Shown here piece by piece: positions 1-64,000 of a stretch of 64,000 bases of DNA. Each line of letters begins with the position of its first letter. Position 1 is the stretch's first letter. Source of the stretch: Dyadobacter sp. MSC1_007 (GTDB taxonomy: Bacteria; Bacteroidota; Bacteroidia; Cytophagales; Spirosomataceae); NCBI RefSeq assembly GCF_023667495.1, contig NZ_JAMOZL010000012.1:248001-312000 (forward strand), in the 5' to 3' direction. Under the pieces are notes generated by a model that saw only the letters and a list, made by a program, of their open reading frames with translations, was not told the DNA's origin and searched no databases. Made by a program: the position numbers and the translations under genes.

Positions 1-830
1 ATCTCTTTTTGTGTGAACGGATCGATCCGTCTTACAAATGAGTTGGTTCTTTCAAAAAACCGCTCTTTGCCGAGCGGAAAATAGGCGCCTTCTGTAACAC
101 CGCGATACAGTTCCTTTCCGGTTTTGAGGGAAACAATCTGAAACGAATGGCCTTCTCCAATTTTTTGTTCCGGGTTAACTACCATTACCTTATCACCGGA
201 AATGACAGGTCTGTGTTCAATGATAACAATTTGTTTGACAGGTGGCAAAAACCATACTGTCTCGTTCGTGAGCCAGTTTTTTGCTGTGATGCCAATTTGT
301 AAAGTAGTGTCTGTAACGCCCTCTTTGTTCGTGATAATGCTACCATAAAGTGGCTTGGTGGTAATATAAAGCAGATCCGTGAATGCCATTCCCAGGTAAA
401 GGCCCGACGGGTGGGTTAAAGCATCTGGCTGTGGCGAGACTTTCCGGGTGGTCCTGCCATTAACCGGATTAATGAAATATACTGTCGATTCTCCGGGTTC
501 GTACATCAGCAACTCGTTATCTGTCTGGCCGATCAGCTCGCCAGAGAAGTTGATACTCCACAGCATCTTCGCGGTTTTGCGGTCATATCCGGTAACCTCC
601 GACCTTCCCGAGGCCTTTCTCCGCAACCCGGTGATGATAGATGGATCCGGAGTTGCCTCATAAATCTGTCCGTCAGGAAATGGCAACGGAATGGCCATCG
701 GTTCTATTTCTGCGGTGGCCCCGAAATAAGGTTTAGGGGTAGAATCGGGTATATACTCGCGAAAAAAACCTATTCCTAACATTAAAAGAGCAGACAACAC
801 CACAAGCCCGGCGATCACTTTAATCATCAT
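1..830 (-). CDS. Membrane-anchored PQQ/WD40-like propeller protein, N-terminal part only
   Basis: The reading frame stays open from the ATG at 830 to the window edge, giving 276 residues with the C-terminus missing. A second ATG directly follows (827). Residues 4-25 form one hydrophobic segment, a membrane anchor or uncleaved signal. The rest shows phrases typical of PQQ-like beta-propeller blades, such as GYDRKTAKMLWSINF and SLKTGKELYRG, in which a stored value is followed by an aromatic strand. No catalytic residues are recognisable. It lies 42 bp downstream of the TPM-domain gene on the same strand, so the two are probably co-transcribed. The fold assignment is inferred from these repeats; the function is unknown. 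Confidence 0.7.
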   Translation of the reverse strand, partial: MMIKVIAGLVVLSALLMLGIGFFREYIPDSTPKPYFGATAEIEPMAIPLPFPDGQIYEATPDPSIITGLRRKASGRSEVTGYDRKTAKMLWSINFSGELIGQTDNELLMYEPGESTVYFINPVNGRTTRKVSPQPDALTHPSGLYLGMAFTDLLYITTKPLYGSIITNKEGVTDTTLQIGITAKNWLTNETVWFLPPVKQIVIIEHRPVISGDKVMVVNPEQKIGEGHSFQIVSLKTGKELYRGVTEGAYFPLGKERFFERTNSFVRRIDPFTQKE

Positions 831-872
831 TTTATTTTTGTCAAAATGTGTTGTTCACTTGGGTACATGATG

Positions 873-2390
873 CTACCAACTGCTGCCCGCGCCGCCGCCG
901 CCAGACCTTCCGCCTCCCCAGCTGCTGCTGCTTGACGAACTGCCCGACGATCCGCTCCACGAGCTGCTGCCGGACGACGAATAAGTGCGGGACGAATTGG
1001 TGTTTGATGGAGTGGCTGCAACGATCTTTGCAATGCTGAATGCTGTTTCGCGGTGATGGCCGCATGCTTTACAGGTATAATCTTTAATACCGCTTCCTTC
1101 CTGATCTTTCGTTGCTTCCTTCACAATGCGGTCACCGGTAAAGTACATGGCCTTTGAATGACAATTGTTGCAATGTTCGTACTTCGTGACAGCCAAGTCT
1201 TCATAACCAGCTAGTTGCATAATATGATGGTCTTTATTTTGCCATACATCATAGTCGACGGTTTTCAGCTCTTGCTCCACTTTCTGGTAGTCCGAAAGAA
1301 AAGCATCCCGTTGATTTTCTTGTGCTTTGGTAAGGACAAAGCCGTCCGATGTCTGGCGGGGATGATTACGCAAGTGATGCAGTGCCTTGTCATCCCGAAT
1401 TTTCAGCCAGATAAAAGGCATTGGAAAAACCACCATGTTCAGCCAGTTGTTCAGGCCGGACGCTTTTTCGCGGGAGTACCGTTCAGGTTCAGTTGAGTCC
1501 GAAAAAAGTTTCTCAAAAGCATTTTTTCTTCTCCTGCGACCATCCAACGCAACCGCGCCAGCGTAGACGTACATGATCGTTAATATTTGCCAGCCCTGTA
1601 AAGACAATGGCGCGCGCAATTCGATCACTATCCAGCCGAGAATCAACGGCATTAACATATGCAGCGCAAGGCCCCAGGCCCATCGCCCTTTGGCTTGCGA
1701 CACAGCCTTTTCGATCTGATCCGCAACCGGGTTTCTTTTTTTCGCTAAAAACGAAATTCCCCGGAACACAAACAGGCACGGAACCAATAGCAGGAAAACC
1801 ACAAATACGCCCGAATCTTCGAGCCGCTTGCCGGAGACATATTTTGAGTTGTCGTATACTTCTGCTTTGGCCTCAGGTTCGCTGATTAACCTTGCGATTT
1901 CTCTGGATCCGTCGATTACCGCACCATCGAAATTGCCGGTTTTGGCCTGTGGGACCATTTTTTCAACCTGTATCCTTTTGCAAACTGCATCGGGTAAAAC
2001 ACCTTCCAGGCCATAACCAGTCTCCATTTCTATCCGGTGCTGGTCTTTGACGAGCAGTACGAGAAGGCCGTTGTTTTTCTGCTGATACCCCAGTCCCCAT
2101 TTTTTGAATAGTGCTGTGGCAAAGTCCTTGGGAACCGCCTCGCCGATCGAATTGACACATACGACGGCCACTTGTGCGGTCGTGGAATCTTCCAGGGTCC
2201 TGAGTATCGAGTTGATCTGCTCCACTGCATCAGCACTCAGTATTTGGTCAGGGTTGCTGACATAATCCGGACTGGCGCTTTTCTTTGGATTCGGGATTGT
2301 TTCAATCGTGTAAGTCTGTGCGTAGCCGTTAATTCCCAGCAAAAGCAGAAAGAACAAACAAATCCGGGTCAGTGTAGTAGTTTGGTTCAT
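873..2390 (-). CDS. TPM-domain membrane protein with Gly/Ser-rich tail
   Basis: A 505-residue protein with a signal peptide (residues 1-25, ending NGYAQ). A TPM domain (about 40-170) follows, recognisable from the segments VSNPDQILS, TTAQVAVVCV and NNGLLVLLVKDQHRIEMETGYGLEG. Three hydrophobic segments lie around 195-215, 240-258 and 268-285. Near the C-terminus two CxxC pairs (CNNC and CKAC) look like a zinc ribbon, and the last 45 residues are almost only Ser and Gly, ending GGGGAGSSW, as in YgcG-type proteins. TPM domains are extracytoplasmic; members act in photosystem II repair in plants and some show phosphatase activity, but bacterial roles are unsettled. It is the first gene of a likely two-gene operon with the downstream propeller protein. 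Confidence 0.88.
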   Translation of the reverse strand: MNQTTTLTRICLFFLLLLGINGYAQTYTIETIPNPKKSASPDYVSNPDQILSADAVEQINSILRTLEDSTTAQVAVVCVNSIGEAVPKDFATALFKKWGLGYQQKNNGLLVLLVKDQHRIEMETGYGLEGVLPDAVCKRIQVEKMVPQAKTGNFDGAVIDGSREIARLISEPEAKAEVYDNSKYVSGKRLEDSGVFVVFLLLVPCLFVFRGISFLAKKRNPVADQIEKAVSQAKGRWAWGLALHMLMPLILGWIVIELRAPLSLQGWQILTIMYVYAGAVALDGRRRRKNAFEKLFSDSTEPERYSREKASGLNNWLNMVVFPMPFIWLKIRDDKALHHLRNHPRQTSDGFVLTKAQENQRDAFLSDYQKVEQELKTVDYDVWQNKDHHIMQLAGYEDLAVTKYEHCNNCHSKAMYFTGDRIVKEATKDQEGSGIKDYTCKACGHHRETAFSIAKIVAATPSNTNSSRTYSSSGSSSWSGSSGSSSSSSSWGGGRSGGGGAGSSW

Positions 2391-2524
2391 TGATGTTGTC
2401 TGATTTCTGAATCAAAACTGGAAAAAAAAGTCGGACTGATGTTGCAAGGTTGATAAACGGGGAGAATCGAATGAAAACTGGTGGGATTGACTTTATATAA
2501 TACTAAATAAGCTTATCTTAGCAT

Positions 2525-2728
2525 ATGAAAATCAAAATATTAGTAAAAAAAGATCTCCCGCCGCCAAGCTCAGCATTGAAATTCAGGATTAAAAATACAA
2601 CCAACTGGCGCGTTGGTTTTACCGACGGCGAAACCGGCGATTTTGTCCAGATAGTGGAAGGAATCACTTACAGCTATTCCTGGAACCAGATTGATGAATA
2701 TTATTTGACTACGCCCGTGTTACCGTAG
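2525..2728 (+). CDS. Small hypothetical protein (67 aa)
   Basis: Not recognised. The frame starts at an ATG 134 bp from the divergent TPM gene, behind an AT-rich stretch with a weak -7-like TATCTTAG. The protein is mixed alpha/beta in character (KIKILVKKDLPPPSSALKFRIKN at the start, several Trp and Tyr later), has no signal peptide and no membrane segment. The base composition resembles neighbouring coding DNA. It could be a real short gene or chance; the same-strand frame at 2762 begins 33 bp downstream and may form a pair with it. Confidence 0.45.
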   Translation: MKIKILVKKDLPPPSSALKFRIKNTTNWRVGFTDGETGDFVQIVEGITYSYSWNQIDEYYLTTPVLP

Positions 2729-2761
2729 CATCAGCTGCATCAGCCTAAACCTGAACTCGAT

Positions 2762-2998
2762 ATGCCACTTTACAAAAACGGATTTTTCATTGGTCCCTCA
2801 CCTTCTTCCCACGTCAAATATGTTCGCCAGGCGATTAGAAAAAAAGTGATGAGCGAGTATCAACTGGAATTTGAACAGGCCAAAGGATGGCGAAAATCCT
2901 TCGTTAAATGGAAGCTTAACCTAATAGCTGAGATTAGGTATCGAGGCATTCTTTTCATGGGAGCCGCCGGTTCAGTGCCTGATGATTTCACCTCTTAG
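2762..2998 (+). CDS. Small basic hypothetical protein (78 aa)
   Basis: Not recognised. This 78-residue frame is rich in Lys and Arg with an amphipathic central part (residues 20-60, HVKYVRQAIRKKVMSEYQ), without signal peptide or conserved motif. It follows the 67-residue frame at 33 bp on the same strand. The 140 bp after it hold no gene, only the terminator of the convergent T9SS-protein gene. Confidence 0.4.
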   Translation: MPLYKNGFFIGPSPSSHVKYVRQAIRKKVMSEYQLEFEQAKGWRKSFVKWKLNLIAEIRYRGILFMGAAGSVPDDFTS

Positions 2999-3049
2999 AA
3001 TAAAGGTCGGGTTGAAAGAAGCATCGGTGGCCTATAAAACTCCCTTCAA

Positions 3050-3070
3050 AAAAGCTCGGGTTTCTCCGAG
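3050..3070 (-). terminator. Rho-independent terminator of the adhesin/T9SS operon
   Basis: Read on the minus strand, CTCGG and CCGAG arms enclose six bases and are followed by GCTTTTTTG. It lies 70 bp after the stop of the gene ending at 3140. Confidence 0.65.
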
Positions 3071-3139
3071 ATCCTTAACCGTATCGAAGCACCAAACGAG
3101 CTAAAGTTATATGTGTTCCAGATGGGTTTCAAGTGAGGC

Positions 3140-4486
3140 TTATTTGTTGATGAGCACTTGCCGGACTACGGTTCTTCCATTTTGAAGTAAAACTCGCAGA
3201 AGATAATTCCCCGGGGTCAATTGAGGTAAATGCAGTTTATTACCGATTGGGTTTGCTTCTTGATCCAAAATTGTCCTGCCCGAAAGGGTTAACAGTTCGA
3301 TCCGCTCAACGGGGTCCTTCGCATGAATTTGAACCCAAGTCGTGGCCGGATTTGGGAAAACATTTACAGGATCTTGGCCTTGGGCAACGCCCGTCACTAT
3401 TTTACTGTATGCATAACTTTCATCGATATCGATCATTTTCAACCTGTAATAGTAAAGCAATCCTGGCTGGGGCGTATCGTCAAGGAAATAATATGCTCCT
3501 TTACCGCTTTCGGCTGAGTGGGATTTAACGGAAGAGAGCCTGAGAAAGCCGGTTTGGGGATCACTACTCCGTTGAATCTCAAACTCCTTGAAATTACTTT
3601 CCATTTCTGTTTCCCAATCGAGTTGAATGCTATTTTTCTCCATCGACTTCGCGGTAAAGGTGATGAGTCGAACCGGTAAGGGGGCCGAACTGGTAGCCAG
3701 TGTCCAATTGGAAAATGAGTTGATGCCGGATTTCTGAACAAAGTTGGCAACGACGTCGCGAGATTCTGCACCCTGATCGGTATAGGCACTGGCCCCTACC
3801 TGTTTCCAGAGTGTCAGCGTGCTCTCATTCAACCCATTCAATTCGCTATCCAGATATTTAAATTTCAGTGTCGCATTAAGACCGGAATTATTGGTGGGAA
3901 ACACCTCATAATATCGGCTGATCGAACTCTGGCCGCTACCAATTGGCTGGGCGATATGATGCCTGCGAATGGTTGTGCTGCCAATATTGGCCTGTGAGGT
4001 GATTACTAATCCTAATTTGCCCGGCTCTTGATTATTTGGGGCATTCAGCACAGAATTGTAATACAGATATCCGGATGGTGAGGAGCTCATGATCTTACTC
4101 ACGTCGCTTTCACCGGACAAGGCCGCTCCTTCCACCAGACCAAGTATGTAAATACCAATATCAATGTTGCCCGAGACCATCATGACAGCACTGCCAACTT
4201 GCACATTTCGATTCAATGTCAGTTTCTGACCTGCCGTTTTATTGATTTTTAGATTCTTAAAAGCCGTGCTTGCTGTACCTGAAATGCTGTTGCTACTGTT
4301 CCCACTAAACACGAACGTCTCATTGCCCGAAGTAACTGGCATGCTGCCGTTGTTTATCAAATCCATATCCTGTAATACGATGTTCACCGGTCCGGTGGGG
4401 TACAAACCGGCCCCGTTCTGGATTAAAAGCTGCGCCCTGCACAAGACGGCCAATGAACAAAATACAATTGTGAGAAATTTTTTCAT
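3140..4486 (-). CDS. Secreted protein with type IX secretion C-terminal sorting domain
   Basis: A 448-residue protein with a signal peptide (residues 1-19, ending CRAQ). The C-terminal 75 residues match the T9SS type A sorting domain pattern: NVFPNPATTWVQI, then RIELLTLSGRTI, then LPQLTPGNYLLRV and a final VVRQVLINK. A fibronectin-like beta segment (SIQLDWETEMESNFKEFEIQ) precedes it, common in T9SS cargo. The N-terminal 250 residues are beta-rich without recognisable catalysis. Its ATG overlaps the stop of the upstream adhesin gene by 4 bp, so translation is probably coupled. Location on the cell surface or outside is inferred from the sorting domain; the function is unknown. Confidence 0.88.
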   Translation of the reverse strand: MKKFLTIVFCSLAVLCRAQLLIQNGAGLYPTGPVNIVLQDMDLINNGSMPVTSGNETFVFSGNSSNSISGTASTAFKNLKINKTAGQKLTLNRNVQVGSAVMMVSGNIDIGIYILGLVEGAALSGESDVSKIMSSSPSGYLYYNSVLNAPNNQEPGKLGLVITSQANIGSTTIRRHHIAQPIGSGQSSISRYYEVFPTNNSGLNATLKFKYLDSELNGLNESTLTLWKQVGASAYTDQGAESRDVVANFVQKSGINSFSNWTLATSSAPLPVRLITFTAKSMEKNSIQLDWETEMESNFKEFEIQRSSDPQTGFLRLSSVKSHSAESGKGAYYFLDDTPQPGLLYYYRLKMIDIDESYAYSKIVTGVAQGQDPVNVFPNPATTWVQIHAKDPVERIELLTLSGRTILDQEANPIGNKLHLPQLTPGNYLLRVLLQNGRTVVRQVLINK

Positions 4487-6063
4487 GGCCTTGGTGCGTC
4501 TTGGTTGACCATCACACTTCTTGCACTTACCTCTTCCAACGCCAACACCCTCGCATTGAGGGCAGTATTGGCTTCACTTAGTTCTTTGATGGCGTTGATC
4601 AATGTGTAGACAAGCTCGTTGCCGTCGTAGACTAGCTTGTCCTTTACCAGGCGATCGTTTTTAACAATGGATACTGCTGATGGCAATACCTTTTCAATCT
4701 CCTGGGCCAATACGCCTACATACCTGCTGGTGGTGTCGGCGTAGCCAGAAAGCTGATTGTACTGAAACCGTACCGGATTGATAGCCAGCACTTCTTTTAG
4801 TCCGGGCCTATACCGTTCTATGTTTTTCTTGGTACGGGCATCCGAGGTGATCGTCCATGTATTGCTGCCAGGTTTGGCAGCTGAGCCATTTACTGAGAAA
4901 TCGTAAGTATTAATTGCCGAAGTACCTACACCAAACCCCACTCCGACATGGCCGCTCCTTACTACTGTAAATGCATCATGATCAGCAAAATCGGTTCCGT
5001 TTCCTACTACAAATAGTCGGGCTGAATCTGCGCTGGAAACATAATCGGTGCATCCAGTTCCAATCGCCAGCTCGCCACGGGATCGGGCCTTTGATGAAAC
5101 TCCCATGGCTGTCGACCATGCACCGGAAGCCCATGTAAACATTCCCGTTGCCATTGAATAATAACCTGTCGCATGGGTTTGTTCCCCGAATGCGACGGCC
5201 CCCTCAAATGTGGCCTCTGCGTTATTACCAAATGCGAACGAAAGTGTAGACTTAGCAACTGAATTGTTACCCATTGCCACAGAATAAGCACCCCTTGCTA
5301 TGGAAAGCCCGCCAATTGCCATCGAGCCAAGACCACTTGCTTCTGTTCCAAAGCCCATCGCCACTGAGCCGATGCCTATATTTTCCTTATTCCAAACTGT
5401 GGATGAACCAGGCACCGCGTGAATACTGCCTACCTCGCCTGCCCTGAACGCTGCCTTGTCAGCATACCACATCAGGCGGGCTCCATTTCCGGTTACAGGT
5501 GTATCTCTGAAACTACCAGCTGCGGAGTGGGTATTAGGAGCAGTAAAAACTACGCTACTGTCTTTTACATCCAATCTGCCGTTAACCTGGGCCCCCCCTT
5601 GGGTTTTGAGCGCATATGTATTGCTCACTGAGGAGAAAAAGCCTCCATAACCCTGAAAGGAAGCCCCGTAAACACCAATACCACCCTCTTCGGAAGCGCC
5701 GGTGATAGCCGTTCCTGTCGAATGGTTGTTGTTAATTTGCAGAGCACTAAAGGATACATTCGCACTTTCTTCAAGGGGCAATGTAAAACCTTTGAGCTCA
5801 GTCCAGGCGCCGGCTTTATAGTACCAATACGAATTGGTTTGAGTGTCAAAAACCGTCAAACCGGTTGCGGGAGTGGCAATTCCGGTACGTTGTGCGGAAG
5901 TCATCCGAGGCATCAATAAGCCTTTGCTGGTACTTTTTACATCCAGAATTGAGCTTGTGTGAGGAGCAGACCCGTCGGCATTGATGCCCACACTCTGCGC
6001 TTCCAACTTGAAACATATGGCTAATGTTGCAAACAGAATGAATAGATAGTTTTTCGTTTTCAT
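4483..6063 (-). CDS. Predicted surface adhesin: YadA-head-like repeats with C-terminal S74 chaperone domain
   Basis: A 526-residue protein with a signal peptide (1-22, ending KLEAQ). Residues 25-95 hold the common Bacteroidota stalk start (SSILDVKSTSKGLLMPRMT). About residues 225-345 carry short repeats of the form S-x-A-x-G (GSVAMGFGTEASGLGSMAIG and similar), as in YadA-like trimeric adhesin heads. The C-terminus has a peptidase S74 intramolecular chaperone motif, TSDARTKKNIERY, with the predicted self-cleaving serine at S407, followed by a coiled coil (about 480-515). S74 domains assist trimerisation of phage tail spikes and then may cut themselves off. A trimeric surface fibre is therefore inferred. 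No T9SS domain is present; the gene overlapping it downstream supplies one. Confidence 0.85.
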   Translation of the reverse strand: MKTKNYLFILFATLAICFKLEAQSVGINADGSAPHTSSILDVKSTSKGLLMPRMTSAQRTGIATPATGLTVFDTQTNSYWYYKAGAWTELKGFTLPLEESANVSFSALQINNNHSTGTAITGASEEGGIGVYGASFQGYGGFFSSVSNTYALKTQGGAQVNGRLDVKDSSVVFTAPNTHSAAGSFRDTPVTGNGARLMWYADKAAFRAGEVGSIHAVPGSSTVWNKENIGIGSVAMGFGTEASGLGSMAIGGLSIARGAYSVAMGNNSVAKSTLSFAFGNNAEATFEGAVAFGEQTHATGYYSMATGMFTWASGAWSTAMGVSSKARSRGELAIGTGCTDYVSSADSARLFVVGNGTDFADHDAFTVVRSGHVGVGFGVGTSAINTYDFSVNGSAAKPGSNTWTITSDARTKKNIERYRPGLKEVLAINPVRFQYNQLSGYADTTSRYVGVLAQEIEKVLPSAVSIVKNDRLVKDKLVYDGNELVYTLINAIKELSEANTALNARVLALEEVSARSVMVNQDAPRP

Positions 6064-6108
6064 ATGCTATGGCCGTTTTTGGAACATTTGGTTCAATTCA
6101 ATGATGAC

Positions 6109-6116
6109 CAAAGCTA
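6109..6116 (-). promoter_or_regulatory. -7 element of the adhesin operon promoter
   Basis: Minus-strand TAGCTTTG fits the Bacteroidota TAnnTTTG element and lies 45 bp before the ATG at 6063. No TTTG is present at the usual upstream distance, so the promoter may depend on an activator; LytTR-like repeats sit 33 bp further upstream. Confidence 0.6.
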
Positions 6117-6149
6117 TATCCGGAACAGGCCAGATTATTTAAGAAATCG

Positions 6150-6179
6150 ATAAACGTAGGTCAGTAATCGACAAACGGA
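6150..6179 (-). promoter_or_regulatory. Predicted LytTR response-regulator binding repeats
   Basis: On the minus strand TCCGTTTGT and TACGTTTAT lie in direct orientation with exactly 12 bp between them. Both fit the published LytTR consensus [TA][AC][CA]GTTN[AG][TG]. A third, weaker copy (TCCGTTTGA, 6189-6197) lies next to them. The site is upstream of the adhesin promoter and about 110 bp from the start of a LytTR regulator gene facing away. Confidence 0.65.
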
Positions 6180-6290
6180 AGTTTGCATTCAAACGGAGAG
6201 ATTTTTACTTAACATTGTTTCCACCTTAACAGCAGCAGATCTTTGATTGCTTTTTGGTATCTTGAAACGATTTCTTATCACTTTTTATTA

Positions 6291-7010
6291 ATGAATTATA
6301 AAAATAGCAGGATTCGTTTTGTCGCCATCGATGATAACTTTATAGACCTGACGGCGGTGGCGGAATATTCCAAAGAGTTCAGTTTATTCGAAAATTGCGG
6401 TCTCTTTTCAAACGGGTTCGAGGCTTACGAGGCGATCGGCTACATTAAACCCGATCTGGTTTTTCTCGACATTGAAATGCCGGGGATCAACGGGATTGAA
6501 CTTTTGCGGAAAATACGGGCCTCAGTCCCCATGGCCGTTTTTATTACTTCCTTCACCGAATTTGCACTAGATGGTTTCGAGCTTTCGGCGCTTGACTATA
6601 TTCTCAAACCGCTCACGCCTGAACGATTTGCCAAAACCGCGTCAAAAATCCAGGAATTCTGGGATATGAGGCAGAAATCAGCCGCTTATGAGGTCATGAT
6701 CAGCCAGGATCAATTGACAATTAAGGAGGGATACAACCAGATCAGGATCTCACAAAATGATATTATTTACCTGGAAGCCATGCAGGACTACACCAAAGTA
6801 GTCACGAAAAAAAGAAATTACCTGACGCTTTCTCCCATCTCCTTTTTTATGGAACGTTTACCTGCTGATCGTTTTATGCGCGTGCACCGCAGCTATGCCG
6901 TAGCATTGCACCAAATCAGAGAACTGCGCCAGTCAGAAATTATATGCAGCGACACGCGGATCCCGGTAGGCCGTACCTATCGCTCTCAAGTTGCGCTGAT
7001 TAGGCTCTAA
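6291..7010 (+). CDS. LytTR-family response regulator
   Basis: The chosen ATG at 6291 begins MNYKNSRIRFVAIDDN, which places the acidic pair of the receiver domain at the expected distance; an upstream in-frame start would add 16 hydrophobic residues without homology. The receiver domain covers residues 8-125 with the phospho-acceptor D60 in VFLDIEMPG and a conserved K in LKPLTPERF. A LytTR DNA-binding domain (about 140-238) follows, with the segments IIYLEAMQDYTKV and FMRVHRSYAVAL. It acts in the cytoplasm as a transcription factor. The histidine kinase gene starts 20 bp downstream and is its probable partner. Its likely target is the divergent adhesin operon, given the LytTR repeats there. 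Confidence 0.92.
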   Translation: MNYKNSRIRFVAIDDNFIDLTAVAEYSKEFSLFENCGLFSNGFEAYEAIGYIKPDLVFLDIEMPGINGIELLRKIRASVPMAVFITSFTEFALDGFELSALDYILKPLTPERFAKTASKIQEFWDMRQKSAAYEVMISQDQLTIKEGYNQIRISQNDIIYLEAMQDYTKVVTKKRNYLTLSPISFFMERLPADRFMRVHRSYAVALHQIRELRQSEIICSDTRIPVGRTYRSQVALIRL

Positions 7011-7030
7011 CCTCGGTCCAAGACCCGCCT

Positions 7031-9118
7031 ATGAAAAAATGTCTACTCGTTTTCGTGTTGTTTGCATCATTAGCCAGCGGACAGCCCTTGCCGGATTTGT
7101 CGGGTTATAAAACATCGCCCGAAAAACTGCAAAGGTTGGCGGAACTTTGCGACTCGCTCTATTTTTCGCAGAATATAGAGGGCGAGAAGAAGTTTGCACG
7201 GTATGGACTGAGTATTACACCAAATGGTGATAATTTTAATCTTGCCCGTTTCAATTTTTTCATGGGGGCAGTTCACGAAAATGCCACCTCCCCGGACAGT
7301 TCGGAATTTTACTACACCAGGTCCAAGAAGTATGCTTACGCTTCAAAAAGCCCGAAAAGGATTCGAAATGCACTGAACCGATTGCTGGTACTTTATGCAA
7401 GTCACCTTGGCAGTACCGCTAATAGCAAAGCCGTCTTAAAAGAAGCACTCGATTTTATCGATTCTACTAAAAGTGACCTTGAAAGGATATCCTTGTATGC
7501 ACCGGTTGCAGCCTATTATAACATACTCGGGCAATACGAAACCCAGGTTTCATACCTGCTAAAAGGCATTGAAGAAAAAAAGGCCATGATCGCCACCGGA
7601 GCGATTTCCGATCGTGAAGCCGTAGTCGTCGACCTGGTTAACCTGGCCGAGCTCTATCTTGAACAGGAGAAAAGCGAAAAAGGGATCCAGTACCTCAAAG
7701 AGGCGCGGCCTTACATTGAAACGACTATCGATTATTTTAACTATTACCACAAAAGGATGGCGGAAGCTTATCTGCTGCAAAATGCTTATGCGGACTCGAA
7801 AGTGTATTTTGACAGTCTGATTTTACTTGCCCGAAAATACCCCAACGAAGCCACGGTCCAAGCCAATGTGGTGACGACCAACTTGTCGTATGCGCAGCAT
7901 TATCTTGACAAAAAACGGCCCGACTTAGCCTATTCATTTGTGCAAAAGGCCAGTTTGATCGATAAAAAATTCCTAACTGGTATGGACAAGGCTCAGTTCG
8001 ACCTTGTTGCAGGTGAAGTGCTGGTGGAACGCGGCGAATACAGCAAGGCACTCGGCCACCTCGAATCAGCGGGGAAATTCGGATACGAAATCGGGCCCCA
8101 GGCTTATGTATCGGTATTGTTGACCTTGTCGCGTTGCTATTCGAAGCTGGGCCGGTGGCAGGATGCATACCAGACATTGGAAAAATATACACCTCTGCGT
8201 GATTCGTTGTATACGGAATCCTCCAAAAAAAGCATTGCCGACGCAGAAGCCCTGTATCAGAATAAAGCGAAGCAGGCCCAGATCGATGAGCAAAGCTCGG
8301 AGCTTGAATTAGTCAGGAAACAACGGATCTGGCTCGGTAGCGCGGCGTTAATGGGCGTATTGATTACGGTTTTGCTGTTTGTTATTTACCGTAACAAACA
8401 AAAATCAGCCTCCCGGCTTGACGCCAAGAACAAGGAACTCGGGCAGGTGATCAGCGAGCTGGAAGAAGCCAACAAGACCAAGGTCAGGATGTTCAGTATC
8501 CTGAGTCACGACCTGAGATCACCCATCAGTCAGGTATACCAGTTTTTGAAATTGCAGCAGGTCAATCCGCAGATATTTACGGAAATCCAAAAGCAGGAAC
8601 TCAGTAACAAAATCCAGACCGCTACCGGTTCGCTGCTGGAAACGATGGAAGAACTATTGATGTGGTCAAAAACGCAGATGAGCGCATTCAATATCCAAAT
8701 AAGGCCAGTCGAAGTACTTCCAATTGTGACTGACACATTGGACTTGTTACAATTGAATGTGGAGGCCAACCATACCGAAATTGAAAATAATATCCCTGAG
8801 CACTTTATGGTTGATACCGACGAGTACTTTTTGCAGACCATCCTGCGAAATCTGCTCCAAAATGCAATCAAGTCAGCAGGTAAGAATGGAGAAGTAAGTA
8901 TCGGTGTGAACAAGGATCGTGCGGGAAAAAGTCTGTTTATTGAAAATACAGGTGCCGTTTTCACACAAGCCGAATATGAGGCAATCCTGTCCGATGATAT
9001 GGCGCCAGGGTTGAATGGGTTGGGGTTAAGACTGGTAGATGACTTGTCTGTAAAAGTAGGCGTGAAAGTATTTTTTTCAACGGCGGAAAACCGGACAAGA
9101 GCAATCATCGATTTCTGA
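7031..9118 (+). CDS. TPR-containing sensor histidine kinase
   Basis: A 695-residue protein: signal peptide (1-18, ending ASGQ), a periplasmic helical region of tetratricopeptide-type repeats (about 20-400), one membrane segment (about 433-453, IWLGSAALMGVLITVLLFVIY split by the membrane), a coiled coil, then HisKA with phospho-acceptor H493 (ILSHDLRSP) and a HATPase domain (N-box NLLQNAIKSAG, glycine box GLGLRLV). It autophosphorylates and passes phosphate to a receiver, here most likely the LytTR regulator 20 bp upstream. The sensed signal is unknown; TPR sensors of this kind are frequent in Bacteroidota. It ends at a bidirectional terminator. Confidence 0.92.
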   Translation: MKKCLLVFVLFASLASGQPLPDLSGYKTSPEKLQRLAELCDSLYFSQNIEGEKKFARYGLSITPNGDNFNLARFNFFMGAVHENATSPDSSEFYYTRSKKYAYASKSPKRIRNALNRLLVLYASHLGSTANSKAVLKEALDFIDSTKSDLERISLYAPVAAYYNILGQYETQVSYLLKGIEEKKAMIATGAISDREAVVVDLVNLAELYLEQEKSEKGIQYLKEARPYIETTIDYFNYYHKRMAEAYLLQNAYADSKVYFDSLILLARKYPNEATVQANVVTTNLSYAQHYLDKKRPDLAYSFVQKASLIDKKFLTGMDKAQFDLVAGEVLVERGEYSKALGHLESAGKFGYEIGPQAYVSVLLTLSRCYSKLGRWQDAYQTLEKYTPLRDSLYTESSKKSIADAEALYQNKAKQAQIDEQSSELELVRKQRIWLGSAALMGVLITVLLFVIYRNKQKSASRLDAKNKELGQVISELEEANKTKVRMFSILSHDLRSPISQVYQFLKLQQVNPQIFTEIQKQELSNKIQTATGSLLETMEELLMWSKTQMSAFNIQIRPVEVLPIVTDTLDLLQLNVEANHTEIENNIPEHFMVDTDEYFLQTILRNLLQNAIKSAGKNGEVSIGVNKDRAGKSLFIENTGAVFTQAEYEAILSDDMAPGLNGLGLRLVDDLSVKVGVKVFFSTAENRTRAIIDF

Positions 9119-9124
9119 AAACAA

Positions 9125-9157
9125 AAATGCCTGTAAATTAATGATTTACAGGCATTT
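9125..9157. terminator. Bidirectional terminator between histidine kinase and tRNA-Ser
   Basis: Perfect 14-bp arms (AAATGCCTGTAAAT and its complement) enclose five bases. It serves the kinase gene on the plus strand and the tRNA-Ser gene on the minus strand. Confidence 0.8.
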
Positions 9158-9182
9158 GATGCTTTTTGGTAATTGTTACTTG

Positions 9183-9269
9183 CAGAGAGGAAGAGATTCG
9201 AACTCTCGATGCAGTTACCCACATACTACCTTTCCAGGGTAGCTCCTTCAACCACTCGGACACCTCTCT
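9183..9269 (-). tRNA. tRNA-Ser(GGA)
   Basis: An 87-nt cloverleaf on the minus strand: acceptor arms AGAGAGG/CCTCTCT with discriminator G, anticodon loop containing GGA, a long variable arm typical of serine tRNAs and a T-loop TTCGAAT. CCA is not encoded. Its own promoter lies directly upstream. Confidence 0.95.
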
Positions 9270-9287
9270 GTGTGGTTAATAAGGGTG

Positions 9288-9318
9288 CAAATATAGTGAA
9301 GAGAATCTTTAATCCAAA
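9288..9318 (-). promoter_or_regulatory. Promoter of tRNA-Ser(GGA)
   Basis: On the minus strand TTTG (9318-9315), 19 bp, TATATTTG (9295-9288): a full match to the Bacteroidota housekeeping promoter, 18 bp before the tRNA 5' end. Confidence 0.8.
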
Positions 9319-9329
9319 TCCAGGATCAA

Positions 9330-10403
9330 TCAAATACTCATTTCTCCGCGTAATGGCCTGCCAAGCATTTCCACGCAGTTCTGGGACGGCTGATTGCAGG
9401 CAAATACAAACATCATTTTCGTAATGGCTGCTTCGGCGGTAATGTCAGAGCCGCTGATGACGCCGATTTGACGGAGGAATTTGCTGGTCTGGTACTGGCC
9501 CTGCGAAACGCGGCCACCGTCGCATTGCGAAACGTTGAAAATAACAATATCCTGCTCGATCGCATTGCTGATAGCATTCAAAAACCAGGGTTCGGTAGTT
9601 GCATTGCCCGCGCCATAGGTTTCGAGGACGATGCCTTTTAGCCCTTTAATGCCCAAGATGGATTCCACAACCACTTGACTGATCCCGGGGAACATTTTCA
9701 GGAACGCTACTTGCGTGTCGAGGCTCTTGTGGACTTTTAGTTTCAGACCGGGTTCATAAGGTTTGATATATGGCAAGTTATATTCGATCCTCACGCCGGC
9801 ATTTGCCAACGGAGGATAGTTTTCGGAATGGAATGCGTTAAAATCAGAGCTTTCTTTCTTTTTTGAACGGTTACCGCGCAAGAGCGAAGAGTTGAAATAA
9901 ATGCATACCTCTGTGATGATCGGATGTCCATCCTGATTTTTGGCTGCTGCCAATTCCAGCGCAGTGATCACATTCTCACGTGCGTCCGAGCGCGCTACGC
10001 CTATAGGCAGCTGCGCGCCGGTGAGGATAACGGGCTTGTTCAGGTTTTCGAGCAGATAACTCAGTGCGGACGCGGTGTATGCCATCGTATCGGTGCCATG
10101 CAGGATCACAAAACTGTCGTACTCGTCGTAATGCGCCTCGATAATGCCCGCCAGCTCGATCCAGATCGCCGGGCTCATATTGGATGAGTCGATAGGCTCT
10201 GGCAGCGACAGGAAGGTAATATCAAAGTCGAGGCGACTGATCTCCGGCACCTTCTCGATGATCTGCTGAAAGTTGAATGGAACGAGTTGCTTTCCCTTAG
10301 TTTCATAAACCATCCCCAGCGTGCCTCCGGTATAAATTACGAGCACGGAGCCGGTCGTTGGCTCGGGGGAAATAGGGTTAATATGTATTTTGTTATAATC
10401 CAT
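9330..10403 (-). CDS. ansA: L-asparaginase, type I (cytoplasmic)
   Basis: A 357-residue protein that hydrolyses L-asparagine to aspartate and ammonia. The two catalytic threonine motifs are clear: VIYTGGTLGM near residue 29 and ILHGTDTMAYTAS near residue 105. The conserved DARENV segment is also present. There is no signal peptide, in line with the type I cytoplasmic enzymes. Its start overlaps the last base of the upstream tatD-like gene, so the two are probably one transcript. Confidence 0.95.
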   Translation of the reverse strand: MDYNKIHINPISPEPTTGSVLVIYTGGTLGMVYETKGKQLVPFNFQQIIEKVPEISRLDFDITFLSLPEPIDSSNMSPAIWIELAGIIEAHYDEYDSFVILHGTDTMAYTASALSYLLENLNKPVILTGAQLPIGVARSDARENVITALELAAAKNQDGHPIITEVCIYFNSSLLRGNRSKKKESSDFNAFHSENYPPLANAGVRIEYNLPYIKPYEPGLKLKVHKSLDTQVAFLKMFPGISQVVVESILGIKGLKGIVLETYGAGNATTEPWFLNAISNAIEQDIVIFNVSQCDGGRVSQGQYQTSKFLRQIGVISGSDITAEAAITKMMFVFACNQPSQNCVEMLGRPLRGEMSI

Positions 10404-11170
10404 CAGGATAGTTTGTTGAGCATGCTTTTGGCTGTTGCGGTGGTCGCCGTGATGACGTTTTCTTTCGACATTTCTTTCAAGTCAGCCACGCGTTGCGCTA
10501 CGAGATCGATGTAGGCGACTTCGTTTCTTTTGCCGCGGTAAGGTACGGGGGCCAGATAGGGAGCGTCGGTTTCGAGGACAATGTGTTTGAGGTCGATAAA
10601 GGGTAGCACCTTATCCAGACCGCCGTTTTTGAATGTAGCCACACCACCAACACCGATTTTGAAACCAAGTTCAATGGCTTTCTGCGCTTCTTCCAAAGTC
10701 CCGGTGAAGCAATGGAAAATACCGGTCAATGCAGGATCAGCAAAATCTTCGATGAGCTTAATTGTTTCCCAGAAAGCACTTCGGCTATGGATATCGATCC
10801 AAAGATCATGTTTCCGGGCCAATTTGCATTGAGCAAGAAACGCGACCTCCTGTTGTTCTTTAAATGTAACGTCCCAAAAAAGGTCCATTCCGATTTCCCC
10901 AACAGCAATAAAAGGATACTTGCCCAGCCATTCTTCCATAATAAGCAGTTCATTTTCAAAGCCTCCTTTTACATAAGTAGGATGGAGGCCGATCATAGGC
11001 AGGCATTTGCCGGGATAGGCCGAAGCCAGTTCCATCATGCCGTCGATGGTGGTGTGGTCGCAATTAGGCATCCATATCTGCTCTATGCCGGCATTCCAGG
11101 CGCGATCGAGCATTGCAGTGCGGTCGTCCGCGTAATCGTCACTATATATATGGGCGTGGGTTTCAATCAT
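10403..11170 (-). CDS. tatD: TatD-family metal-dependent hydrolase (deoxyribonuclease)
   Basis: A 255-residue TIM-barrel hydrolase. The metal ligands of the family are visible: IETHAHIYSDDY at residues 2-12, AVGEIGMD, DIHSRSA, GIFHCFTG and VLETDAPYL. TatD enzymes act as 3'-5' exonucleases or endonucleases on DNA. It is the middle gene of a run with the deacetylase gene 6 bp upstream and ansA directly downstream. The symbol covers the family; orthology with one of the paralogues tatD, ycfH or yjjV cannot be decided here. Confidence 0.9.
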   Translation of the reverse strand: MIETHAHIYSDDYADDRTAMLDRAWNAGIEQIWMPNCDHTTIDGMMELASAYPGKCLPMIGLHPTYVKGGFENELLIMEEWLGKYPFIAVGEIGMDLFWDVTFKEQQEVAFLAQCKLARKHDLWIDIHSRSAFWETIKLIEDFADPALTGIFHCFTGTLEEAQKAIELGFKIGVGGVATFKNGGLDKVLPFIDLKHIVLETDAPYLAPVPYRGKRNEVAYIDLVAQRVADLKEMSKENVITATTATAKSMLNKLS

Positions 11171-11176
11171 GGGGTG

Positions 11177-11797
11177 TTACATTTCTAATGCTTCAAATCG
11201 GTATCCCTCTTCCTTGAAATGTTCGAGGTAGCGGGGTAATGCGTAAAGCATGTTTTGAGAGGCCTTGATGCTGTCGTGGAAAAGTACGATCGAGCCTGGC
11301 CGGGTGTGGTGAATGGATTTTTTAAGACAAATATCGCGGGTCAGGCTAGGGGAGAAATCTCCGCTCAGGACGTCCCACATGATAATCTGCCGTTCTTGCA
11401 ATACTATTTTCGATTGGCTCTTCTTAATCCGTCCATAAGGCGGCCGGAATAGCTTTGTAGTGAGTTGAAGCTGTTTCTGGCATTTTTGGATATTTTCCAG
11501 GTAAACATCATCATCCGTTTTCCAGCCATTCATATGGTTGAATGTATGGTTTCCGATTGAATGCCCGCCATTCTGTACTTTTTGAAATACATCGGGATGC
11601 TTCCGCACATTGTCGCCAATGCAGAAAAAAGTGGCTTTCGCATCGAATTTTTCCAGTATTTCCAACACCGACTCGGTAATGTCGGGAATTGGGCCGTCGT
11701 CGAAGGTTAGGTAAATGACTTTATCATGCGTAGGTATTCGCCAGGTGAAACCAGGGAAAAATGCTTTTAGCCAGAAAGGGGAATGATGAAGAAACAT
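11177..11797 (-). CDS. Polysaccharide deacetylase (NodB domain)
   Basis: A 206-residue carbohydrate esterase 4 protein. The NodB motifs are in order: YLTFDDGP (residues 29-36, catalytic base and metal Asp), SIGNHTFNH (metal His pair), RPPYGR, WDVLSGDFSP and a C-terminal VLFHDS. Such enzymes remove acetyl groups from peptidoglycan or other N-acetylated polymers. The N-terminus (HHSPFWLKAFFPGFTWRI) has no evident cleavable signal, as is common for Bacteroidota members of this size. It leads the tatD-ansA run. The substrate is not determined by the sequence. Confidence 0.9.
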   Translation of the reverse strand: MFLHHSPFWLKAFFPGFTWRIPTHDKVIYLTFDDGPIPDITESVLEILEKFDAKATFFCIGDNVRKHPDVFQKVQNGGHSIGNHTFNHMNGWKTDDDVYLENIQKCQKQLQLTTKLFRPPYGRIKKSQSKIVLQERQIIMWDVLSGDFSPSLTRDICLKKSIHHTRPGSIVLFHDSIKASQNMLYALPRYLEHFKEEGYRFEALEM

Positions 11798-11844
11798 GGA
11801 CTGCTACCGAAATGATGTCCAAATATAAAGTGATAAAAAATAAG

Positions 11845-11867
11845 AAGCTGCCGTGTTCGGGCAGCTT
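11845..11867 (-). terminator. Terminator of the gltB-gltD operon
   Basis: AAGCTGCC and GGCAGCTT arms with a seven-base loop, followed on the minus strand by ATTTTTTA. It lies 49 bp after the gltD stop. Confidence 0.8.
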
Positions 11868-11915
11868 TCTTATCAATAACAATATATAAAGGCTGGCTTA
11901 ATGTGCTCCTTCTAT

Positions 11916-13424
11916 TTATGCATGCGCAAATACGGGATTGAGCATCGACACCGCTTTCGCTTCCAAAAATGACTCGCCCATCAGGTATTCATCCACTGCA
12001 CGGGCAGCTTCACGTCCTTCGCTGATCGCCCAAACTACGAGCGACTGGCCACGGCGGCAGTCTCCGGCAGCAAATACTTTCTCATTGCTGGTCGATTGAT
12101 AACCGGTCGTTTTGATATTACCGCGCTCATCGAATTCCAGGTCAAGATTGTTGAGTAATCCTTCTTGTTGCGGATGCAGGAAGCCCGCTGCAAGGAATGC
12201 AAGGTCACATGGAATGTTACGCTCGCTTCCTTCAACTTCTTTCATTTGCATACGGCCGGTTTCAGGATCTTTCTGCCAGTCGAGGTCGACGATTTTCAGC
12301 TCTTTGAGGTTGCCGTTTTCGTCGCCTACAAATTCTTTAGTATTGATAGACCAATGTCTGTCGCAGCCTTCCTCATGTGAAGTCGAAGTACGCAACATCA
12401 TTGGCCAGTTCGGCCATGGCGTGCTTGCGTCGCGGTCTTTCGGAGGAATAGGCATCAATTCGATTTGCGTGATCGAAGCGGCACCGTGACGGCCGGATGT
12501 ACCCACACAGTCGGAACCGGTGTCACCTCCTCCTATCACAACCACATGCTTGCCTTTGGCGATGATCTCTCCATTGCCATAAGCCACGCCGCGGTGATCT
12601 ACCACGCGGTCGATTCCGGCCACGCGCTTGTTTTGCTGGCTTAGGAACTCCATCGCGAAATGGACGCCTTTTAACTGGCGGCCCTGAATTTTTACATCAC
12701 GGGGAACGGTTGATCCTACGGTCAGCAAGATCGAGTCGAACTCATTAAGGAGTTCGTCCGCTTTGATATCCACACCTACATTTACGTTTGTACGGAATTC
12801 AATGCCTTCTTCTTCCATTACTGCCAGACGGCGATCGATAACGCCCTTATCAAGCTTGAAATCGGGGATACCGTAACGAACCAGACCACCAATTTTATCT
12901 GCTCTTTCCAACAATACTACCGAATGTCCGGCCTGATTGAGCTGGTAAGCAGCAGCCATACCGGCAGGTCCAGAGCCTACTACCGCCACTTTTTTACCGG
13001 TGCGGTTTTTAGGGATCTTAGGTTTTACCAGATTCAGTTCAAATGCTTTCTCAATGATCGCTTTCTCGATATATTCAATTGCAACCGCTGGCTTGTTGAT
13101 ACCCAGCACGCACGATGCTTCGCAAGGTGCAGGGCAAATCCGGCCGGTAAACTCAGGGAAATTATTTGTCGAAGCCAGAATTTCGTAGGCTAATCCCCAG
13201 TTTTCATCATAAACCGCGTCGTTAAACTCGGGAATGATGTTTCCAAGCGGGCAACCATTATGGCAAAAAGGAATTCCGCAGTCCATACAACGGGCTGCCT
13301 GCTGTTTGGAATTAGAGTCGGTCGGTGCGGTTTCAATTTCACGGTAGTCGTTCAGACGTTCTTCTACGCTTCTTTTTTTAGGCAACTCCCTTTCAAACTC
13401 TAAAAATCCGGTTGGTTTTCCCAT
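11916..13424 (-). CDS. gltD: Glutamate synthase [NADPH] small subunit
   Basis: A 502-residue protein that passes electrons from NAD(P)H through FAD and iron-sulphur clusters to the large subunit. The N-terminal cysteine clusters [13 protein letters not shown] (about 46-58) and CPAPCEASC (about 97-105) bind the [4Fe-4S] centres. A first dinucleotide fold [15 protein letters not shown] (about 149-163) binds FAD and a second [12 protein letters not shown] (about 290) binds NAD(P)H. The length is normal for the beta subunit. It lies 59 bp downstream of gltB on the same strand and ends before a strong terminator. Confidence 0.97.
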
Positions 13425-13483
13425 TCTGTATTTCTTATTTAATCGTTATTCTAATGAATCAATCCTTTAACTGAAATGGAATT

Positions 13484-16400
13484 TTACTGGTGTACTACAT
13501 CTACGACGATGTCTTTGTACACCACATTCTTGTCTGCAATTTGTTGTGCGAGCGTAATACCACGTCCTTCCAATGCTTTCTTGAAATCGGATGGCATCAC
13601 TTTCACAAACTGCGTTACAGATTTTTCCCAGTTCTGGATCAATTGGAATGCAATGTTACTGGTCGTGTATTGGAAATGCTTATCCAGGTACTCACGCAGA
13701 ATGCCTTTGTCTTCGTCGTTGAGAGGTTCCAGGGAAACCATTTCCTTGTTCACCTTCTCTTCGAATGTGCCTGTTTTGTCAAGAACATAAGCCACACCTC
13801 CTGACATACCTGCTGCGAAGTTCCGGCCTGTTTCACCCAGAATGATCGCCAGACCACCTGTCATATATTCCAGACCGTGATCACCCACGCCTTCCACAAC
13901 TACTTTCGCGCCTGAGTTACGTACGCAGAAGCGCTCGCCCGCAGTTCCGCGGATGTATGCATCACCCGAAGTCGCACCATAGAATGCCACGTTGCCGATG
14001 ATGATGTTTTCTTCCGGTTTGAATTTCGAATCGCGGTCAGGATAAACGATCAGTTCGGCGCCGCAAAGGCCTTTTCCGAAGTAATCGTTCGCATCACCTT
14101 CCAGTTCCAGACGGAGGCCTGCGGTGTTGAATGCACCAAAGCTCTGTCCGGCAGTTCCGCGGAATTTGAAATGGATATTACCATTTGGCAAACCTGCTCC
14201 GCCATGTTTCTTCGATATTTCGTTCGAAAGCATCGTTCCAACCGAGCGGTTGAGGTTGTTCAGCGGGAATTCAGCGTAAACTTCCTCTTTATTTTCCAAT
14301 GCAGGCTGAGCCACGCGGATCAGGTCAAGATCCATAATGCTATCGATGCCGTGATCCTGCTCTTCCTGTTTGAATTGAGCTACCGAAAGGTCACCTTCTT
14401 TGTAAAGGATCGCATCGAAGTTCAGGTTTTTGTATTTCCAATGCTTGATATCGTTGCGCAGTTCGAGGTATTGAGCCTGTCCAACCATTTCATTCACCGT
14501 GCGGAAACCGAGTTGTGCCATGATCTCGCGCAATTCTTCTGCCATGAACGTGAACATATTCACAACGTGCTCAGGCTTACCCGAGAACAATGCACGAAGC
14601 TCTTTACGTTGCGTTGCCACACCCACAGGGCAGGTGTTCAGGTGGCATTTACGCATCATGATACAGCCAGCGGCTACCAATGCTGCGGTTGCAACACCCC
14701 ATTCTTCGGCACCAAGCAATGCGGCAATCGCAAGGTCACGGCCGGTACGAAGCTGACCATCCGCCTGAACGGTTACCCGTCCGCGCAATTTATTTCTTAC
14801 CAATGTCTGGTGCGTTTCCGCAAGTCCAAGTTCCCAAGGCAGACCCGCGTGACGGATCGAGCTCAATGGAGATGCACCGGTTCCACCGTCGTAACCTGAG
14901 ATCAGGATATGGTCGGCATGTGCTTTTGCAACACCGGATGCTACGGTTCCAACACCTGCTTCCGATACCAGCTTCACGCTGATACGTGCGGCACGGTTTG
15001 CATTTTTAAGGTCAAAGATCAGCTGCGCCAAATCCTCGATCGAATAAATATCGTGGTGAGGAGGAGGGGAGATAAGCCCTACACCCGGAGTGGAGTGACG
15101 GGTACGTCCGATCCAGTCGTCCACCTTAAATCCTGGCAGCTGACCACCTTCACCCGGCTTGGCGCCTTGTGCGGTTTTGATCTGCAATTCGCCTGCATTG
15201 CTCAGGTAATGGCTTGTCACCCCGAAACGTCCGGAAGCAACCTGCTTGATCTGAGAGTTCATGCTGTCGCCGTTGGGCAGGCGGTTGTAACGCAGTTCGT
15301 CTTCGCCACCTTCGCCGGAGTTGGACTTACCGCCAATGCGGTTCATCGCGATCGCCAGCGTGGTGTGCGCTTCCCAGGAGATCGAGCCGAATGACATCGC
15401 ACCTGTCGCAAAACGTTTGAATATATTTTCAATTGGCTCTACTTCTTCCAAAGGAATGGCATTGCCCTTTTTGAATCTCAATAATCCGCGGAGTGTCAGC
15501 GCTTTGTGGCTCTGATCGTCGATCAGCTTCGAGTATTTCTTGAACTGTTCGTAGCTGTTCGTGCGGGTTGATTGTTGCAGCAAATGAACTGACTGCGGGT
15601 TGAAAATGTGCGCTTCACCGCGTTGTTTCCATTGATATACACCACCCACTTCCAATCTTGGCTTTTGTTCGGGATTGTCGTGGTAAGCTACTTTGTGGCG
15701 AACCAGGATCTCGCGAGCGATCTCGGGAATCCCCATACCGCTGATACGAGAGATCGTTCCGGTGAAATATTTGTCGATCACATCCTTGTTCAAGCCCACG
15801 CATTCGAAGATCTGCGCTCCCTGGTAAGATTGCAGTGTAGAAATTCCCATTTTCGAGAATATCTTCAAAAGCTCTTTGTTAACGGCCTTTATATAGTTGT
15901 AATGCAGTTTTTCGTCGGTAAACTCGCCTTCGATCATGCCCTTGCGGTTCATGTGCGCAAGCGTTTCGAATGCCATATAAGGGCATATACCGGCAGCACC
16001 ATAGCCAATCAGCGTTGCAACGTGGTGTGTTTCCCAAACGTCCCCCGCTTCAACCAGCAATCCTACTTTTCCTCTCAATCCTTCACGGATCAGGTGGTGG
16101 TGGATGGTAGCAGTTGCCAGCAACGATGGAATAGGAGCGTGGTCGGAGTCGATAGCGCGGTCGGAGAGGATCAGGATCTCAAATCCATCTTCAATCGCAT
16201 CCACAGCATAGCGGCAGATCCTGTCCAATGCTCTTTCAAGCGCCTTTCCCCCTTCGTCAGCACGGAAATAGGTGTTGATAGTTTTGGCCTGGAAGCCGTC
16301 TTTATCTACAAAACGCAGTTTATCAAACTCCTGAACCGAAAGGATCGGGTGCGGCAATGCGATCTGACGGCAATGCTTCGGCGTTTCAGTCAATATATTC

Positions 16401-18067
16401 TCGGTACTTCCCACAAATGAGATCAGCGACATGATCGCGCGCTCACGGATCGAATCGATCGGCGGGTTGGTTACCTGTGCAAAAAGCTGTTTGAAATAGG
16501 TCGACAAATGCTGGCTTTGCTCCGAAAGCACGGCCAACGGCGAATCGGTACCCATCGATCCGATCGCTTCCATACCCGTTTGGGCCATAGGTGCGAGGAT
16601 CATGCGCAAGTCTTCCGAAGTATAACCGAAAGCAACCTGGCGTTTCAGCAATGCATTCTCGTCATAAGCGCGGTAAGTGCGGATCGGGTGATCCAGCGCG
16701 TCAACGTGCAATTTATTGTCATCCAGCCACTTCTGGTAAGGCTGTGCAGAACAGATCTGCGATTTAATCTCTTCGTCAGGAATAATGCGGCCCTGCTCCA
16801 TATCTACCACGAACATACGTCCTGGTTGCAGGCGGCCTTTGGTCACTACTCTTGCCTGATCCACTTCCAATACACCGGCTTCCGACGCCATGATGATGGT
16901 GTCGTCATCGAGTACCCAGTAGCGCGATGGGCGCAGACCGTTACGGTCGAGTGTGGCACCAACCATTTTACCATCTGTGAACGAAATGGAAGCAGGTCCA
17001 TCCCATGGCTCCATAATCGCAGCGTGATATTCATAGAACGCTTTGCGCTCAGCGTCCATTTGTTCGTTGCCATCCCATGCTTCGGGGATCAGCATCATCA
17101 TCACATGTGGCAACGAGCGGCCCGACAAGTGCAGCAATTCGATCGCATTGTCGAGGTTAGCAGAGTCGGACTGGTTTCTGTCGCAGATCGGCAGGAGCAT
17201 ATCCATTTCTTCTTTGCTGAAAAACTCGGAAGAGAACGATTTTTCCCCGGCGCGGATCCAGTTCACATTCCCTTTTACAGTGTTGATCTCACCATTGTGG
17301 GCAATGTAACGGAATGGCTGTGCCAGCTCCCATGACGGGAATGTATTGGTAGAAAAACGGGAGTGAACAACTGCCAATGCAGAAACCACCGATTCGTTTT
17401 CCAGGTCCGGAAAATAGTATTTAAGCTGGGCAGTGGTAAGCTGTCCTTTATATGAGATCGTACGGCAGGAAAGCGACGAGTAATAGAAGCTTTTCGCACC
17501 GCCTTTTACAGTGTCTTTAACTAAACGGGTCGAAACCTGGCGCAGGATGAATAATTTCCTTTCAAATGCGAGGTCGTCGGTAATATCGTCAGGACGCTTG
17601 ATGAACATTTGCTCTACACAAGGTTCAACCGATAGCGAGCCTTCGCCCAATGTATTGTTCAGCGTAGGTACTTTACGATAGCCCAGCAAGTGCAGGCCGA
17701 GCTTCTTGATCTTTCGGTTCAGGATATCCCTGCATTCTTCCCGGATGGTTTCATCTCCCGGAAAAAAGACCATTCCCACACCGTATTCGCCTGCTGGTGG
17801 CAGGTGAAAGCCTAATTTGGTAGATTCTTCTACAAAAAATTCGTGAGGGATCTGAATTAAAATACCAGCACCGTCACCGGTGTTAGGGTCGAAGCCGGTA
17901 GCGCCCCTGTGTTCCATGCGTTCAAGCATGTGAATGGCATCCGCCACGATCTGGTGCGACTTACGGCCCTTAATGTTAGCCCGGAAACCTATTCCACATG
18001 CATCATGCTCAAATTCCGGACGGTACAGTCCCTGATTTTCTACCATTTGTTCAGACATTTGCGACAT
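13484..18067 (-). CDS. gltB: Glutamate synthase large subunit
   Basis: A 1527-residue enzyme that makes two glutamates from glutamine and 2-oxoglutarate in ammonia assimilation. A 23-residue propeptide precedes the nucleophile C24 in HDACGIGF, which becomes the N-terminus after removal. The glutaminase domain (24-430), a central domain, the FMN/2-oxoglutarate barrel (about 860-1230, GEGGEDELRYNR and GYDGGTGASP) and a C-terminal beta-helix domain follow. The [3Fe-4S] cluster cysteines are in CIMMRKCHLNTC. The gene is first in the gltB-gltD operon. Many antisense frames run across it; none has recognisable motifs. Confidence 0.98.
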   Translation of the reverse strand: MSQMSEQMVENQGLYRPEFEHDACGIGFRANIKGRKSHQIVADAIHMLERMEHRGATGFDPNTGDGAGILIQIPHEFFVEESTKLGFHLPPAGEYGVGMVFFPGDETIREECRDILNRKIKKLGLHLLGYRKVPTLNNTLGEGSLSVEPCVEQMFIKRPDDITDDLAFERKLFILRQVSTRLVKDTVKGGAKSFYYSSLSCRTISYKGQLTTAQLKYYFPDLENESVVSALAVVHSRFSTNTFPSWELAQPFRYIAHNGEINTVKGNVNWIRAGEKSFSSEFFSKEEMDMLLPICDRNQSDSANLDNAIELLHLSGRSLPHVMMMLIPEAWDGNEQMDAERKAFYEYHAAIMEPWDGPASISFTDGKMVGATLDRNGLRPSRYWVLDDDTIIMASEAGVLEVDQARVVTKGRLQPGRMFVVDMEQGRIIPDEEIKSQICSAQPYQKWLDDNKLHVDALDHPIRTYRAYDENALLKRQVAFGYTSEDLRMILAPMAQTGMEAIGSMGTDSPLAVLSEQSQHLSTYFKQLFAQVTNPPIDSIRERAIMSLISFVGSTENILTETPKHCRQIALPHPILSVQEFDKLRFVDKDGFQAKTINTYFRADEGGKALERALDRICRYAVDAIEDGFEILILSDRAIDSDHAPIPSLLATATIHHHLIREGLRGKVGLLVEAGDVWETHHVATLIGYGAAGICPYMAFETLAHMNRKGMIEGEFTDEKLHYNYIKAVNKELLKIFSKMGISTLQSYQGAQIFECVGLNKDVIDKYFTGTISRISGMGIPEIAREILVRHKVAYHDNPEQKPRLEVGGVYQWKQRGEAHIFNPQSVHLLQQSTRTNSYEQFKKYSKLIDDQSHKALTLRGLLRFKKGNAIPLEEVEPIENIFKRFATGAMSFGSISWEAHTTLAIAMNRIGGKSNSGEGGEDELRYNRLPNGDSMNSQIKQVASGRFGVTSHYLSNAGELQIKTAQGAKPGEGGQLPGFKVDDWIGRTRHSTPGVGLISPPPHHDIYSIEDLAQLIFDLKNANRAARISVKLVSEAGVGTVASGVAKAHADHILISGYDGGTGASPLSSIRHAGLPWELGLAETHQTLVRNKLRGRVTVQADGQLRTGRDLAIAALLGAEEWGVATAALVAAGCIMMRKCHLNTCPVGVATQRKELRALFSGKPEHVVNMFTFMAEELREIMAQLGFRTVNEMVGQAQYLELRNDIKHWKYKNLNFDAILYKEGDLSVAQFKQEEQDHGIDSIMDLDLIRVAQPALENKEEVYAEFPLNNLNRSVGTMLSNEISKKHGGAGLPNGNIHFKFRGTAGQSFGAFNTAGLRLELEGDANDYFGKGLCGAELIVYPDRDSKFKPEENIIIGNVAFYGATSGDAYIRGTAGERFCVRNSGAKVVVEGVGDHGLEYMTGGLAIILGETGRNFAAGMSGGVAYVLDKTGTFEEKVNKEMVSLEPLNDEDKGILREYLDKHFQYTTSNIAFQLIQNWEKSVTQFVKVMPSDFKKALEGRGITLAQQIADKNVVYKDIVVDVVHQ

Positions 18068-18407
18068 TTATCGAATTGTAGAGTAATTAACAAATTCGTA
18101 ATTAGAATTTATTTAAATAAGCACTTTAAAAGGAAAGCCAAACCGCCTGTGTGTGATGAATTGGGTAAAGCCACGCAAGATACTCATAAAAAATATTTGG
18201 CTTAATATGCGAATGGCAAAATTTTCTACCATCAATATGTATTTGGCCGATTAGTTACAATTATTATCGAAATATTGATAATGATGTAAGGATTGGCACA
18301 AAACCTTACCAAATTCGAAACGGTAAAGCACGCTTTTGGGCGACTTGGAGGATTACAAATCAGACCTAAGTAAAGTAATAAAAAGGCCGGGTTTGCACCA
18401 ATAAAAA
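18068..18407. other. Intergenic region with the gltB promoter side
   Basis: This gap separates gltB from the terminator of the STAS operon. It is AT-rich. No exact TAnnTTTG element is seen in front of gltB. ATTATC and GATAAT arms (18263-18282) form a short dyad about 200 bp upstream of gltB that could be a regulator site, but the evidence is weak. No gene was found. Confidence 0.4.
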
Positions 18408-18432
18408 CGTCCTGCCAGGGTAGGGCAGGACG
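18408..18432 (-). terminator. Terminator after the STAS-protein gene
   Basis: Perfect CGTCCTGCC/GGCAGGACG arms with a seven-base loop, followed on the minus strand by TTTTTATT. It ends the run from the VWA gene to the STAS gene. Confidence 0.85.
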
Positions 18433-18468
18433 CTCGGTTTTTGATAGTAAAATTATACTATTCGAATA

Positions 18469-18891
18469 TCAAGGTTCTTTGGATTCACTCACACCCTCGT
18501 AATCTTCGTCGTCATAATCATCATCGCCCGCACCGAATTCATTTTCAAGGCTATGCATGAAAACGGCGTCGATCGCCTCCTCTTTAGTAGGTAAAACGGT
18601 GAGGTCAGGAATTTTCAGATCTTCCAGGAAATCCATAAAATCGTCGTCGCGCGTGACAATGGCGAGCATTCCCAGGTCATTGGCGCAAAGCCAGTTTACC
18701 TTCTTTAATACCGCGATCCCGGCGGCGTCAACCGACTTCACGGTCTGCATGTTGACGATCAGGCTGTGGTATCCTTCTCTGAAAAGGGATCTGGCAGTTT
18801 CTTCGAAAGAGGCCGGAACATCTTGTGCGAAGGCAGTTTCCGCCAGTTCGATATAGGCATACTGCTCCTTCTTTTCCAGTTTAAAATCCAT
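18469..18891 (-). CDS. STAS-domain protein lacking the phosphorylatable serine
   Basis: A 140-residue protein with a STAS fold over residues 1-105 ([21 protein letters not shown] in two pieces) and a very acidic tail ([18 protein letters not shown]). Anti-sigma factor antagonists of the SpoIIAA/RsbV type carry DSSG, with the second serine phosphorylated by the anti-sigma kinase; here the motif is DAAG, so this switch cannot work. A constitutive partner protein or structural role is more likely. It follows purC at 54 bp and is last in the operon. No RsbW-like kinase gene lies nearby. Confidence 0.8.
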
Positions 18892-18945
18892 TTCGTTTAG
18901 TGTTATGTCGAAACAATCGTATGTATAATTTTGTACAGACCAACT

Positions 18946-19881
18946 TTACGATATTGCTCTTAGAATGGCGTTCTCAATGCGCTTAAGCGGATTATCCAGG
19001 TTGTTTTTCTGGAATTTGTTGCCGGTTACCTTTTCGAAAAGCTCAATATAACGCTCTGAGATTAACTGCACCCGGGCATCGTCCATATCCGGTACCGACT
19101 GTCCTTCTTTTCCCTGAAAGCCATTCTGGATGAGCCATTCCCTTACAAATTCCTTGCTAAGCTGTTTTTGTGGAGCGCCGGTGCGCTGATTTTCCTCATA
19201 AACATCCTGGTAGAAGTAACGTGAGGAGTCAGGTGTATGAATTTCGTCGATCAAATAAATCGTGCCATCCAATTGTCCGAACTCGTATTTGGTATCCACT
19301 AATATCAGGCCCTGGTCCGCAGCCATTTCGGTCCCTCTGGCAAACAATGCGAGGGTGTACCGTTCCAAATGCTCATATTCGTCTTCGCTCACAAGTCCCT
19401 GCGCGAGTATTTCTTCGCGTGAAATGTCCTCGTCGTGGCCTTCATGAGCTTTTGTAGTAGGTGTAATGATCGGCTCGGGCAGCTTGTCGTTTTCTTTAAG
19501 CCCATCGGGCAACGCAACACCGCAAACGGATCTTTTTCCTGCCGAATATTCGCGCCACGCGTGGCCAGCCAGATAACCCCTTACCACCATTTCCACCGGA
19601 TAAGCCTGGCATTTGAGGCCAATGCTGACATTCGGATCGGGTACTTCTTCCAGCCAGTTGGGAACGATGTCGGACGTCGCATTCAGGAAGTGGGCTGCAA
19701 TCTGGTTCAAAACCTGTCCTTTATATGGAATGGCGCGTGGCAGGATCACGTCAAAAGCTGATATACGGTCCGTTGCGACCATCACGAGGCGCTTTTCAAA
19801 TGAATAAACGTCACGGACTTTTCCTTTGTAAAAGGCGGTCTGTCCCGGAAACTGGAAATTGGTTGCTGGTATGCTGTTCAT
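18946..19881 (-). CDS. purC: Phosphoribosylaminoimidazole-succinocarboxamide synthase
   Basis: A 311-residue enzyme of de novo purine synthesis that joins CAIR and aspartate with ATP to give SAICAR. Family signatures are present: [12 protein letters not shown] (residues 17-28), [39 protein letters not shown] and the C-terminal [19 protein letters not shown]. It is of the long form usual for Bacteroidota. The upstream TPR gene ends 16 bp before it. Pairing with stress- or surface-type genes rather than other pur genes is unusual but not rare. Confidence 0.97.
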
Positions 19882-19897
19882 GAGTATTTTGGTAAAA

Positions 19898-20617
19898 TTA
19901 CCATTCGATTTCGCTCTTTTGTCCAGGCTTTTTATTGTACTGTTTTCGCCGGAGCTGGTAAATATATTGGGATTCGTTTGATTTCATGGCATCCAAAATC
20001 GCCCTCGCCTGGTCCTCAGACATATTCATGGCTTTCAGGCTTTTCAGAAGTTCCTCTTTTTTCGCGTCGTCAGACACCTCCCGGGATTCCGGACTTGGCT
20101 GCGGCGCCGATTGCTGCTCGTTCTGAGCTGTTGTCTGCTGGTTGGACCGCTGCCGTTTCGTGCTCACGTCGGATGGTTGCTCTACACCCGAGAAGCTCTT
20201 TTTAAGGATGATATAGTTTCTTCTGGCAAGACGGTTGCCCGGTTCCAGCCTCAATGCGGTTTTCAGGCTCGACAATGCGCCTGCAGTATCTTTTTTCGCC
20301 ACTTCGATCAATGCGATCTGCGTATTGGCCACAGAAGCAATCCTGTTTTCGTCGGTCCCGCTGAGTAAATGGTAATGTTTCAATGCCTGTTTGTAATCAC
20401 CCTTTTTATAAAGCGAATGGGCGAGATTAAGCCTTGCAGCGGGATCCGAAAAAATCGAACCGTAAGTGATCTGCTTGTAAAGGTCTGCCGCAGCGGAATA
20501 TTGTTTGCTTTTAAAAGCCTGTTCCGCGGCGAGTTTTCGCTGATTTGCCTTGGTAATGGAATCGAAAGTTCGGTTATCCCAAAGCCAAAGCAGGACATAG
20601 AGAATAAGTGACGTCAT
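19898..20617 (-). CDS. TPR-repeat membrane-anchored protein, BatC-like
   Basis: A 239-residue protein with an N-terminal hydrophobic segment ([13 protein letters not shown]), three or four tetratricopeptide-type helical pairs (about 25-130), a Gln/Ser/Pro-rich linker (about 140-180) and a C-terminal helical part with [19 protein letters not shown]. This layout and its place directly after a VWA protein gene resemble BatC of the Bacteroides aerotolerance operon. No batD or batE is adjacent. A role in protein complex assembly in the envelope is inferred. Confidence 0.75.
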
Positions 20618-20656
20618 ATCGATTCACATTGAGAGCGCAAAAATAAGAATTGATCC

Positions 20657-21619
20657 TTACAGTCGGAAGGTTCCAATCGTAATTAAAACATCCAGCAGGA
20701 TCAGGATCAATGCCGCTCCGAGGAAATAATAGTACTTATTGCTCACCACTGTGATCGTCCGGGAATCGACAAGCGCACCCTCGGCCTGATTTATATCATT
20801 GATAAGCAGCTGAATGTCGTTTTTAGAATTGTTGAGTTCATAATAGAAACCCCGCGCAGAGCTGGCGACGTTTTTTAGAAAGCTCTCATCCAGTTTGCTG
20901 ATCACCAGCTTGTCATTTTTGTCCATTAGCGGTTTCCCGTTTTCCTGGATGCTGATCCCTACTTTCGTTCCAACGGCCACCGTGTAGACGCCGATTCCAA
21001 ACCGGCGGAGGTTATTGAACAGCGTATTGCTGCATCCTGTACTGTTTTCCCCGTCGGTAAACAGTACCATCATTTTCGAACGGCCGGTCGGGTCGGCCGC
21101 ATTCATCAGTTTATTATAGGCCATTTCAACCGCCCCGCAAATGTCGGTACCGCTGGTAGGAAGTAAATCTGTTTGCAGCGACTGGATAAATAGTTCCAAA
21201 GCAGCATCGTCGTAGGTGAGCGGTACGTGAATGAATGCATCGTTTGAAAAAATGATGATCCCGATCCGGTTCGTCCGTTGGTTTTGAACAAAACGGTTCA
21301 ATTCAAATTTTACCTTTTCCAATCGTGAAGGCGTTACATCTGCTGCGTCCATGGATTTGGACAGATCGACTACCATAAAAATGTCCTTACCCTTTGCCTG
21401 AATATCCCGCTCGGCCTCCCCGAACGACGGTCCGAGGAGACTGATGATTAAAAGTGAGAAAGTGATCGATCTTAAAAAGAGTTTGATGATAAGTGTCCTG
21501 GCCGTGGTTTGGAGCTGCCTTGCAACACGGACAGTACGGATAATATAGGCTGAGTATGCGAAAATGAAAAAAAATATAAAAAAATATTCAGTGCTTTCAA
21601 ATGGGTAATTCCAGTTCAT
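20657..21619 (-). CDS. VWA-domain inner-membrane protein, BatA/BatB-like
   Basis: The ATG at 21619 (MNWNYPFESTEYF) is preferred; an earlier frame start would add 20 residues that overlap the promoter. The 320-residue protein has two N-terminal membrane segments, a von Willebrand factor A domain with the metal-binding site residues DLSKSMD, a central Thr in TSGTD and LFTDGEN, and a C-terminal membrane segment (about 300-316). Bat proteins form a membrane complex linked to oxidative stress tolerance and virulence in Bacteroides. Only one VWA gene is present here, followed by the TPR protein and purC. Its promoter lies 32 bp upstream. Confidence 0.88.
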   Translation of the reverse strand: MNWNYPFESTEYFFIFFFIFAYSAYIIRTVRVARQLQTTARTLIIKLFLRSITFSLLIISLLGPSFGEAERDIQAKGKDIFMVVDLSKSMDAADVTPSRLEKVKFELNRFVQNQRTNRIGIIIFSNDAFIHVPLTYDDAALELFIQSLQTDLLPTSGTDICGAVEMAYNKLMNAADPTGRSKMMVLFTDGENSTGCSNTLFNNLRRFGIGVYTVAVGTKVGISIQENGKPLMDKNDKLVISKLDESFLKNVASSARGFYYELNNSKNDIQLLINDINQAEGALVDSRTITVVSNKYYYFLGAALILILLDVLITIGTFRL

Positions 21620-21650
21620 AATGAACGCTTTGGGGTAGTTTAATCTTTGC

Positions 21651-21680
21651 CAAAAATAGGCATTTAAGGCTTCTGGCAAA
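21651..21680 (-). promoter_or_regulatory. Promoter of the VWA-TPR-purC-STAS operon
   Basis: Minus-strand TTTG (21680-21677), 18 bp, TATTTTTG (21658-21651). It is 31 bp before the ATG at 21619, which supports that start. Confidence 0.65.
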
Positions 21681-21698
21681 GTTTTTTTTCTTCAAATG

Positions 21699-21731
21699 TT
21701 TGCTTTTCTGAAAGCGAACCATCTATATTTG
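21699..21731 (+). promoter_or_regulatory. Promoter of the tRNA-Ser/Pro/Arg cluster
   Basis: TTTG (21699-21702), 21 bp, TATATTTG (21724-21731), with the first tRNA beginning 20 bp later. The -7 octamer is identical to that of the tRNA-Ser(GGA) promoter. Confidence 0.75.
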
Positions 21732-21750
21732 CAACCCAGAACGGAAAGAA

Positions 21751-21837
21751 GGAGGGATGGGTGAGTGGCTGAAACCAGTAGTTTGCTAAACTGCCGTACT
21801 CGCAAGGGTACCGCGGGTTCGAATCCCGCTTCCTCTA
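21751..21837 (+). tRNA. tRNA-Ser(GCT)
   Basis: An 87-nt cloverleaf with anticodon GCT in TTTGCTAAAC, a long variable arm (CGTACTCGCAAGGGTACC region) and T-loop TTCGAAT. Acceptor arms GGAGGGA/TTCCTCT contain two G-U pairs, including the terminal one, and the discriminator is A; both are slightly atypical for serine tRNA. Confidence 0.9.
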
Positions 21838-21884
21838 CACTTTTTCTGAACGTTTAAAAAGATCCGGTTTTTAAGGGTCAAATT

Positions 21885-21959
<75 letters not shown>

Positions 21960-21968
21960 GAAAAGCGA

Positions 21969-22022
21969 AAACAGGCAGTAAGCCGTTTGCAGTTAAGCTG
22001 CACTGCTGACTGCCTGTTTTTT
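21969..22022 (+). terminator. Stem-loop with T-run after tRNA-Pro
   Basis: ACAGGCAGT/ACTGCCTGT arms followed by eight T. It would stop or attenuate transcripts before tRNA-Arg, which may then need read-through or its own start. Confidence 0.75.
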
Positions 22023-22028
22023 TTACAA

Positions 22029-22102
22029 GGTCCGGTAGCTCAGCTGGATAGAGCAGCTGCCTTCTAAGCAGCAGGTCATGTGTTCGAATCACATCCGGAT
22101 CA
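22029..22102 (+). tRNA. tRNA-Arg(TCT)
   Basis: A 74-nt cloverleaf: acceptor arms GGTCCGG/CCGGATC, anticodon loop CTTCTAA (anticodon TCT), T-loop TTCGAAT, discriminator A. It begins 6 bp after the preceding terminator. Confidence 0.95.
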
Positions 22103-22114
22103 CGCAGAAAAATT

Positions 22115-22146
22115 AAGCACTTACGGAAATCCGTGAGTGCTTTTTT
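22115..22146 (+). terminator. Terminator of the tRNA cluster
   Basis: AAGCACTTACGG and CCGTGAGTGCTT arms (one mismatch) with a four-base loop and a T-run. Confidence 0.8.
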
Positions 22147-22183
22147 GTTGTTCTACGGTAAATATCACGGCAAACAATCATAA

Positions 22184-22708
22184 ATGACAACCTCACTTAC
22201 AATCCGAAAAGCCACACTCGAAGATCTAACGGCGCTTCAACTCCTTGCCAAAGAAACCTTTTTCGAAACATTTGCCGGGGCGAATACCGAGGAAGATATG
22301 AGGAAATATATGACCGAGAATTTCAGTGATGCCAAAATGACGGCGGAATTGACTAATCCTAACTCGCAATTCTTCATTGCCTGGGAGGGGGACATTCCGT
22401 TGGGATATTTGAAAGTAAATGCTGGCGAGGCCCAGACCGAGCTGCAAGATGAAACATCGCTCGAAATCGAGCGCATTTATGTAAAAAGCGCGTACCACGG
22501 CAAAAAAGTGGGGCAGGTCCTGTACGAAAAAGCGTTGGAAACAGCCCAACTTGAAAACAAAGCATATCTCTGGCTGGGCGTCTGGGAGGAAAATCCGAAA
22601 GCCATCCGATTTTATGAAAAGAATGGTTTCGTCGCCTTCGATAAGCATATCTTCAAGTTTGGCGAGGACGAGCAAACGGATGTGATGATGAAGAAAATAT
22701 TGAGATAG
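22184..22708 (+). CDS. GNAT-family N-acetyltransferase
   Basis: A 174-residue cytoplasmic enzyme that transfers acetyl from acetyl-CoA to an amine. The GNAT fold is visible: LTIRKATLEDL at the start, LEIERIYVKSAYHGKKVGQVLYEKAL (motif A with the CoA-binding loop, about residues 86-111) and LGVWEENPKAIRFYEKNGF near the end. The N-terminal FFETFAGANTEEDM segment resembles PaiA-like polyamine acetyltransferases, but the substrate is open. It stands alone between the tRNA terminator and an unrelated gene. Confidence 0.9.
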   Translation: MTTSLTIRKATLEDLTALQLLAKETFFETFAGANTEEDMRKYMTENFSDAKMTAELTNPNSQFFIAWEGDIPLGYLKVNAGEAQTELQDETSLEIERIYVKSAYHGKKVGQVLYEKALETAQLENKAYLWLGVWEENPKAIRFYEKNGFVAFDKHIFKFGEDEQTDVMMKKILR

Positions 22709-22828
22709 GGGTCGCAAATCCGCAGGATGTGAGCGTGGTAATCGATCGACCTTGTGAATTGAGCTAATATATTCATATTCAGTTTTTTGGAATGATTATT
22801 GCTGCTCACCGCAAAAAGATCGACAAAC

Positions 22829-23299
22829 ATGGAAAATGTGAGAGCAATCGTAAAGCAGGTTGTAAAGATCTGGCGTCTTTACAAAACCCAGCAATTGACA
22901 TTAACCGTTGCTATGCGCCAGGAAATCCCGTTCCGACTGCGAAAATTGTTGAGCCGCGATTATATGATCTGTTCACTGTTAAAGAAAGAAATGGCAGATC
23001 TTTATGATGCGCTTAAATGCTGCATGCGTGACGCATGTATCCAACGTCCCGACGCCAATGCGGTCATGGTCATGAATGTGGACGGAAATGCGGATTTGGC
23101 GGTTGGGAAGATAGTCAGTGTCCACAGACAGATCATTGCGGAATATGAAACATTACTGGCCTTAGTCGAGGGCTCCAATATCAACACATCGATTTTACAG
23201 CAACACAGAAAGCAAATGGAAAAAATGACGCAGGAGCTTTCGACACCATCGGGCAGGCTGCAATCACAAGAAATGGATCACGGACATTTCGCGATGTGA
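22829..23299 (+). CDS. Hypothetical helical protein (156 aa)
   Basis: Not recognised with certainty. The ATG at 22829 (MENVRAIVKQ) is preferred to one 30 bp upstream. The protein is predicted to be almost entirely helical, with segments LLKKEMADLYDALKCCM and VHRQIIAEYETLLALVEG, which resemble ferritin-like four-helix bundles (DUF2383 type) without clear metal ligands. There is no signal peptide. The frame is conserved in character and ends 78 bp before the next same-strand frame. Confidence 0.55.
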   Translation: MENVRAIVKQVVKIWRLYKTQQLTLTVAMRQEIPFRLRKLLSRDYMICSLLKKEMADLYDALKCCMRDACIQRPDANAVMVMNVDGNADLAVGKIVSVHRQIIAEYETLLALVEGSNINTSILQQHRKQMEKMTQELSTPSGRLQSQEMDHGHFAM

Positions 23300-23413
23300 T
23301 TATCGTTTTAGCTTACTAATGTCCGGTTCGAAGCTGGTCACGCCTTTATTTTGTGATATATAAAATATTTATATATTGTGCAAAATGCCGACCAGAATCC
23401 TGAACCGAACCAG

Positions 23414-25102
23414 ATGAACCGGAATATACAGGCCTTACCCAACTTGCGCTCATCGCTCATTGCCGCGCTTATACTTACCATATCGATCGGTTTAAATTCG
23501 TGCCGAAAGAATAATTCGCTTGAAGATGAAAGCAGGATCGACAGTCTGTTTCACTTCTACTCCGACAATAAGCCCGGCGGTCAGCTGGCGGTGAGCCGGA
23601 ACGGGCGTGTGATCTATTCTAAAGCTTGGGGGACAGCGGATCTGGAAAGTAATACCCCACTTACAACAACTACATTAATTGAAGCCGGCTCGGTATCCAA
23701 GCAGTTCACCGCCGCCGCAATTTTGCTCCTGGAACAACAAGGGAAATTGAGGCTCAGCGATCCTGCCGCCAAATACATTCCCGAATTACCCGGCTATGGC
23801 CAGCCTGTGCTGATCCGACATCTTGTTCACCACACCAGCGGATTGCGCGAATGGAGTGACATTGCCGAATTCGCAGGTTCGCCATTGGCTTTGAACGTCC
23901 CCGACAACCAGGCGGTGCTGGATATTATTTGCCGCCAGCGAAGCCTGAACCGTATGCCTGGAGAAGAGTTTCGTTACAGCAATTCCAACTACATTCTGCT
24001 CGCGCTCATTGTTGAAAAAGCTTCCGGCATGTCGTTTGCTGATTTTACGAAGAAATACATCTTTGACCCCGCAGGAATGATCCATACCCAGTGGCGTACT
24101 GACCCCGCGAAAGTGGTTCCCAATCGCAGTCAGGCCTATGAGTTCAAGAATGGTGCGTTCCGGACATTAATGCCCGGGAATGGTATTCATGGGCCGGGCG
24201 GCCTGCTGACAACCGCTGAAGACCTTTTAAAATGGAACGACTTTTACTCGACCGGCACGCTGGGCGGAAAGGATGTATTCCGGAAACAAATCGCTCCGGA
24301 CACGCTCGATAATGGTGATCCGAACAACTACGCGGCCGGACTTTTTGTAGAAAACAACGTCCCGAAACCATCATTTCACCATGGAGGGGCAACCGCCGGT
24401 TACCGGGCCAAATTGATTTGCGCCCCATCGCAGGGAATATCCGTGGCCTGGCTCAGTAACACCTCCATGCTCGATACCATCGGCATAAACCTGGCGACGG
24501 AAGTTTTCAAAATGCTGGGGAAAGCAACGGACAACTCGCCGCGCGCCAGGAAACCGGCAACAGGATTTAAGCCGGACCATGAAAACCTCAAATCGTACGC
24601 GGGCCTCTATAAAAGCGGTCAGTCAGGACGTGATGTGGATATTACTTTGACACCCAAAGGTCTGATGTTGTCGGAAACGCTCCTGGACCCTGTCGATGAA
24701 CATCGGTTCCGCTTTTATGATATGTCATTAACCTTCGATGGGCAGGGAGGACTCACTGTGGTACCACCGTCAGCAGAGGCCATTCGCTATCATTTAGTTG
24801 ATGCGACTGCAACTGCCGAACCAGCAGATCAATACATAGGAACTTATTTCTCCGATGAAGTAGGCGCGCCGATTAAGGTTCTGAAAAAGGGCAACGAGCT
24901 AGAACTAATACTCGTTTCCGGAGCCCTTCATCCACTTCGAAATCATTTTAAAGATGGTTTTCTCGCTCACGAGATTCAGTCCGATCTGGTCTTTCAAAGA
25001 AATAATGAGGATGAAATCGAAGCATTTGAAATCAGTACAGCGCGGAGTTTGCGCATTCGTTTCGGGAAGGTCGGGCAGGGAAAGTCGCCGCGGTTAAAAT
25101 AG
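23414..25102 (+). CDS. Beta-lactamase-type serine hydrolase lipoprotein
   Basis: The ATG at 23414 begins MNRNIQALPNLRSS and leads into a lipoprotein signal with the lipobox Cys in LNSCRKN; an earlier start would add 12 residues. The 562-residue protein has a class C beta-lactamase fold: SxxK in GSVSKQF (acylating serine), YxN in RYSNSNY and an HGG triad in FHHGGATAGY. A C-terminal beta domain (about 400-562) resembles those of Bacteroidota D-aminopeptidase/esterase relatives. It could cleave D-amino-acid peptides or esters; resistance to beta-lactams is not implied. An AT-rich near-palindrome lies just upstream of the start. Confidence 0.88.
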   Translation: MNRNIQALPNLRSSLIAALILTISIGLNSCRKNNSLEDESRIDSLFHFYSDNKPGGQLAVSRNGRVIYSKAWGTADLESNTPLTTTTLIEAGSVSKQFTAAAILLLEQQGKLRLSDPAAKYIPELPGYGQPVLIRHLVHHTSGLREWSDIAEFAGSPLALNVPDNQAVLDIICRQRSLNRMPGEEFRYSNSNYILLALIVEKASGMSFADFTKKYIFDPAGMIHTQWRTDPAKVVPNRSQAYEFKNGAFRTLMPGNGIHGPGGLLTTAEDLLKWNDFYSTGTLGGKDVFRKQIAPDTLDNGDPNNYAAGLFVENNVPKPSFHHGGATAGYRAKLICAPSQGISVAWLSNTSMLDTIGINLATEVFKMLGKATDNSPRARKPATGFKPDHENLKSYAGLYKSGQSGRDVDITLTPKGLMLSETLLDPVDEHRFRFYDMSLTFDGQGGLTVVPPSAEAIRYHLVDATATAEPADQYIGTYFSDEVGAPIKVLKKGNELELILVSGALHPLRNHFKDGFLAHEIQSDLVFQRNNEDEIEAFEISTARSLRIRFGKVGQGKSPRLK

Positions 25103-25216
25103 CGTATTCCAAACAAAACCATAAGCCTTACTCCCGCAGTTGTGTCATAGCAAGCTTAAATTGGACTGAAATCATCGCGAAATAGATTTTTACTATCGAA
25201 TTATAGAATTAATCGA

Positions 25217-25248
25217 TTGTGATTATAATTTCTGATCCTATAACTTAG
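25217..25248 (+). promoter_or_regulatory. Possible katG promoter
   Basis: TTG (25217-25219), 21 bp, TAACTTAG (25241-25248), one base off TAnnTTTG. ATCGA/TCGAT arms around 25195-25217 and a nearby TTATAG/ATTAAT motif could bind a peroxide regulator. Weak evidence. Confidence 0.35.
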
Positions 25249-25285
25249 CTGCCCTGCAAGTAAAAGGTTTGCAGGCAAGTCCTGA

Positions 25286-27583
<2,298 letters not shown>

Positions 27584-27610
27584 TTTGAAATAAAAGTAAA
27601 GCTGTTTTCA

Positions 27611-27642
27611 GGGCCGTCTCATTCAATGGGGCGGCCTTTTTT
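27611..27642 (+). terminator. Terminator of katG
   Basis: GGGCCG/CGGCC arms with imperfect inner pairing and a run of six T, 27 bp after the katG stop. Confidence 0.75.
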
Positions 27643-27653
27643 ATAAACGATTG

Positions 27654-27689
27654 TGAGCTTTTCAACAAACCATCTTTGAGCTTTTCAAC
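27654..27689 (+). repeat. 13-bp direct repeat, candidate operator of the AraC regulator
   Basis: TGAGCTTTTCAAC occurs at 27654-27666 and again at 27677-27689, a 23-bp period (about two helix turns). The second copy ends 24 bp before the -7 element of the SDR-AraC operon. AraC-type activators commonly bind such tandem sites. Confidence 0.55.
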
Positions 27690-27713
27690 CAAGTCGCCGG
27701 GCCGGTGACGCGG

Positions 27714-27721
27714 TACTTTTG
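27714..27721 (+). promoter_or_regulatory. -7 element of the SDR-AraC operon
   Basis: TACTTTTG fits TAnnTTTG and lies 23 bp before the ATG at 27745. No TTTG is found at the -33 distance, in keeping with dependence on an activator. Confidence 0.6.
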
Positions 27722-27744
27722 TATTGTACTTAAACAAAAAGACA

Positions 27745-28638
27745 ATGACAAAAGTATGGTTTATAACAGGCAGCGCCCGCGGATTGGGCCGTAGCCTTAC
27801 AGAAGCAGTTTTAAAAAATGGCGATAAAGTAGCCGCGACCGCCCGGAATACCGATCAGTTGGACGATCTGGTTGCCCAATATGGCGATAGCATTCTCCCG
27901 GTCCGGTTGGATGTGACCGATTATGAGCAGGTTTATAGCGCGGTGGCCGAAGCCGTCGCCCACTTCGGACGCATTGACGTACTTGTGAACAATGCCGGTT
28001 TTGGCATAATCGGCGCGGCCGAAGCTTATACCAGCGAGCAGGTGCGCAGCCAGCTCGAAACGAACTTGTACGCACCAATTGAAATCACAAGGGCCGTTTT
28101 GCCTTACATGCGCAGGCAGGGTGGAGGCCGCATTTTGCAGATCAGTTCGATAGGTGGAAGAGTTGGTAATGCGGGACTGACAATGTATCAGGCTGCTAAA
28201 TTCGGGCTTGGAGGTTTTACCGAATCATTGGCAAAAGAGGTAGGGCCGCTGGGCATTTATATTACCAGCGTAGAACCTGGCGGCTTCCGCACCGACTGGG
28301 CGGGTGCATCCATGACCTATGCACGTGATATCGAGGGTTATGAAATGGTGAAACAGCGTTCGGATTTTTTCAAAGGCGGAAACTTCGTACCGGTAGGCGA
28401 CCCGGACAAAGCGGCAATTGCCATGCTCGAACTTGCTTCGCACCCGGCTCCGCCAGTGCATTTGGTGCTCGGTAGCGAAGCGATCGGTATTCTGAAAAGC
28501 GCCAATGAGATCCGCCAGGCCGAAATGGAGGAATGGATGGATGTCAGCCTGTCGACTGACCATGACGAATCGGAGGGTTTTCTAGGCACGCAGCAGGGTA
28601 AATGGTATACCAATGGAGTTGTCAGAAAAGAACAGTAA
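27745..28638 (+). CDS. Short-chain dehydrogenase/reductase
   Basis: The ATG at 27745 (MTKVWFITGSARGLG) is chosen because the Rossmann beta strand starts at residue 3. A 297-residue classical SDR: cofactor loop TGSARGLG (9-16), NNAG (about 84-87), catalytic Ser in QISSIGG and YQAAK (Tyr and Lys). The arginine after the first strand in TARN suggests NADP(H). The C-terminus is longer than the 250-residue norm (about 50 more residues). The substrate is unknown. The AraC-type regulator gene starts 17 bp downstream and is probably co-transcribed. Confidence 0.92.
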   Translation: MTKVWFITGSARGLGRSLTEAVLKNGDKVAATARNTDQLDDLVAQYGDSILPVRLDVTDYEQVYSAVAEAVAHFGRIDVLVNNAGFGIIGAAEAYTSEQVRSQLETNLYAPIEITRAVLPYMRRQGGGRILQISSIGGRVGNAGLTMYQAAKFGLGGFTESLAKEVGPLGIYITSVEPGGFRTDWAGASMTYARDIEGYEMVKQRSDFFKGGNFVPVGDPDKAAIAMLELASHPAPPVHLVLGSEAIGILKSANEIRQAEMEEWMDVSLSTDHDESEGFLGTQQGKWYTNGVVRKEQ

Positions 28639-28655
28639 CATTTGTAAATTTGTCG

Positions 28656-29471
28656 ATGGCCGATTTGAAACCGAATAAGCAGCTACCGTCTATCGCCTAC
28701 TCCTGTTATTTCACCCGCAACCGGGAGGGCGAGCAATTTACTTCAGAGCATGTTTTAAGCTACCAGCTTTCCGGGACGCTCACGTTGAATGACGGCGATC
28801 ACGAATACGTTTTCCGTCCGGGCGATTTCCGGTTCATCAGGCGGAACCAGCTGGTGAAATTTATCAAACAGCCGCCGGCAGGAGGTACTTTCGAGTCTGT
28901 TTCGATTTACCTGGACGAGGCGACATTGCGGGATTTCGGTATGGAATTCGGGTATAAGGCTGGACACGATAATACATTGCATGGCGCGGTGATCCCGTTG
29001 GCTGGCGGGCCACTTTTGAAGAGTTATATGGATTCGCTGCTGCCCTATATCCAGCACGATAATCTGGTGAACGATGCACTGCAAGCACTGAAACTGCGGG
29101 AAGCGATTATGTTACTCCTCCAATCCAAACCCGAGATGAAGGACATACTATTCGATTTCAGCGAACCTGGAAAGATCGACCTGGAAGCATTCATGAATAA
29201 AAACTTCCATTTCAATGTGCAGCTGAACCGGTTTGCATATCTAACGGGCCGCAGTCTCGCAACTTTTAAACGAGACTTTGAAAACATTTTCCACACCTCT
29301 CCGAGTAAGTGGTTGCAGCAGCGAAGGCTGCGGGAGGCGCATTACCTCATTAAGGAGAAGGGCAGGATGCCTTCGGATGTCTATCTCGAAATCGGTTTTG
29401 AAGACCTATCGCACTTTTCATTTGCCTTCAAGAAGATGTACGGAGTGCCACCGTCCAGATTGGCAGGTTAG
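28656..29471 (+). CDS. AraC-family transcriptional regulator
   Basis: The ATG at 28656 (MADLKPNKQ) avoids overlap with the SDR gene. The 271-residue protein has an N-terminal cupin-like sensing domain (about 15-150, SGTLTLNDGDHEYVFRPGDF) and a C-terminal pair of helix-turn-helix units (about 180-271), with LTGRSLATFKRDF, HTSPSKWLQQRRLREAHYLI and IGFEDLSHFSFAFKKMYG. It is expected to activate its own operon via the direct repeat upstream of the SDR gene. The inducer is unknown. Confidence 0.92.
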   Translation: MADLKPNKQLPSIAYSCYFTRNREGEQFTSEHVLSYQLSGTLTLNDGDHEYVFRPGDFRFIRRNQLVKFIKQPPAGGTFESVSIYLDEATLRDFGMEFGYKAGHDNTLHGAVIPLAGGPLLKSYMDSLLPYIQHDNLVNDALQALKLREAIMLLLQSKPEMKDILFDFSEPGKIDLEAFMNKNFHFNVQLNRFAYLTGRSLATFKRDFENIFHTSPSKWLQQRRLREAHYLIKEKGRMPSDVYLEIGFEDLSHFSFAFKKMYGVPPSRLAG

Positions 29472-29542
29472 TGTAAAAGACTGTATAATAGGCCTTATTT
29501 TTATCGATTAGCACAAACTTATCTTGTAATATTTCAAAACGA

Positions 29543-29577
29543 CAGATCCTGAGCGGCCGCCCGGGATCTGTTTTTTT
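29543..29577 (+). terminator. Terminator of the SDR-AraC operon
   Basis: CAGATCC/GGATCTG arms around a GC-rich loop that contains a NotI-like octamer, then seven T. Confidence 0.8.
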
Positions 29578-29714
29578 GTTAATAAAGTGAATTTTAAAAT
29601 CAAGAATCCACGGATGGCAACGTTCCCGGCAACGTCTGCGTAAAAAAATTGCGGCGATGCATTGCTCACCATCGGAAATCCATTCAAATTAACTTCCCAC
29701 GACCCGAACGCGAA

Positions 29715-29742
29715 TTGACTCGTATCGGAATAGTTATATTTT
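29715..29742 (+). promoter_or_regulatory. Possible promoter of the ECF sigma gene
   Basis: TTG (29715-29717), 17 bp, TATATTTT (29735-29742), one base short of TAnnTTTG; 41 bp before the ATG at 29784. Confidence 0.4.
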
Positions 29743-29783
29743 CTTGTCAAAAACCTTCCCGCATAATCCGACACCATAGCCGC

Positions 29784-30335
29784 ATGAAATATCAATCTGT
29801 ACCGGATCAAAAGCTCGTCGCGGCACTGCCTGCGGACGATGCCGCTGCGTTCCGGGAGATTTACCAGCGGTATGGCAAAAAAATGATCATGATTGGGCTC
29901 AGTAAATGTGACGACCGCGATGTGGTGGAAGGGATTGTGCAGGATGTTTTTCTGAAACTATGGGAACGCCGTGCATCGCTCCGGGTCGATAACCTGGAAG
30001 CTTACCTGGTTACCTGCGTAAAGTATTCTTGCATTAACCACCTCAGATCGGCGATGGTTCATGAAAAGTATGTAAGCAGCTACGCCCAGTTTGAATCGCC
30101 CTATGCAGATTGCGGGGCTGATGATGACCTGAATGTGGCAGAGCTTATGAACAATATAGAAGACCGGCTGAGGCAATTCCCCGAAAAGGCCCAGCAAATA
30201 TTCCGCCTTCACCGCTTCGAACACAGGTCGACCAAAGAAATATCCTGCGAGATCAATATGCCCCAGCGGACAGTGGAGCATCACCTGATGCTGGTCGTAA
30301 GGGCACTCCGCTCTTACTTGAAAGACTATTTTTGA
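29784..30335 (+). CDS. RNA polymerase ECF-type sigma-70 factor
   Basis: The ATG at 29784 (MKYQSVPDQ) gives 183 residues, normal for the family; upstream starts would add 45 unlike residues. Sigma region 2 (about 20-90, AAFREIYQRYGKKM and VEGIVQDVFLKLWERR) and region 4 (about 120-180, FRLHRFEHRSTKEIS and MPQRTVEHHLMLVVRALRSYL) are clear. It is held inactive by the FecR protein encoded 169 bp downstream and, by analogy with other PUL-linked pairs, turns on the SusC1-SusD1-GH28 genes when SusC1 is loaded with glycan. Confidence 0.95.
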   Translation: MKYQSVPDQKLVAALPADDAAAFREIYQRYGKKMIMIGLSKCDDRDVVEGIVQDVFLKLWERRASLRVDNLEAYLVTCVKYSCINHLRSAMVHEKYVSSYAQFESPYADCGADDDLNVAELMNNIEDRLRQFPEKAQQIFRLHRFEHRSTKEISCEINMPQRTVEHHLMLVVRALRSYLKDYF

Positions 30336-30388
30336 AAATCCCTCCATTGCCATCTCTGATTTTTTTGTATTAGGATAAAAGAAAGATG

Positions 30389-30439
30389 TTTTTAAATAAT
30401 GTCTCTGATGCGTAGCATTTTTTGAATATTATTTAAAAA
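30389..30439. repeat. AT-rich 12-bp inverted repeat between sigma and anti-sigma genes
   Basis: TTTTTAAATAAT (30389-30400) and its exact complement ATTATTTAAAAA (30428-30439) enclose 27 bases that themselves hold ATGC/GCAT. It lies 65 bp before the FecR start. It may form an RNA stem or bind a regulator. Confidence 0.5.
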
Positions 30440-30504
30440 ATTTTGCGGAAGTATCCGTACTCGTTGACTATATGGTGAAGTCACATCATTAAGTTATCGG
30501 GATA

Positions 30505-31551
30505 ATGGGCCGGGATAAATTCGCAGCGCTACTCATCAAATACCAGGAAGGAAAATGCACGCAACAGGAAAAAGAGCTGGTTGAGTATTGGTTTGCATTG
30601 ACCGGCACCGAACCGACCCCCGACATTACGAATGCGGAACTGGACGGAATGCATGAAAGGATATGGGCGGGAATGCAGGATAAAGTGGACGCCGAGGCAT
30701 TCGAAACCACACGGGTCGTCCCGCTACGGAGGCTCATATTAAGATGGAGCAGCATTGCAGCAGCGCTCGTATTGTTAACATGGTTTGGGTTCGGCGATCG
30801 TTTGAAAAATATTTTCAACGACGGAAACAATGTGGCAGGCAGCTCTTGGGTTGAAAAACGCAACAACGGAAGCATGCCTCTGGCTATTACACTGGAAGAC
30901 AGCAGCACCGTCGAGCTATCTCCCAACAGCGTTTTGTCGTTTCCGGAACATTTTGAAAGTGGTCGCAGGGTTGTGGTGCTCAAAGGAAAAGGCTTCTTCA
31001 AGATCCGGAAAAACCCCAATAAGCCATTCTACGTCCATTCCGGCCAAACGATAACCAGGGTGCTGGGTACCAGCTTTTATGTCGATTCAAAAACACCAAA
31101 AACAAAGGTAGAAGTAGTAACCGGACTGGTTTCCGTGGTGGCGGCCACACAGAAAAATGCAAAGCCCGCCGAGCCGGTGATGTTGACGCCCAATCACCAG
31201 GCTACTTTCGATCCTGCCTCCGGAACATTTGCTTCCGGACTTGTTGATAGTCCCCGTTTGCTCGACGAAACCATTTCATTCCAGTTTAGAAACGAGCCGC
31301 TTTCGACCGTTGCTGCACACATTACCAGCGCCTGGGGAATTGAAGTCCGCGCCAAAAACCGGCAGATCCTGTATTGCCCACTTACTGCCGACCTCAGCGG
31401 CCAGCCACTTTTCATCCAGCTGGACATTATTTGCGCTGCCCTCAATGCCCGTTACCGGATTGAAAACGGGGTGATAGTTATTTCCGGTGAAGGATGCCAG
31501 GCGATGCAGGCGAAGTCAGTCAACCACAAATCATCACCTATGAAAACTTAA
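30505..31551 (+). CDS. FecR-family anti-sigma factor
   Basis: A 348-residue inner-membrane protein. The cytoplasmic N-terminal part (1-75) binds the sigma factor; one membrane segment (about 80-96, SIAAALVLLTWFGF) follows; a periplasmic FecR domain (about 115-215, LEDSSTVELSPNSVL and KGKGFFKIRKNPNKPF) and a C-terminal DUF4974 domain (about 255-335) complete it. It relays the state of the STN-carrying SusC1, encoded 9 bp downstream, to the sigma factor. Confidence 0.95.
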   Translation: MGRDKFAALLIKYQEGKCTQQEKELVEYWFALTGTEPTPDITNAELDGMHERIWAGMQDKVDAEAFETTRVVPLRRLILRWSSIAAALVLLTWFGFGDRLKNIFNDGNNVAGSSWVEKRNNGSMPLAITLEDSSTVELSPNSVLSFPEHFESGRRVVVLKGKGFFKIRKNPNKPFYVHSGQTITRVLGTSFYVDSKTPKTKVEVVTGLVSVVAATQKNAKPAEPVMLTPNHQATFDPASGTFASGLVDSPRLLDETISFQFRNEPLSTVAAHITSAWGIEVRAKNRQILYCPLTADLSGQPLFIQLDIICAALNARYRIENGVIVISGEGCQAMQAKSVNHKSSPMKT

Positions 31552-31560
31552 TACAAATCA

Positions 31561-34500
31561 ATGAAAAACGCTGGCCATGCAGCGAACATGGACCAGCGCG
31601 AGCAATTCAATTTTATCAAATGTCCATTCAATAAAACACTTAAAGGTATGAAAAAAACAGAACCTTTACCCTCCGCTTTCCTTACCGGTCGGCTCCGTTC
31701 CGGCACCATCAGAAAGCCGATGATGTGGCTAGCAATCCTGTGCCTGATCCTACATGGCGCGACCGGATCCCTGGCGGGCGCATTGCGGCAGCAGGACGTG
31801 ATGTCCAGGCTCGTAACCCTGAAAGTCAGGAACGAGCGTTTCGAAAAAGTGCTTAATACCATTGAAAAGCAGACCAAAGCGCGGATTGTTTACAGCTCCG
31901 AAAGAATTAATGTAAGTCGCAATGTGTCGGTGGATGCTACCAAAAAGCGGCTCGACGCACTTTTGGACGACTTGCTGGCGCCGCTGGACCTGACTTACCG
32001 CGTAGTAGGAGGACAGATCGTGTTGGAAACGATTAGTAAAGAGCAATCCGCCATTCCTGCTCCGGCACCAGCCGATCGCACCATTACCGGTGTGCTCACC
32101 GACGAGAAGAATGCTATATTACCCGGCGTGAGCGTGGTGCTGAAAGGTACCAACCGCGGAACTTCGACCGACGGACAAGGCAAATACAGCCTCACCGTGC
32201 CGGAGGATAACAATGCAATATTGACGTTTTCATTTGTAGGCTATCAAAGTCAGGACGTGCCGGTCGGCGGGCAAACCATCATCAATGTCGCGATGAAACC
32301 CGACGTGAGCGCACTGGAAGAAGTGGTCGTGATCGGTTATGGAGCAGTGCGTAAACGCGACCTGACTGGTTCGGTGGTACAGCTCAAAAGCGAGCAGCTG
32401 AAAGAAGTGCCTTCCGCGAACGTGTTGGATGCCGTGCAGGGAAAGATAGCCGGGGCGGACATTACCCGCAGCAGCGGGCAGGCGGGCGCTGGCGTGAACA
32501 TTACCATTCGCGGAAACCGCTCGATAGGTGGTAACAACTCGCCGCTGATTATCGTCGACGGCGTGCAATACGGCGATCTTGCAGACATCAATTCCAATGA
32601 TATCGAATCAATGGAAGTGCTTAAAGACGCTTCATCGATCGCCATTTACGGTTCCAGAGGTGCGAACGGGGTTATATTAATTACCACCAAAAAAGGGAAA
32701 ACCGGTCGGCCGGACATTTCCTTTAACTCCTATGCGGGTATATCACAGGTGACCATGTATCCGAAGGCAATGGATATTAATGGGTTCAGGGATTTTAAAA
32801 GAGAAGCGTGGCGTGCTGCGGGCGTTTGGAACAGTCCGGCGGATGACCCGGCTATTTTTACCAATGTTGCTGAATATGATGCATTGCAAAAAGGCATTTG
32901 GACTGATTATCAGAAGGAACTGATCCATCCTGGTTTCCAGCAAAACTACCAGGTAGGCTTCCGCGCTGGCTCGGAAAGACTGAAATCTTATGTTTCTGTG
33001 GATTATTTCAATGAAAAAGGAATCCTGAAACTCGACGAAATGAAACGCTACACGGCGAGGCTTAACGTCGATTACACACTTACCGACTGGATGAAAATCG
33101 GCCTGCAAAGTCAGTTGACGTTTTATAACCAGGACGTGCGCCGCGATCCGCTCAACCAGGCTAATAAGATCAGTCCGCTAGGTTCACTTTATGATGATAA
33201 GGGCAATTTCAATTTCCTGATGTTGGACGGTCAGACAGCCAACCCGTTGTCCGACGAGCAGCCTAATGTATTTAAGAACAATATTCTCACTACCCGCATA
33301 CTTACAAACGGTTACGTGGAAATAACGCCGATGAAAGGCCTGACGCTTAGGAGCACGTTGGGGGTTAATCTCTCGGCTTCCAGGAACGGGGCCTATTCTT
33401 CACCCAAATCCATTGACAGGTCGCTGACAGGAAAATCATTGGCAACCTATAATACTTCCAACGGCAGGACGATCAACTGGGAGAATGTGGTTACTTATCA
33501 GAAAAGTTTTGGTCGGCACAACCTGACTTTCACGGGGATCGGGAGTTCGCTGGCAACTACTTCGGATAATGCATCGGCTTCGGGCGTAAACCAGTTGATC
33601 CCGTCGCAGCTTTTCTATTCGCTGGGCAGCGCTACCGAGGAGATCAAGATCAATTCTGCTTATTCCAAAAATAACCTCGTATCGTTCGCGGCCAGGGTTA
33701 ATTATGGTTTCAGAGAACGCTATTTGCTGACTTTAACCGCCCGTAAAGACGGTTCTTCCAAGCTGGCAGCAGGCAATAAATGGACATTTTTCCCTTCTGC
33801 CGCATTTGCCTGGCGGATTATCGATGAGGAGTTCATGAAGAATGTAAAACCACTCAGCGATCTGAAACTCCGGGTTAGCTATGGTGTCGCCGGAAATGAT
33901 CCTTCGGGTCCTTATGCGACGCAAACGACCCTTACCCGCATTGCATTCGGTTTTGATGAGGTGCCTTATCCCGCTTACACTTTCTCCCGCAATGTGGGTA
34001 ATGCCCAACTGGGATGGGAGCTTTCTGCTACCAAAAACCTTGGAATCGATTTCGGGCTCTTCGATGGCCGTATCAATGCAGCCGTCGATTATTATGATAC
34101 GAGAACATCCGACCTGCTTTTGAACCGTGGATTGCCTCCCACGACCGGCGTCACCACCGTGAAGCAGAACATCGGTAAAACCCGTAACCGCGGCGTGGAA
34201 ATAGCCATTGCGAGCACCAATGTGCGCACGCAGGATTTCACCTGGACGTCTAATCTGACTTTTACAAAAAACAAAGAAGAGATTACTGAGCTGGTCACGG
34301 AAGGAAACGACATTGGAAACGGCTGGTTTATCGGCAGTCCGATCACCGTTTATTATGATTATGAGAAGCTTGGAATCTGGCAGTCTTCGGAAGCCGAAGC
34401 AGCCCGCGCGCTTTCTCCAACGCAGCTTCCGGGGGAGATCAAGGTTAAAGACCAGAATAGCGATGGCAAGATCGACGCCGTGAATGACCGGGTAATCCTG

Positions 34501-34965
34501 GGCAGCCCCCGGCCTAAATGGAGCGGTGGATTTGATAATACATTTAAATACAAAGGATTTGACCTGAATATCATGCTTTATGCGAGAATAGGCTCGATGA
34601 TCAACTCCGACCGCTATGCTCGTTTCGATCAGCAGGGCGTTGGAAACAGCACCGCCGGCCTCGATTACTGGACGCCGGAAAACCCTACCAACGATTACCC
34701 GCGACCAAACAAGAATGCGGGGCTGAAATACCTTTCGACCCTTGGTTACCAGAACGGTTCATACGCGCGATTGCGCAATGTGACGCTGGCATACAACCTG
34801 CCTACGAGCAAGTTCAACTGGAAAGTGGTGCGTGGAATGCGCATCTATGCCACCGCAAAGAACCTGGCGACATTCACAAAGCTGGAATATGACCCGGAAC
34901 GCGGCGGTTCGGAGAATTTCCCGATGACCAAGCTGTTTGTATTCGGTATTAATATGAATCTGTAA
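31561..34965 (+). CDS. SusC/RagA TonB-dependent transporter with STN signalling domain (SusC1)
   Basis: A 1134-residue outer-membrane transporter. The first ATG gives a long start; M30 (31648) is an alternative that places the signal segment at a more usual distance. After the signal (about 50-70) an STN domain (about 80-145, LKVRNERFEKVLNTIEKQTKA) follows, then a carboxypeptidase-like domain with VVLKGTNRGTSTDGQGKYSL, the plug (EEVVVIGYGAVRKRDLTGSV, SSIAIYGSRGANGVILITTK) and the barrel. It imports oligosaccharides caught by SusD1. The STN domain contacts the FecR protein and makes this the only SusC in the window able to signal across the envelope. Confidence 0.97.
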   Translation: MKNAGHAANMDQREQFNFIKCPFNKTLKGMKKTEPLPSAFLTGRLRSGTIRKPMMWLAILCLILHGATGSLAGALRQQDVMSRLVTLKVRNERFEKVLNTIEKQTKARIVYSSERINVSRNVSVDATKKRLDALLDDLLAPLDLTYRVVGGQIVLETISKEQSAIPAPAPADRTITGVLTDEKNAILPGVSVVLKGTNRGTSTDGQGKYSLTVPEDNNAILTFSFVGYQSQDVPVGGQTIINVAMKPDVSALEEVVVIGYGAVRKRDLTGSVVQLKSEQLKEVPSANVLDAVQGKIAGADITRSSGQAGAGVNITIRGNRSIGGNNSPLIIVDGVQYGDLADINSNDIESMEVLKDASSIAIYGSRGANGVILITTKKGKTGRPDISFNSYAGISQVTMYPKAMDINGFRDFKREAWRAAGVWNSPADDPAIFTNVAEYDALQKGIWTDYQKELIHPGFQQNYQVGFRAGSERLKSYVSVDYFNEKGILKLDEMKRYTARLNVDYTLTDWMKIGLQSQLTFYNQDVRRDPLNQANKISPLGSLYDDKGNFNFLMLDGQTANPLSDEQPNVFKNNILTTRILTNGYVEITPMKGLTLRSTLGVNLSASRNGAYSSPKSIDRSLTGKSLATYNTSNGRTINWENVVTYQKSFGRHNLTFTGIGSSLATTSDNASASGVNQLIPSQLFYSLGSATEEIKINSAYSKNNLVSFAARVNYGFRERYLLTLTARKDGSSKLAAGNKWTFFPSAAFAWRIIDEEFMKNVKPLSDLKLRVSYGVAGNDPSGPYATQTTLTRIAFGFDEVPYPAYTFSRNVGNAQLGWELSATKNLGIDFGLFDGRINAAVDYYDTRTSDLLLNRGLPPTTGVTTVKQNIGKTRNRGVEIAIASTNVRTQDFTWTSNLTFTKNKEEITELVTEGNDIGNGWFIGSPITVYYDYEKLGIWQSSEAEAARALSPTQLPGEIKVKDQNSDGKIDAVNDRVILGSPRPKWSGGFDNTFKYKGFDLNIMLYARIGSMINSDRYARFDQQGVGNSTAGLDYWTPENPTNDYPRPNKNAGLKYLSTLGYQNGSYARLRNVTLAYNLPTSKFNWKVVRGMRIYATAKNLATFTKLEYDPERGGSENFPMTKLFVFGINMNL

Positions 34966-34985
34966 CCCTTCAAAACCAAAGCATT

Positions 34986-36632
34986 ATGAAACGAATATTT
35001 TTGAAAGCGGGGTTACTGTCTATGTTCCTGCTGACGCTCAATTCCTGCGAAAATACATTGGAAGAATATAACCCGTCGGGGCTTACTTCCGAAACGGTGT
35101 TTACCACGCCCGAGGGCTTTGAAACTCTTGTGAATGGAGCTTATTCCTACCAGCGGTGGTGGTATGGGAAGGAAGAAGGCTACAATATAGCCGAAACCGG
35201 GACCGATATCTGGACCAGTGGTGCTGGTGAAGTGTACCGCGATCTGACCCAATATCTAAACCTTCAGGGAAGCAATGCAGCCCTTACCAACGAATGGCGA
35301 GAGTTTTATGCGGCTATCAATTTGTGCAATGGCGGGATCAACCGGATTGCCGACGCGGGTCTTTCGGATGCCTTGCGTCCGGTGAGGGAAGGCGAACTGA
35401 GGTTCCTGAGGGCCTTTTATTACTGGCATATCGTGGAAACCTGGGGTGGTGTGCATTTCACCACCACTGAAACCAGCGGCATCGTCACGACAGCCAACAA
35501 AACGCCGGTGGAAACATTTTACAACCTGATTTTTGAAGACCTGAAAATAGCGGTAACCAACCTTCCTGCCACACAGCCGCAATATGGCCGCGTTACCAAA
35601 GGTGCCGCACAGGCTTTTCTGGCCAGAATGTACCTTACCCGCGGAATGAACAAAGAAGCGCTGGAAATGGCGGAAGCTGTCATCAAAGGCAATTATGGCT
35701 ATAAGCTCGAAGCGAATTTTGCCGACCTGTGGAAGATGAGCAACCAAAAATCCAAAGAGGTGATCTATGCTGTCGATTATTCCAGTAACCTGGCCATTAA
35801 CGACTTGGCAAATACCACATTCAATCCATATGGTCACAGCCGGGGAAGCAACAATGCACATTTGCTTTTCCTGATGAAGTACGACGACCGGCCTGGCATG
35901 ATCCGTGACCTTACAAACGGTCGTCCATTCAACCGTTATATGCCGACGCGGTTCCTGCTGGACCTGTATTCGGACAACGACGCACGTTACGAAGGCAGCT
36001 TTATGGAAGCCTGGTATGCCAATTCCGCATCCCTGCCCGCTGGAATTAGTAAAGGCGATACGGCCGTTTATTGCACCAGAAAGGACGTTCCGGACGCGGT
36101 GGAAGTATCGAAGAAATACCAGACTTATGACCGCTCGAAAATATATCTGGCGGACGGAACGGTGAAAGACAATTTGCGGTATCCAACGCTTTCCAAGTTT
36201 ATGGACCCGACGCGGGCCAGTTTAAACGAAGCACAAAGTGCACGGGACGTATTTGTAATCCGGCTCGCCGAAGTGTACCTGATCGCTGCCGAAGCGCAAA
36301 TGCAGCTGGGGAATGTTGCCGCTGCCGCAGAGCATATCAATGTATTGCGCACCCGCGCTTCCAAGCCTGGTAAAACAGCCGCAATGCTGGTCAAGCCGGC
36401 CGATATTACCCTCGACTTTATCCTCGACGAGCGTGCCCGCGAGCTGGCGGGAGAGCAACTGCGGTGGTTTGACCTGAAACGAACAGGAAAGCTCACGGAA
36501 CGTATCAAGAAACACAATCCTGACAATGCAATCAACGTACAGGAACACCATATCGTGCGCCCGATTCCGCAAACGCAGCTCGACGCGGTGGTGAACAAGA
36601 GTGAATTTAACCAGAATGCAGGCTATCAATAA
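34986..36632 (+). CDS. SusD/RagB-family glycan-binding lipoprotein (SusD1)
   Basis: A 548-residue lipoprotein with signal and lipobox Cys in LTLNSCEN (about residue 21). The SusD fold is visible: TTPEGFETLVNGAYSY, LRFLRAFYYWHIVETWGGV, NLIFEDLKIAVTNLP, TKGAAQAFLARMYL and the C-terminal LDERARELAGEQLRWFDLKR. It sits on the cell surface as the lid of SusC1. The gene is 20 bp after susC1 and 54 bp before the GH28 gene, with a hairpin in the second gap. Confidence 0.97.
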   Translation: MKRIFLKAGLLSMFLLTLNSCENTLEEYNPSGLTSETVFTTPEGFETLVNGAYSYQRWWYGKEEGYNIAETGTDIWTSGAGEVYRDLTQYLNLQGSNAALTNEWREFYAAINLCNGGINRIADAGLSDALRPVREGELRFLRAFYYWHIVETWGGVHFTTTETSGIVTTANKTPVETFYNLIFEDLKIAVTNLPATQPQYGRVTKGAAQAFLARMYLTRGMNKEALEMAEAVIKGNYGYKLEANFADLWKMSNQKSKEVIYAVDYSSNLAINDLANTTFNPYGHSRGSNNAHLLFLMKYDDRPGMIRDLTNGRPFNRYMPTRFLLDLYSDNDARYEGSFMEAWYANSASLPAGISKGDTAVYCTRKDVPDAVEVSKKYQTYDRSKIYLADGTVKDNLRYPTLSKFMDPTRASLNEAQSARDVFVIRLAEVYLIAAEAQMQLGNVAAAAEHINVLRTRASKPGKTAAMLVKPADITLDFILDERARELAGEQLRWFDLKRTGKLTERIKKHNPDNAINVQEHHIVRPIPQTQLDAVVNKSEFNQNAGYQ

Positions 36633-36650
36633 TAAATAACCACTAAATAC

Positions 36651-36679
36651 GTCTTCCTGCTGTTTACCGGCAGGAAGAC
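36651..36679 (+). promoter_or_regulatory. Perfect intercistronic hairpin before the GH28 gene
   Basis: GTCTTCCTGC (36651-36660) and its exact complement (36670-36679) enclose nine bases. It ends 7 bases before the first ATG of the next gene. There is no T-run, so it more likely affects mRNA processing, 3' protection of the susCD part, or translation initiation than termination. Confidence 0.6.
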
Positions 36680-36686
36680 TTCCAAA

Positions 36687-38327
36687 ATGATGACTATCAA
36701 AAACCTTGCAAAAATTACCCTTGCCGCTTTCAGCTTTCTGAATGCAGAAGCGCAAACCGAATACAGCTGGAAAAACCTTCCAAAAGTGCAGCAGCCTGTA
36801 TTCAGGCGCGACACTGTCCGTATTACCGCTTTCGGCGCAAAACCCGACGGTCACACCCTCAATACCCAGGCCATCAACCAGGCGATCGATGCTTGCAACA
36901 AGAAAGGCGGCGGGGTTGTGCTCATTCCCCAGGGATTATGGATGACCGGGCCCGTGGTGATGAAAAGCAATGTAAACCTGCATCTTAGCGAAGCGGCGAC
37001 GCTGCTTTTCACAACCGATAAGTCGCAATATGCGCTTACCGAAGGGTTTTATGAAGGAAAAAGTGCTGCCCGGAACCAATCGCCGATTTCGGGATTAAAG
37101 CTGGAAAATGTGGCCATTACCGGTAAAGGAATTGTGGATGGGAACGGCGACGTGTGGAGAGCGGTGCATAGGGGTCAGCTTACCGAGAGCCAATGGAAGG
37201 AAAAGGTAGCGTCGGGAGGCGTGCTGAAAGACGACGGCAAGACCTGGTACCCCAGCGAACAGTTTAAAAAGGCCAGTACGGAGAATAAAAGCATGCTGCT
37301 TACCCCCGGAAAATCCCCCGCCGATTTTGCCGATATGAAGGATTTCCTTCGTCCGAACCTCATTGTGTTCAACAATTGCAAAAAAGTATTGCTGGAAGGG
37401 GTTACCTTTCAAAATTCAGCTGCCTGGTGCATTCATCCGCTGATGTGCCAGGACCTGACGATCCGTAACGTGCGCGTGAAAAACCCGGAATATGCCCATA
37501 ATGGCGACGGAATGGATATCGAATCCTGCAAAAACTTCCTGATCGAAGGTTGCACGCTCGACGTGGGCGATGACGCGATCTGCATTAAATCAGGGAAAGA
37601 CGAGGAAGGGAGAAAGCGCGGAATGCCTACCGAAAATGGTGTGATACAGAACAATACAGTTTATAACGGACACGGCGGCTTTGTGGTCGGAAGCGAAATG
37701 AGCGGCGGTGCGCGTAACATCTTTGTGCGTAACTGCACCTTTATGGGTACTGATAAAGGATTGCGTTTCAAGTCGGTAAGAGGTCGTGGAGGAGTGGTAG
37801 AGAAAATTTTTGCCAAGGATATTTATATGAAAGACATTGCCCAGGAAGCGGTTTTCTTCGACCTGTATTACTTTGTGAAGTTTGCGACGGACGGCGAGCG
37901 TGATATGCGGGAAGTGGTTAATGAAGGCACGCCTGTTTTCAGGGATATGCATTTTGAGAATATCGTTTGCAATGGCGCTACCAAAGGGGTTTTTGTGAGA
38001 GGCCTGCCCGAAATGCCTGTCAGGAATATTGTAATGGAGAATATGGTGCTCACCGCTGAAACCGGCATGGAACTTACCGACGCCGATCAGATCCGTTTCA
38101 AGAATGTGAAATTGCTGACAAAACACACGAAACCGGTCATATTGATTGACAACGGGACCGGTCTCAGTTTTGACAACATCCAATATAACGATCACAGCGA
38201 GACGTTAATCTCGGTGAACGGGGCACGCAGTAAAGCCATTACCATGCAGCATACCGACCTGTCGAAGGCGCAAAAAACGAAAGAATTCAGCAAAGGAGCG
38301 GACGAGAAAAGCCTCGCCATCCATTAA
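36687..38327 (+). CDS. Glycoside hydrolase family 28 (polygalacturonase-like), first copy
   Basis: A 546-residue secreted enzyme with a signal peptide (about 1-22, ending NAEAQ); a second ATG follows directly. The GH28 right-handed beta-helix active site is complete: N272-G-D274 (HNGDGMD), D295-D296 (VGDDAICIKSG), H329 (GHGGF) and R360-F-K362. These enzymes hydrolyse alpha-1,4 linked galacturonic acid or related pectic bonds by inversion. It follows susD1 and is the only enzyme gene of this unit. Exact pectic substrate is not decided. Its end overlaps that of the convergent ABC-F gene by 4 bp. Confidence 0.95.
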   Translation: MMTIKNLAKITLAAFSFLNAEAQTEYSWKNLPKVQQPVFRRDTVRITAFGAKPDGHTLNTQAINQAIDACNKKGGGVVLIPQGLWMTGPVVMKSNVNLHLSEAATLLFTTDKSQYALTEGFYEGKSAARNQSPISGLKLENVAITGKGIVDGNGDVWRAVHRGQLTESQWKEKVASGGVLKDDGKTWYPSEQFKKASTENKSMLLTPGKSPADFADMKDFLRPNLIVFNNCKKVLLEGVTFQNSAAWCIHPLMCQDLTIRNVRVKNPEYAHNGDGMDIESCKNFLIEGCTLDVGDDAICIKSGKDEEGRKRGMPTENGVIQNNTVYNGHGGFVVGSEMSGGARNIFVRNCTFMGTDKGLRFKSVRGRGGVVEKIFAKDIYMKDIAQEAVFFDLYYFVKFATDGERDMREVVNEGTPVFRDMHFENIVCNGATKGVFVRGLPEMPVRNIVMENMVLTAETGMELTDADQIRFKNVKLLTKHTKPVILIDNGTGLSFDNIQYNDHSETLISVNGARSKAITMQHTDLSKAQKTKEFSKGADEKSLAIH

Positions 38328-39913
38328 CGGATCGAGATCGTTTTTTCGGTCCGGATCTGATTCAGGAAATGCTTGTCGTGCGAAACAGCAACCAGCGTGC
38401 CTCGGTAGCCGATGATCGCGTCGGTCAGGATAGCAGTATTCTGCATATCCAGATTGTTAGTCGGTTCGTCGAGCACGATCATGTCGGGGGCCTGGTTGCC
38501 TATCGACAGGGCGCAAAGCAGCAAACGCATTTTTTCTCCTCCGCTCAGCACGCCGCACGGCTTGTCCCAGTATGCTTTTGTGAACAGGAACCGGTTTAAG
38601 CGGGTTTTTACTTCGTGTTCCTGCAAAGCGCCGGTGTTGAATAGCTGGGCCTGTTCGTAAACGGTCAGGCTGTTGTCGAGCAATGAATAATCCTGGTCAA
38701 TATAAATGGAACTGAAATGAGCGCGTTCAATCGTGCCGGCTGTCGGTTGCAGGTTACCGAGCAGGATTTGTATCAATGTACTCTTCCCTGAACCATTCGG
38801 ACCTTTGATCGCGATACGGTCGCCACTGATGACCCGGAAGTTGAGCGGTTCATGCCAAAGCGGCTGTTCGTGGTAGCTGAAATGAATGTTTTCGCCCGTC
38901 ACCAAAATTTTACCATGGTGTAGCGACGAGTTGTCAAAATCGACCTTCATTTTATCCGCATCAGGCAATTCGCTGCGGAGTGTGCTGAGTTCCTGTGCTA
39001 TGCCGCCCACCTTCTCGGCATGGACGCCCTTCATGCGGGCGGTACTTTTTTCTGCATTGTTTTTAAATGCATTCATTACGATGGTAGGGAGCCCCGCCTT
39101 TTCCTGCTTCTTTTTCCCGCGGGAGTCCAGCTTCTGCTGCCGCTCCATCGCCTCCCTTTCTACTTCCTTTGCCTTCCGTAGCGCCTTTTCTTTGCTTTTC
39201 AGGTCATTGTTCAGCGCCTCGTTTTCGATCATTTTCTGTTCGGCATAAAAATCATAATTGCCGCCGTAAACGGTAATGCCACGTTTGGTAAGCTCAAAAA
39301 CCATGTCGGGCAGGTTCAGCAGCTCCCGGTCGTGGCTTACGATGACAAGCGTATCGTTGGTCGTGCGAATGTAATCGTATAGCAGTTTTCGCGCGTCGTC
39401 GTCGAGATGGTTGCTGGGCTCGTCGAGCAGCACAATCTCCGGCTCGTGGATATGAATCCCCGCCAGGAAGACCTTCGTTTTTTGCCCTCCGCTCAGGGAA
39501 CCCATTTTTTGTGCAAGATCCAGTCCGTGAAGCCGCCAATGCGCGAATGTCTCCTGGCAACGCTCCTCAATGCCCCAATCGTCGTCGAGCAGTTCGAGGT
39601 TAATGTCGGTTAAATGTCCGGCCAGAATTTCCCTGAGCGCCAGCAATTTGTCGTGAACGCCCAATGCTTCCGCCACCGTCCTGTCGTTGAACTGGCCGAA
39701 ATGCTGAGGCACATAATAGGGATTTGCGTCGGTATGAACAGTGCCCGCCGAAGGTTTCAAATGCTCGGCAAGTATTTTCAGCAGGGTCGATTTTCCCGTG
39801 CCATTATTGCCAATTAAAGCGATTTTGTCTGATTTGTTGATGGTGAGGTTTATATCAACAAAGAGCACGTCCCGGTTAGGGTGTGCGTAGGTAACACCTT
39901 GAAGAAAAAGCAT
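38324..39913 (-). CDS. ABC-F family ATPase
   Basis: The ATG at 39913 (MLFLQGVTYAHPN) is chosen since the ABC domain begins there; an upstream frame start would add 18 residues. The 529-residue protein has two ABC domains without membrane segments: Walker A GNNGTGKST and GPNGSGKST, signatures LSGGQKTK and LSGGEKMR, Walker B IVLLDEPSNHLD and MIVLDEPTNNLD. A charged linker (about 225-290) links them. ABC-F proteins act on the ribosome, either in translation or in protection from antibiotics; the subgroup cannot be fixed here. Confidence 0.93.
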   Translation of the reverse strand: MLFLQGVTYAHPNRDVLFVDINLTINKSDKIALIGNNGTGKSTLLKILAEHLKPSAGTVHTDANPYYVPQHFGQFNDRTVAEALGVHDKLLALREILAGHLTDINLELLDDDWGIEERCQETFAHWRLHGLDLAQKMGSLSGGQKTKVFLAGIHIHEPEIVLLDEPSNHLDDDARKLLYDYIRTTNDTLVIVSHDRELLNLPDMVFELTKRGITVYGGNYDFYAEQKMIENEALNNDLKSKEKALRKAKEVEREAMERQQKLDSRGKKKQEKAGLPTIVMNAFKNNAEKSTARMKGVHAEKVGGIAQELSTLRSELPDADKMKVDFDNSSLHHGKILVTGENIHFSYHEQPLWHEPLNFRVISGDRIAIKGPNGSGKSTLIQILLGNLQPTAGTIERAHFSSIYIDQDYSLLDNSLTVYEQAQLFNTGALQEHEVKTRLNRFLFTKAYWDKPCGVLSGGEKMRLLLCALSIGNQAPDMIVLDEPTNNLDMQNTAILTDAIIGYRGTLVAVSHDKHFLNQIRTEKTISIR

Positions 39914-40064
39914 GATCTGTTTCTTTTGAGAATGAATAATTGGAGCAACCCTGATGGTCGCTTTCATTTATTTTCCTGAAAGAAATATGATCTTACACTT
40001 GATGTTCCTTTTGGTTACTAATGATGCAAAGATAAAAATAATTTTCAGTTTGAATCCAATCGCA

Positions 40065-40574
40065 TCAGTCCTGATCAAAAATCGTAGCTTGCCTGAAAGG
40101 TGCTTCCAGGCCTAGCAGAATGGCTTTATTCGCAAGTCCTCCGCCAAAACCGACTAGTTTGCCAGTAGCGCCCACAACCCGGTGACAAGGAGCAATAATG
40201 GAGATAGGGTTCCTGTTAGCAGCACCTCCCACGGCCCTCGCAGCCCCGGGGTCGCCGATTTGTCGGGCAATATCGCCGTAGGAACGCGTTTCGCCGAAAG
40301 GGATCGTAAGCAGAGCTTCCCAGACCTGTTTCTGAAAATCGCTGCCGACAAAATCCAGTTCCAAAGAGAATGTCCTGCGTTTTTTAGCGAAATACTCTTG
40401 CAGTTGTTTTTCGGTTTCGACCAAAACAGGGTGTGTATTGTCCTTTTGGCCGTAATCCACTGCGGCGCGTTCCGGATTGTCCCTTTCCCAAAGCACCGCG
40501 CGGAGCCCCTTGTCGCTTGCGACGAGGGTAAGCCTACCCACAGGCGATTCCATCGTTTTAAAGAAAGTGTCCAT
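40065..40574 (-). CDS. ogt: Methylated-DNA-[protein]-cysteine S-methyltransferase
   Basis: A 169-residue suicide DNA repair protein that takes the alkyl group from O6-alkylguanine onto its cysteine. The acceptor is in PCHRVVGATGKLVGFGGG (C near residue 137); the helix-turn-helix with the arginine finger is in GETRSYGDIARQIG and ARAVGGAANRNP. The N-terminal domain is short as in Ogt, without the Ada regulator part. It is monocistronic, upstream of the ABC-F gene. Confidence 0.95.
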   Translation of the reverse strand: MDTFFKTMESPVGRLTLVASDKGLRAVLWERDNPERAAVDYGQKDNTHPVLVETEKQLQEYFAKKRRTFSLELDFVGSDFQKQVWEALLTIPFGETRSYGDIARQIGDPGAARAVGGAANRNPISIIAPCHRVVGATGKLVGFGGGLANKAILLGLEAPFRQATIFDQD

Positions 40575-40765
40575 TTGAGTTCAGTTTGTCACTGTCGAAC
40601 AAATAAGTCGCTTCGTTCGGTTCGCAGCCGGAGGTAGTCGGAAAACAAATTGTCGATATCAGCTCAGTTTCAGGGCTTTTTCTGGAATTTTCGACGGCTT
40701 ATGGTTAAAACAGGACGGACGCTGTCTTAGAATAGAGTAATGTGTTGCGTTTCGGAGTTGGAGTT

Positions 40766-41956
40766 ATGTTTAAATTATTGAATTATTGGAGGTGCTTTTT
40801 TCCGGTTTGGGCCGTTTTGCTGCTGGCAGGGTGGTCGTGCGGAGAGAAGAAGAAGGAAGCAAAAAAGAAGCCGAAAACGGAGACTATCGCGGATTTGGGG
40901 GCATTGCCCCGGGCCGTTACCGACCCGGCAGATAATGCAACGACATCGGAAAAAGTCCAGCTCGGGCGATTATTGTTTTTCGACCCGATCCTAGCGGGGA
41001 ATAAGGATGTGGCGTGCGCAACCTGTCACCAGCCGGAATTCAGCTATGCCGAGTTTTTGGAAACCTCCATTGGTGTAAACGGCGTTGGCCGCGGTTCGAA
41101 GCGCTTTTTTCAGAATCCGAACGATATTCCATTTGTCAAAAGAAACTCCCAGAGCATACTGAACGCGGCGTTCAACAGCATTAAGAACGATGAACCCTAT
41201 CATCCCGAATCTGCGGCCATGTTCTGGGATTCGCGAGCTAAAAGCCTTGAAGAACAGGCGCTATTCCCGATCAAAACATTTGAAGAAATGCGTGGGCACG
41301 GTTATCAAGAGGATAGGGTAGTGGACGAAGTTGTGACACGGCTGAAAGCGATTCCTGAATACCGAAGACTGTTTGCCACCGCATTCAATGGGGATACTGA
41401 ACCTGTCAATCCCAACAATCTTGCCAAAGCCATTGCCGCTTACGAACGGACATTGATCGCCAACAACTCCCGGTTCGATCAGTACATGCGTGGCGACAGC
41501 AGTGCGCTTACTACCGGTGAAAAAGAAGGGCTGAACCTGTTTCTGAAAGCCGGTTGTGCCAAATGTCACTCAGGCCCGATGTTCTCGGATTTTAAATTGC
41601 ACACACTGGGCGTCCCCGACACGCCTAACCGCGGCGAGAGCGATACGGGAGGCGATAAAAATTACGGGTTCCGCACGCCTACCTTGCGTAACCTGCGATA
41701 CACAGGGCCATATATGCATAGTGGGGCATTCAAAACGCTGGACCAGGTGTTGCTCTTTTATGAAGATCTAGCAGGAGGAAAAATAGAAAACCCAAAAGTC
41801 GAAATGTATCAAATGGACACGCTCATCAATGATCTAAATGTAAAATTCAAAGACATCGACCGGATAGTAGAATTCCTGAATGCATTGAACGACGACTCTT
41901 TTGATAAAACCATCCCCGGGAAAGTCCCTAGCGGGCTTCCGGTATCAGGCCGTTAG
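40766..41956 (+). CDS. Di-haem cytochrome c peroxidase lipoprotein
   Basis: The ATG at 40766 (MFKLLNYWRC) is preferred to a GTG 24 bp upstream. The 396-residue protein has a lipoprotein signal with Cys in LAGWSCGEKK, a Lys-rich linker and two haem-binding CxxCH motifs, CATCHQPE (low-potential haem) and CAKCHSGP (high-potential haem). TPTLRNLRYTGPYMHSG near the end is typical of the CcpA/MauG family. It reduces hydrogen peroxide with electrons from the periplasm, or oxidises another protein as MauG does. The convergent neighbour encodes a putative outer-membrane barrel with two Cys near its N-terminus. Confidence 0.93.
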   Translation: MFKLLNYWRCFFPVWAVLLLAGWSCGEKKKEAKKKPKTETIADLGALPRAVTDPADNATTSEKVQLGRLLFFDPILAGNKDVACATCHQPEFSYAEFLETSIGVNGVGRGSKRFFQNPNDIPFVKRNSQSILNAAFNSIKNDEPYHPESAAMFWDSRAKSLEEQALFPIKTFEEMRGHGYQEDRVVDEVVTRLKAIPEYRRLFATAFNGDTEPVNPNNLAKAIAAYERTLIANNSRFDQYMRGDSSALTTGEKEGLNLFLKAGCAKCHSGPMFSDFKLHTLGVPDTPNRGESDTGGDKNYGFRTPTLRNLRYTGPYMHSGAFKTLDQVLLFYEDLAGGKIENPKVEMYQMDTLINDLNVKFKDIDRIVEFLNALNDDSFDKTIPGKVPSGLPVSGR

Positions 41957-41969
41957 AACAGTTTAAACT

Positions 41970-42010
41970 AATATCCCGAAGCATCCGGTAAGGACAACTT
42001 CGGGATATTT
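41970..42010. terminator. Bidirectional terminator between convergent genes
   Basis: AATATCCCGAAG/CTTCGGGATATT perfect 12-bp arms with a 16-base loop, serving the peroxidase gene and the convergent barrel-protein gene. Confidence 0.8.
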
Positions 42011-42017
42011 TCAGGTT

Positions 42018-43133
42018 TTAAAACTTGAAGGAAACACCTGCATTCACGGAATAATCTGCGAATGCAGCATCTCCACGAACAAAAGTGTTGGTCTTAACAG
42101 AATTTTCCTTGTCGGTTACGCTTTGCGTACGGTTACGCACGAAAGCAACAGGCACAGTTACAAAAAAACTGAACTTTTTGCCAGAATAATTGATGCCCGG
42201 CTCAATACTCCACACATAACCCGGCCTGCGGAAATCGCCGCTGCCACCTACGATATCATGTACAGGAATGCCTTCCAACCGGGCACCTGCGGCAATAGAC
42301 AATCCATGAACAAGCGTGTTGAGTGAATAGCTGAACCCGCCGCGCGCCATATATTGGTCGGGAACACTCATGATTGCCTCGTTGGCAAGCCTGGGCGTCA
42401 ACGTTTCGCGATAAGTACGGACCCCGTTTTGCTCACGCGGGTTAACGAGGTAGTAGAAGTTACCATACACGCCAAAGTTTTGGACCAGGTTATAATAAGC
42501 ATTCAGTTCTGCAGTGAAGCCAGTGCCGCCGTCTCCAAGCTGGATAGACTGGTCAACCGTGCGCAGTTCCTTGCCACCGTTTGGGCCAACATTGTACCAG
42601 TAGTCTTCATATTTGTAATCGCCGGTAGGAAGTTTAATGCCAAGTCCCAGTTGCACATTCCCGCGGGTACTTCTTTTAGGATTGAAAAGCCAGTGATAAG
42701 CGGCAATGCGCAGGTCACCGATGCCGAAGGACTGCATGCTATGCCTTTGGTTGAACTTGTTAGACCCATTCACCAGGCCGTGCTCGTACAATGAAGAACG
42801 TGCGTTAGAAATGATCGGAAGGTCGATCATGATAGACCAACGGTCATTAAGAATGCGGGTAAGGTTGAAGTCAATCGAAGCGGTATGATTAATTACCTCG
42901 GTCTGTTGTTTCAAACGTTCCTTGTTTTCCTCTGTACCCGAAAAATGGCGGAACGATTTGAAATACCTCGCACTGGTGGTCAGGATCCATTGCTGGTGAT
43001 CGGAGCTGTCGGCATGAGCGAGCATACAGGCGCCGCCGGTCCCTCGTATCGCAACGCACCCCTGTGCGTTGGCCTCTTGCGCGGCAAGAGAAATAAGTAT
43101 AATGTTGATTAACAGGTATATGTGCTTTTTCAT
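42018..43133 (-). CDS. Putative outer-membrane beta-barrel protein with Cys-rich N-terminal motif
   Basis: The ATG at 43133 (MKKHIYLLINIILIS) gives a 371-residue protein with a signal peptide ending EANA or NAQ. Right after it lies GCVAIRGTGGACM, with C26, C36 and M37. The rest is a run of amphipathic strands (GNVQLGLGIKLPTGDYKY, LNAYYNLVQNFGVYGNFYYL) and a C-terminal Phe (VSFKF), as in outer-membrane barrels of the phenol-degradation MetA type. The Cys/Met motif may bind copper or haem, which would fit the adjacent cytochrome c peroxidase; this is inference. Confidence 0.7.
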   Translation of the reverse strand: MKKHIYLLINIILISLAAQEANAQGCVAIRGTGGACMLAHADSSDHQQWILTTSARYFKSFRHFSGTEENKERLKQQTEVINHTASIDFNLTRILNDRWSIMIDLPIISNARSSLYEHGLVNGSNKFNQRHSMQSFGIGDLRIAAYHWLFNPKRSTRGNVQLGLGIKLPTGDYKYEDYWYNVGPNGGKELRTVDQSIQLGDGGTGFTAELNAYYNLVQNFGVYGNFYYLVNPREQNGVRTYRETLTPRLANEAIMSVPDQYMARGGFSYSLNTLVHGLSIAAGARLEGIPVHDIVGGSGDFRRPGYVWSIEPGINYSGKKFSFFVTVPVAFVRNRTQSVTDKENSVKTNTFVRGDAAFADYSVNAGVSFKF

Positions 43134-43189
43134 GAGTGGAATGATAAAATTCGGCCCAAATTCGTTTCTAGCGATTATAGTTCTCAATA

Positions 43190-43220
43190 CAAATGTAAAA
43201 TAAAGTCAAAAAGGTGCAAA
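43190..43220 (-). promoter_or_regulatory. Promoter of the barrel-protein gene
   Basis: Minus-strand TTTG (43220-43217), 19 bp, TACATTTG (43197-43190). It leaves a leader of about 50 bases before the ATG at 43133. Confidence 0.7.
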
Positions 43221-43263
43221 GATCGTACAATTGAAATCACGACTATTTGCATTGTTGAACCTT

Positions 43264-44361
43264 TTACAATTGTCCCGCAAGCGCTTCCAAAAGCCGGTCT
43301 ATAACTGCATGCATCGCATCTCCATCGGGGGTAGCTTTTGAAAATCCAGGCCATTGCGACGCCTCTGCAATGCCCTTTTCAAGATCTAATTGCACTTCAT
43401 TTTGATAGGGGACAATTTGCCGTGCATGGAGGCTTTTGGCGAGATATTCCTGCTCCGACTGTCCCGGCGTAGGCACCAGTAAAGCTTTCTTGCCCATAAC
43501 CGCCAGATCCATTAATGTCGAATAGCCGCTTCTGCAAATCACAATGGGCGCTTTTGCAAGTAACGGGCCTAATTCGCCAGCATTCGCATGCGTATAGTAA
43601 TGTACGTGCTCAGGAAGTTGAGTCGGCGAAGAACCAGACGGGTTACCGGCAATGATCGTGAATTGGTACTGTTTTAGCGCTGCGGCCTGATGAAGTATTT
43701 TCTGTTCAAATATGCGGCGCATGGGCTCTGGCCCTGACAGAAGCACCAGTATCTCGCCGTCAGATGGTGTTGAATGCTCCCTTTTTGTTTCCAGTTGCGA
43801 TAATGGGCCAATGTAATGCGCATTCGAGGGCAGATGGTCGGGATGGGAAAGTGCTCCGGCCAGCCCGGTGGAACCGGCATGGTCCACAACCCAGCATTCA
43901 TCGAATTTTTCGAGCTGCCGGTAGTGCAGTTTTCGAACGATTCGGTCCGCCAAAGCCCCTGATCCGGTCAGGATCTGTAACTGATGCGTCATGATCACCG
44001 AGTAAGTGCCCCGGATTTTGAGGCCATACCGGTTATCCGAGATGACCAGGTCAAAATTTTCAGTTGATTGCAGCTCCCGGAGCCAGCGCCGCTCTTTATT
44101 AACGGAGCGAAGAATGCGGGGCACCTGCATCAGTATCTTTGCAACGAATGCGCCTGCACGCCGACTGTAAGTGATCCTGTAACCGGGCAAGGGCAATATC
44201 CGAAGCGACGGAAAGTTGCTGTGCAACAGCGTTGCTACCTGGCCTTCTGCCGCAATGGTGACGCTGCATCCCTTCGCAAGGAGGTAACGGATAACCGGAA
44301 TGCACCGGGTCGCGTGTCCCAGTCCCCAGTCCAGCGGCGCTATCAGGATCTTGATTGGCAG
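43264..44361 (-). CDS. MurG-like glycosyltransferase (GT-B fold) with probable non-AUG start
   Basis: The frame contains a conserved N-terminus, IKILIAPLDWGLGHATRC, before the first TTG (44226), so the gene must start further up. Between the upstream in-frame stop (44409-44411) and this motif there is no ATG, GTG or TTG; the CTG at 44361 is proposed, giving 365 residues, the usual size of this family. GHATR is the sugar-acceptor loop known from MurG-like enzymes, and LGPLLAKAPIVICRSGYSTLMDLA with PTPGQSEQEYLAKSL is the donor nucleotide-binding part. It lies 44 bp after the response-regulator gene. The sugar and acceptor are unknown. Confidence 0.8.
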   Translation of the reverse strand: MPIKILIAPLDWGLGHATRCIPVIRYLLAKGCSVTIAAEGQVATLLHSNFPSLRILPLPGYRITYSRRAGAFVAKILMQVPRILRSVNKERRWLRELQSTENFDLVISDNRYGLKIRGTYSVIMTHQLQILTGSGALADRIVRKLHYRQLEKFDECWVVDHAGSTGLAGALSHPDHLPSNAHYIGPLSQLETKREHSTPSDGEILVLLSGPEPMRRIFEQKILHQAAALKQYQFTIIAGNPSGSSPTQLPEHVHYYTHANAGELGPLLAKAPIVICRSGYSTLMDLAVMGKKALLVPTPGQSEQEYLAKSLHARQIVPYQNEVQLDLEKGIAEASQWPGFSKATPDGDAMHAVIDRLLEALAGQL

Positions 44362-44405
44362 GGCAGAAAAGTTTTGATTAAGGATGCAAAAGTAGCAGGA
44401 ATGCC

Positions 44406-44819
44406 TTAATTCGGGTCATTAAATCTCAATGCGCGTTCCGCGAGCTGCGTCAGAAGCGGTCCCTGTACCGGTTTTTGAAGGTACTCCATCACATGTTCCG
44501 AATGCATTGCACGCTGATAGTCGCCCTCCTCGCTGGAAGAACTCATCACACAGATCGAAATGGGACTTGAAACTTTACATTTCAGTTTGCCATATTCCTG
44601 CAAGAACTGCCAGCCGTCGAGGACCGGCATATTGATATCGAGGAGTATTAGCTGGGGCAATCGCAACTGGTCTTCCCGGTGTTGGGCAAGGTAGTCGAGG
44701 GCATCCCGACCATTCTCAAAAAAAATGATTTCGCGTGCGATACTTGCCTTTTCAATAATCTTTTTTAGCAGGAACGTGAAGATCTTATCGTCATCTATCA
44801 CGCAGATTGTTTCAAGCAT
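44406..44819 (-). CDS. Single-domain response regulator
   Basis: A 137-residue receiver domain without output domain. Acidic pair D9-D10 (VIDDD), phospho-acceptor D61 in LILLDINMPVLDGW and conserved K in LQKPVQGPLL. Its ATG lies inside the end of the histidine kinase gene (8-bp overlap), so it is translationally coupled to it. Such stand-alone receivers act by protein contact or as phosphate relays. Confidence 0.95.
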   Translation of the reverse strand: MLETICVIDDDKIFTFLLKKIIEKASIAREIIFFENGRDALDYLAQHREDQLRLPQLILLDINMPVLDGWQFLQEYGKLKCKVSSPISICVMSSSSEEGDYQRAMHSEHVMEYLQKPVQGPLLTQLAERALRFNDPN

Positions 44820-46425
44820 TTTCGTTAAAAGTGATTTTAAATGTGGTGCCTACATTGACCCGGCTAAAAACCTGGATTTTGCCGCCCTGGGCTTCTATCT
44901 GGTTTTTAATTAAAAACAAACCTACGCCGTGGGCCTCGTCGTGCTTGTGAAAAGTTTTGTATAAACCAAAGACCTTATCGGCATGCATATCGAGATCAAT
45001 TCCTTTTCCTTTATCGCTGTATTCCAATACTTTGACTCTCGTTTCGTTGCGATAGAAGCGAAGCCTGATGCTCGGTGGCTGGTTGTCTTTTGCATATTTG
45101 ATACCGTTGGTGATCAGGTTCATCAGAATGCTTTCCAGATAAAGATGAGGAAACACGATGGTATCGGTGGAGAAGTCCAGATCAATCTCTGCCTGAGATT
45201 TTTCAATGCTTTCATTCAGTACGCTCAATACTTCATTGGTTACGGCCCGCATGCTGAGTATTTCACCTTCGAGTTGATTGTTCCGGATCTTGATTACCTG
45301 CGAAAGATCATCGAGCGTGCCGCTCAGGTGGTGGGAAACCGTCTTGATCTTCTGAAAAATCTCCTCATTTTCCTTGTCCAGTACCGACTCGTTCACAAAA
45401 TCGGTCAGGAGGGAAATGTTACTCGAATGATTTCTGAGGTTATGAGAAAGGATGTGGGTGAAATTTTGCAGCTGGCTGTTCTTCTGCGCCATCTGGTCAA
45501 TGGATTTTTTCAGGTCCAGTTCGAGGGTTTTGTACTTGTCGATATCCATAATGATACCCCGGATACGTGTTACTGTGTTTTGCGCATTGTACACCGGCGA
45601 GGCTGAAAACCTCACCCATTTACGAGTTCCATGGCCGGTGATCAGATGTAATTCGTGGTCCCAGGTGTCGCCCGTCCGGATCACTTCCCGGATCGCGTCC
45701 TGCAATGTAAGCTGGTAATGCAGTGGAAAAAACCGCAAAAGGTCCCGGTTGTGGCGGATTTCTTTTTCATCGGCCTCAAAAATAGCCCCGCAAGCCCCGG
45801 TCCATTTATACTGCTCTTCGGCAACATCGTATTCCCATCCCCCGAGCTTGCCCACGTTCCCGGCGGCTGACAGCAAGAATTCGCTTTCAGCCAGTTTGTC
45901 TTCGACCAGTTTGCGCTCATCAATCTCACGCTGCAGGTCGGAAACAGACCGGAGCAAATGTACATTCGGGAATATCCTGAAAAGGTAATAGACAGTAGAA
46001 AGCGAGACAGCGGCGGTCATGAACCGAACGAGCGCGCTCAGGCGGTAAACAGGCACCCAAAACATCAGGGCGTCGATAAAATGGGTAGTCCCGCAGAATA
46101 ATATGAATGCACCGAACATCCATAGCGCTTTTGGAAACGGGAAGTCCTTTCTTATCAATACAAGCCGGATCAGGAATGTCGGGATCAGAAAATAGGCACT
46201 CCAGATCAGCAGGTCCGAAACAATGTACAACCAACCGTGAAAATCACTCCAGTTGCCACAATACCATCTCGCAGGCCACTGGTTTGTATCGAACAAGCCC
46301 TGGAAAAAGGTAGCTACCTGCGTGGGAAGATCCTCCTGTGCCGCCCGAAGAGGCAGTGCATTGGTACGACAAATCGGTATACTGTCGTCCGGGATAGCAT
46401 TTATGGTCGCTATGATCGGGGTCAT
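44812..46425 (-). CDS. Histidine kinase with ethylene-receptor-like membrane domain
   Basis: A 537-residue kinase. The membrane domain (about 64-158, three helices) matches the ethylene-binding domain of plant ETR1: D71, Y78, I81, P82, I108, C111 and H115 correspond to ETR1 D25, Y32, I35, P36, I62, C65 and H69 with the same spacing. C111 and H115 lie in FGAFILFCGTTHFI and would hold the copper ion. A short coiled coil (160-182), a PAS/PAC sensor (about 185-297), HisKA with H328 (ILSHNLRNHSSN) and a HATPase domain (NLITNGIKYA, GVGLFLIKN) follow. It pairs with the overlapping receiver gene. Ethylene binding is inferred, not shown. Confidence 0.9.
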   Translation of the reverse strand: MTPIIATINAIPDDSIPICRTNALPLRAAQEDLPTQVATFFQGLFDTNQWPARWYCGNWSDFHGWLYIVSDLLIWSAYFLIPTFLIRLVLIRKDFPFPKALWMFGAFILFCGTTHFIDALMFWVPVYRLSALVRFMTAAVSLSTVYYLFRIFPNVHLLRSVSDLQREIDERKLVEDKLAESEFLLSAAGNVGKLGGWEYDVAEEQYKWTGACGAIFEADEKEIRHNRDLLRFFPLHYQLTLQDAIREVIRTGDTWDHELHLITGHGTRKWVRFSASPVYNAQNTVTRIRGIIMDIDKYKTLELDLKKSIDQMAQKNSQLQNFTHILSHNLRNHSSNISLLTDFVNESVLDKENEEIFQKIKTVSHHLSGTLDDLSQVIKIRNNQLEGEILSMRAVTNEVLSVLNESIEKSQAEIDLDFSTDTIVFPHLYLESILMNLITNGIKYAKDNQPPSIRLRFYRNETRVKVLEYSDKGKGIDLDMHADKVFGLYKTFHKHDEAHGVGLFLIKNQIEAQGGKIQVFSRVNVGTTFKITFNENA

Positions 46426-46893
46426 CTAGTGTATTGTATCGGAGGGCGTTTGTCGAATATTAGTAATAATAATTGTAGTAACCAAAAGCTGCGCCCTGAG
46501 GCCAAAATAAGGTTTTCTCACTATTTTTAGACAGCTGAGAACTATTTTTACAAACTATCACTACCAAACTCGCATAAGCCGCCCGGGTGAAAAAAATGAG
46601 TTAAATATTTTATATTGCTGCATGATACGAAAGCAGGCTTAACGCCGTAACGCAGTCGGAAGGTTTGTTTTGAGAAAATGGCCGTGTCCGGTTTGCAAGC
46701 CAAATAAACTTGTGGCTTCAACATGCCCATCGAATAAATAAGTTGCAGATATAGAACTTATTTGATGCTATTTTATCGAAAAATACCGGGTTAACAGCAT
46801 TTTTGACCGATAAAAAATTGCAAGCGTTGCCTCTTCTATGCTGTACCGTGCATAATGGAAGTGGGAAGAGCGGTGGTAAAACCGGCGAAAAAG
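46426..46893. other. Intergenic region between the Nudix regulator gene and the kinase operon
   Basis: About 470 bp, AT-rich near the kinase start. No TAnnTTTG element is found in front of the kinase gene on the minus strand and no clear terminator after the Nudix gene. A 60-residue minus-strand frame at 46548-46730 is open but unsupported. Confidence 0.4.
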
Positions 46894-47628
46894 TTATTGA
46901 AGGAGCCTGTACAGGTAGGGCGCTTTATTGGCTGCACCAGTATATTTTTTTTCGAGGCGTTCAAGCGCATTCAGGGACAGGATCTTTTTTTGAAAGTTGT
47001 TGCGCGCAAACGGCCGGTCATAAATCGTTTCGTACAGCTCCTGCACGTCTTTCATGGTAAAAGTTTCGGGAAGGAGTTTGAAGGCACTCAGTTTCTGGTC
47101 GAGGGTGATCCGCAGCGTTTCCAGCGCATGCACGACGATCTCGCGGTGGTCCATGATCATTTCCGGCAAATCTTTCACGTCATACCATTCGATAAAGGCA
47201 TCGAGGTCGCTCTTCTGCGGCACAACATGGCTGATATCAACCAATGCATAATACCCGATCGAGACAAACCGGCGGGTAAACCATTCGTAATCTCCTCTTC
47301 TGAACTCTTCACCGGGATCCGGCGTAAACAATGAAGGGTTCAGTTCAATTAACCTATCCAGGAACTCCTTGCTGCTGCGGCCCGCCTTGCCGGTTACCCA
47401 GAATTGTTCCAGGAACACATCGCTGATGCCTGTCCGCTCCTGAAGAATGCGCTGGGCAGCTTCATCGACACCTTCATGCTGGTATACAAAACCACTCGGT
47501 AATGCCCAGAAGCCGCCTTTGAACCGGAGTTGCGGCACGAGCACTTTCAGCTTTCTGTCTTGATAGCCAAAGATGACACAGTCGACAGAAAGTTGATCAA
47601 TATATCCTTGCTCGCTGAGAGGGTGCAT
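46894..47628 (-). CDS. Nudix-domain transcriptional regulator (NrtR/AraR-like)
   Basis: A 244-residue protein with an N-terminal Nudix fold (about 10-150) and a C-terminal winged helix (about 165-235, FTMKDVQELYETIYDRPFAR and NNFQKKILSL). The Nudix box is degenerate: G-x5-E-x7 is kept but the catalytic REUxEE core reads RILQER, so hydrolase activity is unlikely. Proteins of this build control arabinose, xylose and other sugar genes in Bacteroidota. A perfect 9-bp dyad stands 96 bp upstream, facing the divergent gene at 47825, and is its probable operator. Confidence 0.9.
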   Translation of the reverse strand: MHPLSEQGYIDQLSVDCVIFGYQDRKLKVLVPQLRFKGGFWALPSGFVYQHEGVDEAAQRILQERTGISDVFLEQFWVTGKAGRSSKEFLDRLIELNPSLFTPDPGEEFRRGDYEWFTRRFVSIGYYALVDISHVVPQKSDLDAFIEWYDVKDLPEMIMDHREIVVHALETLRITLDQKLSAFKLLPETFTMKDVQELYETIYDRPFARNNFQKKILSLNALERLEKKYTGAANKAPYLYRLLQ

Positions 47629-47660
47629 GTCGACAGGTTAATGCGGGTTGAAAACATTGG

Positions 47661-47668
47661 CAAACTTA
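47661..47668 (-). promoter_or_regulatory. -7 element of the Nudix regulator gene
   Basis: Minus-strand TAAGTTTG fits TAnnTTTG and lies 32 bp before the ATG at 47628. No -33 TTTG at the usual distance. Confidence 0.5.
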
Positions 47669-47723
47669 CGGCCTGGACGCTAAAAACAGCGTTGCATTAC
47701 AAAGATATTAAATTGTAAAAAAT

Positions 47724-47749
47724 TTATTGTCTGTTTATGTAGACAATAA
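47724..47749. promoter_or_regulatory. Probable operator: 9-bp perfect inverted repeat
   Basis: TTATTGTCT (47724-47732) and AGACAATAA (47741-47749) with an 8-base spacer, between the divergent Nudix regulator and the secreted-protein gene. It covers the -33 zone of the plus-strand promoter. Confidence 0.7.
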
Positions 47750-47763
47750 GGAAAAATCTTTTT

Positions 47764-47771
47764 TACCTTTG
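47764..47771 (+). promoter_or_regulatory. -7 element for the secreted-protein gene at 47825
   Basis: TACCTTTG fits TAnnTTTG, 53 bp before the ATG and 14 bp after the inverted repeat. Confidence 0.65.
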
Positions 47772-47824
47772 AATTCCAATCACTAAGAGAGAATTCAATC
47801 CAATCCATTTTATCAATTAAGACT

Positions 47825-48202
47825 ATGAGAAAGACAGCATTTATCTTTATTTTCTGCATGCTTGCCCTTGCATTCAACAGCCGATCGCAAACTGCTGCGC
47901 CCGCTGAATATTTTGCCGGTAAATGGGAAATCCTGGTTGTAGGTACACCGCAGGGCGACTCCAAGCTGGTGGCTGAGCTGGTACGCACCGATGGCAAGCT
48001 GTCGGGCAACATTGTGAACCCGGCCGAGCCGACTGCTGATAAAATCCAGATCACCTCCGTCGAAGAAAATGGCGAGAAGATCAGCATGGCATTTTCTACC
48101 CAGGGCTACGACGTTACAATCGACCTGGCGAAAGTGGATGACGACAATATGAAGGGTAATCTGATGAACATGTTTGATGCCACAGCGAAGAGAGTGAAAT
48201 AA
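47825..48202 (+). CDS. Small secreted lipocalin-like protein
   Basis: A 125-residue protein with a signal peptide (1-22, ending NSRSQ). The mature part is beta-rich (GKWEILVVGTPQGDSKLVAE, GYDVTIDLAKVDDDNMKG), with the G-x-W start typical of small lipocalin-like or DUF beta-barrels of Bacteroidota. No catalytic residues are evident. It is under the dyad next to the Nudix regulator and is separated from the GH28 gene by a strong terminator. The function is unknown. Confidence 0.75.
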   Translation: MRKTAFIFIFCMLALAFNSRSQTAAPAEYFAGKWEILVVGTPQGDSKLVAELVRTDGKLSGNIVNPAEPTADKIQITSVEENGEKISMAFSTQGYDVTIDLAKVDDDNMKGNLMNMFDATAKRVK

Positions 48203-48241
48203 GGAAGGTAAAAAATCAAATTTTAACAGTAGTTGCGGAGA

Positions 48242-48291
48242 CGGAATGCCTTCCCGGAGTTTAGAACCTTGGGAAGGCATTCCGTTTTTTT
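48242..48291 (+). terminator. Strong terminator before the second GH28 gene
   Basis: Perfect 14-bp arms (CGGAATGCCTTCCC and complement) with a 15-base loop and seven T. It ends 9 bp before the GH28 ATG at 48300, so the enzyme gene is either expressed by read-through or under attenuation control. Confidence 0.88.
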
Positions 48292-48299
48292 GCTGTGTT

Positions 48300-49874
48300 A
48301 TGAAGCGTTTTTTGTTTTTGTTGCCGATTTTATGGGCGTCCGCTACTGCTGTAAATGGACAGGTATCTGATGAAGGTTTACGAAATGTACCAACAGTTGC
48401 CGAGGTAGGAGCAGAGCGGCTTCCAGCAGACATTGCGCCGGTAAAAGCGCCTTTTCCAATGCCCGTCTTCAAGAAGCCCGCGTTCCGTCCGTTGACGGTG
48501 GATATCACCAAAAAAGGAGCTCGTGCGGGTATTTTAGTCACCAAAATGATCCAGGCAGCGATCGATGAAGTGAACAGTAAGGGCGGGGGAACGGTGCTGG
48601 TACCGAAAGGGACCTGGCAAACCGGTAGGATTAACCTGAAAAGCAACGTAAACCTGCACGTGAGTGAAGGCGCCGAACTGCATTTCAGCGGTGAAATCGC
48701 CGATTACCTTCCTGCGGTTTTTACAAGAAACGAAGGCGTGGAACTGATGTCGCTTGGCGCGCTGATCTATGCAAACGGACAACAAAATATAGCCGTTACC
48801 GGTAAAGGCAAACTGGTAGGCCCGCCCGCGGGATCGCCCGTGCGCAAGCGTATTATGACTACGGATGTGATCGAGAAAGTCGTGCCAGCTGACAAACCGG
48901 TTGCTGAAAGGGTATATGAGGGCGAAAACGGTACCTTCGTTTTTCCGCCGATGTTCGTTTCACCTATCAATTGTAAAAATGTTTATATCGAAGGCATTAC
49001 ACTGGAAAACACGCCATTCTGGAATGTGGTACCTGTATATTGCGACAATGTGATTATCCGTGGCATCACCGTCCGGTCGGTCGGTATCCCGCGTGGCGAC
49101 GGGATCGACATTGAATCGTCACGGAATGTGTTGATCGAATATTGTACGCTGAGTTGTGGCGACGATTGTTTCACCATTAAAGCCGGCCGCGGGGAAGACG
49201 GTATCCGCGTAAACAAGCCGACGGAGAACGTGGTGATCCGATATTGTCTCGCCCGCGAAGGCCATGGCGGCATTACCTGCGGCAGCGAAACGGCGGGCAT
49301 GATCCGTAATTTATATGTTCATGACACCGTATTTGACGACACCGACACCGGTATCCGCTTCAAAACACGTCGCTCCCGCGCCGGTGGCGGGGATAACCTC
49401 ATATACGAGCGCATTCGCATGAACCTGCGTGGGGACGCGATCAAGTTTGATATGCTTGGCAGCAGGCAATATGTTGGCGAGCTCGCCGACCGTCTGCCCG
49501 TACGCGCCGTCGACCGCCTCACGCCTGCATACAGGAACATCACAGTCAAAACGGTTCTTATTGAAAAAGCCCGCGTGTTCATAGACATTACCGGCATCCC
49601 CGAATCCCCGGCAAGTAATCTGCTCATTGATAATGCCGAAGTGCATAGTAAAGGTGCATTCAAAGCCAGCGACGCAACCGGTATTACCATCCGTAATGCA
49701 ACCCTGCACATCACCGACACGCTCATGCGTTCGCTCGGCGTCCGCAATGTTCTTTTTGAAAAGGTACAGTTCAAAACCCCCGACAACCGGATCCACATGC
49801 AGGTCGAAGAAGGAACGCCCAAGGACATCCGCTTTGTGGATTGCATTCCGGCGAAACCCGAAAGTTGGAACTAG
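48300..49874 (+). CDS. Glycoside hydrolase family 28, second copy
   Basis: The ATG at 48300 (MKRFLFLLPILW) starts at the signal peptide (to VNGQ); a frame start 54 bp upstream lies in the terminator stem. The 524-residue enzyme has the GH28 active site: D267 in PRGDGID (Arg replaces the usual Asn two residues before), D288-D289 (CGDDCFTIKAG), H322 (EGHGG) and R353-F-K355. It shares the general layout of the first GH28 (36687) but is clearly diverged. The Arg change may alter the pectic substrate. SusC2/SusD2 follow 391 bp downstream. Confidence 0.95.
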   Translation: MKRFLFLLPILWASATAVNGQVSDEGLRNVPTVAEVGAERLPADIAPVKAPFPMPVFKKPAFRPLTVDITKKGARAGILVTKMIQAAIDEVNSKGGGTVLVPKGTWQTGRINLKSNVNLHVSEGAELHFSGEIADYLPAVFTRNEGVELMSLGALIYANGQQNIAVTGKGKLVGPPAGSPVRKRIMTTDVIEKVVPADKPVAERVYEGENGTFVFPPMFVSPINCKNVYIEGITLENTPFWNVVPVYCDNVIIRGITVRSVGIPRGDGIDIESSRNVLIEYCTLSCGDDCFTIKAGRGEDGIRVNKPTENVVIRYCLAREGHGGITCGSETAGMIRNLYVHDTVFDDTDTGIRFKTRRSRAGGGDNLIYERIRMNLRGDAIKFDMLGSRQYVGELADRLPVRAVDRLTPAYRNITVKTVLIEKARVFIDITGIPESPASNLLIDNAEVHSKGAFKASDATGITIRNATLHITDTLMRSLGVRNVLFEKVQFKTPDNRIHMQVEEGTPKDIRFVDCIPAKPESWN

Positions 49875-50265
49875 TCCTTTAATGCATGTATCCGGCGTGG
49901 ATCCATGACACGCTGGAATTGTCACTTATGACATTTCCTTCAAAATCTCCTTTTGCGCTTCTTTCTAAAGCAATACATCAAAAATCTTATTTTTTGAAAG
50001 TATAGTCCTATTAATTCGTCTTTTGGTTATGTATAAGTAACTAAATTATGAAATTGTTAAATAGGCTTTTTCAGGAAGCAGTTCTTTTCAGAATTGCTCA
50101 ATTTTGCGACGTCAAAACCCGATGGCGGGCAGAATTAATGGCCTTCCGATGTACAATCGCTACAAATGCGATGCTGTGACATATCGACGCCACTGCTTGT
50201 GCAGACCTTAAAAATAGGATTAATCTCATCTGTCTTCAATTTTCTCACATAACCAATTCACCCTT
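49875..50265. other. Leader region of susC2
   Basis: About 390 bp without a gene. AGCAGTTCT/AGAATTGCT (50077-50098, one mismatch) form a weak dyad about 170 bp before susC2, and ATCGC/GCGAT arms enclose TACAAAT at about 50147-50163. No TAnnTTTG element was found. Confidence 0.35.
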
Positions 50266-53200
50266 ATGTCTTACAACTACAAGTACGGGTTGAATCCCTT
50301 TGGGAACAACTTACCCAAGTCGCTTGTCGGCTTTGCCCTGGTGGCCCTGGTAGGCGGCCCGGGCCTGGCGAAGTCGCCCGCAAACGAAAGGAACGCCTTC
50401 GCCCCGTTAATCGCAGAACTGCATGTCGGTGCTGTAAAAGCCGATCGGAAAATTACCGGAAAAGTTACAGATGGCGCTACGCCGGGAGGGTTGCCGGGCG
50501 TAAACGTAATTATCAAGGGAAGTCAAACGGGTACGGTAACGGATGCAAATGGAGCTTACAGTCTGGACATTCCGGACGCCGGCGCTACCTTGGTTTTTTC
50601 ATATGTAGGCTTTCTTACTCAGGAGCTGGAAGCAGGAACGAGGAGCATTATCGATGTACAGCTTGTGGCTGATAGCAAATCACTTAACGAAGTGGTGGTC
50701 GTAGGTTATGGAACGCAGAAAAAAGTCAACCTCACAGGAGCGGTGGACCAGGTTGGGCAGGAAGTATTTCAAAACCGGCCGATCCCTAATATCGCTCAGG
50801 GGCTCGTGGGAGCGGTTCCTAACCTGAACATCCGCATGTTCGACGGTAAGCCGACGCAATCACCTAGCTTCAACATCCGCGGAACGACCTCGATCGGGCA
50901 GGGCGGTAGCGCGTTGGTACTGATCGATGGCGTGGAAGGTGACCCGCGCGTGCTCAATCCCAACGACATTGAAAGTATATCGGTTTTAAAAGATGCCGCG
51001 TCCGCGTCCATTTACGGAGCGCGTGCCGCATTCGGTGTTGTTCTGATCACAACGAAGTCGGCGTCCGAGGGTAAAACGACTATCTCCTATTCAGCGAATT
51101 ACTCCATTAAATCGCCAACAGAAGTACCGGATAATATCACCGATTCTTACCCGTGGGCGCAGGGTTTCAGCGATGCATGGTCGCGGTGGAATGACAACGG
51201 AAGTACACCGACTGCCATCAACAAAACCATTAGTTTTTCTCCCGCTTACCTGGCGGAGATCAAGAGAAGGTGGGAAGATCCTTCGTTGCCACGCGTGGAA
51301 GTAAACCCCAACACAGGCGAGTACCAGTATTTTTATAGTACAGATTGGTATAAAGAGCTATACAAAGAGCGTTTCAGTGCTCAGGACCATAACCTGTCGC
51401 TTTCCGGAGGTAATGAGAAATCTACATTCTACCTCAGCGGACGCTATAATGGACAGGATGGTCTGTTCCGGTACAATTCCGACAATTACAGCATGTACAA
51501 TCTGCGCGCAAAGGGAAGTATTCAGCTTACCTCTTGGCTCCGGATCGACAACAATACCGAATATTCGGCCATGAAATACCACCAGCCGCTGAACGTAGGT
51601 GAAGGCAGCGGGGTTTACCGGAATATCGCGGATGAGGGCCATCCACTGGCCCCATTGCTCAATCCCGATGGTACACTGTCTTTCTCGGCGGCTTATACCG
51701 TGGGCGACTATTACATTGGTCGCAATGGTATCGACAATACCCAGCGTTTCCTTAAAAACAAGGTCGCAGCCAAATCGCAGTTCTTTGACAAAACACTGTC
51801 GATCAGGGCGGATTTGACTTTTCAGAGCACCGACATCGGTTCGCAGCAGAACCGTGTGCAGGTGCCTTACAGCCGGGCGAAAGGTGTGATCGGTTATACG
51901 GGTACCAACACCAACGATCTTCAGGAGCGGAAAAGGACTACCAATTATCTGGCAACGAACTTTTACGCTGATTACGTCAAATCCATTAATAATACCCACA
52001 ATTTCACATTGCTGGCCGGATTTAACTACGAACAATCTGTTTACAGCAACCTCACAGCCCAGCGCAACGGGATCGTGTATGGCGGCGCGGACGACATCAA
52101 CCTGGCGTTAGGGCAGAGTATCGTGACCACCGGTGGTTATCAGAAATGGGCCATTGCAGGTGGATTTTTTCGGGCCAACTATAACTTCCGTGAACGCTAT
52201 CTGCTAGAAGTGAATGGCCGTTATGACGGTTCTTCCAAGTTCCCGACAGATCAGCAGTGGGCATTTTTCCCGTCGGTATCAGCCGGTTGGAGGGTGTCCG
52301 AAGAGCCTTTCTGGAAAATGGACCCCAAAATTCTTTCGAACGTAAAATTACGTGCTTCTTATGGTTCATTGGGTAATGGTAATATCAGCCCGTATTCTTT
52401 TACGGAAAACTTTGGGATCAGCCAGTCGGGCCGGATCATCAATGGCGTGCGGCCACAGAAGACCAGCCAGCCGAATGTAGTGCCCGACGGACTTACCTGG
52501 GAGACTTCCACAACCGGTAACCTGGGCCTTGATTTCTCTGCTTTAAATAACAGGCTAACGTTTGTAGGAGACTTGTACCGTCGCTGGACAGAGAATATGT
52601 TCACAGCGGGTCCTACCGTTCCAGCCGTCTTTGGTACGAAGGTTCCGAAGGGTAACTATGCGGACCTGAAAACCACAGGCTGGGAGCTTTCAGTAAACTG
52701 GTCGGACCAATTCACGATGGCATCCAAGCCATTTAAATATGACCTGCGGTTTACATTAGCCGATTCGAGGGCCGTTGTTACCAAATTCAATAACCCGGAT
52801 AAAAGCCTCAACGACATCAATAACCCGGACAGGGAGCTCACCAACTACTATGAAGGCCAGCGTATCGGTGAAATCTGGGGATATAAGGTAGCAGGACTTT
52901 TCAGGTCGCAAGCCGAAATTGCCGACTCTCCTTCGCAGGCGAATATTCCCAATACGAATACCCGTAAGAATTACGTAGGCGATCTCAAATTCCAGAACCT
53001 CGACGGTGACAATGTCATTTATCAGGGACTAAACCGGGTAGGGAGTTCGGGTGATAAAACCATTATCGGAAACTCGGAACCGCGTTACACTTATGGTATG
53101 AACGTCTCGGGGGACTGGAATGGCTTCTTCCTGTCCGGATTCTTTCAGGGCGTGATGAAGCAGGATTGGTACCCATCGTCGGAAGCGCGGTTCTGGGGGC

Positions 53201-53625
53201 AATATAACCGTCCTTACAATGCCTATCCACGCTGGCAGCAGGACAATATGTTCCGCGAGGAGCTGGGTAATTTCGACGCTTACCTGCCCCGTCTGGTGGG
53301 TTACGTCGCGCAAGGTACCGGCCGTGCATTGCAGGTTGCAAACGACCGCTATTTGCAGAATGCCGCTTACATCCGGCTCAGGAACTTGCAGGTTGGGTAC
53401 ACCATACCGCAACGCATTGTCTCCAAAATCCACGCCCGCGACCTGAAAGTGTATTTGTCCGCAGAGAATCTCTGGACCTGGTCGCCCATGTATAAATGGA
53501 CCCGCGACACCGACGTGACCAGCATTTACGGATCCGACCGCGATTTAGGCGGAGGAAACAGTGGCGACGGGTATAACTACCCCATGCTGAAAGCGGTATC
53601 GTTAGGTCTGACACTCAACTTTTGA
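50266..53625 (+). CDS. SusC/RagA TonB-dependent transporter (SusC2)
   Basis: A 1119-residue outer-membrane transporter without STN domain. The N-terminus is unusual: about 20 polar residues (NYKYGLNPFGNNLPK) precede the hydrophobic core SLVGFALVALVGG. A carboxypeptidase-like domain (about 60-150), the plug (NEVVVVGYGTQKKVNLTGAV, ASASIYGARAAFGVVLITTK) and the barrel (ending SLGLTLNF) follow. It partners SusD2, which starts 6 bp after it. Its likely cargo is pectin-derived oligosaccharide, judged from the GH28 gene upstream. Confidence 0.96.
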   Translation: MSYNYKYGLNPFGNNLPKSLVGFALVALVGGPGLAKSPANERNAFAPLIAELHVGAVKADRKITGKVTDGATPGGLPGVNVIIKGSQTGTVTDANGAYSLDIPDAGATLVFSYVGFLTQELEAGTRSIIDVQLVADSKSLNEVVVVGYGTQKKVNLTGAVDQVGQEVFQNRPIPNIAQGLVGAVPNLNIRMFDGKPTQSPSFNIRGTTSIGQGGSALVLIDGVEGDPRVLNPNDIESISVLKDAASASIYGARAAFGVVLITTKSASEGKTTISYSANYSIKSPTEVPDNITDSYPWAQGFSDAWSRWNDNGSTPTAINKTISFSPAYLAEIKRRWEDPSLPRVEVNPNTGEYQYFYSTDWYKELYKERFSAQDHNLSLSGGNEKSTFYLSGRYNGQDGLFRYNSDNYSMYNLRAKGSIQLTSWLRIDNNTEYSAMKYHQPLNVGEGSGVYRNIADEGHPLAPLLNPDGTLSFSAAYTVGDYYIGRNGIDNTQRFLKNKVAAKSQFFDKTLSIRADLTFQSTDIGSQQNRVQVPYSRAKGVIGYTGTNTNDLQERKRTTNYLATNFYADYVKSINNTHNFTLLAGFNYEQSVYSNLTAQRNGIVYGGADDINLALGQSIVTTGGYQKWAIAGGFFRANYNFRERYLLEVNGRYDGSSKFPTDQQWAFFPSVSAGWRVSEEPFWKMDPKILSNVKLRASYGSLGNGNISPYSFTENFGISQSGRIINGVRPQKTSQPNVVPDGLTWETSTTGNLGLDFSALNNRLTFVGDLYRRWTENMFTAGPTVPAVFGTKVPKGNYADLKTTGWELSVNWSDQFTMASKPFKYDLRFTLADSRAVVTKFNNPDKSLNDINNPDRELTNYYEGQRIGEIWGYKVAGLFRSQAEIADSPSQANIPNTNTRKNYVGDLKFQNLDGDNVIYQGLNRVGSSGDKTIIGNSEPRYTYGMNVSGDWNGFFLSGFFQGVMKQDWYPSSEARFWGQYNRPYNAYPRWQQDNMFREELGNFDAYLPRLVGYVAQGTGRALQVANDRYLQNAAYIRLRNLQVGYTIPQRIVSKIHARDLKVYLSAENLWTWSPMYKWTRDTDVTSIYGSDRDLGGGNSGDGYNYPMLKAVSLGLTLNF

Positions 53626-53631
53626 TCTCCC

Positions 53632-55404
53632 ATGAAAACTACAAAACTATTTAACTATACGCTGGCCCTGCTGTTATTGGGCTCGATCAGTTCCTGTGAT
53701 CTGGACGAAGTACCGGTGGACACGGCTACCAATGAGGCCGTATTCGGTTCGGAAGGCGGTCTGGAACTATATGCCAACTCGTTTTACGACCTGCTTCCCA
53801 ACACCGATGTCGGGGTGTTCCAGGATGATGATAATTCGGACCTCGTAGCGCGGAATGGCGTGGATAACTACCTGGCGCCGAATGCGCTCAGTCCGATCAC
53901 CAGCTCGGGATGGAACTGGACAGATCTCCGGAACATCAATTATTTTATTGAAAACACCGAAAAAAGCGTGGTGCCGACCAAAGCGCATTACCTGGGCGTG
54001 GCGCGTTTCTTCCGTGCGTTGTTCTATTTTGATAAGGTAAAACGGTTCGGAGATGTGCCCTGGATCGATAAAACGATAGACATCAAGGACGAAGCGACGT
54101 TGTACGGCTCACGGGATAACCGTTTCGAGGTTATGGATAATGTGCTGGCCGACCTGAACTTTGCTATCGAAAACATTACGCTCACTTCCGACCCGAGCGC
54201 TACCCGCATTACTAAAAATGTGGCACGCGCTTACAAAACCCGGATCTGCCTTTTTGAAGCCTCGTTCCGCAAATACCATACGAATTATAACAAGCAGGCT
54301 ACTGCCAATACCTGGTATGAAGAGGTAGTTAAGGAAGCCAATAACATCAAAGGTTTCACCCTGCACGAAGGTACCGGGCTGGATAGGGCTTACCGGGAAA
54401 TGTTTATCGCAAAGACTCCTTTTACCGATGAAACGATCCTCTCGGTAGCATTGAACGCCAGTTTGCAGGTTTTCAGCTCGGCCAACCGGCGGTTTATCAG
54501 CCCTACCTACGGCAATAGGCCCAGCCTGACGCGCCGCTTCGTGAATACGTATCTGAATCTTGACGGAACGCCTTTTACAAGCAAAGCGGGTTACAAAACG
54601 ACCCCATTTGTGGAGGAGGTGAAAAACCGTGATTTGCGGCTTAAACAAACGATCCGTTTGGGTGATTACCGCAGGACGGAAAACAGCCTTCCGGTAGTGG
54701 CACCACCTAATTTTAGCCAGACTTACACCGGTTACCAGCCTATTAAATGGTGTTATGACGAGCGTTTTCCTTTTGATGACGAAAGCCGGAACGACAATGC
54801 GCACATCATCATGCGCTGGGGCGAGGTGTTGCTGAACAAAGCCGAAGCGCTGGCCGAGCTGGACAAAATGACGGTTGCCGACTGGACAGCCACAATAGGT
54901 GCTCTTCGCAAACGGGCCGGGATCACAGGAACCACGCTTACCACTTTGCCAACCGTTGCGGACCCTTATATGATCGACTTCTTTAAAGGGAAATTTACAG
55001 ATCCTATCCTGCTGGAAGTGTTGCGTGAAAGGGGTGTGGAAATGATATTTGAGGGCTTGCGCGCGGACGACCTCAGGAGGTGGAAACTGGGCCAGCTGTT
55101 CCAGGACGCTCCGATGAACGGCATGTACGTGCCTGCACTGGGAGAATATGACCTTAACGGCGATGGTATTAAGGATGTTTATTTTTACCAGGGTACCAAG
55201 CCAACTTCGACTACGCCGGGAATGGCCTTTGTAGATGTGAGCCCTTCAACAGCCGTTGGCCGGATTCAGCTATCGAATGGTACATCCGGTGAAGTGATGT
55301 GGAATGCAGGCGCGCGCCAATGGGCGGATCAGAAATATCTGTACCCCATCCCGGAAGCCGACCGCATCAGAAATCCTGACCTCGGTCAGAACCCAGGTTG
55401 GTAA
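53632..55404 (+). CDS. SusD/RagB-family glycan-binding lipoprotein (SusD2)
   Basis: A 590-residue surface lipoprotein with lipobox Cys in SISSCDLDEVP (about residue 23). Features: GSEGGLELYANSFYDLLP, GVARFFRALFYFDKVKRFGDVPW, TKNVARAYKTRICLFEASFRKY and the C-terminal VEMIFEGLRADDLRRWKLGQ. It contains an acidic DLNGDGIKDVYFY segment near residue 505 that could bind calcium. It is followed by a terminator. Confidence 0.96.
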   Translation: MKTTKLFNYTLALLLLGSISSCDLDEVPVDTATNEAVFGSEGGLELYANSFYDLLPNTDVGVFQDDDNSDLVARNGVDNYLAPNALSPITSSGWNWTDLRNINYFIENTEKSVVPTKAHYLGVARFFRALFYFDKVKRFGDVPWIDKTIDIKDEATLYGSRDNRFEVMDNVLADLNFAIENITLTSDPSATRITKNVARAYKTRICLFEASFRKYHTNYNKQATANTWYEEVVKEANNIKGFTLHEGTGLDRAYREMFIAKTPFTDETILSVALNASLQVFSSANRRFISPTYGNRPSLTRRFVNTYLNLDGTPFTSKAGYKTTPFVEEVKNRDLRLKQTIRLGDYRRTENSLPVVAPPNFSQTYTGYQPIKWCYDERFPFDDESRNDNAHIIMRWGEVLLNKAEALAELDKMTVADWTATIGALRKRAGITGTTLTTLPTVADPYMIDFFKGKFTDPILLEVLRERGVEMIFEGLRADDLRRWKLGQLFQDAPMNGMYVPALGEYDLNGDGIKDVYFYQGTKPTSTTPGMAFVDVSPSTAVGRIQLSNGTSGEVMWNAGARQWADQKYLYPIPEADRIRNPDLGQNPGW

Positions 55405-55427
55405 TTCATTTTTAAGTTTTAAGCAAG

Positions 55428-55459
55428 AAGGCTGTCTCGATCCCGGGGCAGCCTTTTTT
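55428..55459 (+). terminator. Terminator after susD2
   Basis: AAGGCTG/CAGCCTT arms, imperfect inner pairing and a run of six T, 24 bp after the stop. Confidence 0.75.
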
Positions 55460-55549
55460 GTGAATAACCGTAAGATATATTTCGACGGCAAGTAAGATTT
55501 GAACGAAAACAAGTTTAAATTAACTTAATAGTAATGTTTGCGTTCATTC

Positions 55550-58500
55550 ATGCGAAGTTGGTTTTTGGTTTGTTTTCTGATATTGGCTGGTGTGCTGAGG
55601 TGGGCGGGGAAGGTTACGGCTCAATCCAGCGACTACCAGTTTTCGCGTTATAATGCGGAAAAAGGGCTCTCGCACAATCAGGTCAATTGCTTTTTAAAAG
55701 ATAGCCGGGGTTTTGTGTGGGTAGGCACTGCTGATGGCCTGAACCGCTTCGACGGCTATTCATTTAGGGTTTTTAAGCACAATCCGACCGATTCCACCAG
55801 CATTGCGGACCATTTTATTAATTCTATTTTCGAGGATCCCGAAGGCTATATCTGGATCAATACCCGCAAAGGTTTTAACATTTATGATCCCTCCACGGAA
55901 AGCCTTAACCGGAATGCTAATCAGGCTGCAAAGCGGCTTGGGCTCAATGACGCCGATTTCGGGCGGGTTCTTAAAACAAGGTCGGGCGATTATTGGATCA
56001 ATCACAACAAGCTCGGACTGCTGAAATACCTCCCAGGTCCGAAAAAACTGCTGAAAACTGCATTTAAGCGGGTAGTTGACCAGGGTGGCAAACCTGCTCC
56101 CATTATTACCGATTTTGATGAGGATGAAAAGGGGAATCTCTGGATAGTATATGACGACGGCCTGATCGCCCGTCTGGATGCGCGCACAAACAAGCTGGGA
56201 TTTCAAAGCAGCCTGTTGAAAGACCGGAACCTGGGCAGATCGCCGAACCACCGCATTTTCGTAGACCACGATGGTCAGCCCTGGGTTTACATTGTCAAGG
56301 CGGTTTTAGGTGCATTTTATTTAGATACAAAACAAAACCAGCTGTTAACTGCGAGTACGGCCGGGCGATTGGTCGGGCCTCTGGCCGGTCGCCCAGCGGG
56401 GCCGATCTTCCAACTTAACAATAATGCAGTAAGTGCCATCGTCCAGGGCCCGGAAGGTAAAATATGGATAGGTACCGACCACGGCGGGATTAATATCCTG
56501 GATAAAAAGACAAAGTCCGTCTTCCCTTTGCTATCGAACCCGAGCGACCCCCGAACGATCAGCCAAAACAGTATTTTAAGCCTTTATAAAGATCCTACCG
56601 GGATGATTTGGGCCGGTACTTTCAAGAAGGGATTTTGCAGCTACCATCAGAATATATTCAAATTCTCGCTCATTCGTCACTTGCCGGCAGTGCCGGGCAG
56701 TTTGCCTTTCGAAGATGTGAATGTTTTTACCGAGGATAGAAAAGGCAATATTTGGCTCGGTACCAATGGAGGGGGGGTGATTTATTATGACAGAAAAAAT
56801 AACAGCTTCCGGCAGTACAAGAATATCCCGGGTAATCCGAATAGTCTGAGTAACAATGTGATTGTTAGTATGTTTCTTGATAAAAGCGATATGCTTTGGA
56901 TAGGGACCTATTTTGGGGGGCTGAATAGTTTTGACGGAAAAAACTTTACCCGTTACCTGCACGATCCGGCTGATTCTACGAGTTTGGTCGACGACCGGGT
57001 TTGGGAAATTTTCGAAGATTCTCAGCGCCGCCTTTGGGTGGGCACGCTGGCAGATGGGCTGGATTTGCTGGATCGAAACACCAAAAAGTTCAGGCATTAC
57101 CGGCGGCTGGCCCCAAATTCAGTCAGGTCGGATTACATTTCGGCTTTAATGGAAGATACCAATGGCGATCTGTGGGTCGGAACTGCCAACGGGATCGATG
57201 TATTGAAACGCAACACAGGGTTGTTCATCCATTACCAGTACACCGCAGGAGATTCGCTCGGTTTGAGCAGTGATGGCGTTACCTCGCTAGCACTTGATAG
57301 TCTCGGTAACATCTGGGTCGGCACGTTGGAGGGCCTCAACCGGTACGATAGAAAGCGGAATGCATTTGTGTGGTACGATATGAAGGATGGCTTACCTGAT
57401 AATTCGGTAGTGTCGGTGGCGGTTGATAACTGGCAGAACCTGTGGCTGGGAACACCAAAAGGGCTCGTGAACCTGCGTGTAACGAAACGGACGGGCGGCA
57501 TTCCGGCGCAATTCAATGTGAGCACCTACAATGAGATCGACGGGTTGCAGGGCAGGGGTTTCAATGAGAATGCGGCGCTGAAACTACGCTCTGGTGAACT
57601 GATATTCGGAGGTGCAAACGGGTTTTCGATATTCGATCCGGCACAAATCCGGGACGAATCGCTGGTTGGGCGCATAACGCTCACAGACTTCCAAGTTTTC
57701 AATAAAAGCATCCGGCCCGGGGAGGTTTTGGACAGAAAGCCTATTCTTGAAAAATCCATCTCAGAAACAGACCGGATTGTTCTCAAACACAGCCAAAATG
57801 TCTTTTCCATCGAATTTGCGGCATTAAACTTCCTGCATCCGGAAAAAAATAAATACCTCTACACCCTGGAAGGTTTTAATAACCAATGGTTTGAAGCCGA
57901 CGAGACCAGGAAAGTGACATACACCAACCTCGATCCGGGAACTTACGTTTTTAAGGTCAGGATGAAAGGTGGCGGCGCTCCGTCGGAACGCAGACTGGAA
58001 TTAGAAATACTGCCTCCGCTCTGGCGCACATGGTGGGCGTACACGATCTACGTCTTGCTGATGATCGGCACATTGATGGTGGCGAGATGGGTATTGCTCG
58101 AAAGGCAGAAAATGAACTTCGAGCTGGAACAGGAGCGCAGGCACGCGCAGCAAATGCACGAGCTCGATCTGATGAAGATCAGGTTTTTTACCAATGTAAG
58201 TCACGAGTTCCGGACACCGCTCACGCTGATGCTGACCCCGTTGGAAAACCTCTTGAAAAATATTCAGGCTGACCATACAGTCCACAAACAGCTGTCCCTG
58301 ATCCACCGCAATGCAAAGCGATTACTCAACCTGGTGACGCAAATCCTGGATTTTAAAAAGCTGGAAGTAGAAGAGATCGAGTTCAGGCCGGAGCGGGGCG
58401 ATATCGTACAGTTTGTCAGGGAGATTGCCCACACGTTTTCGGATTTGTCGGAGCACAAGCACATCCGGTACCGGTTTGAAAGTGATATTACTTCGAGATA

Positions 58501-59722
58501 CGCCGATTTTGATCAGGACAAGCTTTCCAAGATCATGTACAACCTGCTTTCCAATGCATTCAAATTCACTCCTGAAAACGGGCATGTGACGGTCAGGTTG
58601 CGGATTATCAGCGACGAGGGGACGGATGAACAGCTGGAAATCAAAGTCGAGGATTCCGGGATCGGTATACCCGACGAGGCGCAGCACAAGGTTTTTGAAC
58701 GGTTCTACCAGCATCCTATGCCCGACCATATCATTAACCAGGGCAGCGGGATCGGGCTGTCGATCGCTGTGGAATTTGTGAAAATGCACGGTGGTACGAT
58801 TGACGTGGAAAGTGTGGAAGGGAACGGGACGACTTTTACTGTGATATTGCCGTTGAAGGAGCGGATTTCGCGGGTTATACCGGCCGAAATACCGGAACCT
58901 GTGCGGACGCCCGATCCAATTGAAGTAACACTGCCCGCCGAAATCGCCGGTAAAAAGCGACCGGTAGTGCTGATCGTAGAGGATAATGACGAGTTCAGGG
59001 ATTATCTCAAAGAAGTTTTAAGGGAAGAATACCGCATTCTGGAAGCTGCCAATGGGAAGGCGGGACTAGATATCACCCTGGAAAGCATTCCGGACCTGAT
59101 CGTGAGCGACGTGATGATGCCGGAAATGGATGGCATCGAACTTTGCAGGACCATAAAAACCGACCGGCGCATTTCCCACATTCCGGTTGTGCTGCTTACC
59201 GCCCGGGCCGAAGAGGAGCAGCGGTTGCAGGGTTATCAGACGGGGGCAGATGCGTATGTGACGAAGCCATTCAGGCTGGATATTTTGCAGGTGCGGATCC
59301 GCAACCTGATCCGGCAGCGCGACCAGTTGCAGAAACAGTTCCAGCAGCGTGTAGAGATCCGTCCGAGCGAAGTGGCGGTACGTTCGCTGGATGAAGAGTT
59401 TATCCAAAAAGCGGTGAAAGTAGTAGAGGAAAACCTGGCTAATGCGGAATACACGGTCGAGGAGCTGAGTGACGCGATGTCGATGAGCCGGGTTTATCTG
59501 TATAAAAAAATACTGTCAATGACGGGCAAGACGCCCATTGAATTCATCAGGATCATCCGCATCCGCCGGGGCGCCGACCTGCTGCAAAAAAGCCAGCTGA
59601 CCGTTTCCGAAATCGCTTATCAGATCGGGTTTAACAATCCGAAATATTTCACTAAACTCTTTAAAGAAGAATTTGAAATGCTGCCGACCGAATACCGGAA
59701 GAGGCAGCTTGAAACCAGCTGA
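55550..59722 (+). CDS. Hybrid two-component system regulator (HTCS)
   Basis: The ATG at 55550 (MRSWFLVCF) is chosen over a TTG 12 bp upstream. The 1390-residue protein combines: signal peptide (1-25), two seven-bladed propellers of reg_prop repeats (about 30-700, e.g. DSRGFVWVGTADGLNRFDG), a Y_Y_Y domain (about 755-815), a membrane segment (about 825-847), HisKA with H885 (NVSHEFRTPL), HATPase, a receiver with D1187 (IVSDVMMPEMDG) and an AraC-type DNA-binding domain (about 1285-1385). It senses an oligosaccharide in the periplasm and activates a PUL; susC3/susD3 downstream with a perfect dyad are the nearest candidates, susC2/susD2 upstream also possible. Confidence 0.97.
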   Translation: MRSWFLVCFLILAGVLRWAGKVTAQSSDYQFSRYNAEKGLSHNQVNCFLKDSRGFVWVGTADGLNRFDGYSFRVFKHNPTDSTSIADHFINSIFEDPEGYIWINTRKGFNIYDPSTESLNRNANQAAKRLGLNDADFGRVLKTRSGDYWINHNKLGLLKYLPGPKKLLKTAFKRVVDQGGKPAPIITDFDEDEKGNLWIVYDDGLIARLDARTNKLGFQSSLLKDRNLGRSPNHRIFVDHDGQPWVYIVKAVLGAFYLDTKQNQLLTASTAGRLVGPLAGRPAGPIFQLNNNAVSAIVQGPEGKIWIGTDHGGINILDKKTKSVFPLLSNPSDPRTISQNSILSLYKDPTGMIWAGTFKKGFCSYHQNIFKFSLIRHLPAVPGSLPFEDVNVFTEDRKGNIWLGTNGGGVIYYDRKNNSFRQYKNIPGNPNSLSNNVIVSMFLDKSDMLWIGTYFGGLNSFDGKNFTRYLHDPADSTSLVDDRVWEIFEDSQRRLWVGTLADGLDLLDRNTKKFRHYRRLAPNSVRSDYISALMEDTNGDLWVGTANGIDVLKRNTGLFIHYQYTAGDSLGLSSDGVTSLALDSLGNIWVGTLEGLNRYDRKRNAFVWYDMKDGLPDNSVVSVAVDNWQNLWLGTPKGLVNLRVTKRTGGIPAQFNVSTYNEIDGLQGRGFNENAALKLRSGELIFGGANGFSIFDPAQIRDESLVGRITLTDFQVFNKSIRPGEVLDRKPILEKSISETDRIVLKHSQNVFSIEFAALNFLHPEKNKYLYTLEGFNNQWFEADETRKVTYTNLDPGTYVFKVRMKGGGAPSERRLELEILPPLWRTWWAYTIYVLLMIGTLMVARWVLLERQKMNFELEQERRHAQQMHELDLMKIRFFTNVSHEFRTPLTLMLTPLENLLKNIQADHTVHKQLSLIHRNAKRLLNLVTQILDFKKLEVEEIEFRPERGDIVQFVREIAHTFSDLSEHKHIRYRFESDITSRYADFDQDKLSKIMYNLLSNAFKFTPENGHVTVRLRIISDEGTDEQLEIKVEDSGIGIPDEAQHKVFERFYQHPMPDHIINQGSGIGLSIAVEFVKMHGGTIDVESVEGNGTTFTVILPLKERISRVIPAEIPEPVRTPDPIEVTLPAEIAGKKRPVVLIVEDNDEFRDYLKEVLREEYRILEAANGKAGLDITLESIPDLIVSDVMMPEMDGIELCRTIKTDRRISHIPVVLLTARAEEEQRLQGYQTGADAYVTKPFRLDILQVRIRNLIRQRDQLQKQFQQRVEIRPSEVAVRSLDEEFIQKAVKVVEENLANAEYTVEELSDAMSMSRVYLYKKILSMTGKTPIEFIRIIRIRRGADLLQKSQLTVSEIAYQIGFNNPKYFTKLFKEEFEMLPTEYRKRQLETS

Positions 59723-59830
59723 TCTTTTTAAATGGGATCATTCAAACGGGCACTTTGAGATTAAACTCTTTAAAATTGTCAAGCGTTCAAAAATTGGAAT
59801 AATACAACCGAACGATCCGATACTTTTATA

Positions 59831-59868
59831 AATGCCGTAACCTATGCATCCCGCTGGTTACGGCATTT
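59831..59868 (+). terminator. Terminator of the HTCS gene
   Basis: AATGCCGTAACC/GGTTACGGCATT arms (12 bp, perfect) with a 13-base loop and TTTTT. Confidence 0.85.
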
Positions 59869-59931
59869 TTACTTTTCAAGCGGAAGCTTTCATGTAATAA
59901 TCGGTGAAAGAATAGCCCATTTTTCCACTCA

Positions 59932-59959
59932 GTTTACAAATGAAACCCTATTTGTAAAC
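59932..59959. promoter_or_regulatory. Predicted HTCS operator: perfect 10-bp dyad upstream of susC3
   Basis: GTTTACAAAT (59932-59941) and ATTTGTAAAC (59950-59959) with an 8-base spacer, 143 bp before the susC3 ATG. A partial copy (ACATTTGT) lies near 59994. Confidence 0.65.
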
Positions 59960-60102
59960 ATTTGAACCCCCTGCTGCATGTTTTTATAAGTCACATTTGT
60001 CCAACTATTCATTCGATTTGTGCTAAACCCGGTGTCGTGCCCGACGATATCGGAAATGTCTAAACCGAGGTGAACAGACAGGCTTTATTAAAACCAAACA
60101 AC

Positions 60103-63100
60103 ATGCAACAAAATTTGTACGAAAAAAGACAGGCAAAGCGAAGCTCGCGTCCCCTGTCAGGATTGTTACAGCCCCTCCTCTTTCTGCTGGGAATCGTGTG
60201 CGCTGCGCCGGGTGTTTTCGCCCAGGCCGACGCCAAAAAAACTGTAACGGGTGTGGTCCTTGCCGACGATCGCGGCGACGCGATACCGGGAGCGAGTGTG
60301 GTAGTGAAAGGGACTTCGAATGGTACGACCACCAATACGGCTGGTGAATTTTCGATTGAGGCTGCGGCTGGAAATACACTCGTAATTTCCTTTATCGGTT
60401 ATGAGGTCCGGGAAATACCGGTAGGCAATAAGACGAAGATCGAGGTGAGGATGAAGGAAAGCATTTCCAACCTGAACGAGGTGGTGGTAGTGGGTTATGG
60501 TGAAATGAAAAAGACGGACGTTTCGAGCTCGCAGGTTACGGTTTCGGGAAAAGATCTGAGCAAAACCATCAATACATCATTGGAACAAGGCTTGCAGGGC
60601 CGTGCCGCGAACGTAATGGTACAACAAAACTCCGGGCAGCCAGGTGCCGCGCCGTCGGTTTTGATCCGTGGATTGAGCTCATTGACAGGGACTACACAGC
60701 CATTATATGTGATCGACGGTGTGCAGATCAAGCCTGATAATATGAAGGATGATCCCAATAACCGCCCGACGGGTTTCTCGAATATTCTGTCGAGCATTAA
60801 CCCCGACGATATCGAAACGATCAACGTATTGCAGGGGCCTTCTGCCACGGCAATTTACGGAGCGGTAGGTGCGAACGGGGTCGTGATGATCACCACCAAA
60901 CGCGGAAAAGCGGGTGAAGCCAAAGTTACATTCAATTCGCTGGTAACGATACAGTCTGAGCCAAAGCATATTGACGTGATGAACCTCCGCGAATATGCGC
61001 AGTTCAGAAATGAAGCGGCAGCGGTTGGCTCAACTGCTTCTGATCCGCAATTTGCCGATCCTTCGGTATTAGGAAACGGCACCGACTGGCAAAGCGCATT
61101 GTACCGCCCGACTACCCTGCAAAAATATTCAGTGGGACTCAGCGGCGGTACGGAAAAGTCGACTTATTACTTGTCCGGTGAATATTTTAACCAGAAAGGT
61201 ATCGTGGAAGGATCAGGATTTAAGCGTTACAACGGGCGTTTGAACCTGGAAAACCAAACGCGCAGCTGGTTGAAGATCGGTGCGAATATGAGTGTGGGTA
61301 TGACCGAAGAGAAGGTTAATACCAATAATGGAGGCATTATCCAGCTGGCGCTTGACCAGAACCCGAGTGTGCCGGTGACCAACCCGGATGGAAGTTGGGG
61401 CGGGCCATCCTCGACGCAATTCCAGTTTACCAACCCGGTCATGATCTCCAAGATCTATAATGACTATAACCGCCGGACTTCGATCCTTGGAAGTTTGTTC
61501 GCGGATGTAAAGCTGGCCAAAAACCTGGTTTGGCACACAGAAGTTAATGGTAGTTCGGAATTTTTGAAATACTATTCATTCCACCCATCCTATACAATTG
61601 GTGGATATGTAGTGTCGCAAGACGCTGCCACTTCGACAAGATCGGTGAATACCAACACCTGGTGGAGCTTGCATAGTCGGCTTACCTATGATCTGAAGCT
61701 GGACAAACATGCGGTCAATATCATGGCTGGTCATGAGGCGCAGGCATCCACTTATGAATCACTTACAGCCAGCAGGAAAAAATTCATTACCAATACGATT
61801 GAAGAGCTTTCGGGCGGGGATGGATCGGTGATTTCGAACGTAAGCAACAACAGCGGTAAAGGTGCAAGCTCACGCGAGTCGTATTTTGCCCGGGTGAATT
61901 ATAACTTCAATGAGCGCTATTTTTTGCAGGGGACTTACCGGATGGATGGTTCGTCGGCATTCCGTCAGGGACGCCGCTGGGGCAACTTCCCGGCTGTGTC
62001 GGTAGCATGGCGGGTTTCCGAAGAGCCATTCCTGAAAAGCGTCAACGAGATCAACGACCTGAAACTGAGATTTGAGATCGGTCGCTCAGGGAACCAGGGA
62101 AGTGGTGGTAATGCCGTTTTTTCTACACTTCAAACAGTGCCAACCGGCTGGGGAACAGGCTTCCTGGCTTCCAACTTTGCCAACGAGTTCCTGACCTGGG
62201 AAAAGGATGATGTGATCAACGCCGGGCTCGACCTGCACATGTTCAGCAACCGCGTGGAGCTGATCGTCGATGCCTATATCAAAAATATCACCAGTCTGAT
62301 CACGGTGAACTCTTATCCATTCACTTATGGTGGGGACATTGCTTATTCGCCGGGTTACCTGAGCTGGCCGGCAGTGAATGCAGGTTCGATGAAAAACAGG
62401 GGTGTTGGTTTTACATTGAACACCGTGAATATTGACAAAGGCGGATTTTACTGGAAAACCGGTATCAACGTTTCCTTCGATCGCAACAAGGTGACTTCCC
62501 TTTTGAACCCGATCACACCGGTTTGGAATGCGACTTCAGTTGGTTTTAGAACAGAAGTGGGCCACCCGGCGAGTATGATCACAGGTTATGTTGCCGACGG
62601 ACTTTTCCAGGATGCCAATGATATCAAAAATCACGCGATCCAGACTTCTAACAACCAGTTGACTATCAACCCGGCAACGGGAAGCTGGGCAGGGGATACC
62701 AAGTTCCGCGACCTGAATGCAGACGGCGTGATCGATGCCGAGGACCGCACTGTGATCGGCAATCCATGGCCGAAGTTCACGCTTGGTTTCAATAACAACA
62801 TGAGCTACAAGAATTTCGAACTGAATGCATTCCTGACCGGAAGCTTTAAGAACGATATCCTGAACTACCCGCGTTACCGTGCCGAGATTCCCGGCAATGG
62901 CGGTGTATTTGGAAACCAATGGTCATCCGTAGCCAATTATGCCAAACCAAGCAGCTATAACCTTGCCGATGCGGAAAGTGTAACGCTGACCAACCCAGGC
63001 CACGTGATCCCACGTATCGCACCGGGCGACCCGAATGGCAACAACCGGATGAGCACCAACTTCATCGAGGATGGAAGTTATGTACGTCTGAAAAACATTA

Positions 63101-63321
63101 CGCTCAGCTATAATTTCCCAAAGACCCTGTTGAAAGACTTGTTTATCAGAGGGTTGAAGGCATCAGTTGGAGCGCAGAACCTTTTCACAATTACCAAATA
63201 CAAAGGTTATGACCCTGAGATCGGGATGGTTAACTATGGTGGTACTGTGATGGCGGGGATCGATACAGGCCGTTATCCTTCGGTGCGGATGTATTCTTTC
63301 GGTCTGACGGCTGATTTTTAA
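60103..63321 (+). CDS. SusC/RagA TonB-dependent transporter (SusC3)
   Basis: The ATG at 60103 (MQQNLYEKRQ) is preferred to a GTG 33 bp upstream. The 1072-residue protein has a signal peptide (to PGVFAQ, about residue 42), a carboxypeptidase-like domain (VVLADDRGDAIPGASVVVKG), the plug (NEVVVVGYGEMKKTDVSSSQ, SATAIYGAVGANGVVMITTK) and the barrel ending in FGLTADF. There is no STN domain. It partners SusD3, which starts 50 bp downstream, and probably responds to the HTCS upstream. Confidence 0.96.
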   Translation: MQQNLYEKRQAKRSSRPLSGLLQPLLFLLGIVCAAPGVFAQADAKKTVTGVVLADDRGDAIPGASVVVKGTSNGTTTNTAGEFSIEAAAGNTLVISFIGYEVREIPVGNKTKIEVRMKESISNLNEVVVVGYGEMKKTDVSSSQVTVSGKDLSKTINTSLEQGLQGRAANVMVQQNSGQPGAAPSVLIRGLSSLTGTTQPLYVIDGVQIKPDNMKDDPNNRPTGFSNILSSINPDDIETINVLQGPSATAIYGAVGANGVVMITTKRGKAGEAKVTFNSLVTIQSEPKHIDVMNLREYAQFRNEAAAVGSTASDPQFADPSVLGNGTDWQSALYRPTTLQKYSVGLSGGTEKSTYYLSGEYFNQKGIVEGSGFKRYNGRLNLENQTRSWLKIGANMSVGMTEEKVNTNNGGIIQLALDQNPSVPVTNPDGSWGGPSSTQFQFTNPVMISKIYNDYNRRTSILGSLFADVKLAKNLVWHTEVNGSSEFLKYYSFHPSYTIGGYVVSQDAATSTRSVNTNTWWSLHSRLTYDLKLDKHAVNIMAGHEAQASTYESLTASRKKFITNTIEELSGGDGSVISNVSNNSGKGASSRESYFARVNYNFNERYFLQGTYRMDGSSAFRQGRRWGNFPAVSVAWRVSEEPFLKSVNEINDLKLRFEIGRSGNQGSGGNAVFSTLQTVPTGWGTGFLASNFANEFLTWEKDDVINAGLDLHMFSNRVELIVDAYIKNITSLITVNSYPFTYGGDIAYSPGYLSWPAVNAGSMKNRGVGFTLNTVNIDKGGFYWKTGINVSFDRNKVTSLLNPITPVWNATSVGFRTEVGHPASMITGYVADGLFQDANDIKNHAIQTSNNQLTINPATGSWAGDTKFRDLNADGVIDAEDRTVIGNPWPKFTLGFNNNMSYKNFELNAFLTGSFKNDILNYPRYRAEIPGNGGVFGNQWSSVANYAKPSSYNLADAESVTLTNPGHVIPRIAPGDPNGNNRMSTNFIEDGSYVRLKNITLSYNFPKTLLKDLFIRGLKASVGAQNLFTITKYKGYDPEIGMVNYGGTVMAGIDTGRYPSVRMYSFGLTADF

Positions 63322-63371
63322 GATAGAAACGGGTCAACTGATTTAAAATCAAGATTCTAACAATATTCAAT

Positions 63372-64000
63372 ATGCAATTCAAAATAAAACTCATAGCGGC
63401 TATCGGAGCGCTTGCGCTCATGCAGGGATGTAGCGAAGATTTCCTGGACCGTCCGCCGCTGGACGCTATTACCTCGGGTAATTTCTATAAAACCGATGAC
63501 GAGATCCTGGCCGGGACCGCGCCGCTTTACAACATCGTTTGGTTCGATTTCAATGACAAAGCGAATATGGCATTTCAGGAAGCACGCGCCGGTAACCTGA
63601 ACTCCAACGACCGCACCGCTTACATCAAGCACGCGATTTCTTCGACTGATGTAGGGACGCTTTTGCCGGGCTACAAATCATTTTACAAGATCATTGCCCA
63701 AAGTAATAATGCCTACAAGGCGATCAACGAAGCGACAGGAAGTACTGCTTCCGCTGCTGTGAAAGCACAGGGATTGGGTGAATGCCGTTTCATGCGTGCA
63801 ACAGCCTACTATTACCTGGTTGCCAACTGGGGCGCTGTGCCGATCGTGTACGACAATGTGGCGCAGATCAACGAGCCGCCGGTCCGTAACAGGGTGGAGG
63901 ATATCTGGAAATTGCTGATCCAGGATTACCGTTTTGCAGCAGCAAGCCTGCCTGTAACCGCAGATCAGGGCCGTTTGACGAAATACTCCGCCGAGGGAAT
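63372..64000 (+). CDS. SusD/RagB-family lipoprotein (SusD3), 3' end cut by the window
   Basis: The frame starts at the ATG at 63372 (MQFKIKLIAAIGAL) and stays open to the edge: 209 residues with the C-terminus missing. The lipobox Cys is in ALMQGCSEDFLDRPP (about residue 20). SusD features: TSGNFYKTDDEILAGTAPLYNI, GECRFMRATAYYYLVANWGAVP and EDIWKLLIQDYRFAAASLP. It is the surface partner of SusC3. Confidence 0.95.
   Translation, partial: MQFKIKLIAAIGALALMQGCSEDFLDRPPLDAITSGNFYKTDDEILAGTAPLYNIVWFDFNDKANMAFQEARAGNLNSNDRTAYIKHAISSTDVGTLLPGYKSFYKIIAQSNNAYKAINEATGSTASAAVKAQGLGECRFMRATAYYYLVANWGAVPIVYDNVAQINEPPVRNRVEDIWKLLIQDYRFAAASLPVTADQGRLTKYSAEG

Follow-up and report, generated by a model that had tools for sequence, protein, structure and literature searches.

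The question raised by this locus is whether a soil bacterium of the Bacteroidota, Dyadobacter sp. MSC1_007, carries a two-component system built around a receptor of the ethylene-binding kind. The window analysed is a stretch of 64,000 nucleotides (contig NZ_JAMOZL010000012.1, positions 248,001 to 312,000), in which a preliminary description had read one gene as a histidine kinase with a complete ethylene-receptor-type membrane domain, and had linked it to a receiver, a glycosyltransferase and pectin-degradation genes. We conclude that the kinase and its receiver probably constitute an ethylene-receptor-type two-component system. Bacterial sensors of this sort are already known; the one in the window comes from a separate branch. 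The domain order, the complete binding site, the intact kinase boxes and the conserved gene pair can be read from the sequence itself. The copper, ethylene as its ligand, the dimer and the direction of the response we infer, and the assignment of ethylene is all the more indirect because the window domain lies outside the branch of AzoEtr1, the receptor of Azospirillum brasilense.

The kinase gene (44812..46425) encodes a protein of 537 amino acids consisting of an N-terminal tail, the membrane domain, a PAS domain and the kinase; the gene, all features placed in it below, and the receiver and glycosyltransferase genes lie on the minus strand. Residues 63-155 (45961..46239) match the Pfam model ETR1_N (PF25487) with E=1.8e-31 and a score of 108.7 bits (cut-off 27), which confirms the membrane domain family; its place on a histidine kinase is also as first described. 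In the 7.45-Mb genome of the strain the profile has a single location, the same place as the ORF, and it had no matches in 14 control genomes; with this score and these clean controls the window match is not a chance one. A PAS domain is matched weakly by Pfam, near the cut-offs, at residues 207-295 (45541..45807), and C-terminal to it a HATPase_c catalytic domain is found at residues 430-535 (44821..45138; E=7.5e-14), with N, G1 and G2 boxes present. The Pfam HisKA model has no match in the window kinase, and the putative phospho-acceptor, His328 in the box SHNLRNH (45442..45444), was placed by alignment. With it, the boxes of the kinase (acceptor His, N, G1 and G2) appear intact, judged from the alignment and the HATPase_c match. 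The NCBIfam matches shown for the kinase, the receiver and the glycosyltransferase were all below the model cut-offs.

The seven residues D71, Y78, I81, P82, I108, C111 and H115, which had been held to stand at the spacings of ETR1, were all located in the translated ORF, with distances (D-Y 7, D-I 10, D-P 11, D-I 37, D-C 40 and C-H 4) equal to those of ETR1. Their ETR1 counterparts we take to be D25, Y32, I35, P36, I62, C65 and H69. The available part of PMC6586836 names C65, H69, D25, I35, P36 and I62, Y32 being absent from that part. By alignment and with the same source, Cys111 (46093..46095) and His115 (46081..46083) would be the Cu(I) ligands, and Asp71 (46213..46215) is by analogy a residue that sets affinity: in the excerpt of PMC13012798, replacing the equivalent Asp of ETR1 by Asn reduces the affinity for ethylene about 100-fold, and a conserved lysine is the salt-bridge partner of that aspartate. 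The full seven-residue site is present in 83 of 107 distinct segments (83 of 96 among those above 100 bits), and its columns all fall within the 15 best conserved in the alignment of these 107 segments. Within Dyadobacter it is kept in 31 of 34 copies, the exceptions being L094 (P82 to Ser), L114 (Y78 to Phe) and L124 (D71 to Leu).

The salt-bridge lysine of ETR1 is presumably K91, and in the alignment its place is taken by Arg134 (46024..46026), a likely partner of Asp71. Over 94 rows, D71 is lost in 7 of the 10 that lack Lys or Arg at position 134, versus none of the 84 that have one (Fisher p=1e-8); on the tree this covariation amounts to two independent pairs only (sign test p 0.5), and for that reason we regard it as suggestive. 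Cys56 (46258..46260), aligned just N-terminal to the first membrane helix, comes close to the copper ligands in its conservation, being kept in 82 of the 83 distinct full-site segments (L123 has Phe). Where C111 is replaced, in nine segments, Cys56 is missing from eight (five as gaps) and kept in L150. Conversely, C111 is kept without Cys56 in L141 and L123, and L069/L070 are gapped at the Cys56 position, which argues against a strict link between the two cysteines. Cys56 may form a dimer disulfide, like C4/C6 of ETR1, or be part of the site. Divergent ETR1_N-like domains were also seen in the genus g93 (L138, L139, L140 and L142, from genomes G309, G356, G389 and G345), with the copper Cys changed to Thr, Ser or Ile, P82 to Ser, and Asp and His kept; these genomes also carry better-scoring ETR1_N copies. 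In a Taibaiella MAG (L038, 1837-2883), an ETR1_N domain carries Ser for the copper Cys and Tyr for the copper His, and no longer has Cys56 either.

An AlphaFold2 model of the window domain, built from a 72-sequence alignment, has a mean pLDDT of 90.1 and a pTM of 0.77. It predicts three membrane helices (61-91, 98-120 and 127-155), with C111 and H115 one turn apart on helix 2; from the helix limits, D71/Y78/I81/P82 and I108/C111/H115 would each lie roughly on one face. The published ETR1 model, in the part of PMC6586836 available, has the C65/H69 copper sites at the dimer interface, with one copper per monomer. A profile search of the PDB with the family alignment gave no matches at E up to 1, and a PDB fold search gave none at E <= 0.001; since neither found a solved structure, a stable bacterial version would also be a target for structural work. 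The fold of a viral protein model in BFVD, A0A8E4UZR7, was matched with E=1.6e-3, probability 1.00 and 21% identity, and this is possibly a virus-carried domain of the ETR1_N kind.

Receiver and kinase are coupled, as had been proposed. The receiver gene (44406..44819) encodes a stand-alone response regulator of 137 amino acids, in which Pfam found no other domain, and shares 8 nt with the end of the kinase gene. Such an overlap, of 8-86 nt with ORF starts set mechanically, is seen in 30 of 34 Dyadobacter copies. The other four are L093 (a different kinase type) and L106, where no receiver was found, and L118 and L124, in which membrane domain and kinase are in separate or cut frames and the receiver lies 888 and 568 nt further on. 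Near the pair, the surroundings of the 34 Dyadobacter loci vary over several contexts: the kinase is present in 34 and the receiver in 31, and any other gene family in 13 at most.

The glycosyltransferase (43264..44226, 320 amino acids, with a GT28 C-terminal domain in Pfam) had been counted in the same operon. Its ORF does begin on the same strand, 179 nt past the receiver stop, but its family adjoins the pair in only 11 of 34 Dyadobacter loci, and for the genus the idea that it is a constant component is rejected. The fourth protein (42018-43187) has no NCBIfam match. Between 43100 and 46950 there are 7 promoter-like sites, versus 5.4 (sd 2.3) in shuffled sequences, and 3 terminator-like sites, versus 3.9 (sd 2.1); being near the shuffled values, these counts give nothing to build on. 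A Bacteroidota-type promoter pattern has five sites in the window, but the region ahead of the kinase has none. The kinase gene is preceded, on its own strand, by a gene for a NUDIX/NrtR-type regulator (46894-47628), which was not found close to the receptor in other loci.

Of the 32 Dyadobacter copies whose kinase can be read, 31 keep the acceptor histidine. The exception, in genome G021 (L106, 5309-6916; the same gene is in L015), has Asn in its place and all seven site residues. In a search with the receiver of its relative G002, the top match in G021 reaches 33% identity, compared with 83% in G022, 69% in G034 and 47% in G007. G021 has lost the histidine and the partner receiver together, and this joint loss, a single case, supports phosphotransfer as the normal output; from its sequence the G021 receptor is a candidate for a naturally kinase-inactive form. 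Three of the 34 Dyadobacter copies (L103, L108 and L120), of 403-416 amino acids, lack the PAS domain, as do all seven loci compared from other Spirosomataceae (L125-L131).

The host is, as described, a member of the Bacteroidota, in the genus Dyadobacter, and the receptor is a common gene of that genus and not an isolated transfer. ETR1_N was found in 33 of 48 Dyadobacter genomes, that of the strain included, and is lacking from the other 15. In the wider samples, which overlap one another, it occurs in 68 of 200 genomes at the level of the family, 38 of 194 for the order (37 above the cut-off), 18 of 295 for the class (12 above the cut-off) and 21 of 395 for the phylum. Seven of the 12 loci in named genomes are from Dyadobacter, the best being D. 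beijingensis at 72% identity. Among 72,556 plasmid records, 18 hold relatives, 7 of them Azospirillum plasmids.

In the main tree (65 domains, 154 columns) the membrane domains are split into groups of 39 and 26 rows with support of 99/97, the bootstrap being not fully settled, and a quick tree of 97 rows has the same split (99). The window side, branch B, includes all Dyadobacter rows, other Spirosomataceae, further Bacteroidota, two Planctomycetota and the unclassified MAG L039. On the other side, branch A, are AzoEtr1, three more Proteobacteria, further Bacteroidota and two cyanobacterial plasmid proteins, of Pseudanabaena and Kovacikia, standing in for SynEtr1 (Slr1212). AtETR1 is on a very long branch outside B that joins near the A-B divide in the main tree, and so its exact place is unsure. 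The window domain thus sits in a deep branch of Bacteroidota and Planctomycetota that holds none of the AzoEtr1, plant and cyanobacterial sequences used: the seven residues do align with those of AtETR1, as expected from the preliminary description, but the branch is not that of AzoEtr1. One genome, G379, carries both branches (L063 and L156).

Sixteen marked positions differ between the branches. Branch B has the signature WPxRWxCGxWsDFHGWLYI, and R53, W54, G57, G64, W75, A119 and R134 are among the residues that it specifically conserves close to the site or in the N-terminal segment. Position 134 is Arg in 52 of 67 branch B rows (Leu in 9, Lys in 6) and Lys in 26 of 29 rows of branch A (Asp in 2, Arg in 1). 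Our literature search found no experimentally characterised member of the Bacteroidota/Planctomycetota branch, and no paper on such receptors in either phylum; prior mention is possible, given the remark in the excerpt of PMC11819568 that putative ethylene receptors occur in other bacterial phyla.

The proposed tie between ethylene sensing and pectin degradation is not borne out. GH28 genes are present in 41 of 48 Dyadobacter genomes, among them 27 of the 33 that have the receptor and 14 of the 15 that lack it. With no association at the level of the genus the link as stated is rejected, a result that is still compatible with a role on plants. The window itself has two genes of the GH28 polygalacturonase-like type (36687-38327 and 48246-49874; Pfam, genome search), the second followed by a large ORF (50266-53625) whose product resembles a TonB-linked outer-membrane receptor, and together these look from their sequences like a pectin-use region. 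The window pectinases look like a trait of the genus rather than something that partners the receptor. For ACC deaminase, a common plant-ethylene trait, the genome of the strain has only a weak match (42 bits versus a curated cut-off of 392). A plant story for the window receptor is speculation.

On the reading that we prefer, the membrane domain, a three-helix unit that probably dimerises, would hold Cu(I) between Cys111 and His115 of helix 2, at a site shaped by Asp71 of helix 1 in its pairing with Arg134 of helix 3. Binding of ethylene to the copper, itself likely, would alter autophosphorylation at His328, from which the phosphate would pass to the co-translated receiver. As the receiver has no DNA-binding or enzymatic domain, it presumably works through contact with other proteins. 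The PAS domain may be an accessory input or a conveyor of the signal, dispensable in some species. Against this reading are the branch, which differs from that of AzoEtr1, the 4 of 34 Dyadobacter copies without an overlapping receiver, and the unmatched HisKA model.

The same fold could belong to a receptor that depends on Cu(I) but naturally binds something other than ethylene, such as CO or a different small unsaturated molecule; this branch would then be a functional subfamily of its own. We think this unlikely. The deep split of the family and the branch-specific residues listed above speak for it, and D. sediminis and D. frigoris suggest, as species names only, non-plant habitats; against it, all seven ethylene-site residues are kept, D71 included, whose change to Asn is so costly in ETR1 (excerpt of PMC13012798). 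Taken further, branch B might form another class of copper-based membrane receptors with a function of its own. Its Asp-Arg pair, in place of Asp-Lys, and the RWxCGxWsDFHGW segment would adjust it to a different ligand or affinity; it may have diverged before the spread of the class from which the plant receptors came, and in some lineages it would work independently of kinase activity, as plant receptors do. This broader proposal, too, we consider doubtful.

It is quite improbable that the Cys/His site together with Cys56 reports Cu(I) supply or oxidation and not a gas. The close co-occurrence of Cys56 with the full site, and its absence from eight of nine segments with an altered copper cysteine, would fit such a copper or redox sensor, but Y78, I81, P82 and I108, which metal ligation alone does not need, are about as conserved as the ligands, the ethylene-binding AzoEtr1 keeps Cys56, and L150 keeps it without C111. 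Least of all do we expect the membrane domain to be a relic, with the PAS domain driving the kinase. The separate or cut frames of L118 and L124, and the Dyadobacter copy without an acceptor histidine, count in its favour; set against them are the 31 of 34 Dyadobacter copies with all seven residues and the PAS-less L103, L108 and L120, which keep membrane domain, kinase and receiver.

Should the ethylene-receptor-type system that we favour indeed bind ethylene, proven sensing of a gas hormone would extend beyond the cyanobacteria and Proteobacteria of the literature consulted, with a simple two-gene readout, to the Bacteroidota, which are widespread in soils and on plant roots. The branch also offers natural variation at D71/R134 and at the copper cysteine for the study of how ethylene binding originated and is tuned.

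Domains of this type had been introduced as well known from plants and cyanobacteria, which holds, but their range is wider, with a proven alphaproteobacterial case in AzoEtr1 and matches in many Bacteroidota genomes. The available parts of PMC7700396 and PMC6682694 cover bacterial ethylene receptors of cyanobacteria and Proteobacteria, and in that of PMC11819568, AzoEtr1 binds 14C-ethylene directly and is a protein of 525 amino acids with the order membrane domain, PAS and kinase, and an overlapping gene for a 135-aa receiver without output motif. There, AzoEtr1(1-130) was expressed in Pichia as a GST fusion. The Azospirillum Sp7 locus, as read here, has the same layout as published, with an 8-nt receiver overlap. 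The window protein is like AzoEtr1 in domain order, in its length (both about 530 amino acids), in the overlapping receiver-only gene and in all seven residues, and AzoEtr1 (row L086) shares Cys56 as well. However, the whole aligned proteins are only 26% identical, the membrane domains are on different branches (99/97), the H-box is AHEMSQPLN in AzoEtr1 and SHNLRNHSS in the window kinase, and the window receiver has no match to the Azospirillum receiver at E 1e-3. With this low identity, the differing H-boxes and the separate branches, the shared layout may have arisen twice. SynEtr1 (Slr1212) of Synechocystis likewise has its membrane domain on a histidine kinase with phosphotransfer to a receiver and, unlike the window protein as described here, is also a light receptor, as far as the partial sources on it go. 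The ETR1_N model scores AtETR1 at 116.9 bits and AzoEtr1 at 132 bits. With Arabidopsis ETR1 the window protein shares the seven residues and their spacing, but it has Arg134 where ETR1 has Lys91, and a longer N-terminal tail. ETR1 also differs from it in carrying a GAF domain and a fused receiver, and the kinase activity of plant ethylene receptors is, by the title of one study, reportedly dispensable for signalling.
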